Assembly (NCBI GenBank): GCA_019429365.1
Contig: JAHYJD010000018.1
Coordinates: forward strand, 1-43,040
Source: Bacteroidales bacterium
GTDB lineage: Bacteria > Bacteroidota > Bacteroidia > Bacteroidales > UBA7960
Direction of reading: 5' to 3'
DNA: 43,040 nucleotides
Shown: positions 1 through 43,040 of the stretch, one piece after another
Layout: the number at the start of each line of letters is the position of its first letter
Numbering within the stretch: the stretch's first letter is position 1
Position numbers and translations under genes: made by a program
The notes under the pieces: model-generated
What the model was told of the DNA's origin: nothing
Databases searched by the model: none
The model's input: the letters and a program-made list of their open reading frames with translations, nothing else

Positions 1-84
1 TATTTTTTTGTCTTGTTTTTTGCCCTCCCCCTTTGCAAATTTGAATTCTTTAATTCAATCTTTTAATAACTAAACCCAAATCCA

Positions 85-3000
85 ATGAAAAAACGTGTGT
101 ATTTTTTGTGGGTGCTTTTGGCGGCACCGCTCATGCTTTGGGCTCAGGCGGGCTCAATCGACCCTGACTTCAACGGGGCTTATTTACACCAGGCAACCGG
201 CACCAATGGCTGGGTCGCAAGCATTGTTGAGCAACCCGATGGCAAGATCCTTATCGGGGGCTTCTTTTCCGAGGTAAACGGTGTGCAGATGGACCTTATT
301 GCCAGGCTTAATGCCGATGGTACGCTTGATGAAACCTTTGACCCGGGAATGGTAGTAAATGGTGGCATAAGGCAAATAGCATTGCAGGAAGACGGCAAAA
401 TACTGCTGGCAGGCGCTTTTGAAACTTTTAACGGGGTTTCGCTGAGAGGTTTTGCCAGGCTAAACCCAGATGGTAGCCTTGATGAAACCTTTAATATTGG
501 CCCGGGAGCAAATGGAAGCGGATATGCTGTTTTGGTTCAGCCCGACGGAAAGATTCTGGTTGGCGGCAACTTTTCTGCATTTAACGGCCAGGATGTTAAC
601 CTGATCACCAGGCTAAACCCTGATGGCAGCTTCGATGAAAGTTTTAATCATACCGGAGGGGGAAATAATGCCATTCTATCCATGACTATTCAACCTGATG
701 GTCGAATAGTTGTTGGCGGGGCATTTACCGAAATGGGAGGGCAGCAGATAAACCGGATTGCCCGTCTAATGCCCAATGGCAATCTTGACAGTAGTTTCGA
801 TGCAGGGAGTGGAGCCGACTGGACGGTAATGTCCCTGGATATAACCACCAATGGGCAAATATTAGTAGGTGGTTTATTTGATAATTTTAATGGCTTTACC
901 GTTCATGGAATTGCCCGACTGAATCAGGATGGAAGCGTGGATGAAAGCTTCTATAAAGGCAGCGGCGCAAATAACCGTGTTTTGCACATTTCCGAGCAAC
1001 CTGATGGAAAAGTTATTGTGGCCGGTTCCTTTACCATCTTTAATGGTGTACCTCAGAGACACATTACAATGCTTAACAGCGATGGAAGCTTTGATATGGA
1101 ATTTAACCCGAGCCCGGGAGCTTATGGTGATATTTGGTCTTTGGTTCGTCAGGAAAGCGGCAAACTGCTGATAGGAGGAAGTTTTACCCGATATGATAAT
1201 GTATTAAGGGGTCGAGTGGCACGTCTGCACCCTGATGGAAGCCTCGACAGGGATTTCATGCGCGAAATTTGGGTAAACAATCAGGTGAGAGCCATTGCCA
1301 TACAATCTGACGGCCGGATATTGATAGGCGGGGATTTTACCAGTTACCAGGAAAACCAGGTAAACAGGATCGCCCGCATTCTGCCCGATGGTAATATCGA
1401 TCTCGACTTTGATCCCGGCGCTGGAGCAAATGGAAGAGTGAATGCCATATTGCAACAGCCCGATGGAAAAATTCTTATTGGCGGTGCCTTTACCAGTGTG
1501 GATGGTGTGGCACACAACCGCATTGCCCGCCTGAATGCCGATGGGAGCCTGGATACTGGTTTTAACGTGGGCAGCGGGGCAAACAATGTGGTTTTTGACC
1601 TAGCCCTCCAACCAGATGGCAAAATCGTTGTTGCTGGTTCGTTTACCTCTGTAAACGGACAAAGCCGTGACCGGATTGCCAGGCTGAACCCTGATGGCAG
1701 CCTCGATGGCGCTTTCGATCCTAAAAGGGGTGCCAACAGTACTATTTTAAATATTGCTTTGCAACCCGATGGCAAAATACTGGCCTCGGGCCAATTTCAC
1801 AGATGGGGCAATCAAAACTGGGGATATATTGTCAGGCTTAATCCTAATGGCAGCCTTGACCGCGGCTTTGATTCCAGAACCGGCGCAAACCATTACATCA
1901 ATGCCATGGTGCTGCAACCCGATGGAAAAGTTGTTATCGGCGGAACATTCTTTTACTACAATGGTATTTTTATGCGGCATTTGGCCAGATTGAATGCTGA
2001 TGGCAGCCTCGATTCGGGTTTCGACATAGGAGACGGGCCTGATAGTCATATTACGTCTCTTGCTTTGCAAGAATCAGGCAGAATTTTGCTGGCCGGCAAT
2101 TTTACCAGTTTTAACGGACAGACTTCTAACAGGCTGGCCAGGCTTCACCCCAACGGCGAGCTTGATCAAACCTTCAGCAGTGGAAGCGGTCCGCATTCAT
2201 TAATCCATGCCATGGCCGTCCAGCCAGACAACAATATATTGATTAGCGGCGAATTTGTAATTTACAATGGGGCTTTCAAACCTTATTTGGCAAGAATCAT
2301 GGGTTATGAGGTGATAGATAACATGCCACCAATGCCCGACCTTGAAAGCCTGCCTGATGTGCTGGCTGAATGCGTGGTGTATTTTGAAGACCTGGAAGTA
2401 CCTACTGCTACCGACGATGTGGAGGGAACTGTGTATGGCACCACCGATCAGTCCGTTTTTCCAATAACCGCACAAGGTAATACTACCATAACCTGGACCT
2501 ATAAGGATGCGGCGGGCAATTTAGCCAAGCAGTACCAGAACATTATCCTGCAGGATGTAACCCCACCCGTAGCTTTAACCCGCGACATTACCGTGGCCCT
2601 TGACGCGAACGGCGAAGCTTTTATTACCCCCGAAATGGTTGATAATGGCTCAACTGACAATTGCGATATTTCCATTATGACCCTTGACCAGGACTATTTC
2701 ACCAGTGAAGACCTGGGCGAAAACTTCGTTACCCTTACCGTTTACGATTTCGGCGGAAATTCAACTTCAGCCGAAGCCACAGTGACAGTTACAGACTTTG
2801 TGGAATCAACCCAAGCCATTGTGTATTACACTGGAGCAGTGTCAGTTGCAGCTTCGGCACAAAATGCCAGGGATGTTGTTATTCCATTAGGCGTGAGCGT
2901 TTATTTTCCAGAAAAAACCAATTCAGTATGGCATGCAACCGTTACTTTTAATTTGTATAATGCCGGCTCGGGTCAATATGAGCCCTTGGCTTCAACAGGG

Positions 3001-4017
3001 CCCATTTCCTTTTCGAACGGGAAAAAAAACAGTGACATGCCATTAGCAACCCTTGAGCACCTTTACTTGCACAATTTTTTGTCGGGCGACTTTAACCTTT
3101 TAGGTGTTGAAGTAATTGTTGAGGGTGATATTTCCGGACTATCGAATAAAGAAGAAAATTTGATAACGGTTTTCAAACCCCTGCGCAACCACGCGGCTGG
3201 CGGCGGCCATATTCTCTCTGCAACCGGAGCAAGTACCGATGGATTGCTTTTCCCGCCAGATGAGGGTTCCACAATTCAATTTGGCTCTTTTGTAAGGTTC
3301 AACAACAACGGCAGCAACCCCCGCGGCGAAGTCATGCTGACCTGGCTGCATGAGGGTCGCCTGTTTCAGGCCCGATCAACTGACATTGTTGATCTGGGTG
3401 TGATTGTTACCAAATGTGGGGACAGGCGGGCAGTAATTATCGCAGCCAGCGAGCTGAGAGAAGTATTGAAAGATGGCAGCCAGTTGCACTACGGGCCTGG
3501 CTTTACCCTGGTACTGAGCATGCGCGACCGAAGCTTATCAGGCGAGCTCGATCTGGCTGGCCTCACCCTTTACGGGGAAGACCAGGTTTTATTCTCCAGT
3601 AATTGGGACGGTAGCTACACTTTCGAATCCTGGCTGGAAAAAGGAGCTGTATCAGTGGCCTCAAACAATATTTTTAACACTGAGGTATCTTTCAATCAAT
3701 CAAATATTGAAGCCAATTCAATGAGCGAACCGCAAACCAATTCGTTCACCTATGAAAAGAATAACTTGTCCGTGTTCCCCAACCCCTTCGGCGACAAGCT
3801 GAACTTCCGCTTTGCCCCCGCTGCCGACACCCAGGTACGCCTGGAGCTGTTCGATATGACCGGTGCTTTGGTTGAAGTGCTGTTCGAAGGTTCGGTGGAG
3901 GCAAACCAGCTTGTAGAGGTTCAGTACCATCCCCGACTCAGGAATACCAGTTTCCTATTCTATCGCCTGACAATGGGTGATGAATTACAGACCGGAAAAG
4001 TTATGTATCAAAGGTAA
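85..4017 (+). CDS. Secreted delta-60-repeat beta-propeller protein with T9SS sorting domain
   Basis: 1310 residues. An N-terminal signal peptide (basic MKKR, hydrophobic core, cleavage near LWAQA) is followed by about fourteen tandem repeats of some 53 residues (roughly residues 45-770). Each has the pattern QPDGKILIGG-x-F-x-NG-x-ARLNxDGSLDxxF, the delta-60 repeat, which is predicted to build beta-propeller blades. Residues about 775-950 resemble HYR/immunoglobulin-like modules (DVTPPVAL..., DNGSTDNCDIS). About 950-1225 is a beta-rich region I cannot assign. The last 80 residues (VFPNPFGDKLNF ... GKVMYQR) form a type A T9SS C-terminal domain, so the protein should be exported by Sec, crossed over the outer membrane by T9SS and anchored or released at the surface. 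The role is probably adhesion or binding; no catalytic motif is visible. It is monocistronic, with a strong terminator just after it. Confidence 0.9.
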   Translation: MKKRVYFLWVLLAAPLMLWAQAGSIDPDFNGAYLHQATGTNGWVASIVEQPDGKILIGGFFSEVNGVQMDLIARLNADGTLDETFDPGMVVNGGIRQIALQEDGKILLAGAFETFNGVSLRGFARLNPDGSLDETFNIGPGANGSGYAVLVQPDGKILVGGNFSAFNGQDVNLITRLNPDGSFDESFNHTGGGNNAILSMTIQPDGRIVVGGAFTEMGGQQINRIARLMPNGNLDSSFDAGSGADWTVMSLDITTNGQILVGGLFDNFNGFTVHGIARLNQDGSVDESFYKGSGANNRVLHISEQPDGKVIVAGSFTIFNGVPQRHITMLNSDGSFDMEFNPSPGAYGDIWSLVRQESGKLLIGGSFTRYDNVLRGRVARLHPDGSLDRDFMREIWVNNQVRAIAIQSDGRILIGGDFTSYQENQVNRIARILPDGNIDLDFDPGAGANGRVNAILQQPDGKILIGGAFTSVDGVAHNRIARLNADGSLDTGFNVGSGANNVVFDLALQPDGKIVVAGSFTSVNGQSRDRIARLNPDGSLDGAFDPKRGANSTILNIALQPDGKILASGQFHRWGNQNWGYIVRLNPNGSLDRGFDSRTGANHYINAMVLQPDGKVVIGGTFFYYNGIFMRHLARLNADGSLDSGFDIGDGPDSHITSLALQESGRILLAGNFTSFNGQTSNRLARLHPNGELDQTFSSGSGPHSLIHAMAVQPDNNILISGEFVIYNGAFKPYLARIMGYEVIDNMPPMPDLESLPDVLAECVVYFEDLEVPTATDDVEGTVYGTTDQSVFPITAQGNTTITWTYKDAAGNLAKQYQNIILQDVTPPVALTRDITVALDANGEAFITPEMVDNGSTDNCDISIMTLDQDYFTSEDLGENFVTLTVYDFGGNSTSAEATVTVTDFVESTQAIVYYTGAVSVAASAQNARDVVIPLGVSVYFPEKTNSVWHATVTFNLYNAGSGQYEPLASTGPISFSNGKKNSDMPLATLEHLYLHNFLSGDFNLLGVEVIVEGDISGLSNKEENLITVFKPLRNHAAGGGHILSATGASTDGLLFPPDEGSTIQFGSFVRFNNNGSNPRGEVMLTWLHEGRLFQARSTDIVDLGVIVTKCGDRRAVIIAASELREVLKDGSQLHYGPGFTLVLSMRDRSLSGELDLAGLTLYGEDQVLFSSNWDGSYTFESWLEKGAVSVASNNIFNTEVSFNQSNIEANSMSEPQTNSFTYEKNNLSVFPNPFGDKLNFRFAPAADTQVRLELFDMTGALVEVLFEGSVEANQLVEVQYHPRLRNTSFLFYRLTMGDELQTGKVMYQR

Positions 4018-4042
4018 ATTCAAACCCTTGGTATATAATGGA

Positions 4043-4078
4043 AGCGGCCCCGAGTAAATTCGGGGCCGCTTTTTTTTA
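4043..4078 (+). terminator. Rho-independent terminator
   Basis: An 11-bp GC-rich stem (AGCGGCCCCGA / TCGGGGCCGCT) with a 6-nt loop is followed directly by eight T. It lies 26 nt after the stop of the delta-60-repeat gene and should end its transcript. Confidence 0.92.
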
Positions 4079-4201
4079 AAAAATATTCCGTCAGAATAAA
4101 ACAGCCCTTTCCGGGAAATACTATAAATTTATACCTGCACTTTGAAATAAAATTCATAGCCAGGCAATTTAGGCAAAACCTTTTCTTTTAAAACATTGAT
4201 A

Positions 4202-4702
4202 ATGAAAAATATAACAGTCTTATTGCTGATCTTCATGGTATCGGCACTCTTCTTCTCTTGCAACGACAAGGACGAAAAGGAACCGGTGGTGGAGTACTTT
4301 ATAAGGGCCACAGTAAATGGATCAGCACTTTTTTTTAATGACCAGACTGCCCTTTGGGGGCAGGCTTTACATTACGAGCAGCAGCACGAACTAAACATTT
4401 ACGGAAGCATCGAAGAGATTATTGGAATTACCATACAGGTGCTCGACAACCAGGCCATTGCACCCGGTGTTTATGCTGGACTGGAAGATAACGGCACCCA
4501 TTTTGAAGGGGTGCGAATTATTTTCTCCCAGGAACTCAACAATTACATTACAGACGACCAGAACCCTGTTGGAACCGTTGAAATTACTGAGCTTAGCGAA
4601 ACCGAAATAAGAGGCAACTTTTCTGGTGAATTGAAAATTCTGAACAAGAGCCAACCCCTGGTTATTTCAAACGGACAGTTTTTTGTAAAAAGGGAGGGAT
4701 AG
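4202..4702 (+). CDS. Small putative lipoprotein, function unknown
   Basis: 166 residues from the ATG at 4202; an in-frame TTG six bases upstream is less likely. A short hydrophobic signal ends in a lipobox-like ALFFSC, so Cys (about residue 18) is likely lipidated after SPaseII cleavage. The following acidic NDKDEKEP stretch is typical of the lipoprotein export or surface signals known in Bacteroidota. The mature part is beta-rich (YFIRATVNGSALFF, EITELSETEIRGNFSGEL) and resembles small beta-sandwich lipoproteins of the phylum that pair with surface proteins. No enzyme motif is seen. It lies between a T9SS cargo gene and a sensor-like phosphatase, on the same strand but after a terminator, so it is probably transcribed separately. 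Confidence 0.75.
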   Translation: MKNITVLLLIFMVSALFFSCNDKDEKEPVVEYFIRATVNGSALFFNDQTALWGQALHYEQQHELNIYGSIEEIIGITIQVLDNQAIAPGVYAGLEDNGTHFEGVRIIFSQELNNYITDDQNPVGTVEITELSETEIRGNFSGELKILNKSQPLVISNGQFFVKREG

Positions 4703-4792
4703 CCTTCAGGAACCTCGCCAACATTGTTATTTTTGCCCGGTCAATCTGGTTTGTCATTCAATGCTATTTCCTTTGCAAATAATAGAATCAAA

Positions 4793-7132
4793 ATGAAAGC
4801 CTTAAAACACCGCTGGATTTTTTTCATGCTGATACTTTGTGTAAAGGTCGTTTCAGGCACCGGTAGCCAGGCTTCCCTGCTTAAACAGTTTGAACAGACT
4901 ACTGAACCAAATGAGAGGGTAAACCTGCTCTTGCAGCTTGGAGATTACTATGTACAAAGCAAACCTGATTCGGCCATTTTCTTCTATCAGCAAGCTGTTG
5001 ATCAGGCCCGGGAATACGAAAGTGAAAGTTTTTCGGCTGTCGAAAAGGAGCAGTTCTACCAGCTTAAGGCTTTATCTTTCAGAAAATTGCTGCTGGCATT
5101 AAACAATAGCGGCGACAACGACCGCCTGCTTAGCCAAGCCCAGGAATTGCTGGAAATGGCTTCAAAAAGAAATGACAGCCTTTCCATAGTTACCTCTTAT
5201 TCTTATTTCGGTGCATTAGATCTTTATAAAGGCAATTATCCGCAGGCTATCGATCATTTTATCAAGGCTTATGAAATAACCCATTTGCTGAATGACAGCC
5301 TGGAAGTGGCCAGAATAGCCCAGAATATTGGGGTAGCAAATTTTTATATGGGCAATCTTGAACTGGCAGCCAAATTTACCCTCGAATCGCATGAATATTA
5401 TTCGGACCTTGATCATTTACTTGGAAAAGCCAGTTGCCTTTTGATGCTGGGCAACCTGCAGTACGACCTGGACGACCTCAATAAAGCCCTGAATTACTAT
5501 AACGAAGCTTACCTGGGTTTTGAAGAGCTGGGACATACCAATGGAAAATACAATACAATTCTGAATATAGGTGCTATTTTGATAGAGGAAGGGCGCTACC
5601 AGGAAGCAATAGAGCGCTTTGAAGAGGCCATAGCTCTTGCAACCGAAATAAACGACCAGCAGGGGGTAGTTCGTTGTTTGCACAATATTGGTATGAGTTT
5701 TTCGCGCTTAAACCAGCCCGACCAGGCCCTGCAATACTACCAGGAAGCTTTGCAGATTGCACGAAGCCACAACATGAGGCATCTCGAAGCCAACACCCTG
5801 AGCAATATGGCGGGAGTAAACAACGACCTTGGGCACTTTAACACGGCCCTGGGCCATGCCAGCCGTAGCCTGGAACTGTCAAGAGAGATTCAGTCGCTCG
5901 ACGACCAGCTGCACGCCTACCACAACCTTTCACGCGCCCAGGAAGGGCTGGGCAATTTCAGGCAGGCCCTGGAATACCATAAACTTTTTAAGCATTTCAG
6001 CGATTCTCTGAACCGCATGGAAAACCTTAGGGAAATAAGCCGGGTAGAAGCCCAATTTCAGAACGAAAGGATGAGGCAAGAGGTGGAGCTGAAAAATACA
6101 CAGCTCGAAAAGCAAGAGTTGGAGATTGCCAGTCAGTCGCTTAGCCTTGGGCGACAACGAATGATCAGAAACATACTGATCATCGGTTTCGTTTTGCTGG
6201 CAAGCGTGCTGGCCTATATTTATTCCAGCCTGCTGAGGCGCAAGAGAACCAATGCATTCATAATGCAGCAAAACCAGGAGATCATCACCCAGCACCAGGA
6301 AATCACCCACCAGAAAGCCATCATTGAAGACAAGAACGAGGCCATGGTGTCGAGCATACGATATGCCCAGAACATTCAAAAAACTTTGCTGCCCGACGAG
6401 CCTTTATTGCAAGACCTGCTCGGGCAGATGTTTGTCATTTACGAACCCAAAGAAATTGTCAGCGGCGATTTCTATTGGATAGGCAAGCAAAACGGAATTA
6501 CCCTGCTGGCCCTTGCCGACTCAACCGGTCACGGGGTGCCTGGCGCATTTATGAGCGTAATGGGCATGTCGTTTCTTAATGAGTTTGTGGCACGCCGCAA
6601 ATATGCTTCGCCGTCCCAACTGCTCGACGAAATGCGCTTGTATATTATCAGCTCTCTGCACCAGCAGGGCGACTATTCAGATTCGCCCGAAGGCATTGAA
6701 ATGGCACTGGTAGCTATCGATCACCAAAACCATTCCTTAACTTACAGCGGGGCCCGTACGCCCCTTTTCGTTGCCTCAAAAAATACCATATCCTTAAACG
6801 GTGAACCCTTGCCTTCAACCGAAGGACCGGTTTTTAAAATCAAGGGCGACCAAATGCCTCTCTCCTTTCACAGGAAAATGAGGGCTTTTTCAAACCAAAG
6901 TATACAACTGCAAGCAAACGACATGGTGTATATGATGACCGATGGCCTGGCCGACCAGTTCGGAACCAAAGCCAGGGAAAGGTTTACAAACCAGCGCGCT
7001 TTGAAACTGCTGGAAGAGGTGTATCATATGCCTCTTTGCGATCAAAAAGACCGCATTCTGGAGACCTTCCATGCATGGAAAAAAGATTGCGAACAGGTGG
7101 ATGATATGGCAGTGATTGGGTTTAGAATATAA
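4793..7132 (+). CDS. TPR-repeat membrane protein with SpoIIE/PP2C-type phosphatase domain
   Basis: 779 residues from the ATG at 4793, which gives a clean signal peptide; the longer frame to 4724 adds a non-signal leader and is rejected. The periplasmic part holds about seven tetratricopeptide repeats (roughly residues 50-420; for example NIGVANFYMGNLELAAKFTLES and similar). A coiled coil leads to one membrane helix near 457-482, a second coiled coil (QQNQEIITQHQEITHQKA), and a cytoplasmic SpoIIE-type Ser/Thr phosphatase domain (about 535-779). Metal-binding Asp positions are intact: SGDFYW, LADSTGHGVPGAFMS, MTDGLADQFG and QVDDMAVIGF. This architecture is common in Bacteroidota and probably dephosphorylates an anti-sigma-antagonist-like partner in response to a signal bound by the TPR part. 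No partner switch gene is adjacent, so the target is unknown. Confidence 0.9.
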   Translation: MKALKHRWIFFMLILCVKVVSGTGSQASLLKQFEQTTEPNERVNLLLQLGDYYVQSKPDSAIFFYQQAVDQAREYESESFSAVEKEQFYQLKALSFRKLLLALNNSGDNDRLLSQAQELLEMASKRNDSLSIVTSYSYFGALDLYKGNYPQAIDHFIKAYEITHLLNDSLEVARIAQNIGVANFYMGNLELAAKFTLESHEYYSDLDHLLGKASCLLMLGNLQYDLDDLNKALNYYNEAYLGFEELGHTNGKYNTILNIGAILIEEGRYQEAIERFEEAIALATEINDQQGVVRCLHNIGMSFSRLNQPDQALQYYQEALQIARSHNMRHLEANTLSNMAGVNNDLGHFNTALGHASRSLELSREIQSLDDQLHAYHNLSRAQEGLGNFRQALEYHKLFKHFSDSLNRMENLREISRVEAQFQNERMRQEVELKNTQLEKQELEIASQSLSLGRQRMIRNILIIGFVLLASVLAYIYSSLLRRKRTNAFIMQQNQEIITQHQEITHQKAIIEDKNEAMVSSIRYAQNIQKTLLPDEPLLQDLLGQMFVIYEPKEIVSGDFYWIGKQNGITLLALADSTGHGVPGAFMSVMGMSFLNEFVARRKYASPSQLLDEMRLYIISSLHQQGDYSDSPEGIEMALVAIDHQNHSLTYSGARTPLFVASKNTISLNGEPLPSTEGPVFKIKGDQMPLSFHRKMRAFSNQSIQLQANDMVYMMTDGLADQFGTKARERFTNQRALKLLEEVYHMPLCDQKDRILETFHAWKKDCEQVDDMAVIGFRI

Positions 7133-7372
7133 GGAAGGTTGTTATTGTTGTCATTGTTGTCGGGTTAAAAAGGGTTCAATGTTTAATGTTCAAAGTTCAA
7201 GGTTAGTTTGGGGTTTTTACTCCCCCCTGCCAGCCGGCAGGCAGGCTTTGGAGGGGGTTGGGGGGGGAGGTTTTTTTCATACTTCGGACTCCGGACTTCG
7301 GACACGTTGTTGTTCAAATTGCTTCGGACTTCCAACTTCGGACAATTTTCAATTTTAAATATAGAATTAAAA
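7133..7372. repeat. Intergenic repeat-rich spacer (GC-skewed palindrome plus CTTCGGAC motifs)
   Basis: A 240-nt non-coding stretch before ispG. It holds a near-palindrome CTGCCAGCCGGCAGGCAG (about 7228-7245) inside a polypyrimidine-then-polypurine segment (runs of C at 7222-7227, runs of G at 7253-7269), which can fold into a long hairpin. From about 7280 the motif CTTCGGAC(T) recurs four to five times to 7342. A TTCAA-rich stretch (about 7168-7202: GTTCAATGTTTAATGTTCAAAG) precedes it. Such patches look like dispersed intergenic repeats rather than genes. Confidence 0.6.
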
Positions 7373-9154
7373 ATGCTCCGTTTTTCCACTCGTGAGGTAC
7401 AAATCGGCAACCGGCCGCTGGGCGGACAAAATCCCATTAGGCTGCAATCGATGACCAATACGGCTCCGCTGGATACCAGGAGTACGGTAGAACAAGCTAT
7501 TCGCATTTTTGAAGCTGGGGCCGACTATGTGCGCATCAGCACTCCCAGCCGTCAGAGCGCCCTGAACCTTGAGAGTATCAAAAAAGAGCTTCGGCTGGCG
7601 GGATTCGACCAGCCCCTGGTGGCCGATATTCATTTCAATGCAGACCTTGCTCTGATTGCCGCCCGCCTGGTGGAGAAGGTACGCATCAACCCGGGAAACT
7701 ACACCGGCCTTCCCCGAAAAGGGCAAACAGAATGGACGGATGCCGAATATGCCGCCGAGCTGGAAAAAGTGCGCGAAAACGTAGCACCCCTCATTGACGC
7801 ATGCCGACAATACGGCACTTCCATACGCATTGGCACCAATTTCGGCTCGCTGTCGCAGCGCATTATTTCACGCCATGGCAATACGCCCGAAGGCATGGTG
7901 CAATCAACGTTTGAGTTTCTCAAGATCTTTGAAGACCTGGGCTTTTATCAGAGCGTGGTTTCCCTCAAGGCCAGCAACCCGCTGATCATGATTCGCTCGT
8001 ATCTGCTTATGGTAGAGCGCATGCAGCACGAAGGCATGGCTTATCCCTTGCACCTGGGCGTCACCGAAGCGGGCGAAGGCGAAAACGGCCGCATAAAATC
8101 GGCCCTGGGCATTGGCACCTTGCTGAAGATGGGTATTGGCGACACCATTCGCGTGAGCCTTTCGGAGGCCCCCGAGGACGAGATTCCCGTGGCCCGCAAA
8201 ATTGCCCAGCCATTTCAGGAATATTTCACCGCCGGAAATAACCCGAAGGTTGCCTTTTCTGTAAAGCCTTTCGAATGGCAAACCAGCCACTCCCCTCTAT
8301 TGCCGGGTGGGCACAAGGCCATTGTGGTGCTTCCCTTATCAGAAAGGGAAGAAATGGAAAAAGACCCTGATTATTTTTTTGTTTCAAAAAGCGGGAGCCA
8401 TGCAAATCACCCCAAAAAGGAACTGGTTGAAACGGGCAGCGGAAAGCGCCTTGCCTTGCTGGGCTTACAGGAGTTGGCAAACAACAACGAGCGGTTTTAC
8501 CCTGATATTAACTTTATCGAAGTAAATTTTCCCGGTGACAAGCCTTTTCTTCCCTTGTTCAAAAAAGCGCCAGGCTTGGTTTTGGTTTGCACTTTCCCCG
8601 AAAGGGAAATTACTGAACAGGTGGAGGCATTATGCCAGCAACTGGAAAAGCTTGAGCTGAAGGCGGCCATTGTGCCTCGCCTGAATTATTTGCACGATGA
8701 CGAAGAGTCCTTCATGCTCAGCCTTACGGCCGATGCCGGAGCCCTTTTGCTGCAACGCAAAATACACGGACTTTTTGTGGAGGCTCCGAACCTCCCAAAT
8801 CAAAGCAACATTGCCAGCATTTGCTTTGGTTTGCTGCAAGCCAGCGGACTGCGCATCACCCGAACGGAATACATTTCGTGCCCTACTTGCGCCCGTACCT
8901 CTTTCGACCTGGTAAAGTTGTTGAAGCAGGTAAAGGATAAGACCAGCCGCTTCCCAGGCCTTAAAATTGCGGTGATGGGCTGCGTGGTAAACGGTCCCGG
9001 CGAAATGGCCGATGCCGATTACGGCATCATGGGCGCAGGACCAGGAAAGGTGCACTTATACAAGGGCAACCAGCCTATAATGAAAAATATTGACCAGGAT
9101 AAAGCAGCAGAAACCCTTGAAGATTTAATTAAAAATTTGATAATCAACACTTAA
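7373..9154 (+). CDS. ispG: 4-hydroxy-3-methylbut-2-enyl diphosphate synthase (IspG)
   Basis: 593 residues from the ATG at 7373; the frame stays open to 7208 through the repeat spacer, but that part is not protein-like. IspG converts ME-cPP to HMBPP in the MEP isoprenoid pathway with a [4Fe-4S] cluster. The TIM-barrel part begins RQVQIGN-like (TREVQIGNRPLGGQNPIRLQ) with VRISTPS and VADIHFNADLAL. The C-terminal ferredoxin/sulfite-reductase-like domain carries the cluster Cys residues in CPTCARTSFD and MGCVVNGPGE. The length is far above the roughly 370 residues of the E. coli enzyme because of a central insertion domain (about residues 300-480), the long form known from Bacteroidota, Chlamydiae and plants. 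It probably supplies isoprenoids for quinones, undecaprenyl phosphate and the carotenoid-type pathway suggested by the desaturase at 39-40.5 kb. Confidence 0.97.
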   Translation: MLRFSTREVQIGNRPLGGQNPIRLQSMTNTAPLDTRSTVEQAIRIFEAGADYVRISTPSRQSALNLESIKKELRLAGFDQPLVADIHFNADLALIAARLVEKVRINPGNYTGLPRKGQTEWTDAEYAAELEKVRENVAPLIDACRQYGTSIRIGTNFGSLSQRIISRHGNTPEGMVQSTFEFLKIFEDLGFYQSVVSLKASNPLIMIRSYLLMVERMQHEGMAYPLHLGVTEAGEGENGRIKSALGIGTLLKMGIGDTIRVSLSEAPEDEIPVARKIAQPFQEYFTAGNNPKVAFSVKPFEWQTSHSPLLPGGHKAIVVLPLSEREEMEKDPDYFFVSKSGSHANHPKKELVETGSGKRLALLGLQELANNNERFYPDINFIEVNFPGDKPFLPLFKKAPGLVLVCTFPEREITEQVEALCQQLEKLELKAAIVPRLNYLHDDEESFMLSLTADAGALLLQRKIHGLFVEAPNLPNQSNIASICFGLLQASGLRITRTEYISCPTCARTSFDLVKLLKQVKDKTSRFPGLKIAVMGCVVNGPGEMADADYGIMGAGPGKVHLYKGNQPIMKNIDQDKAAETLEDLIKNLIINT

Positions 9155-9203
9155 AAGCAAATCTGGCAGTTTACTCTTATTACCCAATATTATTAATTCG
9201 TTG

Positions 9204-9211
9204 TATCTTTG
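9204..9211 (+). promoter_or_regulatory. Bacteroidota -7 promoter box upstream of trkA
   Basis: TATCTTTG matches the Bacteroidota consensus TAnnTTTG and is 25 nt before the trkA start. The -33 element is not well conserved here. It suggests trkA-trkH has its own promoter. Confidence 0.6.
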
Positions 9212-9235
9212 CATGGTTTTTTTTAACAATCTGAC

Positions 9236-10579
9236 ATGAATATATTGATTGCTGGCGATAGCGAGATGGCACTGCACATTGCTCGCTTGCTTGCGAATGA
9301 AAAACATAACGTCTCCCTGATTTGCCCCAACAAGGAACTGCTCAAGGTAATAGAGTCTCACTCCGACCTGATGACCTACGTTGGCGACTCCACCTCGATT
9401 CAGATGCTGCAGGAAGTCAATCCCAAGCGTATGGATTTGCTTATCAGCGTACACCATGATGGACGTATCAATTTGCTCACGGCCATTATGGCCAAAAAGC
9501 TGGGAGTAAGAAAATGTATTGCCAAGCTGCATGAGGTTGAGTCGCTCACGCCTGAATACAAGGATTTCTGCAAAAGCCTGGGTATTGATTTTCTGGTTTC
9601 ACCCGAAAAGATTGCAGCCAAGGAAATAGTGAACCTGCTCAACAACACCGCCGCCGCCGAGATTTTTGATTTTTCTGACAACCAGCTTTCGCTGATGCTG
9701 GTGAAGCTCGAAGCAGGTGCCCCGGTTATTGGCAAATCGCTCACGCAGATTGCCCAGGAGCAGCCACAAATAGACTTCAGGGCCGTGGCCATTCATCGGC
9801 TTGCCCGTACTATTATTCCTAAGGGTGATGATGTTTTCCAGGAGGGAGATATGGCCTATGTAATAACCAAACCCCATGGCATTGAGCAATTGCTTGAAAT
9901 GGGCGGCAAGCAGAGGTTTGAAATATTTAACGTAATGATAGTGGGTGGCGGGGCCGTTGGCAAAATGGCAGCCGCAGCCCTGGAGAAGAAGTTCAACATT
10001 ACCCTTTTCGAAAAAAATTACGAGCGCTGCCAGGAATTGTCCGACTACCTTTCTGATACCCTTATTATTAATGGCGATGCCCGCGACATTACCCTGCTCG
10101 AAGATGAAAATATCAGGGCAATGGATGCTTTTGTGGCTGTTACCAACAACTCAGAGACTAATATCCTGACCTGCCTGCTTGCACGTAAATTCGGGGTAAA
10201 AAAGACCATTGCCCTGGTTGAAAACCTCGACTTTATTGATATCTCACAGAATGTTGGCATCGACACCATCATAAATAAGAAACTAGGTACGGCAAGCTAT
10301 ATCATCCGCTTTACCATGGCAGCCGAAGTTATTTCAACCAAATGCCTGATAGGAATAGAAGCAGAAGTGTTTGAATTTGTAGCCGCTAAGGGTTCGGCTG
10401 TAACCCAAAAGCCCATCCGGAAGCTGAAATTCCCTGTCAAGGCCATAATTGGCGGCATTATACGCGAAGGAAAAGGGTACATTGCTGGGGGTGATTTTCA
10501 GATTGAAGCCAGCGACAAGGTGGTGGTCTTTGCCCTGCCCCAAGCTTTTCATCAGGTGGATAAAATGTTCAGAAATTAA
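9236..10579 (+). CDS. trkA: Trk potassium uptake system regulatory subunit TrkA
   Basis: 447 residues, the usual TrkA length, with two RCK halves, each an N-terminal Rossmann (RCK_N) and a C-terminal (RCK_C) subdomain. It is a cytoplasmic NAD(H)/ATP-gated ring that controls the TrkH channel. The second Rossmann loop is canonical (VMIVGGGAVGKMAAAALEKK at about residue 235). The first reads ILIAGDSEMALHIARLL instead of GxGxxG, so nucleotide binding in the first half may be lost. It ends 8 nt before trkH, so the two are co-transcribed. Identity is confident from the overall sequence and the pairing. Confidence 0.95.
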   Translation: MNILIAGDSEMALHIARLLANEKHNVSLICPNKELLKVIESHSDLMTYVGDSTSIQMLQEVNPKRMDLLISVHHDGRINLLTAIMAKKLGVRKCIAKLHEVESLTPEYKDFCKSLGIDFLVSPEKIAAKEIVNLLNNTAAAEIFDFSDNQLSLMLVKLEAGAPVIGKSLTQIAQEQPQIDFRAVAIHRLARTIIPKGDDVFQEGDMAYVITKPHGIEQLLEMGGKQRFEIFNVMIVGGGAVGKMAAAALEKKFNITLFEKNYERCQELSDYLSDTLIINGDARDITLLEDENIRAMDAFVAVTNNSETNILTCLLARKFGVKKTIALVENLDFIDISQNVGIDTIINKKLGTASYIIRFTMAAEVISTKCLIGIEAEVFEFVAAKGSAVTQKPIRKLKFPVKAIIGGIIREGKGYIAGGDFQIEASDKVVVFALPQAFHQVDKMFRN

Positions 10580-10587
10580 GCGATATT

Positions 10588-12054
10588 ATGTCAGGCTGGT
10601 TGGATATTAACCTCCGCATGATTACCAAGTTCACAGGTATCCTGCTGATGATCCTTACCTTTTTCATGTTGCTTTCGGCCATCTGGTCGGTGGTTTATGC
10701 CGAGGACCAGGCACTGAGGGCCATCCTATGGGGAAGTGCCATTACATTTGCTTCGGGCCTGAGTATGTTTTTGCTTACCCGCACGCACGACCACCGGAAC
10801 ATCGGAAAAAAGGAAGGATATATTATTGTAACCCTCACCTGGGTAAGCATCTCGGCATTTGGTGCCCTGCCTTTTTACCTTTATCACACCATCCCCACCT
10901 ATACCGATGCCTTTTTCGAAACCATTTCCGGGTTTACAACCACTGGGGCCACCGTTATTCAGGATATTGAATCCATTTCAAAAGGCTTGTTATTTTGGCG
11001 CAGTATGACCCATTGGCTGGGCGGCATGGGTATCATTGTGCTTACGCTGGCCATTTTGCCTGTGCTGGGTGTGGGTGGCATGCAGCTTTTTGTGGCCGAA
11101 GCACCGGGCACCACCCCCAGCAGGCTGCACCCCCGCATTGCCGAAACAGCCAAGCGGCTATGGGGTATCTATGTGCTGTTTACCTTGCTGCAAACCATAT
11201 TGCTCATGTTTGGCGGCATGGACCTGTTCGACGCCCTCAATCATGCCTTCAGCACCATGGCCACCGGCGGTTTCTCTACCAAAAACGACAGCGTAGCCAG
11301 CTTTTCACCCTACATACAATACGTGATTATTTTCTTTATGGTAATGGCAGGCACCAGCTTTTCGCTCCACTATTTTGCCCTGAAAGGCCAGCTCGACAAG
11401 GTGTATAAAAATGAAGAGTTTCGTTTTTTTATTTCCATTATGGCCATCTTTACGGTGGTAATTGCCACCACTATTTTCCTCACCAGTCAAATAGGGTTTG
11501 AAAAAGCATTTCGCGACAGCCTGTTCCAGGTGGTTTCCATTGTTACCACCACAGGGTTTGTTTCGGCAGATTACCTGCAATGGGAAGGTTCGCTGTGGTT
11601 TTTAATATTCCTGCTCATGTTTGCCGGCGGCTGTATCGGCTCCACCGGCGGTGGCATTAAAATGATCCGCCACCTGGTATTGCTCAAAAACGTACGCCTC
11701 GAATTCAAGCGGCTGATACACCCCATGGCTGTTATTCCCGTAAGGATAAACGGAAAGACTATCCCCACCGAGATCATTAATAACTTCCTGGCCTTCTTTA
11801 TGATTTATGTGGTAACCATTGCCATTGGTTCAGTGATTATGGCCATCATAGGGCTTGATTTCATGTCGGCGTTTGGAGCTACTGTAGCCACCCTGGGCAA
11901 CGTAGGACCCGGTATAGGCAGTGTGGGACCGGTCGATAACTATGCGCACATCCCCATGGTGGGAAAATGGACGCTGAGCTTTCTTATGCTTCTCGGCAGG
12001 CTTGAATTGTTTACGGTACTGCTGCTGCTCTCGCCAAGCTTTTATAAAAAATAA
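10588..12054 (+). CDS. trkH: Trk potassium uptake system membrane subunit TrkH
   Basis: 488 residues with about ten to twelve membrane helices and the four-fold pore-loop architecture of SKT transporters. Filter regions visible include ETISGFTTTGATV, HAFSTMATGGFST, VVSIVTTTGFVSADY and ATVATLGNVGPGIG. It takes up K+ across the inner membrane, gated by the TrkA ring. It begins 8 nt after trkA. The first TM segment follows a short cytoplasmic N-terminus. No clear terminator follows; the next gene has its own promoter-like box. Confidence 0.97.
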   Translation: MSGWLDINLRMITKFTGILLMILTFFMLLSAIWSVVYAEDQALRAILWGSAITFASGLSMFLLTRTHDHRNIGKKEGYIIVTLTWVSISAFGALPFYLYHTIPTYTDAFFETISGFTTTGATVIQDIESISKGLLFWRSMTHWLGGMGIIVLTLAILPVLGVGGMQLFVAEAPGTTPSRLHPRIAETAKRLWGIYVLFTLLQTILLMFGGMDLFDALNHAFSTMATGGFSTKNDSVASFSPYIQYVIIFFMVMAGTSFSLHYFALKGQLDKVYKNEEFRFFISIMAIFTVVIATTIFLTSQIGFEKAFRDSLFQVVSIVTTTGFVSADYLQWEGSLWFLIFLLMFAGGCIGSTGGGIKMIRHLVLLKNVRLEFKRLIHPMAVIPVRINGKTIPTEIINNFLAFFMIYVVTIAIGSVIMAIIGLDFMSAFGATVATLGNVGPGIGSVGPVDNYAHIPMVGKWTLSFLMLLGRLELFTVLLLLSPSFYKK

Positions 12055-12109
12055 CCCTTTCGGGGAAAGAATAATGCCCTTCTTTAAACTGAAATCCAGT
12101 GCCATTGCA

Positions 12110-12136
12110 TTGGCAGTGAAATTGTCGCTATATTTG
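12110..12136 (+). promoter_or_regulatory. Putative promoter of the glycosyltransferase gene
   Basis: TATATTTG at 12129-12136 fits TAnnTTTG. TTG at 12110-12112 (or 12105-12107) gives a 16- to 21-nt spacer, close to the Bacteroidota -33/-7 spacing. The start codon is 20 nt downstream. Confidence 0.55.
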
Positions 12137-12143
12137 CCTTAAG

Positions 12144-12152
12144 TTATCCACA
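12144..12152 (+). other. Perfect DnaA-box sequence in a gene leader
   Basis: TTATCCACA is an exact match to the consensus DnaA box. It sits between a -7 box and the start codon of the glycosyltransferase, where bound DnaA could affect transcription. A single box can arise by chance, so function is unproven. Confidence 0.4.
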
Positions 12153-12155
12153 ATT

Positions 12156-13055
12156 ATGCTCAGCATCTGTATTCCGGTTTATAATTATGATGTGCGAACG
12201 CTAATAAAAAGTTTGCATGACCAGGCATTATCGCTGGATGTGCCTGTTGAGATCGTGGTTATTGATGATGCATCCAATGAAGAATACCGGAAACTCAACC
12301 GGGAAATTGCCGAACACGACTTGGTACGTTACGAATTACTTCCTGTAAACGCAGGCCGAAGTCGCATCAGAAATATTCTTGCCCACAAGGCACATTATAA
12401 CTGGCTCATAATCATGGACTGCGACTCTGCGACGCCAGACGAGCTTTTTCTTAAAAGATACCTGGAACAAACAAATGGAAATGCCGTGGTTTGCGGGGGG
12501 CGCACTTATCTTGACGAAGCACCTGCAGATGACACCTTCCTGCATTGGCACTATGGCACAAAACGCGAAGTGAGAACGGTTGAAAAAAGAAGCGAAAACC
12601 CTCACCAGTCGTTCATGACAAACAATTTTATGGTGCCAAAAACCATCATTAAGCAAATTCCCTTCAACGAAAACATTAAAGGGTATGGTCACGAGGACAC
12701 CCTGTTTGGTTATGAACTCATGAAAAACGGGGTTCCGGTAAAGCATATCGACAACCCGCTGCTGCACGTTGGGCTGCAAGGGCATGATGAATTTCTGGAA
12801 AAGAGCCGCGAGGGCATCAAAAACCTTGCTTTTATCAACAATTACCTCGAAGATGGCCATGAATTGGAAAAAATGGTAAAGCTGCTGGCTTGGCACAAAA
12901 GGATAAAGCGCCTGCGCTTATGCGGACTATTTTCTCTTCTTTTTAGGCTGGCAGCCAATCCTATTGAAAAAAACCTGGTTGGCCGCCACCCCTCCCTCCT
13001 GCTATTCGACTTATACAAGCTATCATATTTCTGCAAAAACCGCCACCAGGCCTGA
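12156..13055 (+). CDS. Family 2 (GT-A fold) glycosyltransferase
   Basis: 299 residues. The N-terminus SICIPVYNYD and the nucleotide-binding VVIDDASNEEYR are typical of GT2. NAGRSRIRN and the metal-binding DxD motif in IMDCDSATPDE follow, and a GYGHEDTLFGYE stretch matches the ED acceptor/base region of GT2 enzymes. There is no TM segment, only a weakly hydrophobic basic C-terminus. The donor and acceptor sugars cannot be told from sequence; a role in surface glycan synthesis is likely. It is probably transcribed alone or with the following gpx, whose start is 45 nt downstream. Confidence 0.88.
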   Translation: MLSICIPVYNYDVRTLIKSLHDQALSLDVPVEIVVIDDASNEEYRKLNREIAEHDLVRYELLPVNAGRSRIRNILAHKAHYNWLIIMDCDSATPDELFLKRYLEQTNGNAVVCGGRTYLDEAPADDTFLHWHYGTKREVRTVEKRSENPHQSFMTNNFMVPKTIIKQIPFNENIKGYGHEDTLFGYELMKNGVPVKHIDNPLLHVGLQGHDEFLEKSREGIKNLAFINNYLEDGHELEKMVKLLAWHKRIKRLRLCGLFSLLFRLAANPIEKNLVGRHPSLLLFDLYKLSYFCKNRHQA

Positions 13056-13100
13056 ACTTTTTGCCTGCCCGCCCGTTATCTGTTCCAATAACTAAGGATA

Positions 13101-13667
13101 ATGATTTCAAAAACCATTTTTTATATGAGCATTTTTTCAATGTTGCTTGGCCTCCTGGGCTGCAACACCAATAAGCGTCCTGCCAAATCAAGCAGCAAGA
13201 TTCCCTTTTATGAGTTACATACCGTTTCCCTTACGGGAGATACTATTCGTTTCGAGCAATTCAGAGGCAAAAAAGTACTTTTGGTGAACACGGCCAGCAA
13301 ATGCGGTTTCACTCCACAATATGCCGAACTAGAGGAACTCCACAAAAATTTTGGTGACAAACTGCAGATCATTGGTTTTCCTGCCAACAACTTTATGAAT
13401 CAGGAACCCGGCAGCAGTGAAGATATTGCTGACTTTTGCGAAAGGAATTATGGCGTCAGTTTTTTGATGAGCGACAAGGTGTCGGTAAAAGGCGAGGATA
13501 TGCACCCGGTTTACCAATGGCTCACTGAAAAAGATCTGAACGGATGGAACACAAAATCGCCCACCTGGAACTTTCAGAAGTACCTGGTCGATGAGAACGG
13601 TGAACTAGAGGCGGTATTTGCTCCCAGCGTAAAGCCCCTCGACAAAAAGATCGTTTCACAACTTTAA
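13101..13667 (+). CDS. Glutathione peroxidase-family thiol peroxidase, lipoprotein form
   Basis: 188 residues. A lipobox (LLGLLGC, Cys21) predicts export and lipid anchoring, unlike the usual cytoplasmic enzymes. The thioredoxin-fold core has the peroxidatic Cys68 (NTASKCGFTPQY), a Cys rather than Sec, and a likely resolving Cys113 (DFCERNYGVSF) as in thioredoxin-dependent GPx. It also has the WNF motif (Trp156, Asn157). The canonical FPCNQF is FPANNF at 93-98, so the catalytic Gln position is Asn. It probably reduces lipid or alkyl hydroperoxides in the periplasm, but its reductant is unknown. No regulatory site is evident. Confidence 0.9.
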   Translation: MISKTIFYMSIFSMLLGLLGCNTNKRPAKSSSKIPFYELHTVSLTGDTIRFEQFRGKKVLLVNTASKCGFTPQYAELEELHKNFGDKLQIIGFPANNFMNQEPGSSEDIADFCERNYGVSFLMSDKVSVKGEDMHPVYQWLTEKDLNGWNTKSPTWNFQKYLVDENGELEAVFAPSVKPLDKKIVSQL

Positions 13668-13769
13668 AATCAACCAGAGGGAAAACGCCTCGAAAAGATT
13701 TTCGATTTTCGGACAAAAAAGGCTGAAGAAATTTTTAAAGAAACCAAAAGCCCTGAGCTTTCCCAACCT

Positions 13770-14750
13770 TTAACCGATATAGGTCTCCAGCACACGGCTG
13801 GGTGCAAAAGGAATGTAACTTACCTGTTTCAGCTCTGCCGGCAGCAGCACCACTTCACCCGGACCAATCTTTTCGCTTCCTCCCTGGTAGTGAATCTCGA
13901 AGCCTCCTTCGAGGCAAACCAACAGCACAAAGCTGTCAACCATAAAATAATCGCTTTCAATTTTATGGTCGAAGTTGAGCAGATTGGTAGTAAAGTGCTG
14001 GTCTTTCACCAAGTTGACTGAACCGTTTGGCTTTGGCTGATAGGGCAGATTAAATTCGGAGGCTTTTTTGAAGTCAAGCACTTCAAGCGACTTTTCGATA
14101 TGAAGTTCGCGTGGTTTTCCATCCAGGCCAGGGCGGTCCCAGTCGTAAAGCCGATAGGTAACATCGCTGGCCTGCTGAATTTCGCAAAGTGTTATGCCAG
14201 CACCTATGGCATGCACCTTGCCTGCGGGCAAAAAGAAAACATCACCTGCCTTAACCGGCCTGGCCAGCAATAGCTCACGCAAAGTGTTATTTTCAATGTG
14301 TTTTTGCACTGTTTGGCGGTTCACATTTTGCTTAAAGCCGGCAATAATTTCGGCACCGGGCTGCGCATCGACAATATACCACATTTCGGTTTTGCCGTTT
14401 GCGTTGTGCTGCTTGCGGGCCGTGGCATCGTCGGGATGCACCTGCACAGACAGGTAATCGTTGGTGTCGATAAATTTTACCAGCAGCGGAAATTCCAGCC
14501 CAAACTGATCGAAAACCTTGTCGCCCACCAGGTCGCCCATATAAATTTCAATGACCTCTGTAAGTTCGTTTCCCTTCAGAAAGCCATTGCTCACCACCGA
14601 AACTTCTTCCGCAAAAGCGCAAAGTTCCCACGACTCGCCGCAATTAGACAAAGGAGCAAAGTCCTTACCCAGCAAAGATTTCAAACGGGTACCGCCCCAG
14701 ACCTTATCCTTAAAGACAGGCTGGAATTTTAAAGGATATAATTTTTGCAT
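13770..14750 (-). CDS. manA: Mannose-6-phosphate isomerase, class I type
   Basis: 326 residues; interconverts mannose-6-phosphate and fructose-6-phosphate in the cytosol, feeding GDP-mannose and surface glycan synthesis. The type I cupin features are present: FKDKVWGGTRL, the zinc-binding QVHPDD (Gln and His), KTEMWYIV (Glu) and FLPAGKVHAIGAG (His). The length matches the short class I enzymes of Bacteroidota and Firmicutes. It begins 12 nt after the stop of the gene at 14763-15227 on the same strand, so the two form an operon. Confidence 0.95.
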   Translation of the reverse strand: MQKLYPLKFQPVFKDKVWGGTRLKSLLGKDFAPLSNCGESWELCAFAEEVSVVSNGFLKGNELTEVIEIYMGDLVGDKVFDQFGLEFPLLVKFIDTNDYLSVQVHPDDATARKQHNANGKTEMWYIVDAQPGAEIIAGFKQNVNRQTVQKHIENNTLRELLLARPVKAGDVFFLPAGKVHAIGAGITLCEIQQASDVTYRLYDWDRPGLDGKPRELHIEKSLEVLDFKKASEFNLPYQPKPNGSVNLVKDQHFTTNLLNFDHKIESDYFMVDSFVLLVCLEGGFEIHYQGGSEKIGPGEVVLLPAELKQVSYIPFAPSRVLETYIG

Positions 14751-14762
14751 AAAAAAATCAGG

Positions 14763-15227
14763 CTATTTGGGCCAGTTCACCTCTTCGTTATCGTTAATAC
14801 CCACTGCCCAGCTTACCTGCACCAGCACCTCTTCATCCAAAATAAAATCGACCTGTGCATCGAAAAACGATACGCGTTTTTCTTCCCACTCCTCCTCAAA
14901 CTCTACCTCGAAATCGGTAAAGCCATTCTCCTTCATTAGGGCAATGAGTTGCTTTTCGGTCAGGCCAAAAACTTTCTTCCCAAAAAGGGTGGCATCCTCA
15001 TGGTCGGTTTCAAAATTGGTGCAGCGGTCCCCGTATTCCTTTTCGAAATATACCACATGGCCCTTGTCCCAGTAACTCCATACCTCCACTTCCATGAAGT
15101 CCTCATCGCCTTCAATGGTTTCTACTTCCTGGGGCTCGCCAAAAAGAGCTTCCACTTCTTTTTTGGTCGCACCAAATTTTAAATCGCCAAAGCCAACAAG
15201 GGGCTTAATGAAAAGGTCTTGTTTCAT
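14763..15227 (-). CDS. Acidic protein of unknown function, first gene of the manA operon
   Basis: 154 residues, strongly acidic, with no signal peptide or TM segment. The N-terminal segment KFGATKKEVEALFGEPQEVE resembles the opening helix of SmpA/BLIP-like folds (short repeats with FGxxxxxVxxLFGxP). The rest alternates short strands with Asp/Glu-rich turns. Similar cytoplasmic proteins are scattered in Bacteroidota, with no function that I know of. The 12-nt gap to manA indicates co-transcription; a functional tie to mannose metabolism is only suggested by this. Confidence 0.75.
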   Translation of the reverse strand: MKQDLFIKPLVGFGDLKFGATKKEVEALFGEPQEVETIEGDEDFMEVEVWSYWDKGHVVYFEKEYGDRCTNFETDHEDATLFGKKVFGLTEKQLIALMKENGFTDFEVEFEEEWEEKRVSFFDAQVDFILDEEVLVQVSWAVGINDNEEVNWPK

Positions 15228-15411
15228 CCCTGATTAATTTTTTTTATTTGGCCGGATGCCTGCTCGCATGTGAGGTATTCATCCGCAATTGGGTTTAACG
15301 AACATGCTCGTTTTTTTCATGCCAAAAAAACAAAAGCCCAGAATATAAGGCGTTATGAGCAAATTTAGGGAATTATTCAATTACGCTGAATTAATTTTTT
15401 CTTAATTTCTT
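15228..15411. other. Non-coding spacer
   Basis: 184 nt, A/T-rich, between the acidic-protein gene and the SDR gene, both on the minus strand. I see no gene, strong hairpin or promoter match in it. Confidence 0.5.
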
Positions 15412-16218
15412 TTACCTGAAAGGCGAGTCGGGTTCTTTAGCCATATGCTTGTAAACCAGCTTATCCACAAGTGCCGGGAAAAACTTGTTGAGCAACACCG
15501 TAAGTTTGCCCTGCCGCGTGAGCACCAGCGATCGCTTGCGCTTTTCTATGGCATTGAGCACATGCCAGGCTGTAAGTTCGGCCGACATCATTTTGTCTTC
15601 AGCCCGGGGCGACTCACCCTGGGGCGAACCATCTTTCGACAGGGCCGTTTTTCGAATATTGCTGGAGGTAAAGCCCGGGCTGGCAATGAGCACGTGCAGG
15701 CCTTTTTTCAGGTTTTCAATCCGCAGGGTTTCCAGAAAGCCATGCATGGCAAATTTGGATGCCGAGTAGCCGGTGCGGGCGGGCAGCCCCTTATGGCCGG
15801 CAATGGAAGAAATGCCCGCCACACTCCCCTTTGATTGAAGCAGGTAGGGCAAGGCAAATCTGGTGCAATATACCGCACCCCAGAAATTTACCTGCATGAG
15901 ACGCTCCAGCACCTCCAGCTCCACATCCTCGAAAAGGGCTCGCATGGACACCCCAGCATTATTGATCAGCACATCAATGCCGCCAAATTTCGCCACGGTA
16001 GCATCAGCAATTTTTTGGCAATCTTCCTTTCGGGAAACATCGGCCTGTACTATTAAATAATTTTCATGAGAAACGCCTGAAGAAGCAGCCGTTTCCTTCA
16101 GTCCATCAAGACTGCGGGCGGCCATAACAACCTTCATGCCGCGCCTCATACCTTCCAGAGCCAGGGCCCTGCCAATGCCGCTCGATGCCCCGGTAACTAT
16201 CATAACTTTTCCCTTCAT
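15412..16218 (-). CDS. Short-chain dehydrogenase/reductase
   Basis: 268 residues from the ATG at 16218. An upstream in-frame TTG (16239) lies within a -7 promoter box, so the longer form is unlikely. The NAD(P)-binding TGASSGIGRALALEG, NNAGVSMRALF, catalytic Ser in GISSIAGHKG and YSASK (Tyr/Lys) are all present. The C-terminal part (KFFPALVDKLVYKHMAKEPD) resembles the DHRS7/DltE-like membrane-associated SDR group. The substrate is unknown; lipid or ketone carbonyls are usual for this group. It is transcribed alone, divergently from the GNAT-like gene. Confidence 0.93.
   Translation of the reverse strand: MKGKVMIVTGASSGIGRALALEGMRRGMKVVMAARSLDGLKETAASSGVSHENYLIVQADVSRKEDCQKIADATVAKFGGIDVLINNAGVSMRALFEDVELEVLERLMQVNFWGAVYCTRFALPYLLQSKGSVAGISSIAGHKGLPARTGYSASKFAMHGFLETLRIENLKKGLHVLIASPGFTSSNIRKTALSKDGSPQGESPRAEDKMMSAELTAWHVLNAIEKRKRSLVLTRQGKLTVLLNKFFPALVDKLVYKHMAKEPDSPFR
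15461..15469 (+). other. Perfect DnaA-box sequence inside a gene
   Basis: TTATCCACA, identical to the consensus DnaA box, lies within the 3' part of the SDR gene. It is the second exact match in the window; about 0.3 are expected by chance in 43 kb. No clustering is seen, so replication function is doubtful. Confidence 0.3.
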
Positions 16219-16236
16219 TTCCTTAAACTTAAGTGA

Positions 16237-16244
16237 CAAAAATA
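16237..16244 (-). promoter_or_regulatory. Bacteroidota -7 box for the SDR gene
   Basis: On the minus strand this reads TATTTTTG, matching TAnnTTTG. It is about 19 nt upstream of the ATG at 16218 and overlaps the alternative TTG start, which argues for the ATG. Confidence 0.6.
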
Positions 16245-16331
16245 GTTTTTACCCGTTGAAAATCTTAATAATTTTTTAAGCCAGAAAAATCATATCTGAA
16301 CGAATGAACATATTTATGAGGAGAAATCTTT

Positions 16332-16339
16332 TATTTTTG
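16332..16339 (+). promoter_or_regulatory. Bacteroidota -7 box for the GNAT-like gene
   Basis: TATTTTTG, matching TAnnTTTG, 39 nt before the start codon at 16378. No convincing -33 element is seen. Confidence 0.5.
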
Positions 16340-16377
16340 CAAAGATGTACAAATAATTCATTAGAAAAACCCGGCCC

Positions 16378-17550
16378 ATGCAACTCATTGAAGTGAATGA
16401 CAAACGGACTGCTGCAGCGTTTCTAAAGGTTCCCCGCATTATTTACAAAAGCGACAAGAACTGGATCAGCCATCTGGACCAGGACATCGAGGCCGTTTTT
16501 GACAAAGAGAAGAACAAGTATTTTATGCTGGGCGAAGCCAGGCGCTGGATATTAAAAGATGGCAAGGGTCGTTTGATTGGCCGGGTGGCCGCGTTTGTTC
16601 ATCCTGGGTTTTCGGCCATTTTCAAGCAACCTACGGGCGGCATGGGATTTTTTGAGTGCATCAACGACCAGGAAGCAGCCTTCAGGCTTTTCGATGCCTG
16701 CAAGCAGTGGCTCCTGGAAAAAGACATGCAGGCCATGGACGGGCCCATAAACTTCGGCGAGAAGGACCGTTTCTGGGGATTGCTTATAGAGGGTTTTGAG
16801 AACCAGCCAATATATACCATAAACTATAACCCGCCTTACTACCAGGCGTTTTTCGAAAAATACGGGTTCAAGAATTTTTACAATCAGAACGTCTTTTACC
16901 TCAGTGCAAGCAAAGACCTGCCTCCCTTACTTATAAAAACTTACGAACGCCTCACAACTACCCAGGGTTACCGCTTCGATCATCTCAGATTAGAGAATTT
17001 CGACAAATACGCCGAAGATTTCAAAACCATTTACAACGAAGCCTGGGCCCATACCCACAAATTTTTCAAGCCCATGAGTAAGGAGGCGGCCATCAACATT
17101 TTCAACAATATGAAGGATATTATTGATGAGGAACTGGTCATTTTTGCTTACCACCACGATCGACCCGTTGCTTTTTTTGTAAGCATACCTGAGTTGAACC
17201 AGATCTTTAAGTTCGTAGGTGGCCGTATGAACCTGGTGGGAAAACTTAAATTTCTTTATTACCGCTGGCGCGGAAAGCTTGACCAGATTAGTGGTCTGGT
17301 TTTCGGAACGGTACCCGATTACCGCAACAAAGGGCTGGATGCAGGCTTGATCATGACGTTGAAAAACTACATTGTACAAAACAAGAAAACCCGCTACAAG
17401 GGGTCGTATATGTCGTGGATCGGCGATTTCAATCCGAAAATGATGAGAATTGCCGAACATATCGGGGGAAAGCGTGTTTTCCTCCTGACTACCTACCGCT
17501 TGCTTTTTGACCCCAATGCGGAGTTTGAGCGGCATCCGGTGCTGGATTAA
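16378..17550 (+). CDS. GNAT-like acyltransferase family protein
   Basis: 390 residues, no signal peptide. The N-terminal half (WILKDGKGRLIGRVAAFVHP, GFFECINDQEAAFRLFDA, MDGPINFGEKDRFWGLLI, ENQPIYTINYNPPYYQAFFE) and the C-terminal half (FGTVPDYRNKGLDAGLIMTL, with an acetyl-CoA-loop-like RNKGLDAG) look like two GNAT folds. Proteins of this kind are annotated in Bacteroidota as GNAT N-acetyltransferases; their acceptor is not known. The gene is isolated between a divergent SDR gene and tRNA genes, so context gives no hint. The family call is fair; the reaction is uncertain. Confidence 0.8.
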   Translation: MQLIEVNDKRTAAAFLKVPRIIYKSDKNWISHLDQDIEAVFDKEKNKYFMLGEARRWILKDGKGRLIGRVAAFVHPGFSAIFKQPTGGMGFFECINDQEAAFRLFDACKQWLLEKDMQAMDGPINFGEKDRFWGLLIEGFENQPIYTINYNPPYYQAFFEKYGFKNFYNQNVFYLSASKDLPPLLIKTYERLTTTQGYRFDHLRLENFDKYAEDFKTIYNEAWAHTHKFFKPMSKEAAINIFNNMKDIIDEELVIFAYHHDRPVAFFVSIPELNQIFKFVGGRMNLVGKLKFLYYRWRGKLDQISGLVFGTVPDYRNKGLDAGLIMTLKNYIVQNKKTRYKGSYMSWIGDFNPKMMRIAEHIGGKRVFLLTTYRLLFDPNAEFERHPVLD

Positions 17551-17610
17551 ACCAAAAGCTGGTGGCCTTTCCTGGTACCACCAATAAATTCAGGAAACGG
17601 TAAAAAAACT

Positions 17611-17641
17611 TTTTGTTTTTCAAGAATTGAGCGTATCTTTG
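17611..17641 (+). promoter_or_regulatory. Promoter of the tRNA-Lys pair
   Basis: TTTTG at 17611-17615 and TATCTTTG at 17634-17641 are separated by 18 nt, a good match to the Bacteroidota sigma-A pattern TTTG-N17-20-TAnnTTTG. It lies 60 nt before the first tRNA. Confidence 0.8.
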
Positions 17642-17700
17642 CACTCTCAAAAAAACAGCCCCCTTTTTTGGGTTGCGTTCTTTAAAGTTTTAATAAGATT

Positions 17701-17773
17701 GACTTGGTAGCTCAGCTGGTAGAGCACATCCCTTTTAAGGATGGGGTCCTGGGTTCGAGCCCCAGCCAAGTCA
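17701..17773 (+). tRNA. tRNA-Lys (UUU), copy 1
   Basis: A 73-nt cloverleaf: acceptor GACTTGG/CCAAGTC, discriminator A, D-arm GCTCAGCTGGTAGAGC, anticodon loop CTTTTAA with anticodon TTT, T-arm CTGGGTTCGAGCCCCAG. The CCA end is not encoded. It decodes AAA/AAG lysine codons. Confidence 0.97.
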
Positions 17774-17788
17774 CTTTTTTTATGGCCC

Positions 17789-17861
17789 GACTTGGTAGCT
17801 CAGCTGGTAGAGCACATCCCTTTTAAGGATGGGGTCCTGGGTTCGAGCCCCAGCCAAGTCA
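17789..17861 (+). tRNA. tRNA-Lys (UUU), copy 2
   Basis: Identical in sequence to the copy that starts 88 nt upstream, separated by a 15-nt spacer. The pair is likely one transcript processed into two tRNAs, a recent tandem duplication. Confidence 0.97.
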
Positions 17862-17873
17862 CTTTTAAAAAAA

Positions 17874-17900
17874 ACCGGAAGCAGCACTTCCGGTTTTTTT
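17874..17900 (+). terminator. Terminator after the tRNA-Lys pair (bidirectional)
   Basis: Stem ACCGGAAG/CTTCCGGT with loop CAGCA, followed by a T run on the plus strand and preceded by an A run. It can therefore also serve the ald operon arriving from the minus strand. Confidence 0.9.
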
Positions 17901-17907
17901 GTATCTG

Positions 17908-19128
17908 CTAAAAAGCAGCCATTAAAAGGTCAATGTCCTGGTAAGGGATGTTGAAATATTCGCCGATATACTGGTTTGTAAGGGTTCCGTTAAACATATA
18001 TACTCCCTGTCTTACGCCCGGGTCGAGCTTTAGCATGTTTTCGAGGCCACCCTTTTCGCCAATCGACAGCAACACAGGTGCAAAGAAATTACTGAAGGCA
18101 TAGGAAGCGGTATGAGGCACACGCGAAGCAATATTGGGCACACAATAATGGGTAATGCCCAGTTTGCGGAATACCGGTTCGCTGTGGTTGGTAATTTCGC
18201 TGGTTTCGATACAGCCTCCCTGGTCGATGCTCACATCCACAATCACGCTGCCGTATTTCATCTGCCCCACCATCTCTTCGGTAACTACTATTGGCGTGCG
18301 ACCCCAATGAGAGTGCAATGCGCCAATGACCACATCGGCAGTTTTCAGGGCTTTGAGCAGTACTTTTGGCTGAATAATACTGGTAAACACCCGGGTGCTG
18401 AGGTTGCTCTGCATACTCCTCAGCTTGTAAATGGAGTTATCGAACACCTTAACCATTGCACCCAATCCCATGGCGGCCCGAACTGCATATTCGCCCACGG
18501 AGCCTGCACCAAGTATTACCACTTCAGTGGGGGTAATTCCCGAAAAGCCCCCAAACATGCGACCCTTGCCATATTTACGATCACTCAGATACTCGGCAGC
18601 AATAAGAATGGCGGTATTGCCGGCAATCTCGCTCATGCTTCGTACGAGTGGAAAGGAGTTGGTTTTGTCGCGAATGAGTTCAAAGGCAATTGCAGTAGCT
18701 TTTTTGGCTGACAGGGCTTTGAAGTAGCCATCCTTTTGCATGGGCATGGCCAGGGCCGAAAAAATAACTTGTCCGGTTTTCAGGTAGTTCATTTCCTGGT
18801 CGGTGAGCGGGGAAACCTTCAGGATAATATTGGCCTTATACACTTCTTCGGGCGAGTAAACGATTTCTCCGCCAGCCTCGCTGTATTCGTTGTCGGGAAA
18901 GAAAGCGTTTTCGCCTGCGGTACTCTCCACCAGCACCCGGTGGCCATTGCTAACCAGCAGCGATACTGCCTCAGGGGCAAGTGCTACCCGGTTTTCCTGA
19001 AAGGCCGTTTCGCGAGGGACACCAAGCACCAGGTTGTTTTTACGCTTTTTTACTTCAAGCATTTCCTCCTGGGGCAGAAACTGCCCTCCCCTGCTGAACA
19101 AAACGTAATCTTTTCCGCTGCGTTCCAT
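17908..19128 (-). CDS. ald: Alanine dehydrogenase-family protein (AlaDH/PNT)
   Basis: 406 residues. Homology covers the AlaDH/PntA N-terminal and Rossmann domains: PRETAFQENRVALAPEAV (Arg47 equals the substrate Arg), ILKVSPLTDQE (Lys104), VVILGAGSVGEYAVRAA (NAD loop), VIVDVSIDQGGCIETSE (Asp302) and VPNIASRVPHTASYAFSN. The canonical active-site His96 (in YLHLA) aligns with Ala126 in IFSALAMP. The N-terminal 30 residues extend beyond typical Ald. It probably interconverts alanine and pyruvate with NAD; since the His is missing, a different activity cannot be excluded. It is the last gene of the porX-tsaE-ald operon, 41 nt after tsaE. Confidence 0.85.
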   Translation of the reverse strand: MERSGKDYVLFSRGGQFLPQEEMLEVKKRKNNLVLGVPRETAFQENRVALAPEAVSLLVSNGHRVLVESTAGENAFFPDNEYSEAGGEIVYSPEEVYKANIILKVSPLTDQEMNYLKTGQVIFSALAMPMQKDGYFKALSAKKATAIAFELIRDKTNSFPLVRSMSEIAGNTAILIAAEYLSDRKYGKGRMFGGFSGITPTEVVILGAGSVGEYAVRAAMGLGAMVKVFDNSIYKLRSMQSNLSTRVFTSIIQPKVLLKALKTADVVIGALHSHWGRTPIVVTEEMVGQMKYGSVIVDVSIDQGGCIETSEITNHSEPVFRKLGITHYCVPNIASRVPHTASYAFSNFFAPVLLSIGEKGGLENMLKLDPGVRQGVYMFNGTLTNQYIGEYFNIPYQDIDLLMAAF

Positions 19129-19169
19129 ATTTTTTGGATTTTATTGCGAAAACTCTGCTAATGAGGAGC

Positions 19170-19589
19170 TCAGAAGCGTATAATCCGCTCACCGTCCACC
19201 TCTTTCATGTATACCTTATGACTGTCGTCGGGCAACAGTCCTTCAATCTTTTCGGGCCATTCAATGAAGCAATAGCCGCCCGAAAAGAAATAATCCTCGT
19301 AGCCAAGATTATAAACCTCCACCAGTTCCTTAATCCGGTAAAAATCGAAGTGAAATATATTATCCCCGGAAGGGGTAAGATACTGATTTATGATAGAAAA
19401 TGTAGGGCTGCTGACATTGTCGGTGCTGCCCAACTGGCGGCAAATGGCCTTGATAAAGGTGGTTTTGCCCACGCCCATGGGACCAAAAAAAGCAAATATG
19501 CGCCCCTGCGGGTAAACGGAAAGCAGCGCTAAGGCTACCTCGTCAAGATTTTGGGGATCTTTTATTTTGAAAACTTCCTGCGTAACCAT
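19170..19589 (-). CDS. tsaE: tRNA threonylcarbamoyladenosine biosynthesis ATPase TsaE
   Basis: 139 residues, standard length. The Walker A GPMGVGKTTFIKAI is followed by the TsaE-specific VSSPTFSIINQY, HFDFYRIKELVEVYNLGYED and FIEWPEKIEGLLP. It works with TsaB/TsaD to make t6A37 on ANN-decoding tRNAs, which include the tRNA-Lys encoded next door. It lies 6 nt downstream of porX and upstream of ald, so it is part of that operon. Confidence 0.96.
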   Translation of the reverse strand: MVTQEVFKIKDPQNLDEVALALLSVYPQGRIFAFFGPMGVGKTTFIKAICRQLGSTDNVSSPTFSIINQYLTPSGDNIFHFDFYRIKELVEVYNLGYEDYFFSGGYCFIEWPEKIEGLLPDDSHKVYMKEVDGERIIRF

Positions 19590-19595
19590 AGTTTC

Positions 19596-21146
19596 TTACC
19601 TGGCTTTCATAAAGATGAGCGGCACCAGCATTTCTTCGAGCGATACGCCGCCATGTTGAAAGGTGTTGCGATAGTAGTTCACGTAATAGTTGTAGTTGTT
19701 CGGATAAGCAAAAAAGCTGTTTTCAAGTGCAAAAATATAGTTAGAGCTAATGGTTCCTTTGGGAAGAAAGGCATCGGCAGGATTGCGCACCTCAAAAACA
19801 TCCGAAGCATTGTATTGCAAATTGCGGCCGGTTTTGAACCGGAGGTTGGTGTTGGTGTTTTTGTCGCCCACCACTTTCGTGGGATTTTGCACCCTGATGG
19901 CACCATGGTCGGTAGTTAGCACAATGCTGATCTTTTTTTCCGAAAGGCTTCGAATGATTTCCCACAAGGGCGAATGCTCAAACCAACTCATAGTAAGCGA
20001 ACGGTAAGCGGCCTCATCGTCGGCCAGCTCCTTAATAACTTCCATTTCGGTACGGGCGTGGGAAAGCATATCTACAAAGTTATAAACCAGTACATTAAGT
20101 TTGGTATTGGTGTAGTTGCTTATGCTTTCGGCAAGTCTTTTACCAGCACTCATGTTAAGAATTTTATGGTAATTGAACCTGACATCGCTTCCCAATCGCT
20201 TCAAATGTTCAGTAAGCAACTCATTCTCGTATTGGTTGCGGCTGCCCTCTTCTCCATCATTAACCCATAGGTTAGGATGGCGCTTTTCAATTTCGCTGGG
20301 CAGGAGGCCTGAAAAAAAGGCATTGCGCGCAAACTGCGTGGCCGTGGGCAAAATGCTACAGTAAATATCCTCATTAACCACCCGGTAAAACTGCTCAAAG
20401 AATGGTTGAAGTACTTTCCACTGATCGAATCGCAGGTTGTCAATTATGATAAGAAAGGTTTTTTCTTCCGATTTAATTATGGGAAGGCACCTTTCGCGAA
20501 AAACAGTATGCGAAAGATCGGGCTTGTCGTCGTTGTCAGAGCGGAGCCAGCTAAGGTAATTTTTGCCCACAAAGCTTGAGAATACCGAATTGGCCTCTGA
20601 CTTTTGCATACGGTAAATCTCTTTGAGGCTATTATCCTGCGATTTTTCGAGTTCAAGTTCCCAGAAAACCAACTGCCGGTAAATGTCTTTCCATTCATCG
20701 AAATCGAGGCGGCCGCTCAGGGCCATGCTGATTTGCCTGAACTCGCGCTGATAGCCCATGGTGGTCTTTTCGCTCACCAGCTTTTTATTGTCAAGGTTCT
20801 TTTTCAGCGAAAGCAAAATCTGGTGTGGGTTAACGGGCTTAATAAGGTAGTCGCTGATATTGCTGCCAATGGCATCGTTCATGATGCTTTCCTCCTCGCT
20901 TTTGGTAATCATAACCACCGGGAGGCCGGGCTGCTTGCTTTTTATCTGGGTGAGCGTTTCCAGGCCTGACAGGCCGGGCATGTTCTCATCGAGAAAAACA
21001 ATGTCAAAGTCTCTCTCGCCGATCATATCGAGGGCCTCCGAGCCATTGTTGGTAGTGAAGACGATATAGCCCTTCTCCTCAAGGAACATGACATGGGGCT
21101 TCAGCAGGTCTATTTCATCGTCGGCCCAAAGGATAGTAACACTCAT
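19596..21146 (-). CDS. porX: PorX-type response regulator with PglZ domain (T9SS regulator)
   Basis: 516 residues. The receiver domain (about 1-120) has acidic WADDEID, phosphoacceptor Asp53 (VFLDENMPG), Thr81 (MITKSEE) and Lys103 (LIKPVNP). It is followed by a helical linker and a PglZ/alkaline-phosphatase-superfamily domain (about 200-510). Metal-binding and nucleophile motifs visible there are IDNLRFDQW, LPTATQFARNAFFSG and LTTDHGAIRVQ. In Porphyromonas and Flavobacterium, PorX is needed for T9SS secretion and its PglZ domain acts as a zinc phosphodiesterase on oligonucleotides. Two T9SS cargo proteins in this window fit this. It is the first gene of a porX-tsaE-ald operon and is divergent from the HD gene. 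A PorY-like kinase is not in the window. Confidence 0.95.
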   Translation of the reverse strand: MSVTILWADDEIDLLKPHVMFLEEKGYIVFTTNNGSEALDMIGERDFDIVFLDENMPGLSGLETLTQIKSKQPGLPVVMITKSEEESIMNDAIGSNISDYLIKPVNPHQILLSLKKNLDNKKLVSEKTTMGYQREFRQISMALSGRLDFDEWKDIYRQLVFWELELEKSQDNSLKEIYRMQKSEANSVFSSFVGKNYLSWLRSDNDDKPDLSHTVFRERCLPIIKSEEKTFLIIIDNLRFDQWKVLQPFFEQFYRVVNEDIYCSILPTATQFARNAFFSGLLPSEIEKRHPNLWVNDGEEGSRNQYENELLTEHLKRLGSDVRFNYHKILNMSAGKRLAESISNYTNTKLNVLVYNFVDMLSHARTEMEVIKELADDEAAYRSLTMSWFEHSPLWEIIRSLSEKKISIVLTTDHGAIRVQNPTKVVGDKNTNTNLRFKTGRNLQYNASDVFEVRNPADAFLPKGTISSNYIFALENSFFAYPNNYNYYVNYYRNTFQHGGVSLEEMLVPLIFMKAR

Positions 21147-21370
21147 TTATCGATTTTTTGATTTACATAAAAAAGAACTGCCACTGCAGTTTCGGGGATA
21201 AAGGCCGCCCCTGAAAAGTAAACAGAGGAAAAGCCGGATTATTTTGGCAAAAACGCTGCAATTCAGCAAAAAATCGCTTTTGGCCAATACAAATTTAACC
21301 AAAAATACCGAAATTTGAAAGGGGTAGAAATTAAAACCCCTTATATATTCGCACCCAAAAAAAATAAGCC
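21147..21370. other. Divergent intergenic region of porX and the HD hydrolase
   Basis: 224 nt, A/T-rich. TATATTCG at 21344-21351 is a one-mismatch -7 box for the plus-strand HD gene. I see no convincing box for porX and no strong hairpin. Confidence 0.45.
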
Positions 21371-22636
21371 ATGAAAACATCTCCGACCAACAAGCTCAAG
21401 ATCTTTAACGATCCGGTGTATGGTTTTATTAACGTGCCCGACGAAAGCATTTTCGATCTGATTGAAACTTCATGGTTTCAGCGATTGCGCAACATAAAAC
21501 AGCTGGGGCTTACCCACCTGGTTTATCCCGGGGCCCTTCACACCCGCTTTCATCATGCTATGGGGGCAATGTACCTGGTCACACAAGCTATTGAAATTTT
21601 GCGCTTCAAAGGTCATGAAATAACCGAACAAGAAGCCCTGTCGCTTACCCAGGCCATTTTGCTGCACGACATTGGCCACGGTCCTTTTTCTCATGCCCTG
21701 GAAAATGTGCTGGTCCATGACCTGAACCACGAGCAGGTGTCAGAGCTTTTTATGCTGCAGCTCCACAAGCAGGGCGGCCACAACTTGCAAGGCGCCATCG
21801 ACATATTTAAAAACACCCACCCCAAAAAAGCTTTGCACCAGCTGGTGGCCGGACAACTTGATATGGACCGCCTCGATTACCTGAACCGCGACAGCTTCTA
21901 CACCGGCGTATCGGAAGGCGTGGTAAGCTGGGACAGGATCATTAAGATGCTCAACATTAGCAATGATCAACTGGTTATTGACGAAAAGGGCATTTACAGC
22001 ATCGAAAAGTTCATTATTTCGCGCCGCCTCATGTACTGGCAGGTATATCTGCACAAAACCGTTATTGCGGCAGAAAAGCTCCTCAACAGCATTCTGAAGC
22101 GGGCCAAAGAACTTTCAATGGCGGGTGAGCAACTGTTTGCCACCCCTGCCCTGTCACGTTTTCTCAAAAAAAAATTTACCAGCAACGATTTCCGTAAAGA
22201 TCATAGTCTGCTGGAAGATTTTGCCCTGATCGACGACTACGATTTGCAGGCTTCCATAAAGGTGTGGGCCACACATAGCGACCCGGTGCTCAGGCAGCTT
22301 TGCAGCAACCTGGTAAATCGCCACCTGTTCAAAATTGAAATTCAGAAAATGCCGTTTACCACCGAATATATCGAGGAAATCAGGTTCAGGACGCGCAGGC
22401 AATGTAAGATATCGGAAGATGAAACCGACTATTTTGTGATTGACGGAATTACGCGCAACAACGCCTACGACCCGGTAATCGGAAACATTATGATCCTCTC
22501 TCGTGATGGAAGCCTGACCGACATTGGCAGGGCCAGCGACCACCTCAATATCAGCGTGCTTTCGCACCCTGTGGAGAAATTTTTTCTTTGCTATCCGAAA
22601 AAGGTGGCAGAACCCGGAATGGCCAAATCAAGATAA
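21371..22636 (+). CDS. HD-domain phosphohydrolase (dGTPase/SAMHD1-like)
   Basis: 421 residues. The HD superfamily metal site is visible: His in YPGALHTRFHHAMG, the HD pair in LLHDIGHGPFSHALE, and the distal Asp in LDMDRLDYLNRDSFYTGV. The start KIFNDPVYGFINVPD is characteristic of the SAMHD1/YdhJ-type group. It likely hydrolyses dNTPs or related phosphates, but activity of bacterial members of this group is mostly untested. It heads the lpxD-lpxC/fabZ-lpxA region and is 108 nt from lpxD. The same neighbourhood is often seen in Bacteroidota, which suggests co-regulation of lipid A synthesis. Confidence 0.88.
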   Translation: MKTSPTNKLKIFNDPVYGFINVPDESIFDLIETSWFQRLRNIKQLGLTHLVYPGALHTRFHHAMGAMYLVTQAIEILRFKGHEITEQEALSLTQAILLHDIGHGPFSHALENVLVHDLNHEQVSELFMLQLHKQGGHNLQGAIDIFKNTHPKKALHQLVAGQLDMDRLDYLNRDSFYTGVSEGVVSWDRIIKMLNISNDQLVIDEKGIYSIEKFIISRRLMYWQVYLHKTVIAAEKLLNSILKRAKELSMAGEQLFATPALSRFLKKKFTSNDFRKDHSLLEDFALIDDYDLQASIKVWATHSDPVLRQLCSNLVNRHLFKIEIQKMPFTTEYIEEIRFRTRRQCKISEDETDYFVIDGITRNNAYDPVIGNIMILSRDGSLTDIGRASDHLNISVLSHPVEKFFLCYPKKVAEPGMAKSR

Positions 22637-22744
22637 ATTGAACATTTTTAAAAGGTTGCACCACAGCGTTGGCTTTTACAAGAAAACTTTTTTAAAACCA
22701 TCAAATATTGGTAAATTGCAGCCGTTTTTATCCAAAAAAAATTC

Positions 22745-23776
22745 ATGGAATTTTCAGCCAGTCAGATAGCAGCATTCGTGCAAGGGACCGTTGAAGGAGA
22801 TGCCACTGCTAAAGTAAGCCGGTTTTCGAAGATTGAGGAAGCCACTCCGGGCTCACTTACATTCCTGGCCAATCCGGCCTACACCCCTTTTATTTATAAA
22901 ACCGGTGCCTCAGTGGTACTGGTGAGCAACGCCTTTGTGCCTGAGCAGCCCCTGCATTGCACCCTGGTGCGGGTAGCTGACCCCTACAGCGCCCTGGCCA
23001 GCCTGCTCGAACTCTATAAAAGTCAGGCTCCGCGAAAATCCGGCATCTCAACCATGGCCTTCATTTCCGAAAGTGCCATTTTGGGTGAAGACGCTTACAT
23101 TGGAGAATTTGCCTGCATTGGCGAAAAAGTAAAGCTTGGAAAGAACGTTAGGATTTATCCGCACTGCTATGTGGGCGACAATGTGAGCATTGGCGACGGA
23201 ACCACCCTTTACAGCGGCGTCAGGATTTATGAAGACTGCGTGATCGGTAACGAGTGCACCATCCATGCCAACGCCGTAATTGGTGCCGATGGCTTCGGCT
23301 TTGCACCCCAGTCGGACAGCAATTACCAAAAGGTAGCTCAAATTGGCAACGTGGTGATTGAAGACCATGTGGAAGTTGGTGCAGGCACTACCATCGACCG
23401 GGCTACCATGGGCTCTACCCTGATTAAAAAAGGCGTGAAACTTGACAACCTGATTCAAATTGCGCACAACGTGGTTATTGGCGAAAATACGGTAATGGCC
23501 GCTCAGTGCGGCGTGGCCGGATCAACCCGCATTGGCAAAAATTGCATGATTGGCGGACAGGTGGGTATTAGCGGGCACCTGACCATTGGCGACGAGGTGA
23601 AAATGGCAGCCCAAACAGGGGTGTCGGCCAGTGTTAAGGAGGGGATGATCGTTATGGGATCCCCTGCAATAGATGCATCCAGGTTTCGCAAATCATTTAT
23701 CTACTTCCGGAACTTCGAAAGCCTTGTCAAACGTATCGATGAGCTCGAAAAAGAGCTAAAGGCACTAAAGGGCTGA
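22745..23776 (+). CDS. lpxD: UDP-3-O-acylglucosamine N-acyltransferase (LpxD)
   Basis: 343 residues, typical LpxD length. An N-terminal uridine-binding domain precedes a left-handed beta-helix of hexapeptide repeats (about 100-315; [16 protein letters not shown]...) and a C-terminal helix. The catalytic His is His241 in LIQIAHNVV, equivalent to His239 in E. coli. It transfers a 3-hydroxyacyl chain from acyl-ACP to the amine of UDP-3-O-acylglucosamine, the third step of lipid A synthesis. It precedes lpxC/fabZ by 96 nt. Confidence 0.96.
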
Positions 23777-23821
23777 AATTGAACAACTGCTTAAAGGTTT
23801 TCCCCGAAAAAAAATAAGTTA

Positions 23822-23829
23822 TATATTTG
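23822..23829 (+). promoter_or_regulatory. Bacteroidota -7 box upstream of lpxC/fabZ
   Basis: TATATTTG fits TAnnTTTG and lies 43 nt before the lpxC/fabZ start. It implies an internal promoter in the lipid A cluster. The -33 element is unclear. Confidence 0.5.
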
Positions 23830-23872
23830 CCGTGATTTTGCCTGAAGTCCGGGCAGAAATAACATTTTTTCC

Positions 23873-25273
23873 ATGACAGAATATCAGTACACCATAAAGG
23901 CGCCGGTATCGGTTTCGGGCGTAAGCCTGCATACTGGCAAGCTTGTTACCCTTACCATCAAGCCAGCTCCCGAAAACGCCGGCATCAGCTTTGTCCGCAT
24001 TGATATTGGCCCCGACGCCATTGTGGAGGCCGACGCCAGCTTTGTGGTCGACACCTCGCGCGGCACTTCCATCGAAAAGGATGGGGTGCGTATCGGCACC
24101 GTAGAGCATGCCCTGGCAGCCCTTACAGGCATGGGCATCGACAATGCCATTGTGGAGGTGAACAGCCCTGAAACACCCATTCTCGACGGCAGCAGCCGCC
24201 TGTATGTGGAAGCCATTCAGGAAGTAGGCGTGGAACAGCAAAGCGCTCCCAGGGAATATTTCGAAATCAGGGAACCCATACGTTTTTATCACAAGGAAAA
24301 AGATTGTGAGATTATTGCCCTGCCCAGTGAACAATACCGGATTACCTGCCTGATAGATTACAATTCGAAAGTGCTGGGGCACCAGCATGCCATAATGGAC
24401 AGCATCAGTGAATTTCCCACCGAAATAGCTCAATGCCGTACTTTCGTGTTTCTGCATGAGCTGGAATTTTTGCTCAGCCAAAACCTGATCAAAGGTGGCG
24501 ACCTGAGCAATGCCATTGTGTTTGTTGACCGCCCCATGAAACAGGATGAGCTCGACCGTTTGGCCGTGCTTTTTAACAAACCCAGTGTGGAAGTCCGTGT
24601 GGAAGGTGTGCTCAACAACCTGGAGCAGTTTTTTCCCAATGAGCCAGCACGCCACAAACTGCTCGATGTGGTGGGCGACCTTACCCTGGCTGGTATGCCC
24701 ATAAAAGGACACATCATTGCCAACAAACCCGGCCACGCCTCCAATGTACTGTTTGCCAAAGAAATTAAGAAACATATAAAAGCCCGCAAGGAGCAGGAGC
24801 AAATCCCATCATACAACCCCGATGTGCCTCCTGTGTACGACATCAATGCCATCATGGGCATGCTGCCGCACCGTTCGCCTTTCCTCCTGGTCGACAAGAT
24901 CATCGAAATAAGTGATTCGCATGTGGTGGGCGTTAAAAACGTGACCATGGACGAGCCTTTCTTTGCGGGGCACTTCCCAAAGGAGCCTGTAATGCCTGGC
25001 GTACTTCAGATCGAAGCCATGGCACAGGCAGGCGGAATCCTTGTGCTTTCGCAGGTAGAAGATCCTGAAAACTACAGCACTTACTTTTTGAAGATCGATA
25101 ACGTGAAGTTCAAGCAAAAAGTAATACCGGGCGACACCCTCGTTTTCAAACTTAAACTAATCAGCCCGATGAGGAGGGGCATATGCCACATGCGCGGCCT
25201 GGCCTACGTGGGGAACAAATTAGTAATGGAAGCCGAAATGATGGCGCAAATTGTAAAAAACAACATTCCATAA
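23873..25273 (+). CDS. lpxC-fabZ: Bifunctional LpxC deacetylase / FabZ dehydratase
   Basis: 466 residues, a fusion known from Bacteroidota and Chlorobi. LpxC (about 1-305) deacetylates UDP-3-O-acyl-GlcNAc. Its zinc ligands are His79 (VEHALAAL), His261 and Asp265 (RHKLLDVVGDL), with the catalytic His288 in KPGHASNV. FabZ (about 320-466) is a hotdog-fold 3-hydroxyacyl-ACP dehydratase with HRSPFLLVD and the catalytic His367 (GHFP) and Glu381 (IEAMAQ). Joining both links the committed lipid A step with fatty-acid elongation, which compete for 3-hydroxyacyl-ACP. Its stop overlaps the lpxA start (TAATG at 25271-25275), so translation is coupled. Confidence 0.97.
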   Translation: MTEYQYTIKAPVSVSGVSLHTGKLVTLTIKPAPENAGISFVRIDIGPDAIVEADASFVVDTSRGTSIEKDGVRIGTVEHALAALTGMGIDNAIVEVNSPETPILDGSSRLYVEAIQEVGVEQQSAPREYFEIREPIRFYHKEKDCEIIALPSEQYRITCLIDYNSKVLGHQHAIMDSISEFPTEIAQCRTFVFLHELEFLLSQNLIKGGDLSNAIVFVDRPMKQDELDRLAVLFNKPSVEVRVEGVLNNLEQFFPNEPARHKLLDVVGDLTLAGMPIKGHIIANKPGHASNVLFAKEIKKHIKARKEQEQIPSYNPDVPPVYDINAIMGMLPHRSPFLLVDKIIEISDSHVVGVKNVTMDEPFFAGHFPKEPVMPGVLQIEAMAQAGGILVLSQVEDPENYSTYFLKIDNVKFKQKVIPGDTLVFKLKLISPMRRGICHMRGLAYVGNKLVMEAEMMAQIVKNNIP

Positions 25274-26061
25274 TGAATCAACCTTTAGCTTACGTGCATC
25301 CGCAGGCAAAAATTGCCCGCAACGTTGTTATTGAGCCCTTTGTAACCATACACAAAAACGTGGAGGTTGGTGAAGGTACCTGGATCGGCTCCAATGTAAC
25401 CATAATGGAAGGCGCCCGCATCGGCAAAAACGTAAGGATCTTCCCCGGGGCAGTGATCAGCGCCATTCCACAGGACCTGAAGTTTGATGGTGAAGAAACC
25501 ACCGCCGAAATTGGAGACAACACCACCATACGTGAATTTGTTACCGTGAACCGCGGTACAAACGCAAACGATAAAACCGTTGTGGGCAGCAACTGCCTGC
25601 TCATGGCCTATGTGCACGTAGCACACGACTGTATTATTGGCAAAAACTGCATCCTTGCCAATGCGGTGAACCTTGCCGGGCATATCAACATCGACGATTT
25701 CGCTATTGTGGGTGGGCTTTCGGCCGTGCACCAATTCGTTAATATTGGTGCCCATGTAATGATATCGGGTGGCTCGCTGGTGCGAAAGGATGTGCCACCC
25801 TTTACCAAAGCCGCGCGCGACCCCCTGTCGTTTGCTGGCATAAACTCCATTGGATTGCGCCGAAGAGGATATTCCAGCGAAAAGATCAATGAGATTCAGG
25901 ATATTTACCGCATTATTTTCAACAAAAACTTAAATGTTTCTCAGGCAATTGCCTTTATAGAAGCCGAAATGCCTGCCACCACCGAGCGCGACGAGATACT
26001 GAGTTTTATTTCAAGCTCAAAACGTGGTATTATGAAGGGATACAGTTTCCGCGAGAAGTAA
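25273..26061 (+). CDS. lpxA: UDP-N-acetylglucosamine O-acyltransferase (LpxA)
   Basis: 262 residues from the ATG at 25273, which overlaps the lpxC/fabZ stop by one base; an upstream in-frame start would lie deep inside fabZ. Left-handed beta-helix hexapeptides run over about 1-190, with a C-terminal helical domain (GLRRRGYSSEKINEIQDIYR). The catalytic His118 lies in VHVAHDCIIG, equivalent to His125 of E. coli. It adds the first 3-hydroxyacyl chain to UDP-GlcNAc. It is the third lipid A gene here and is followed by an ABC ATPase 14 nt downstream. Confidence 0.97.
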   Translation: MNQPLAYVHPQAKIARNVVIEPFVTIHKNVEVGEGTWIGSNVTIMEGARIGKNVRIFPGAVISAIPQDLKFDGEETTAEIGDNTTIREFVTVNRGTNANDKTVVGSNCLLMAYVHVAHDCIIGKNCILANAVNLAGHINIDDFAIVGGLSAVHQFVNIGAHVMISGGSLVRKDVPPFTKAARDPLSFAGINSIGLRRRGYSSEKINEIQDIYRIIFNKNLNVSQAIAFIEAEMPATTERDEILSFISSSKRGIMKGYSFREK

Positions 26062-26074
26062 GCCCGGCTTTTCA

Positions 26075-26683
26075 ATGCAAATCATTCTAAGGGATATCGG
26101 CAAACGCTTTCACCAGAAATGGGTTTTCAAAGGCCAGAACATGCAGTTCGAGTCTGGCCAGCATTATGCCGTTACCGGAAAAAACGGCTCTGGAAAATCT
26201 ACACTGATGCTCATTACCGCTGGTTACCTCAGCCCTACAACAGGCAGCGTGCATTGGAACGAAAAAGGAAAACCCCTCGCCCCCGATTCCGTCTATAGCA
26301 AACTCTCGCTGGCTTCGCCCTACCTTGAGCTGGTGGAGGAGTTCACCCTGGAAGAAACCCTGGTCTTCCATCAAAAGTTTAAACCTTTTCACGAAGGGTT
26401 TCACCTCAAACGGCTTATCGACCTTTCCGGGCTATCCGAAAGCCGCCACAAGGCGCTAAGGCACTTTTCGTCGGGCATGAAGCAAAGGGTGAAATTACTG
26501 CTTGCCATAATGAGCCGTTCGCAGCTGGTATTGCTCGATGAGCCCTGCGCCAACCTCGACAGTGATGCCGTAGCTTGGTACCAGCAGCTCAAGGACGATT
26601 ACGGAAAAAACCGAACTTTCGTGATTTGCTCCAACCATAACCCGGAAGAATATCCCGGCGTGAGCCAGGTTTTTGGCATTTAG
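26075..26683 (+). CDS. ABC transporter ATP-binding protein, possibly CcmA-like
   Basis: 202 residues, one ABC nucleotide-binding domain. Walker A is VTGKNGSGKSTLML, the signature FSSGMKQRVKLLLAI (variant of LSGGQ), Walker B LVLLDEPCANLD with Glu, and the switch His in VICSNHNPEEY. It lacks an attached membrane domain. It follows lpxA by 14 nt, but its length and short-linker form match CcmA, the ATPase of the CcmABCD haem exporter. The matching CcmB, CcmC, CcmD and CcmE genes lie 2 kb away on the other strand. Family membership is certain; the CcmA role is an inference. An LPS- or lipid-related transporter is an alternative. Confidence 0.75.
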   Translation: MQIILRDIGKRFHQKWVFKGQNMQFESGQHYAVTGKNGSGKSTLMLITAGYLSPTTGSVHWNEKGKPLAPDSVYSKLSLASPYLELVEEFTLEETLVFHQKFKPFHEGFHLKRLIDLSGLSESRHKALRHFSSGMKQRVKLLLAIMSRSQLVLLDEPCANLDSDAVAWYQQLKDDYGKNRTFVICSNHNPEEYPGVSQVFGI

Positions 26684-26736
26684 CAAAAAATCGCACGTCG
26701 CCCCCTCCATTTTATCATACTACCATAATTTTTTAT

Positions 26737-26744
26737 TATTTTTG
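26737..26744 (+). promoter_or_regulatory. Bacteroidota -7 box for efp
   Basis: TATTTTTG fits TAnnTTTG and is 40 nt before the efp start, in the 101-nt gap after the ABC ATPase gene. Confidence 0.55.
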
Positions 26745-26784
26745 TGGCCCGAAATTCACAAAACTCATTGATTTATAAATTTTT

Positions 26785-27348
26785 ATGGCAACAACAGCAG
26801 ATTTTCGCAATGGCTTATGCATAGAGTTTAACAATGACCTCTACTCCATCGTAGAGTTTCAGCATGTAAAACCCGGCAAGGGCGGCGCCTTTGTTCGTAC
26901 CAAACTCAGGAACCTGAAAACGGGCAAGGTCCTCCCCAACACTTTTAATGCCGGGGTTAAGATCAACATTGCCAGGGTTGAACGCAGGCCTTACCAGTAC
27001 CTTTACAAGGATGAGTCGGGATATCATTTCATGCATACCGAAACTTTTGAACAAACTTTCATACCCGAGGAAATTATCAACGCCCCCGACCTGCTCAAAG
27101 AAGGACAGGAAGTGGAAATTGTTTTTCATGCGGATACTGAAACACCCCTCTCTTGCGAATTGCCCCCATTCGTTGAATTGGAGATTGTTTATTCGGAGCC
27201 CGGAGTAAAAGGCGACACGGCCACTAACACCCTGAAGCCTGCTACCATGGAGACAGGTGCTATTGTAAACGTGCCCCTCTTTATCGAAACCGGCGAAAAG
27301 ATCAGGGTCGACACCCGTGACAAGTCTTATTCCGAACGCGTTAAATAA
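26785..27348 (+). CDS. efp: Elongation factor P
   Basis: 187 residues, the usual EF-P length, with three beta-barrel domains (KOW-like N-terminus; OB domains in the C-terminal two thirds). It relieves ribosome stalling at polyproline. The loop for post-translational activation reads [16 protein letters not shown], with the conserved Lys in PGKGG. The C-terminal [18 protein letters not shown] is typical. The next gene starts 8 nt later, so efp and lpxD2 are co-transcribed. Confidence 0.97.
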
Positions 27349-27355
27349 ACCACTA

Positions 27356-28285
27356 ATGCAACTTAACCCACCCCTTGCGCTGGAGCAGATAGCCGGATTG
27401 CTCAAAGCCCGCTTCGTGGGCGAGCCAGGCCTCGAGGTAAGCGGAATCAACGAAATACATGTGGTAAAAAAGGGTGATCTCACTTTCGTGGATCACCCTA
27501 AATATTATGACAAAGCCCTGAACTCAGCCGCCACTACCATCCTCATCAATAAGGAAGTGGATTGCCCGCCGGGCAAGGCCCTGATTTTTTCTGACGATCC
27601 CTTCCGCGATTTTGTAGCCTTGATTAAACATTTCAGGCCATTCGAGCCTGCCACTGGTACGATCAGCTCTTCAGCCATCATTGGCGAGGGTACCATCATT
27701 CAGCCGGGCACTTTTGTCGGCAACAATGTAATCATTGGCAGGAACTGCCTCATTCACCCCAACGTAACTATTTACGATCATACCATTATTGGTGACAATG
27801 TTATAATACATGCCGGGGCCGTGATTGGTTCGGATGGGCTGTATTTCAAGCGACGGCCCTCCCACTACGACAAGCTCGAATCGGGCGGGCGAGTTGTGAT
27901 TGAAGACCATGTGGAGATTGGAGCCTGCTGCACCATCGACCGCGGATCGACCAGCGACACCACTATTGGCTGGGGCACCAAGTTCGACAACCACATCCAT
28001 ATCGGGCACGACACCCGCATTGGGCGCAACTGCCTGTTTGCTGCCCAGGTTGGCGTGGCAGGCTGCGTAGTGGTAGAAGACGAGGTAATACTCTGGGGGC
28101 AGGTTGGCGTGCAGAAAGACCTCACCATTGGCAAAGGTGCTGTGGTGCTGGGGCAGTCGGGTATTTCAAAAACGCTCGAAGGCGGAAAAACCTACTTCGG
28201 CAGCCCAGCCCAGGAGGCCCGCGAAGCCATGAAACAATTGGCACTTATCAGGAAATTACCTGAGGTTTCTGAAAAACTGAAATAA
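27356..28285 (+). CDS. LpxD paralogue (second UDP-acylglucosamine N-acyltransferase-like protein)
   Basis: 309 residues from the ATG at 27356; the upstream in-frame codon overlaps efp and is unlikely. It keeps the N-terminal domain (EVSGINEIHVVKKGDLTFVD) and hexapeptide beta-helix of LpxD, and the catalytic His is at His218 (HIHIGHDT). It is shorter than the 343-residue lpxD above and lacks its C-terminal helix. A second LpxD near efp is common in Bacteroidota. It may acylate a different lipid A intermediate or sugar, or act with a different chain length, which is unknown. It ends in a strong bidirectional terminator. Confidence 0.9.
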   Translation: MQLNPPLALEQIAGLLKARFVGEPGLEVSGINEIHVVKKGDLTFVDHPKYYDKALNSAATTILINKEVDCPPGKALIFSDDPFRDFVALIKHFRPFEPATGTISSSAIIGEGTIIQPGTFVGNNVIIGRNCLIHPNVTIYDHTIIGDNVIIHAGAVIGSDGLYFKRRPSHYDKLESGGRVVIEDHVEIGACCTIDRGSTSDTTIGWGTKFDNHIHIGHDTRIGRNCLFAAQVGVAGCVVVEDEVILWGQVGVQKDLTIGKGAVVLGQSGISKTLEGGKTYFGSPAQEAREAMKQLALIRKLPEVSEKLK

Positions 28286-28298
28286 ATTCAAATAACAA

Positions 28299-28327
28299 AA
28301 AACCTGGGTGCTGCCCGGGTTTTTTGT
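28299..28327. terminator. Bidirectional terminator between lpxD2 and ccmE
   Basis: Stem AACCTGGG/CCCGGGTT, loop TGCTG, flanked by A6 on the left and T6 on the right. Two converging operons end here. Confidence 0.88.
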
Positions 28328-28329
28328 TT

Positions 28330-28743
28330 CTACTGAACGGCGGTCGAAAAGGTGGTATCGCCCATTTCCAGGTCGTCGGGATTATATTTCGAGGGACACT
28401 TGAGCAGCAGGCTGGTGGCAATAAACTGCTCGCCCTCAAACTTGCCAATGAGCACCACCTGATCCGACTTTTCAAAATCCTGGGGGCGGGCACCCTGGTA
28501 ATGCACCATGCTTTCACCACCCTGGTTATCAGTCATAAAAAAAGTAAGCAGCAACGAATTGCCCACCACACGCTCCTCAATGGGCTTGTCCTTCAGCAGC
28601 TCGCCAATAATATGAAATTCGCGACCGGGATGCTTGCGCGCTTCTTCAAAACTGGCATAGGTGTCGGCATTGTAAACAGTGCTTATTATGGCCCCGATGG
28701 CCACCACAATAAATATGAGCGCAATTATGTGAGTCTTTTTCAT
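28330..28743 (-). CDS. ccmE: Cytochrome c maturation haem chaperone CcmE, CxxxY type
   Basis: 137 residues with an N-terminal membrane anchor (HIIALIFIVVAIGAIISTV) and a periplasmic OB-fold domain. CcmE covalently binds haem from the CcmABCD complex and hands it to CcmF/CcmH. The usual haem-binding His130 in HxxxY is Cys116 here, in KCPSKYNPDD (Cys116, Tyr120). This is the CxxxY variant described for archaea and some deltaproteobacteria. It is the last gene of the ccmBCDE cluster, with a 14-nt gap from ccmD. No ccmF, ccmG or ccmH is adjacent. Confidence 0.93.
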   Translation of the reverse strand: MKKTHIIALIFIVVAIGAIISTVYNADTYASFEEARKHPGREFHIIGELLKDKPIEERVVGNSLLLTFFMTDNQGGESMVHYQGARPQDFEKSDQVVLIGKFEGEQFIATSLLLKCPSKYNPDDLEMGDTTFSTAVQ

Positions 28744-28757
28744 GTAAATAAACCTTT

Positions 28758-28934
28758 TTAACTGATCGTTAGATCAGTATTTTTTCCGCTATTTTTCTGG
28801 TTTTCCAATTCCCGAAGTTTCTTTTCTGCCTTGTCGAGCCTTCGCTCCAGGTATAACAAAAAGGCCGCAATACCAATAAGGATTATGGCCAGAACCATAA
28901 CTACCACAATCATTTTATCGCCCGATGCTATCAT
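28758..28934 (-). CDS. ccmD: CcmD-like small membrane protein
   Basis: 58 residues, too short for many gene-calling cutoffs. The start ATG lies one base after the ccmC stop (28936) and the stop 14 nt before ccmE. The protein has one N-terminal TM helix (KMIVVVMVLAIILIGIAAFL) followed by a basic, coiled-coil-like tail (LERRLDKAEKKLRELE). CcmD stabilises the CcmC-CcmE complex and releases holo-CcmE. The identity rests on position, size and one-TM topology, since CcmD sequences are poorly conserved. Confidence 0.85.
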   Translation of the reverse strand: MIASGDKMIVVVMVLAIILIGIAAFLLYLERRLDKAEKKLRELENQKNSGKNTDLTIS

Positions 28935-28935
28935 T

Positions 28936-29622
28936 TCAGTCGTTTTCGTTTAGTTCATCAATATTTTTTCTGAGCCGCAAAATGCGGAAATATACCCTGA
29001 AGAGCCACCAGGCCATAATAATCCATCCCGCTATAGCAGGAAAAAAGACCTTTCGCATGCGGGGATCGAGGTCGCCGGTTGAAAGGGCCGGATTGCCTTC
29101 AATACCAGGATGAATGGAGCCCTGCGAAAGCCGGGGCAAGATCATGATAAAGACAAAAAACAGCACAAATGCAAAGATGTTGTAAACGGCTGAAAGGCGG
29201 GCTTTTTTGTCGTGCTCATCAACCGAACCCCTCAAAACCATGTAGGCCAGGTAGGTGAGCATACCAACGGCCGCACCATTCAGTTTGGGGTCGTTAACCC
29301 AAAAGCTACCCCAGGTGTTATTCGCCCAAATCATGCCAGTAAGCAGGCCCAGGGTACCAAACACCAGGCCGGTTTTAACTGCTGTCACCGCCCTGAGGTC
29401 GTCGTCAGGACGGAAATAGCGCAAATAGCGCAGGCTAAAAAACAGCGACATGAACAAAATAAACATCATGCTGAACCACATGCCCACATGAAAGTAAATA
29501 TTCCGAACCGTTTCGCGTATAACCGGCAACTGCGGTGCTTCAAAAAGCAAACCTCCTGCAATGACATAAAGCAGAATAATCACCCCGAATATTTTCCACC
29601 AACTATTTTTTAAAAATTCCAT
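28936..29622 (-). CDS. ccmC: Haem-export/haem-handling membrane protein CcmC
   Basis: 228 residues from the ATG at 29622, 8 nt after the ccmB stop (TAA at 29631-29633). An in-frame TTG seven codons upstream overlaps ccmB and is less likely. Six TM helices are predicted. The haem-handling WWD region reads WGSFWVND (Trp104-Asp111), with Asn instead of the third Trp. Likely axial His residues are His45 (NIYFHVG) and His171 (SIHPGIE). CcmC presents haem to CcmE. It is cotranscribed as ccmB-ccmC-ccmD-ccmE. Confidence 0.93.
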   Translation of the reverse strand: MEFLKNSWWKIFGVIILLYVIAGGLLFEAPQLPVIRETVRNIYFHVGMWFSMMFILFMSLFFSLRYLRYFRPDDDLRAVTAVKTGLVFGTLGLLTGMIWANNTWGSFWVNDPKLNGAAVGMLTYLAYMVLRGSVDEHDKKARLSAVYNIFAFVLFFVFIMILPRLSQGSIHPGIEGNPALSTGDLDPRMRKVFFPAIAGWIIMAWWLFRVYFRILRLRKNIDELNEND

Positions 29623-29630
29623 GTTCAGAA

Positions 29631-30287
29631 TTATTCTTTCCAAATGTAGGGAAACAAAATATTTGACAACACCAGCGTAATGCCGGTGAGCAACACGATA
29701 ACAAAAAGATTCGGAATTTCTTCCATCAGGCCGGCACCCCCAATCGCGGCAGCCGAAACCCTTATAAGCACCAGCAGCAATGGCAATACCAGTGGAAAAC
29801 TAAGCACGGCCATAAGCGTGAAGTTATTGCGGGCTTTGGAGGCAATGGCCGAAACCATGCTCAGCACCGACGAAAAACCGGCCACGCCCAATAACATATT
29901 CAGCATAAACAGCGGCATATTCTGAACCGGGTTTCCCATAAAAGAAACAAATACCAGCAAGCCAGCCATGCCAAGGGCAGCCATTAATACGGCATTGTAA
30001 ACAATCTTGGCATTGATGATCGATTGCGGCCTCAGCAGGGTGTAATAATAGAGCAGGCGCCCATCGCGCTCCTGCAAAAAGCTTTTAAGCACCGCATTGA
30101 TGGCAGCGAACAGCATGATAATCCAGAAAAGAGAGTTCCAAGTGGGCACATCAATAAGGCGCGCAAAAGAAAGGTAGCATACAAAAACCGTCGAGACCAG
30201 GTAGAGCAGCACACCATTGAAGGCAAACTTTTCTCTCCATTCAAGGGTAATCTCCTTGCGGATCATATGGCCAATTTCGCTGAGCAT
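29631..30287 (-). CDS. ccmB: Haem exporter membrane protein CcmB
   Basis: 218 residues, typical CcmB length, with six TM helices and a cytoplasmic N-terminal basic stretch (MIRKEITLEWREKFAFNG). It is the permease that works with the ATPase CcmA to help release haem-loaded CcmE. It is the first gene of this minus-strand cluster, after a good promoter. There is no ccmA next to it; the ABC ATPase at 26.1 kb is a candidate partner. Confidence 0.93.
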   Translation of the reverse strand: MLSEIGHMIRKEITLEWREKFAFNGVLLYLVSTVFVCYLSFARLIDVPTWNSLFWIIMLFAAINAVLKSFLQERDGRLLYYYTLLRPQSIINAKIVYNAVLMAALGMAGLLVFVSFMGNPVQNMPLFMLNMLLGVAGFSSVLSMVSAIASKARNNFTLMAVLSFPLVLPLLLVLIRVSAAAIGGAGLMEEIPNLFVIVLLTGITLVLSNILFPYIWKE

Positions 30288-30311
30288 CTGCGCTTTGTTT
30301 TCTTAAAGAGG

Positions 30312-30338
30312 CAAAAATAAACCAATTTACCGAAACAA
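30312..30338 (-). promoter_or_regulatory. Promoter of the ccmBCDE cluster
   Basis: On the minus strand the -33-like TTG (30336-30338) and TATTTTTG (30312-30319) are separated by 16 nt, near the Bacteroidota spacing. It lies 25 nt upstream of ccmB. Confidence 0.65.
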
Positions 30339-30352
30339 TGCGGGTGAGCCAG

Positions 30353-30386
30353 CAAAAAAACAGCCCGGCAGTATTAGTGCCGGGCT
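30353..30386 (-). terminator. Terminator of the SprB-repeat gene
   Basis: On the minus strand, stem AGCCCGGCA/TGCCGGGCT with a 7-nt loop is followed by G and a T7 run. It lies 24 nt after the stop of the gene at 30411-34010. Confidence 0.9.
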
Positions 30387-30410
30387 GCTCCCAAATCTAT
30401 GAAAAACAAC

Positions 30411-33400
30411 TCAGTGCTTAATAAGTTTAAGCTGCGAGTTTACGTTGGATCCCTTTATAGTTAGGAAATAAAATCCTTGTGAAATGCCTGCCAGGTCTAT
30501 CCTTAGCCTTTCGCCTGCCAGAAACTGCCTGCTTGCCACTTCGCGGACAACTTTCCCGCTTAAGTCGTGAAGCCTGATTACCAGCTTTTCTCCAGGGTTT
30601 TCTCCAAATTCAATCCAGGCATAATCCAGGGCAGGATTTGGATACAGGGCCATGGGTATCTCCATGACATCATCCATTCCGGCAGGACTAAGATTGTATG
30701 AAATAACCTCTGAGCAGTTATTCTCATCGAGTATAGTCACCGTATATGTTCCTATAGGCAGGTTGGTGAGGGCAGGCGTGGTTGCCCCGGTATTCCAGCT
30801 ATAGCTTAAATTACCGGTACCGCCGCTCACTGTAAGATGAATGCTGCCGTTGTTCTGTCCTACATCAGGGATGACAAGGTCGGCCTCCACCTCGATGGGT
30901 TCAGGTTCGTGAATATTTAATGGCAGCTTGTAGGCGCATTCATGAAAGTCGATCACCTGCACCCAGAATTCTCCGCCCGAAACGTTGTTCATTTCAGTAC
31001 CCGTCAACCCGTTGCTCCAGTAAAAGCTGTAAGGATAAGTTCCGCCCAGGGGGCCCACGTTAATATTGGTGGTTTGTCCGTGGCACATGATTTCATCAAA
31101 CTGATAACTGATATGCAGGATTTCGGGCTGGGTAATATCAAATTGCTGCCCGGTAAAACAGTTGCCGTCCGAAACAGTTACAATGTAAGTGCCCGGTCCG
31201 AGATCAGCAATGGTTTGCCCTTCGGCGCCATGAACCCAGTTATACACCGGATTCAGGCCGCCTGTTACACTCACTGTAATGGCACCGTTTGCATCGCCAT
31301 TGCAAAGAATGGGCGACACCACACTGTTTACTACCGGGGCTCCGGCATCCTTGATAAGTACCGGATATTCCAGCACACAATTTTCGGCGGGATTTACAAT
31401 ATTTACAAAATAGATTCCAGCAGGCACATTCTCAATGTTGGGTGTGGTTTCACCTGTGGACCATTCGTAAACAAGATTCTCATCGGGATTTTGGGGAATA
31501 ATCAATGCGGTACCTCCGCTCTGCCCGCAGCCGGGCGAATTGCTAGCAAACGACGAAACCCTGGGAAGCTCACCGGTATTGGTAATGGTAAAGCTGGCCT
31601 GTGTTTCGCAGCCAAAGGCATCCAAAATAGTAACGGAGTACTCCCCTGCCCCAATGTCGTGTAATGAACCCACTGTGGCCCCATTGCTCCAGTAATAGTT
31701 TACGGGGGCGGTGGCATTATCCACTTCAATTACAATAGCTGCATTGCTCATTTCACAGGTTTCGGGCGTTACCGCAGCCGACAGTTCCAGTTCCACTTCT
31801 TCAAATTCAAGGGCAAACTCCATTTCGCTTTCACAACCCGACTGATCGGTTATCATTACGGTGTAGGTGCCGGCCGCCAGGTTTTCGGCCAGGTTGCCAT
31901 CCAGGTCGGGTAGCTGAATCCACTGATAAACAAATGGTTCGCTCCCACCATCGGGCTGCAGCAAAATGCTGCCGTTATTGGCCACACACACCGGGTTTTG
32001 CACCTGTGCATCAACCAGCAAAAAGTCGTTTTCTTCCACCACCACTTCAATAACTCCTTGACAACCAATATTATCGGTTACCAGCACAGAATAAGTACCG
32101 GGCGGCAGGCCGCTGGCGGTCGGGCCGCTCTGGGGTGGGTCTGTTTCCCAGCTGAAGGTGTAAGGCCCGAACCCTGCAAGGGGTATTACAGTGGCCTCCC
32201 CATTGGGAGCACCGCAAGCCGAGGCCTGGGCTTCAAACTCCATTTCGAGATTTTGCGAGCCGATGGAAACATATAAGGTATCATGGCAGCCTGAAGCATC
32301 CCATACTTCCACCAAAATTTGCCCTACGCCAAGGTTCATGGCTGTGGCGCTGGTTTGCCACGGATCGGTATCCCACAAAAAGGTGTGCGGCCCAAAGCCG
32401 GTTAGCGGAATGATGGTGGCCTGCCCGTCGTCGTTGCCGCAATAAGCCTCGGTGGTGTTTACTTCATAGAAAGGTGCACAGTCTGCCACATTATCGCCCA
32501 GGTTGAGCCTGATCATGGGCACCTGCGATTCGGTTTGCCACATGCCATCAATTTGCGTAAAAGCGCCCTGACCGGGAAGTCCCCGCGGTATCTCCGAAGA
32601 AATCATCAGGTTGCCAGCTCCACCTGTATAGCTAATTGCCACCAGGTATTGTTGACTGCCTTCGAGCCATAATCCATCGCCCGAAAGGGGCAGCGACAGC
32701 CACACTGCTTCCTCGTTAACCTGAACTGACAGGTCATGCTGGCTCACAGAATACGGCGTAGTTTGTGCCAACTGGGTAAAACTTGCCCCCTGGCGCTGGT
32801 ATATTCTGGCTGTAATCTGAGCACCCGCCTGGGTCATTTCGTGCAGTGCGACCGAAACGGAAGTGGCGCGCACATCCTGCAAAATCTCAAAAACATTTCC
32901 TGTCACAAAAGCCTGCCCCACCCCTGCACGTATGCCTTCGCCAAGGTAAATGCCTCCATCCCGGGCATACACGGTATCCGTAATCTGCACCCTGCCCAGG
33001 GCAAGATTGTTTGTGGGTTCTGTATCGGGCTGGTTTTGTTTGGCCTCAAAGTTAATATTGTAAAGGCCCCTTCCAGGGAAGGTAAAGGCCGTTTGGGTGG
33101 ATAAGGTAGTGGTGTGCCCCGAGGCAAGTTGTGTCAGGGTTTCACTTTGACCTTTGTACAGGTAGGTGTTTACGTCGGTTAGTAAATGAACCCCGGTTTG
33201 GGTGTTTCCGCCAAGGTTGCGAATCATGCCGCTGAAAAACACCGGTTGCTGCTGCCCGCCGGGCACCATGGTATATCCGCCAAAAGCCACGGCAAAAAGC
33301 TCAAGGTCATTGGCGGTATAAGTATTAATAGACACATCGTCGATCATCCAGAAATAGTGTGAAGCCCCAATTTTGCGAAACCTGATCCACACCTGTTCAT

Positions 33401-34010
33401 GACCGGCAGCAACCTCAGAGATGTTAACCAGCTGGTGAATGGCATTCTGGCTCAGGTTATTGGGCCACACCCCGTTTTTCACATCAAAGCTTACCCAGTT
33501 TTCGCCATCGTTGCTCACCTCCACCAGCAGCTGCGTGCTTTGAAAGCTGCAGCAATACCTGAAAAAGTGCTGAAAAGAAAGCATTACATGCGGGTGTCCG
33601 CTCAGGTCGATGGGAGGGCTCTGAATGTAAGCGTCGGTAAGCCCCATATCATTGTCCTCACTGGCCAGGTCGCTGTCCAAAATCATGAAACCGTTGGCAG
33701 CCGAGCTGCTGTTAATGGCCGGAACACCCTGCGAAAAGCCGCCTTGGGGGCCTTCGTAAGAGTGGGTAAAACTCACATAACCGCTCAGGTCAACGCTGGT
33801 CCAGTTGGCCGGAAGGCCACCGTCAAAGTCTTCGTACCAGATGGCTTCGTCGCCCAGGTTTTTAACATCAACCGAAGGAAGACGGTTTTTCTGTGGGTTT
33901 ACAATAGCAGGCCGGGGGTAGAAAACCGGCTCGGTGGCCATGGCACTCCCAAGTAAAAAAACAAGTACCACAGGCAGGACATGACGGATTTTTAAGATCA
34001 CCTTTTCCAT
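30411..34010 (-). CDS. Large SprB-repeat, T9SS-sorted surface protein
   Basis: 1199 residues from the ATG at 34010; an ATG at 34031 is an alternative. A signal peptide (LPVVLVFLLGSAMA) is followed by a jelly-roll choice-of-anchor-J/MAM-like domain (about 56-231; IWYEDFDGGLPANWTSVD ... FWMIDDVSI). A beta-rich part up to about 520 includes a CARDB-like stretch. About eight SprB-type Ig-like repeats follow (about 545-1120), each with C...G.....GGxxPYxYxWxxG......L..GTYxVxVxDxxGC. The last 80 residues (ALYPNPALDYAWIEF ... SQLKLIKH) are a T9SS C-terminal domain. SprB-like repeats occur in gliding adhesins and other surface filaments. The gene is transcribed alone. Confidence 0.9.
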   Translation of the reverse strand: MEKVILKIRHVLPVVLVFLLGSAMATEPVFYPRPAIVNPQKNRLPSVDVKNLGDEAIWYEDFDGGLPANWTSVDLSGYVSFTHSYEGPQGGFSQGVPAINSSSAANGFMILDSDLASEDNDMGLTDAYIQSPPIDLSGHPHVMLSFQHFFRYCCSFQSTQLLVEVSNDGENWVSFDVKNGVWPNNLSQNAIHQLVNISEVAAGHEQVWIRFRKIGASHYFWMIDDVSINTYTANDLELFAVAFGGYTMVPGGQQQPVFFSGMIRNLGGNTQTGVHLLTDVNTYLYKGQSETLTQLASGHTTTLSTQTAFTFPGRGLYNINFEAKQNQPDTEPTNNLALGRVQITDTVYARDGGIYLGEGIRAGVGQAFVTGNVFEILQDVRATSVSVALHEMTQAGAQITARIYQRQGASFTQLAQTTPYSVSQHDLSVQVNEEAVWLSLPLSGDGLWLEGSQQYLVAISYTGGAGNLMISSEIPRGLPGQGAFTQIDGMWQTESQVPMIRLNLGDNVADCAPFYEVNTTEAYCGNDDGQATIIPLTGFGPHTFLWDTDPWQTSATAMNLGVGQILVEVWDASGCHDTLYVSIGSQNLEMEFEAQASACGAPNGEATVIPLAGFGPYTFSWETDPPQSGPTASGLPPGTYSVLVTDNIGCQGVIEVVVEENDFLLVDAQVQNPVCVANNGSILLQPDGGSEPFVYQWIQLPDLDGNLAENLAAGTYTVMITDQSGCESEMEFALEFEEVELELSAAVTPETCEMSNAAIVIEVDNATAPVNYYWSNGATVGSLHDIGAGEYSVTILDAFGCETQASFTITNTGELPRVSSFASNSPGCGQSGGTALIIPQNPDENLVYEWSTGETTPNIENVPAGIYFVNIVNPAENCVLEYPVLIKDAGAPVVNSVVSPILCNGDANGAITVSVTGGLNPVYNWVHGAEGQTIADLGPGTYIVTVSDGNCFTGQQFDITQPEILHISYQFDEIMCHGQTTNINVGPLGGTYPYSFYWSNGLTGTEMNNVSGGEFWVQVIDFHECAYKLPLNIHEPEPIEVEADLVIPDVGQNNGSIHLTVSGGTGNLSYSWNTGATTPALTNLPIGTYTVTILDENNCSEVISYNLSPAGMDDVMEIPMALYPNPALDYAWIEFGENPGEKLVIRLHDLSGKVVREVASRQFLAGERLRIDLAGISQGFYFLTIKGSNVNSQLKLIKH

Positions 34011-34082
34011 TATCTCAATCGTTTTTCTCATAGAATGGGTAAAAAAAGGAAGCTTTGTTTTGGCAGCTGACTGCCTGTGCAA

Positions 34083-34274
34083 AACATCACATTTTCAGGG
34101 AATAAAACTATAAAATCCCAATGGCCTGCCAATCCGTAGATTACTGAATTACTCCACACCGATATTAGGTAGAATTTACCTGTTTTTGGGGCTATTTTCC
34201 TGCGTTAAACGAAACAAATAAAAAACGCGGACATATAATGCCCGCGTCTAAGGTTTTAAAATTCAAATTCAGGC
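34083..34274. other. Spacer with terminator between two minus-strand genes
   Basis: 192 nt. At 34218-34247 the minus strand carries stem ACGCGGGCA/TGTCCGCGT and a T run, a terminator for the GH13 gene upstream (stop 34275). I see no clear -7 box for the SprB-repeat gene. Confidence 0.6.
34218..34247 (-). terminator. Terminator of the GH13 gene
   Basis: A 9-bp stem with one G-U wobble on the minus strand, loop TTATA, followed by T6. It is 28 nt after the stop codon. Confidence 0.85.
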
Positions 34275-37200
34275 TCAGGAATTGGCAAGGTCTTCAATGC
34301 TGTTTTTCAATACATTGAGCTTATATACCGCATTTTCTGACAAACTGCGGATCATTTGCAACAGCTTGAGGTCGGCTTTGAGCAAGAGCGCTTTTTCTTC
34401 ATCTGTGAGCAGGTCCTCGCCTTTACGATCTTCCACAAAATAATCGAAAATGGCAGCCGAAAACAGCCATGTAAGCAACTCTTCAAATTGTTCGCGGCTG
34501 TAAAACCAGGTTTCCTGGTAAAGGTTGGCACCAATGTACCTCTTCACCTTTTCATCGCTTAGCAGTTCTGCAGCAAGTTTCAGTTTGCTTTCAGGCACTG
34601 GAGCTGGCTGTTTCAATATTTTTGGCAAGGCCCCACTGATCAATTCTTCACGCAGGTCGAACACTTCAAAGCCTGCTTCCAGCAACAGGTCGAGCAGGTC
34701 GATGTCACGGTCAATTTCCGGCTGGCTCCTTCCGGTGCTCCTGAGCACCTTTTGCAGAGGCAGCCGAAGCATTAAGCCATCCTGAACAACTTTTTCCTGC
34801 TCTTTTCCGGGAGTGAGATTTTTAAGCGCCTGCTTGGCATAAAAGGCTACGATGAGCATGGCGCTTTCGCGAATGGGTATGGTGTTACCTGGCAAGGGGA
34901 TGCTTTCATTAACAGAAGTTTTTCTTGCCGGGGTTTTGTCAGCAAGCACCGTTTCGTGGTCTTTGACGAAGCGAAAAGCCGCCTTGACCGACTGCAGGTT
35001 ATTAAAAAACCCGGCAGTAGCAATCTCAACCGAAGATGTGAGTCCAAAATGATCGGCAACCTTTGCAGAGAAAGCAGCAAAACGAGCCACCAAAGGCTGC
35101 AGGGAGACATCGTTGCGCAACGGAATCTCAGGATCCTGCAGCGATGTGGCCAGGGCATCGATCACATCGGGCTGGAACAGGGGTTCGAAGGCTGCATGCA
35201 CTTGCTCCAGTTCCAGCTCCTGACGGGCCTGTTCCACACTGGGCACTCCCTGACCGGCCAGGTTGTAATGCAGGCGAGCGTAAACCCCATTTTCATCAAG
35301 CACTTCGCGAAACTGCCAGAAAATGCGGTATTCAAAACCATTCAAATGCCAGTGCAAACCATGTTCATGAATGTCGCGCCCGCTTTTGATAAACTCCAGC
35401 CCCGAAATGTGCTCACGCACTATATAGTAATGCCTTCCATCGTTGCTAATGGCCAGGGCCTCACCAAGACTGAGCGATTGGGTCTGACCCGGCTGCCCAT
35501 CTTTTCGGAGTTTGGGTGCAGAATGCAGTATACGGCCCGAAGCCTGCTCATATTTGTTATTAAACAGTACCAGTGCTCTTTCATGACCTTGACGGTTGGT
35601 GTAAGCCATCACATTTTCATTGAGATGGCCTGCGTCGTCCATAAAATCAAAAAAGTTAAAATGTTCCACATCGCTGAAAAGATAGCGCTTCTCTAGCAGC
35701 GGAAAGATTTCCTTTTCATGTTTTTCCACCAGCCATTGCTGCGGCAGTTCGTTGTAATAAGCCCGCTGGTATTCCATGCCATATTTTTCGGTATAGCCTT
35801 CAATCTGTCCATGAGCAAACATGGGCAGGCCGGGCAGGGTGCTCATCAGCACGCATACCCCCAGGTATTTATCGCCGGTGCCAAATTGCCTGATGGCGGT
35901 CTCTTCATCAGGATTACTCATGAAGTTTACATAGCGTTTCAGAATCTCGGGTTCAAACTCCAGGGTGTTGGTAATAAGATCGCGGTATTTTTCGTTTTCC
36001 TCGTTCTTAAGCATATGCATGAAAGCCGAGTTGTACACGCGGTGCATACCCAAAGTACGCACAAAATAGCCTTCCATAAACCAAAACGCCTCGGCCAGCA
36101 GCAGGGTTTCTGGCATGGCTTCGTTCATACGGTCGACCACCTCGCGCCAAAACTCCAATGGAAACAAGGCATCGAATTGGGCCTGAGTCATGGCATAGTC
36201 GGCCCTTGAAGGGATGTCGCCGCCAGTGCCTGGTCTTGGATACCATAAGCGGGCAAAGTGCTTTTTGGCGAGCGTCATGGCCGCATCGAAACGAATAATG
36301 GAAAAGCGGCGGGCCACCTCCATGATCATCTGGATGACGGCTTCGCGCACTTCCTGTTTGATCATGTCGAGCTGTGCGGTATCGTTCCATGGCATATTGG
36401 TGCCATCATTGCCATGATAGATATAGCGCACATCGCCGGTGCGACGGTCCACACGCTGAAACACTACGGCAGCATCGGTTTTGGAATAATAGCCATCATC
36501 AATCCGTATCTCAAAATCAGGGTGTTCAGAAAGATTTTCACCGGAAAAGCGATAGGCCGGGAAAGGGGGCACACGGCTTTGAATGAAATAATCAGGGTTC
36601 TCGATCACCCACTTCGAATAAATGCCGGTATGGTTGGGCACCATGTCACTGGCCAGCCTAATGCCTCGTGCTTTTGCGCGTTCGTTCAGGTTCTGGTAGG
36701 CAGTCTCTCCGCCAAGGTCTTGGGCAATCTGGTAATCGTAAAGCGAATAGGCCGATGAAACGGCATCAGTGAAGCCCATGATATGCTTGATGCGTCGCGA
36801 AGCGTTGCTGCGCTCCCAAATGCCTATGAGCCAGAGACCATTGAAGTTCCGGCTGGCCATTTGATCCAGTTCCTCATCAGGTATCTGGTCCAGGCGGCGT
36901 ATCTCACGCTGGTATTCCTTTGAAAGCTGGTCGAGCCAAACCCAGGTGTTTTTCGCCATCAGCACCACGCGGGGCATCCAGTGGGTATCTTGCGTAAAAG
37001 CCTCATTTTCTTCATAGTCCCTGGCAGCATCGCCGGTGTAATCATAGCCCGACTTTCCAATAAAGGCGCCTTCGGCTGCTCCGCCCTTATATTGTGGCAC
37101 AAAAGTGGGGATTTCTCCCTCTCCCCCTTCCAGGTGAAGGTCCTCTTTCATGAGGTCCTTTCCTTTAAGAACCTGCAAAATAAACTCCTCGGGAAGGAAA

Positions 37201-37907
37201 GCCTTCCAGCGATTCAAAACAAAGTCGAGCTGGGCATTCAGGTCATCGGGAGCCGCCAGGAAAGGAGCCTTAAGCAAACTTATGACATCCTGCTGGTCGG
37301 GTCCAAAAGGCAGCTCATTTGCAAAAAAGCTTTCCATCAGTGCCAGCAACTCATCCAAGGCTGACTGATTCTCAATATAATTGCGATCGAAAAGGTCTCT
37401 GAACTTCTTGGTGGCAGGATTCAGATTGGCCAGTGAAAGCATCAGAAGTTCCTCCAGGCTGATGCTTGTATTAGGCCGATCGCCGGTTTGCTGACTAAGC
37501 CATCCGGTGGCAGTCATGCGGCCGCGGTACACATCCAAAGGAGGAAACTGCAAAGTGAAATCGAGCAGGATAAGGCGGTATTTCTCGCCACCAAGCTTCT
37601 CACTCAACAGGTTTTCTGCTTTTCGAAAAACCCCGGGATTGAGCTGTTTTTCATACTCGCGCAGCACCAGGTGATATACCTCATCGAGTAAACCTGCGGC
37701 ATTGATTTCGCCCGGATAGACATGTTGCTGAGGGGCACGGCTTTTGTTCAGCCGGAAAGCAAGATTCCTTACAGCATTAAAATCGGCAAAAACCACCCGC
37801 CCATCGGTAGAAAACAAGGTGTCTTCAATCTGCAGCTTCTGACGAATACGACCTGCAATATGAAACTCATAAACTCCTTTACCTGGTTGATTTTGATGCC
37901 TCTTCAT
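34275..37907 (-). CDS. Large cytoplasmic GH13 alpha-amylase-family protein
   Basis: 1210 residues, with no signal peptide. Residues 1-350 are an unassigned, mostly helical N-terminal part. The GH13 barrel spans about 350-760, with SDMVPNHTG (region I), SIIRFDAAMTL (nucleophile Asp near 539), LLLAEAFWF (acid/base Glu near 606) and FMSNPDEETA (third Asp near 665; usually preceded by His, here Pro). Residues about 760-860 look like a beta domain (FNFFDFMDDAGHLNENVMAYTN). Residues 860-1210 are an alpha-helical tail unlike common amylase C domains. It probably acts on intracellular alpha-glucans such as glycogen, but whether it hydrolyses or transfers is unclear. No glg or mal genes are adjacent. 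Confidence 0.85.
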   Translation of the reverse strand: MKRHQNQPGKGVYEFHIAGRIRQKLQIEDTLFSTDGRVVFADFNAVRNLAFRLNKSRAPQQHVYPGEINAAGLLDEVYHLVLREYEKQLNPGVFRKAENLLSEKLGGEKYRLILLDFTLQFPPLDVYRGRMTATGWLSQQTGDRPNTSISLEELLMLSLANLNPATKKFRDLFDRNYIENQSALDELLALMESFFANELPFGPDQQDVISLLKAPFLAAPDDLNAQLDFVLNRWKAFLPEEFILQVLKGKDLMKEDLHLEGGEGEIPTFVPQYKGGAAEGAFIGKSGYDYTGDAARDYEENEAFTQDTHWMPRVVLMAKNTWVWLDQLSKEYQREIRRLDQIPDEELDQMASRNFNGLWLIGIWERSNASRRIKHIMGFTDAVSSAYSLYDYQIAQDLGGETAYQNLNERAKARGIRLASDMVPNHTGIYSKWVIENPDYFIQSRVPPFPAYRFSGENLSEHPDFEIRIDDGYYSKTDAAVVFQRVDRRTGDVRYIYHGNDGTNMPWNDTAQLDMIKQEVREAVIQMIMEVARRFSIIRFDAAMTLAKKHFARLWYPRPGTGGDIPSRADYAMTQAQFDALFPLEFWREVVDRMNEAMPETLLLAEAFWFMEGYFVRTLGMHRVYNSAFMHMLKNEENEKYRDLITNTLEFEPEILKRYVNFMSNPDEETAIRQFGTGDKYLGVCVLMSTLPGLPMFAHGQIEGYTEKYGMEYQRAYYNELPQQWLVEKHEKEIFPLLEKRYLFSDVEHFNFFDFMDDAGHLNENVMAYTNRQGHERALVLFNNKYEQASGRILHSAPKLRKDGQPGQTQSLSLGEALAISNDGRHYYIVREHISGLEFIKSGRDIHEHGLHWHLNGFEYRIFWQFREVLDENGVYARLHYNLAGQGVPSVEQARQELELEQVHAAFEPLFQPDVIDALATSLQDPEIPLRNDVSLQPLVARFAAFSAKVADHFGLTSSVEIATAGFFNNLQSVKAAFRFVKDHETVLADKTPARKTSVNESIPLPGNTIPIRESAMLIVAFYAKQALKNLTPGKEQEKVVQDGLMLRLPLQKVLRSTGRSQPEIDRDIDLLDLLLEAGFEVFDLREELISGALPKILKQPAPVPESKLKLAAELLSDEKVKRYIGANLYQETWFYSREQFEELLTWLFSAAIFDYFVEDRKGEDLLTDEEKALLLKADLKLLQMIRSLSENAVYKLNVLKNSIEDLANS

Positions 37908-38579
37908 AATTCTGCCTTTTTGCTTTGGAGTAAAGGATAAAAGTAAGGATTTTCCAGTTTTTCAGAAACGTTCTATGGCAAAAGTTTTAAGATGGCTTAC
38001 AGCCTGGGCTGAATATCTTTATTGATGCCTAAATTAAGCGATCCCTGGTTTCGGGGTCCCTATTGCTTTCGCTTAATCAAAAAGAAACGAATTAATTACA
38101 AGGTGGGATATGCTTTGCGATAACATGAGCCTGTTTCGTGGATTTTTTTTAAAGTTGGATTTTTTGTTGGTTTTGTACCGCCATGACGTACCTTTCACAG
38201 TCCTGGTAAGGAATCTTTGGTTTTTGCCGGCATGTTCGTTTTTTTTAACATATTGTATCCCGGGTGGCAACTGACAAAGCCTCCATAATTCTTCAATGTT
38301 TATGTTTTGATAAATGGTATTTGTGACCTTCATTATAGTATGTCGTGCATGTGAGCAAATCTTAACTGCAAAATCAATGAGTACTCTCCTGAAGGTATGG
38401 GGATAGGCTGTGACCGGAACCTAACAAATAGTGTTGTACTCCCAAATGGTGATGTGTTTTTTGTTAGCTTTGTAAGCTCTGCAATTACACATTACCAATG
38501 AATTGGACAGGTTGCCTTTTATTTTTCTCAGTATGAATCGCTCAATCTATATCTTTATTCTTAGAGTAAATTTCTGCCT
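37908..38579. other. Intergenic region, 672 nt, no convincing gene
   Basis: A/T-rich. It holds a 9-bp inverted repeat, ATTAAGCGA (38033-38041) and TCGCTTAAT (38069-38077), which also encloses a CCC/GGG-rich inner segment. A minus-strand frame of 86 codons (38073-38333) is Lys/Asn-rich and resembles no family I know; it could be a relic. A -7-like TAGCTTTG is at 38465-38472, possibly for the gene at 38580. Confidence 0.5.
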
Positions 38580-39020
38580 ATGACTCACATTCCCATATAC
38601 AAGTTCAATTACAAAACCGTAAAGGTGTTTGGATGGTTTGGTTTTATCATTTTCCTGACGGGGCTTATATTTCTCATAAGGTATCTTACCGTGCCCGGTT
38701 CCCGCGAAAGCGGCCTGGAACTCCCATTTTTGGTGATTGTTCCGGGTCAAGGCTTACTGGCTATTAACATAGCCCTTAACTCCCTGAAAAACAGACGTTA
38801 TTACATTGAATGGGACGACGAGCAGATTCGATACTGGCAGCCGCGAGGTAAGGAGCCCGAATTCATTAATAAAACCGAAGTTGTTTCAGTAGAAATAAAA
38901 AACCTGGAAGTCCTGATCAGACTTACTGATGGGGAGAAAAAATTCAACCTAAAACATCTCTTTTTTCCTGAGCGAAAACAAATTCGGGAGATGTTTGAAG
39001 CCTTAAACCAAAAAGATTAG
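38580..39020 (+). CDS. Small membrane protein with two TM helices, PH-like C-terminus
   Basis: 146 residues. Two hydrophobic segments lie at about 16-34 (VFGWFGFIIFLTGLIFLI) and 48-66 (LPFLVIVPGQGLLAINIAL), followed by a basic NSLKNRRYYIEW and a beta-rich tail (QIRYWQPRGKE, VEIKNLEVLIRLTDGEK, FFPERKQIREMFE). This resembles bacterial membrane-anchored PH-like (YdbS/DUF-type) proteins; function unknown. The stop overlaps the crtI stop on the other strand by three bases (39017-39020). The preceding 672 nt has only a weak -7 box. Confidence 0.75.
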   Translation: MTHIPIYKFNYKTVKVFGWFGFIIFLTGLIFLIRYLTVPGSRESGLELPFLVIVPGQGLLAINIALNSLKNRRYYIEWDDEQIRYWQPRGKEPEFINKTEVVSVEIKNLEVLIRLTDGEKKFNLKHLFFPERKQIREMFEALNQKD

Positions 39021-40483
39021 GACTTTTCAGCAATCAGCTTTGCCACTACCTGCCCTGAAATAATAGAAGGCGGCATACCCGGGCCGGGCGAGGTTAGCTG
39101 TCCTGTGTAGTAAAGATTTGAAATCTTCTTATGATGCAACCTGGGCTTAAGGATTGCTGTTTGTTTCAGCGTATTGGCCAGCCCGTATGCGTTGCCTTTA
39201 AAGGCATTGTAATCGCCCACGAAATCACTGAGGCAGAAAGAGCGCTTATAAACAATGTGGTCCCTGATATCCTGACCCAGCACATGCTTCATACGATCAG
39301 CCATAATATCGAAGTACTTTTCGCGCATGGCTTCGCTGTCTTCGACACCGGGCGCCAGGGGCATTAGCAGGAAAACATTTTCGCTGCCTTTGGGCGCCAC
39401 CGTGGGGTCGGTTTTCGAGGGGCACGAAACATAGAACAAGGGATCGGTAGGCCAGGCTGGCTCGGTATAAATCTCTTTGGCATGCAGGTCAAAATCGCGG
39501 TCGAAAAACAGGTTGTGGTGCTCCAAACCTTCAATTTGCTTGTTAAGGCCTAAATAGAACAGCAGCGAGCTGGGTGCCATGGTACGCTTTTCCCAATAGC
39601 CAGAAGAATAACTCCTGAATTGCTGCGGAAGCAGGTTTTGCTCCACATGATGATAATCGGCACCGGCAATTACATAATCGAACTCATAGCTGCCTTTCGC
39701 TGTAGTAAGGCCGGTTGCTTTGCGGCCATCGACTTCAATACTTTTTACGGGCTCGCTAACATGAAACTCCACCCCAAGTTCTTCGGCCAGGCTTACAAAG
39801 CCTTCAATGATCTTGTGCATGCCACCCATGGGGTACCAGGTACCAAGCTTCAGGTCGGCATAGTTCATCAGGCTGTATAGCGCAGGTGTATTTTCAGGTG
39901 TAGCACCAAGAAACAGAACAGGAAACTTCAGGATCTCGCGAAGCTTTTCATTTTTAAATAATTTCTCTATTTGCGAGGAGATGGAGCTGAACATTTGCAG
40001 CTTGAAAAGGCTTCGAAGCACTCGAATATCGGCAAATTCGAAAACAGACAAGCCGGGCTTCCAAACAAACTCTTCCATTCCCACCTTGTATTTGTATTCA
40101 GCTTCCGCAAGGAATTTATCAAGGTTTTTGCTGCTGCCCGGCTCAAAGGATTCGAAAAGCAGTTTCAATTCTTCATAGCTGGCCGGCATGGAAACAATGT
40201 CGTCCTTGCCAAACACCACATTATACGAGGGGTCAAGCCTTACCAAGTCATAATAATCGGAAGCCGATTTGCCAAAGTGATTAAAGAAGTTCTCGAATAC
40301 CTCTGGCATCCAGTACCATGATGGGCCCATGTCGAACATAAAACCCTGGGTTTCGAACTTGCGGGCACGCCCGCCCAGGCTGTCGTTCTTTTCAAATACG
40401 GTAACCTTAAAACCTTCCTTTGCCAGGCTGCAGGCCGCCGAAAGCCCCGCAAAACCCGATCCGATAATACCAGCCGTTTTCAT
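39017..40483 (-). CDS. crtI: CrtI-like phytoene desaturase / carotenoid oxidoreductase
   Basis: 488 residues from the ATG at 40483. The frame stays open upstream to 40741, but that part lies in repeat DNA and follows the FAD-binding start, so it is rejected. The dinucleotide-binding IIGSGFAGLSAACSLAKEG and FEKNDSLGGRARKFE are near the N-terminus. The C-terminal NLYYTGQLTSPGPGMPPSI is the CrtI signature. It uses FAD to desaturate or isomerise carotenoids; the exact substrate (phytoene or another) is uncertain. No crtB lies in the window. Isoprenoid precursors would come from IspG. A weak -7-like TATCTTTAG (minus strand 40504-40512) precedes it. Confidence 0.88.
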   Translation of the reverse strand: MKTAGIIGSGFAGLSAACSLAKEGFKVTVFEKNDSLGGRARKFETQGFMFDMGPSWYWMPEVFENFFNHFGKSASDYYDLVRLDPSYNVVFGKDDIVSMPASYEELKLLFESFEPGSSKNLDKFLAEAEYKYKVGMEEFVWKPGLSVFEFADIRVLRSLFKLQMFSSISSQIEKLFKNEKLREILKFPVLFLGATPENTPALYSLMNYADLKLGTWYPMGGMHKIIEGFVSLAEELGVEFHVSEPVKSIEVDGRKATGLTTAKGSYEFDYVIAGADYHHVEQNLLPQQFRSYSSGYWEKRTMAPSSLLFYLGLNKQIEGLEHHNLFFDRDFDLHAKEIYTEPAWPTDPLFYVSCPSKTDPTVAPKGSENVFLLMPLAPGVEDSEAMREKYFDIMADRMKHVLGQDIRDHIVYKRSFCLSDFVGDYNAFKGNAYGLANTLKQTAILKPRLHHKKISNLYYTGQLTSPGPGMPPSIISGQVVAKLIAEKS

Positions 40484-40577
40484 TGCCTTGTTCTTTTGTG
40501 TTTCTAAAGATAAGAAAACATTGAAAACAGGAAAATGTTTCGGGAAGAAAAATGAAAATACAATAGGAATTTTGAAC

Positions 40578-40648
40578 GGACAGGTCGCGGAAATAAGTAG
40601 GGACAGGTCGCGGAAATAAGTAGGGACAGGTCGCGACCTGTCCCTACT
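40578..40648. repeat. Tandem 23-bp repeats ending in a 30-bp perfect palindrome
   Basis: A 23-nt unit beginning GGACAGGTCGCGG and ending AATAAGTAG occurs at 40578-40600 and again at 40601-40623. Its first 12 nt occur a third time at 40624-40635. The third copy forms the left half of a perfect palindrome, 40619-40648, with core CAGGTCGCGACCTG. It would form a stable hairpin. It resembles the REP/MITE-like palindromes scattered in many genomes. Confidence 0.85.
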
Positions 40649-41139
40649 GCAGATTATTAAAAGCAACCTTATTTCTAATAAATCCGCTGCAATCCGGGTG
40701 CGGTGCGATATCTGGCGGCAGCTTAAAGAAGAAACTAACAATGCTGAAAGTTATAAGTCTCCCCCAGACCCCCTCATTTAACAAAACAATTAACTTTGAA
40801 GAAAAAACTGTCCGAAGACATTAGACCACTTCATTGTTAAATCAATAACCTTGGGCATAACACGTTTACATCCTCACCTATAGTTGGGTTTATTTTTCAA
40901 AGATATTCAATCTTCTTAATTATAAACAAAATTCAGGATCATTTAAAGGCTTATAGCAAGCTTGGCCCATAAAATAAGAAGAGACCTATCTCTAGTAAAA
41001 CCTCCATCAAGTTCAAAATGCAAAATTTTGGGCCATCCCCCGCAGACATTGACCTATTCCATCACCATTCCTGATACCTTACTAAAACGTAACCGATACG
41101 AATATTAAACGGACTTAAAACATAGTTTAAACGTGTTTT

Positions 41140-41183
41140 TACGTCTGAAGTACGTCTAAAGTACGTCTGAAATACGTCTGAAG
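41140..41183 (+). repeat. Four tandem 11-bp repeats (iteron-like)
   Basis: TACGTCTGAAG, TACGTCTAAAG, TACGTCTGAAA, TACGTCTGAAG lie exactly head-to-tail, one per roughly one helical turn, in non-coding DNA. A related TTTTTACGT and TTTAAACGTG lie just before (41126-41143). Nothing in the window explains it. Confidence 0.85.
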
Positions 41184-41346
41184 TTAGGAAAAAATACGAA
41201 CCTGAAAAGGGCCGAAAAGGCTTAGAGTGGCTCAGGGAATTTACGGACCGGGGGGAAAGGAATTAATAGCCGGGGCTGGGTAGACGAAAGTGTCCTCACC
41301 GAAAAGGAAAGCGTAAAACTTTTCTTAAGGATGAATCAGGAAGGAT

Positions 41347-41382
41347 ACAAAAAAGGCCACCTCTGTTTTTTGAGGCAGCCTT
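41347..41382 (-). terminator. Terminator after tRNA-His
   Basis: On the minus strand, AAGGCTGCCTC and GAGGTGGCCTT pair over 11 bp (two G-U wobbles), with an A-rich loop, and are followed by T6. It follows the tRNA-His 3' end by 2 nt. Confidence 0.85.
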
Positions 41383-41384
41383 GT

Positions 41385-41462
41385 TGGGGTGGAAGAGGGG
41401 ACTCGAACCCCCGACCCTCAGAACCACAATCTGATGCTCTAACCTACTGAGCTACATCCACC
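41385..41462 (-). tRNA. tRNA-His (GUG)
   Basis: Minus-strand cloverleaf with anticodon GTG in loop TTGTGGT, stem CAGA/TCTG, T-arm GGGGGTTCGAGTCCCC. It has the extra G at -1 opposite discriminator C73, the identity element of tRNA-His. The CCA end is encoded (41385-41387), unlike in the two tRNA-Lys genes. Confidence 0.95.
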
Positions 41463-41543
41463 GTTTATTAGGGAGTGCAAATATACAAAAATTTTTATTT
41501 GCAAATATCGGGGCTGTTTTTTTGTAGAAAAAATACGCCTTTT

Positions 41544-41720
41544 TCAGCCTCCGAAAAGTTTCTTTAACCACTGCCACCAGCTTGTCTTTTTTACTGGTTC
41601 ATTACCAGGGCTTTCACCTGCGGCCATATCTGAGGTTGACTGGCCTTGCTCTCGCAGACGCTGGGTTTTAAATTCCTTTTCCAGTTTATCAAAATCAGAT
41701 TTGCAATATACCTTACTCAT
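41544..41720 (-). CDS. 58-residue protein with cationic tryptophan-rich tail, unknown
   Basis: 58 residues from the ATG at 41720; a longer frame to 41759 adds 13 residues and is less likely. The N-terminal half is charged and helical (SDFDKLEKEFKTQRLREQGQ), the middle is a flexible SxGE/PGNEP linker, and the C-terminus is KKTSWWQWLKKLFGG, a short amphipathic cationic tail suited to membrane contact. There is no TM segment or signal peptide. I do not recognise a family. It may be a housekeeping small protein near the tRNA or a spurious frame, but the composition is protein-like. Confidence 0.6.
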   Translation of the reverse strand: MSKVYCKSDFDKLEKEFKTQRLREQGQSTSDMAAGESPGNEPVKKTSWWQWLKKLFGG

Positions 41721-41836
41721 AATAATTTCCTTTATCGGCCGAAACCAAAAAAATGTCAATATTTAACATTAGCTTAATATAAGTAAACCCGAAAACTTGT
41801 AAAAGGTTGGTATTTTTTGCGAAATTTGTCGCAGCA

Positions 41837-41852
41837 AGGGGCAAAGGCCCCT
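41837..41852 (+). other. Short hairpin in the flippase leader
   Basis: AGGGGC-AAAG-GCCCCT, a 6-bp GC stem with a 4-nt loop, about 30 nt before the flippase start. It has no T run, so it is not a terminator; it may affect translation. Confidence 0.35.
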
Positions 41853-41882
41853 GCATTGCCACCGCAAACGCCGCGCCTGCCA

Positions 41883-43040
41883 ATGTTCAGAAAAACCCTT
41901 CGCCGCGAAGGCATCCGAAACTTCCTGAAGCTGTTTTCCAGCTCACTGCTGGCACAGGGGCTCTCGCTGGCGCTTTCGCCACTGTTTGCAAGGCTTTTCA
42001 CGCCCAATGATTTCGGGTTGGTGGCCCTTTACCTGGGCATTTTCAGTGTGCTTTCGGTGCTTGCCACGGCCAAATACGAGCAGGCCATCATGCTGCCCCG
42101 CTCCGATCAGGCGGCACGCTCGCTTTTCTGGCTGGTACAGATGATCAGCCTGGCGTTTGCCCTTTTTGTGCTGCTTGCCGTTTTATTGGGTGGGGGGTTT
42201 ATCACCACCCTTTCGGGGAATGCTTCCCTCCGCCCCTGGCTGTGGTTTCTGCCCCTGAGCCTGCTTATGCACGGATTGTTTCAGGGCGCTACCTTTTACG
42301 CCAATCGCCACAAAAAGTTTGGTGTGATGGCTGGCAGTACCCTGCTGCATTACAGCGTGCTGAATGGCACCCGTGTTGTCACCGGACTGCTGCAAACGGC
42401 CTTCAACGGGCTGCTGGGCGCGCAGATCATGGCCCAGGTGGGCAGTACATTTTATATGATAATGCGTTCTGCGCGAAAACTGTTCAGCCCCGACGATGCC
42501 CTCTCGCTCGAGCGCATCAGCCATCAGGCAAGGATTTATTCGGGCTACCCGCGCTACAACATGCTGCTCAACTTCACCAACAACCTCTCGGGAGCCCTGC
42601 CAATCTTTATGTTTACCCGCGGTTTCTCTGCCGAAGTGGCCGGACTGTATGCCTTTGGATACACTTTCGTGTTCAGGCCGCTCAGCCTGTTTTCGCAAAG
42701 TACCCTGCAGGTGCTTTCGCAGAAAATTATTGAAGATTACCATCAGGGCAGGTATGTATATCCGGCACTCAAAAAGCTGGTGTTGCGCTTTTTTGCTCTA
42801 GGCATAATTCCTTTTACCCTGCTGGCCATTTTTGCGCCGGCGGTTTTCAGGCTGGTATTTACCGAAGAGTACCTTTTGGCAGGGCGTTTTTTGCAGGTAC
42901 TAAGCCCCTGGCTTTTTGCCGTCTTCCTTACCAGCCCGCTCTCGTTCGTGCCCGAACTGTTTTTCCACCAGAAAAAAGCCATGATCATCGACATTGTGCT
43001 GCTGGTGTTGCGCTTTTTGGCACTTTGGGCCGGTATATGG
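41883..43040 (+). CDS. Polysaccharide flippase / MATE-like O-antigen transporter, partial (3' end outside)
   Basis: 386 codons open from the ATG at 41883 to the last base; the stop lies beyond the window. Multiple hydrophobic helices match the Wzx/MVF-type polytopic flippase fold: SSLLAQGLSLALSPLFARLFTP, FGLVALYLGIFSVLSVLATAKYEQAIMLPRS (the Wzx KYE-x-A motif), SGALPIFMFTRGFSAEVAGLYAFGY and LLAIFAPAVFRLVF. It likely moves lipid-linked O-antigen or capsule units across the inner membrane. It is transcribed away from the 58-residue gene. A -7-like TATTTTTTG is at 41811-41819. Further polysaccharide genes may follow downstream. Confidence 0.88.
   Translation, partial: MFRKTLRREGIRNFLKLFSSSLLAQGLSLALSPLFARLFTPNDFGLVALYLGIFSVLSVLATAKYEQAIMLPRSDQAARSLFWLVQMISLAFALFVLLAVLLGGGFITTLSGNASLRPWLWFLPLSLLMHGLFQGATFYANRHKKFGVMAGSTLLHYSVLNGTRVVTGLLQTAFNGLLGAQIMAQVGSTFYMIMRSARKLFSPDDALSLERISHQARIYSGYPRYNMLLNFTNNLSGALPIFMFTRGFSAEVAGLYAFGYTFVFRPLSLFSQSTLQVLSQKIIEDYHQGRYVYPALKKLVLRFFALGIIPFTLLAIFAPAVFRLVFTEEYLLAGRFLQVLSPWLFAVFLTSPLSFVPELFFHQKKAMIIDIVLLVLRFLALWAGIW

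Follow-up and report, generated by a model that had tools for sequence, protein, structure and literature searches.

A probable System I* pathway for cytochrome c maturation, with genes at two or more loci, in a Bacteroidales genome whose CcmC has a degenerate WWD motif

Introduction

How are c-type cytochromes matured in a bacterium whose ccm cluster encodes a CcmE with cysteine in place of the haem-binding histidine and a CcmC with an incomplete WWD motif? The question is raised by a ccmBCDE cluster in a 43,040-nucleotide stretch of Bacteroidales DNA (contig JAHYJD010000018.1 of assembly GCA_019429365.1), which is referred to as the window at its full length. The Ccm variant with Cys-CcmE is known as System I*; CPSKY is the motif found most often in it (25 of 36 genomes), and the system is listed for deltaproteobacteria, chloroflexi and firmicutes, with the string 'Bacteroid' occurring nowhere in the accessible text of the paper (PMC3601427). 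CcmH is present in about a third of the bacteria with Cys-CcmE, its absence being frequent and not obligatory (PMC3601427). A search of open-licence papers returned no report of the CcmE type in Bacteroidota, nor of loss of the third Trp of the WWD motif in CcmC. It is proposed here, with a probability of roughly 0.9, that c-type cytochromes are matured by System I* and that its genes are distributed over two or more loci.

The ccm genes of the window

The four genes of the cluster are all on the minus strand. The ABC membrane subunit is encoded by ccmB (29631..30287, 218 aa; Pfam CcmB 32.4 bits, cut-off 24.9). It is followed by ccmC (28936..29622, 228 aa; Cytochrom_C_asm, PF01578, 69.7 bits, cut-off 29.9), by a ccmD-like gene of the CcmD_alt family (28758..28934, 58 aa; PF20077 24.2 bits, barely above the cut-off of 23.5) and by ccmE for the Cys-type haem chaperone (28330..28743, 137 aa; Pfam CcmE 51 bits, cut-off 24.6). 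The intergenic gaps are 8, 1 and 14 bases, and with every gene above its Pfam cut-off the tight packing of ccmBCDE described in the original prediction is confirmed. The NCBIfam scores fall under their cut-offs for ccmB (TIGR01190, 14.2 bits, far below 156.2), ccmC (TIGR01191, 62.6 bits against 186) and CcmD_alt (TIGR04391, 23 bits, just short of 24), as expected of a divergent branch. In relatives, the gene order at ccmB is maintained, and a small ccmD-like frame occupies the same spot in most loci.

Between ccmE and the convergent lpxD lies a terminator-like hairpin (28294..28328) that is stable in both directions: -21.9 kcal/mol on the plus strand (z -6.65) and -17.2 on the minus strand (z -4.68), none of the shuffled sequences being equally stable. 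This agrees with the bidirectional terminator placed earlier at the end of the cluster; a simple terminator scan did not list the hairpin. The single promoter presumed ahead of ccmB went unconfirmed, a scan for promoters of the sigma-70 type, as distinct from the Bacteroidota type, being empty there. The cluster is adjoined by a 1223-aa frame on the minus strand (30411-34082), which by eye looks secreted and has a C-terminal sorting-like end.

On the other side, ccmE is adjoined by lpxD (21 loci) or by efp alone (one locus) in 22 of the 25 own-family CcmE loci, so the arrangement is not due to chance. The lack of nearby partner genes that had been claimed for the cluster holds for CcmF and CcmH, none of which was found in the ccm region of the window; a CcmA-like gene on the plus strand between lpxA and efp (26075..26683, 202 aa, ABC ATPase) had been overlooked. 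Among the 188 NCBIfam matches of this ATPase, TIGR01189 ccmA is the top one, with 87.8 bits, below its cut-off of 131.6. Homologues with 45-49% identity occupy the same place in L065, L068 and the mutually identical L152 and L062; no CcmA-like gene was found beside efp in L064 and L066. By score and position, the ATPase is probably CcmA. The probable ccmA belongs to a series of genes in the order lpxC-lpxA-ccmA-efp-lpxD, a lipid A neighbourhood that converges on ccmBCDE; two LpxD-like genes on the plus strand (22745-23776 and 27317-28285) flank its lpxC-lpxA-ccmA-efp part.

CcmF, CcmH and System II in the genome and the phylum

The genome to which the window belongs is a draft of 224 contigs, 95.9% complete with 4.88% contamination. 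One CcmE was found in it, together with two PF01578 proteins, namely CcmC and a CcmF of 796 aa on contig 221 (8686-11076; PF01578 89.4 bits, PF16327 44.5 bits). The expectation that later steps are encoded elsewhere is therefore borne out by the position of CcmF on another contig. At a threshold of E 0.1 neither CcmH nor ResB/CcsB was found in this draft, from which a gene for CcmH or NrfE could be missing; on the ResB result, System II was dropped for this genome. A second, standard ccm locus was likewise dropped: the complete operon with an HxxxY ccmE that would have spoken against the original prediction was not found, the genome yielding a single CcmE, only CcmC and CcmF for PF01578, and no CcmH.

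The CcmF alignment comprised 46 of 51 CcmF. Of 106 loci rows, among which the genome's own protein is counted twice, 103 matched the WWD pattern of CcmF. A homologue (L071:10469-12886) was modelled with a pLDDT of 87.3 and resembles CcmF of T. thermophilus, 6zmq (Foldseek E 5.3e-18; Z 36.1 over 567/589 residues). The beta-rich part of the model extends over about 540-778, i.e., about 240 residues, and the profile has 804 positions against 660 residues in 6zmq_A. CcmF of this genome and of its relatives is about 800 aa long with a large beta-rich part.

In 296 genomes sampled from the phylum, CcmH was found in seven at E 0.001, two of them above the cut-off, and ResB in 119, of which 110 were above the cut-off. 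CcmE without ResB occurred in 174 genomes, ResB without CcmE in 100, both in 19 and neither in three. CcmE and ResB are thus nearly mutually exclusive, several of the 19 co-occurrences being weak ResB matches. Two genomes (G047 and G172) combine CcmE with a ResB match of more than 100 bits and possibly have Systems I* and II together.

The ResB-only genomes, as well as the lack of CcmE in 22 of the 24 genomes belonging to the order's other families, could be taken to mean that the window's cluster is decayed or idle and that System II (CcsBA) or some other route serves for cytochrome maturation. This is highly improbable, since no ResB was found in the genome, PF01578 is matched by CcmC and CcmF only, the reading frames are open, the haem-ligand histidines are invariant and the gene order is conserved across the family. 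The split System I* pathway remains the preferred reading.

The Cys motif of CcmE and its distribution

The KCPSKY motif of CcmE spans residues 115-120, with the Cys116 codon at 28396-28398. In the alignment with E. coli apo-CcmE (1sr3), Cys116 falls at the position of the haem-binding His, and KCPSKY is invariant in all 19 rows of the CcmE alignment, which consisted of the window's protein and 18 of 49 CcmE. The predicted replacement of the haem-binding His, giving CPSKY, is confirmed by both alignments.

CcmE was found in 193 of the 296 phylum genomes. One CcmE per genome was read in 88 of these 193 (the window's own, the 30 with the highest scores, 19 from the same class and 38 picked across families and scores), and CPSKY was present in 88/88; 80 named CcmE loci came from a KCPSKY seed and were excluded from the motif counts. 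The Cys form is thus the norm in the phylum sample, and models with CcmH and His-CcmE from E. coli do not describe these bacteria. In the search of relatives, CcmE was present in 26 of the 35 genomes of the window's organism and its family and in 2/24 from other families of the order; besides the window's own, 27 such loci read CPSKY (26) or CPSRY (one). The attribution of a Cys-type chaperone to this Bacteroidota lineage therefore stands in so far as the genome yielded no CcmE other than one of that type; as a trait of the lineage it does not, the form being the norm in the sampled phylum. Judged from its genes, Cys-CcmE without CcmH is System I*, an already known variant, and is ordinary for the phylum.

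Cys116 might also bind haem non-covalently, as a coordination-type shuttle. Such a mode has been reported for D. vulgaris CcmE, which binds ferric haem non-covalently via the same Cys (PMC3884852). However, Desulfovibrio Cys-CcmE has been described as covalently haem-binding in E. coli (PMC3601427), and the C120A variant of M. acetivorans CcmE lost its haem stain (PMC9084895). The non-covalent shuttle is accordingly regarded as unlikely, and covalent attachment to Cys116 is retained in the pathway proposed below.

The degenerate WWD motif of CcmC

The AlphaFold2 model of CcmC (pLDDT 89.4) matches E. coli-type CcmC structures 8ce1_C (E 3.2e-07) and 7f02_C (E 5.0e-07), with TM scores by query length of 0.75 and 0.74, respectively. 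A phmmer search of the PDB gave no match for CcmC; a profile search did. Residues 104-111 read WGSFWVND, and the profile alignment (E 3e-13) places Asn110, codon 29293-29295, on W125 of the E. coli protein (7f02_C), so the earlier observation of Asn in place of the third WWD Trp is upheld. The exact WWD consensus is WGX(aromatic)WXWDXRLT (PMC3884852). The window's protein deviates from it (WGSFWVNDPKLN), with Asn for the third Trp, Lys for Arg and Asn for Thr, and keeps the positions W119, G120, W123 and D126 in E. coli numbering. The haem ligands His45 and His171 are also kept, both His columns being occupied by His in 123/123 rows. By motif and fold, the window protein is a CcmC with a degenerate WWD.

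Is the missing Trp peculiar to the window? The CcmC alignment was made of the window's protein and 53 of 56 CcmC, and the comparison included 123 CcmC rows. The third Trp is present in 26 of the 30 rows of other classes, which derive from the 30 best CcmE scorers and are not a random draw. On the side of the CcmC tree that includes the window it is missing from 92 of 93 rows; five pairs there are identical over the kept columns, leaving about 88 distinct rows. By group, Trp was found in 0/7 same-class rows, 1/59 named rows (one of which, L136, is titled Verrucomicrobia), 0/24 own-family rows and 0/2 rows from the order's other families; the window's CcmC is also without it. In these 93 rows the column is occupied mostly by N (55), then by G (7), Q and K (6 each), A and S (5 each), F (4) and P (2), with E, R and W found once each, the residue being uncertain for L131, the WGTWWTF(Q/E)D group and L008, L011 and L012 because of insertions or shifted motifs. 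The four rows with Phe have Pedobacter titles, and the only window-side Trp is that of L084. The remaining positions of the motif are uniform on this side: W114, W119, G120, W123 and D126 do not vary, Lys (87 rows) or Gln (6 rows) stands at the R128 position, and Asn occupies the T130 position in 93/93. On these alignments, loss of the third Trp is not private to the window and is widespread among its relatives.

The loss might be attributed to an altered chemistry at CcmC imposed by the Cys-type CcmE, the two traits co-occurring on the window's side of the phylum. However, the 26 other-class rows that retain Trp are accompanied by a CcmE that likewise reads CPSKY, and the loss follows the CcmC tree with three changes (a quick tree, with no mixture model and with long-branch warnings). 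This explanation, which is improbable, was dropped because Trp is retained with the same CPSKY.

Haem contacts in E. coli CcmC have been described for W114 and W119, and crosslinks to haem for W114, W123 and R128; W125 is not among these residues (PMC9616876). The counterpart of W125 in CcsBA is of consequence, since W839A has less than 25% of function (PMC6299221); CcmF W242A, with W242 equated to W125 in an alignment by eye, has 30-80% of function (PMC10746174). The WWD motif has been called highly conserved in CcmC of 44 organisms, Sediminibacterium included (PMC12077264). The simplest reading would be that, in this part of the phylum, CcmE is loaded with no need of the third Trp. Perhaps the invariant Asn at the T130 position, together with Lys, might compensate for the missing residue.

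NrfA and other candidate substrates

The candidate substrates in the genome are one cytochrome c domain protein and NrfA (562 bits), which has CWTCK and four CXXCH motifs. NrfA is encoded on contig 98, around 18394-19650, beside a gene with four CXXCH that resembles NrfH; no NrfE/NrfI candidate was found in the genome. NrfA matches were present in 25 of the 35 genomes of the window's organism and its family (one fragment, two partial), and CXXCK comes first in the genome's own NrfA as well as in all 20 family NrfA fetched. PF01578 matches in those 20 genomes numbered two in 15, one in four and none in one (G327). The latter genome, 81% complete, contains NrfA with neither CcmE nor a PF01578 match. 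In the 35 genomes, CcmE occurs without NrfA in six and NrfA without CcmE in five. More than two PF01578 (WWD-family) matches were found in one genome alone (G299; three, two of them CcmF-sized). In one genus of the family (G301, G307, G314 and G317), CcmE and PF01578 matches were found in 0/4 genomes each and an NrfA fragment in 1/4, an apparent loss of cytochrome c maturation.

The CXXCK site requires NrfEFG in E. coli, and S. oneidensis appears to use CcmF and CcmI for it; organisms with NrfHA are said to use System II (PMC12285233). Since NrfA occurs here with System I* and no detectable CcmH, the single CcmF becomes the candidate lyase for both motifs. With no more than two WWD-family proteins per family genome, except one, a single CcmF may serve both CXXCH and CXXCK without CcmH, genes missing from the draft assemblies being another possibility.

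Proposed pathway

The System I* reading draws on the gene set, the motifs, the predicted folds of CcmC and of a homologous CcmF, the absences and the distribution, all of them read from sequence data. Every catalytic step is taken over by inference from what has been published for E. coli, Desulfovibrio and Methanosarcina. Haem would be held periplasmically by CcmC and CcmD between His45, His171 and a reduced WWD platform, and would then be taken covalently by Cys116 of CcmE. Its release would be driven by CcmA and CcmB, after which holo-CcmE would hand the haem to the single CcmF of contig 221. This protein would attach it to apocytochromes, including pentahaem NrfA with its one CXXCK site, without CcmH.

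A more far-reaching version, possible but doubtful, is that the Bacteroidia side forms a distinct minimal branch of System I*. In such a branch, CcmC would have lost the third WWD Trp and would hold haem via no more than W99, W104, W108, D111 and the two His. A single CcmF, its beta-rich periplasmic domain enlarged, would cover the work of CcmF, CcmH/CcmI and NrfE for CXXCH and CXXCK.

Cys-type CcmE is the commonest route in the phylum sample; in the accessible text of the cited literature, System I* is a variant found in archaea and in certain bacteria. Two features are less expected: the WWD of CcmC is degenerate in most of the relatives sampled, and one CcmF is paired with a CXXCK NrfA. The variable third WWD position of CcmC represents a natural experiment on a residue that matters in CcsBA and partly in CcmF, and suggests that haem loading of CcmE needs less of the platform than haem attachment to the cytochrome. 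With the NrfA pairing, it becomes testable whether a single CcmF can handle both CXXCH and CXXCK when CcmH and NrfEFG are lacking.

Comparison with known systems

System II (CcsBA/ResBC) shares with the present system the WWD haem-handling superfamily and differs in its ResB, which was not found in the window's genome. System I of E. coli (CcmABCDEFGH) is alike in the CcmC fold (8ce1, 7f02), the two haem-ligand His and the homology of CcmE; unlike it, the present system has Cys instead of His in CcmE and a degenerate WWD in CcmC, and CcmH was not found. The archaeal CcmABCEF of Methanosarcina acetivorans has the CxxxY CcmE and no CcmH in common with it (PMC9084895). As described in the accessible part of that paper, the archaeal set is without CcmD and its CcmF is split, whereas a CcmD_alt gene and a single 796-aa CcmF are present here. 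The Desulfovibrio-type System I* (PMC3601427) is similar in its CPSKY CcmE, in encoding CcmC, CcmE and CcmF, and in that CcmH was not found. The present system departs from it in the placement of ccmA and ccmF apart from ccmBCDE, and perhaps in a CcmC without the third WWD Trp, as judged against the E. coli protein.
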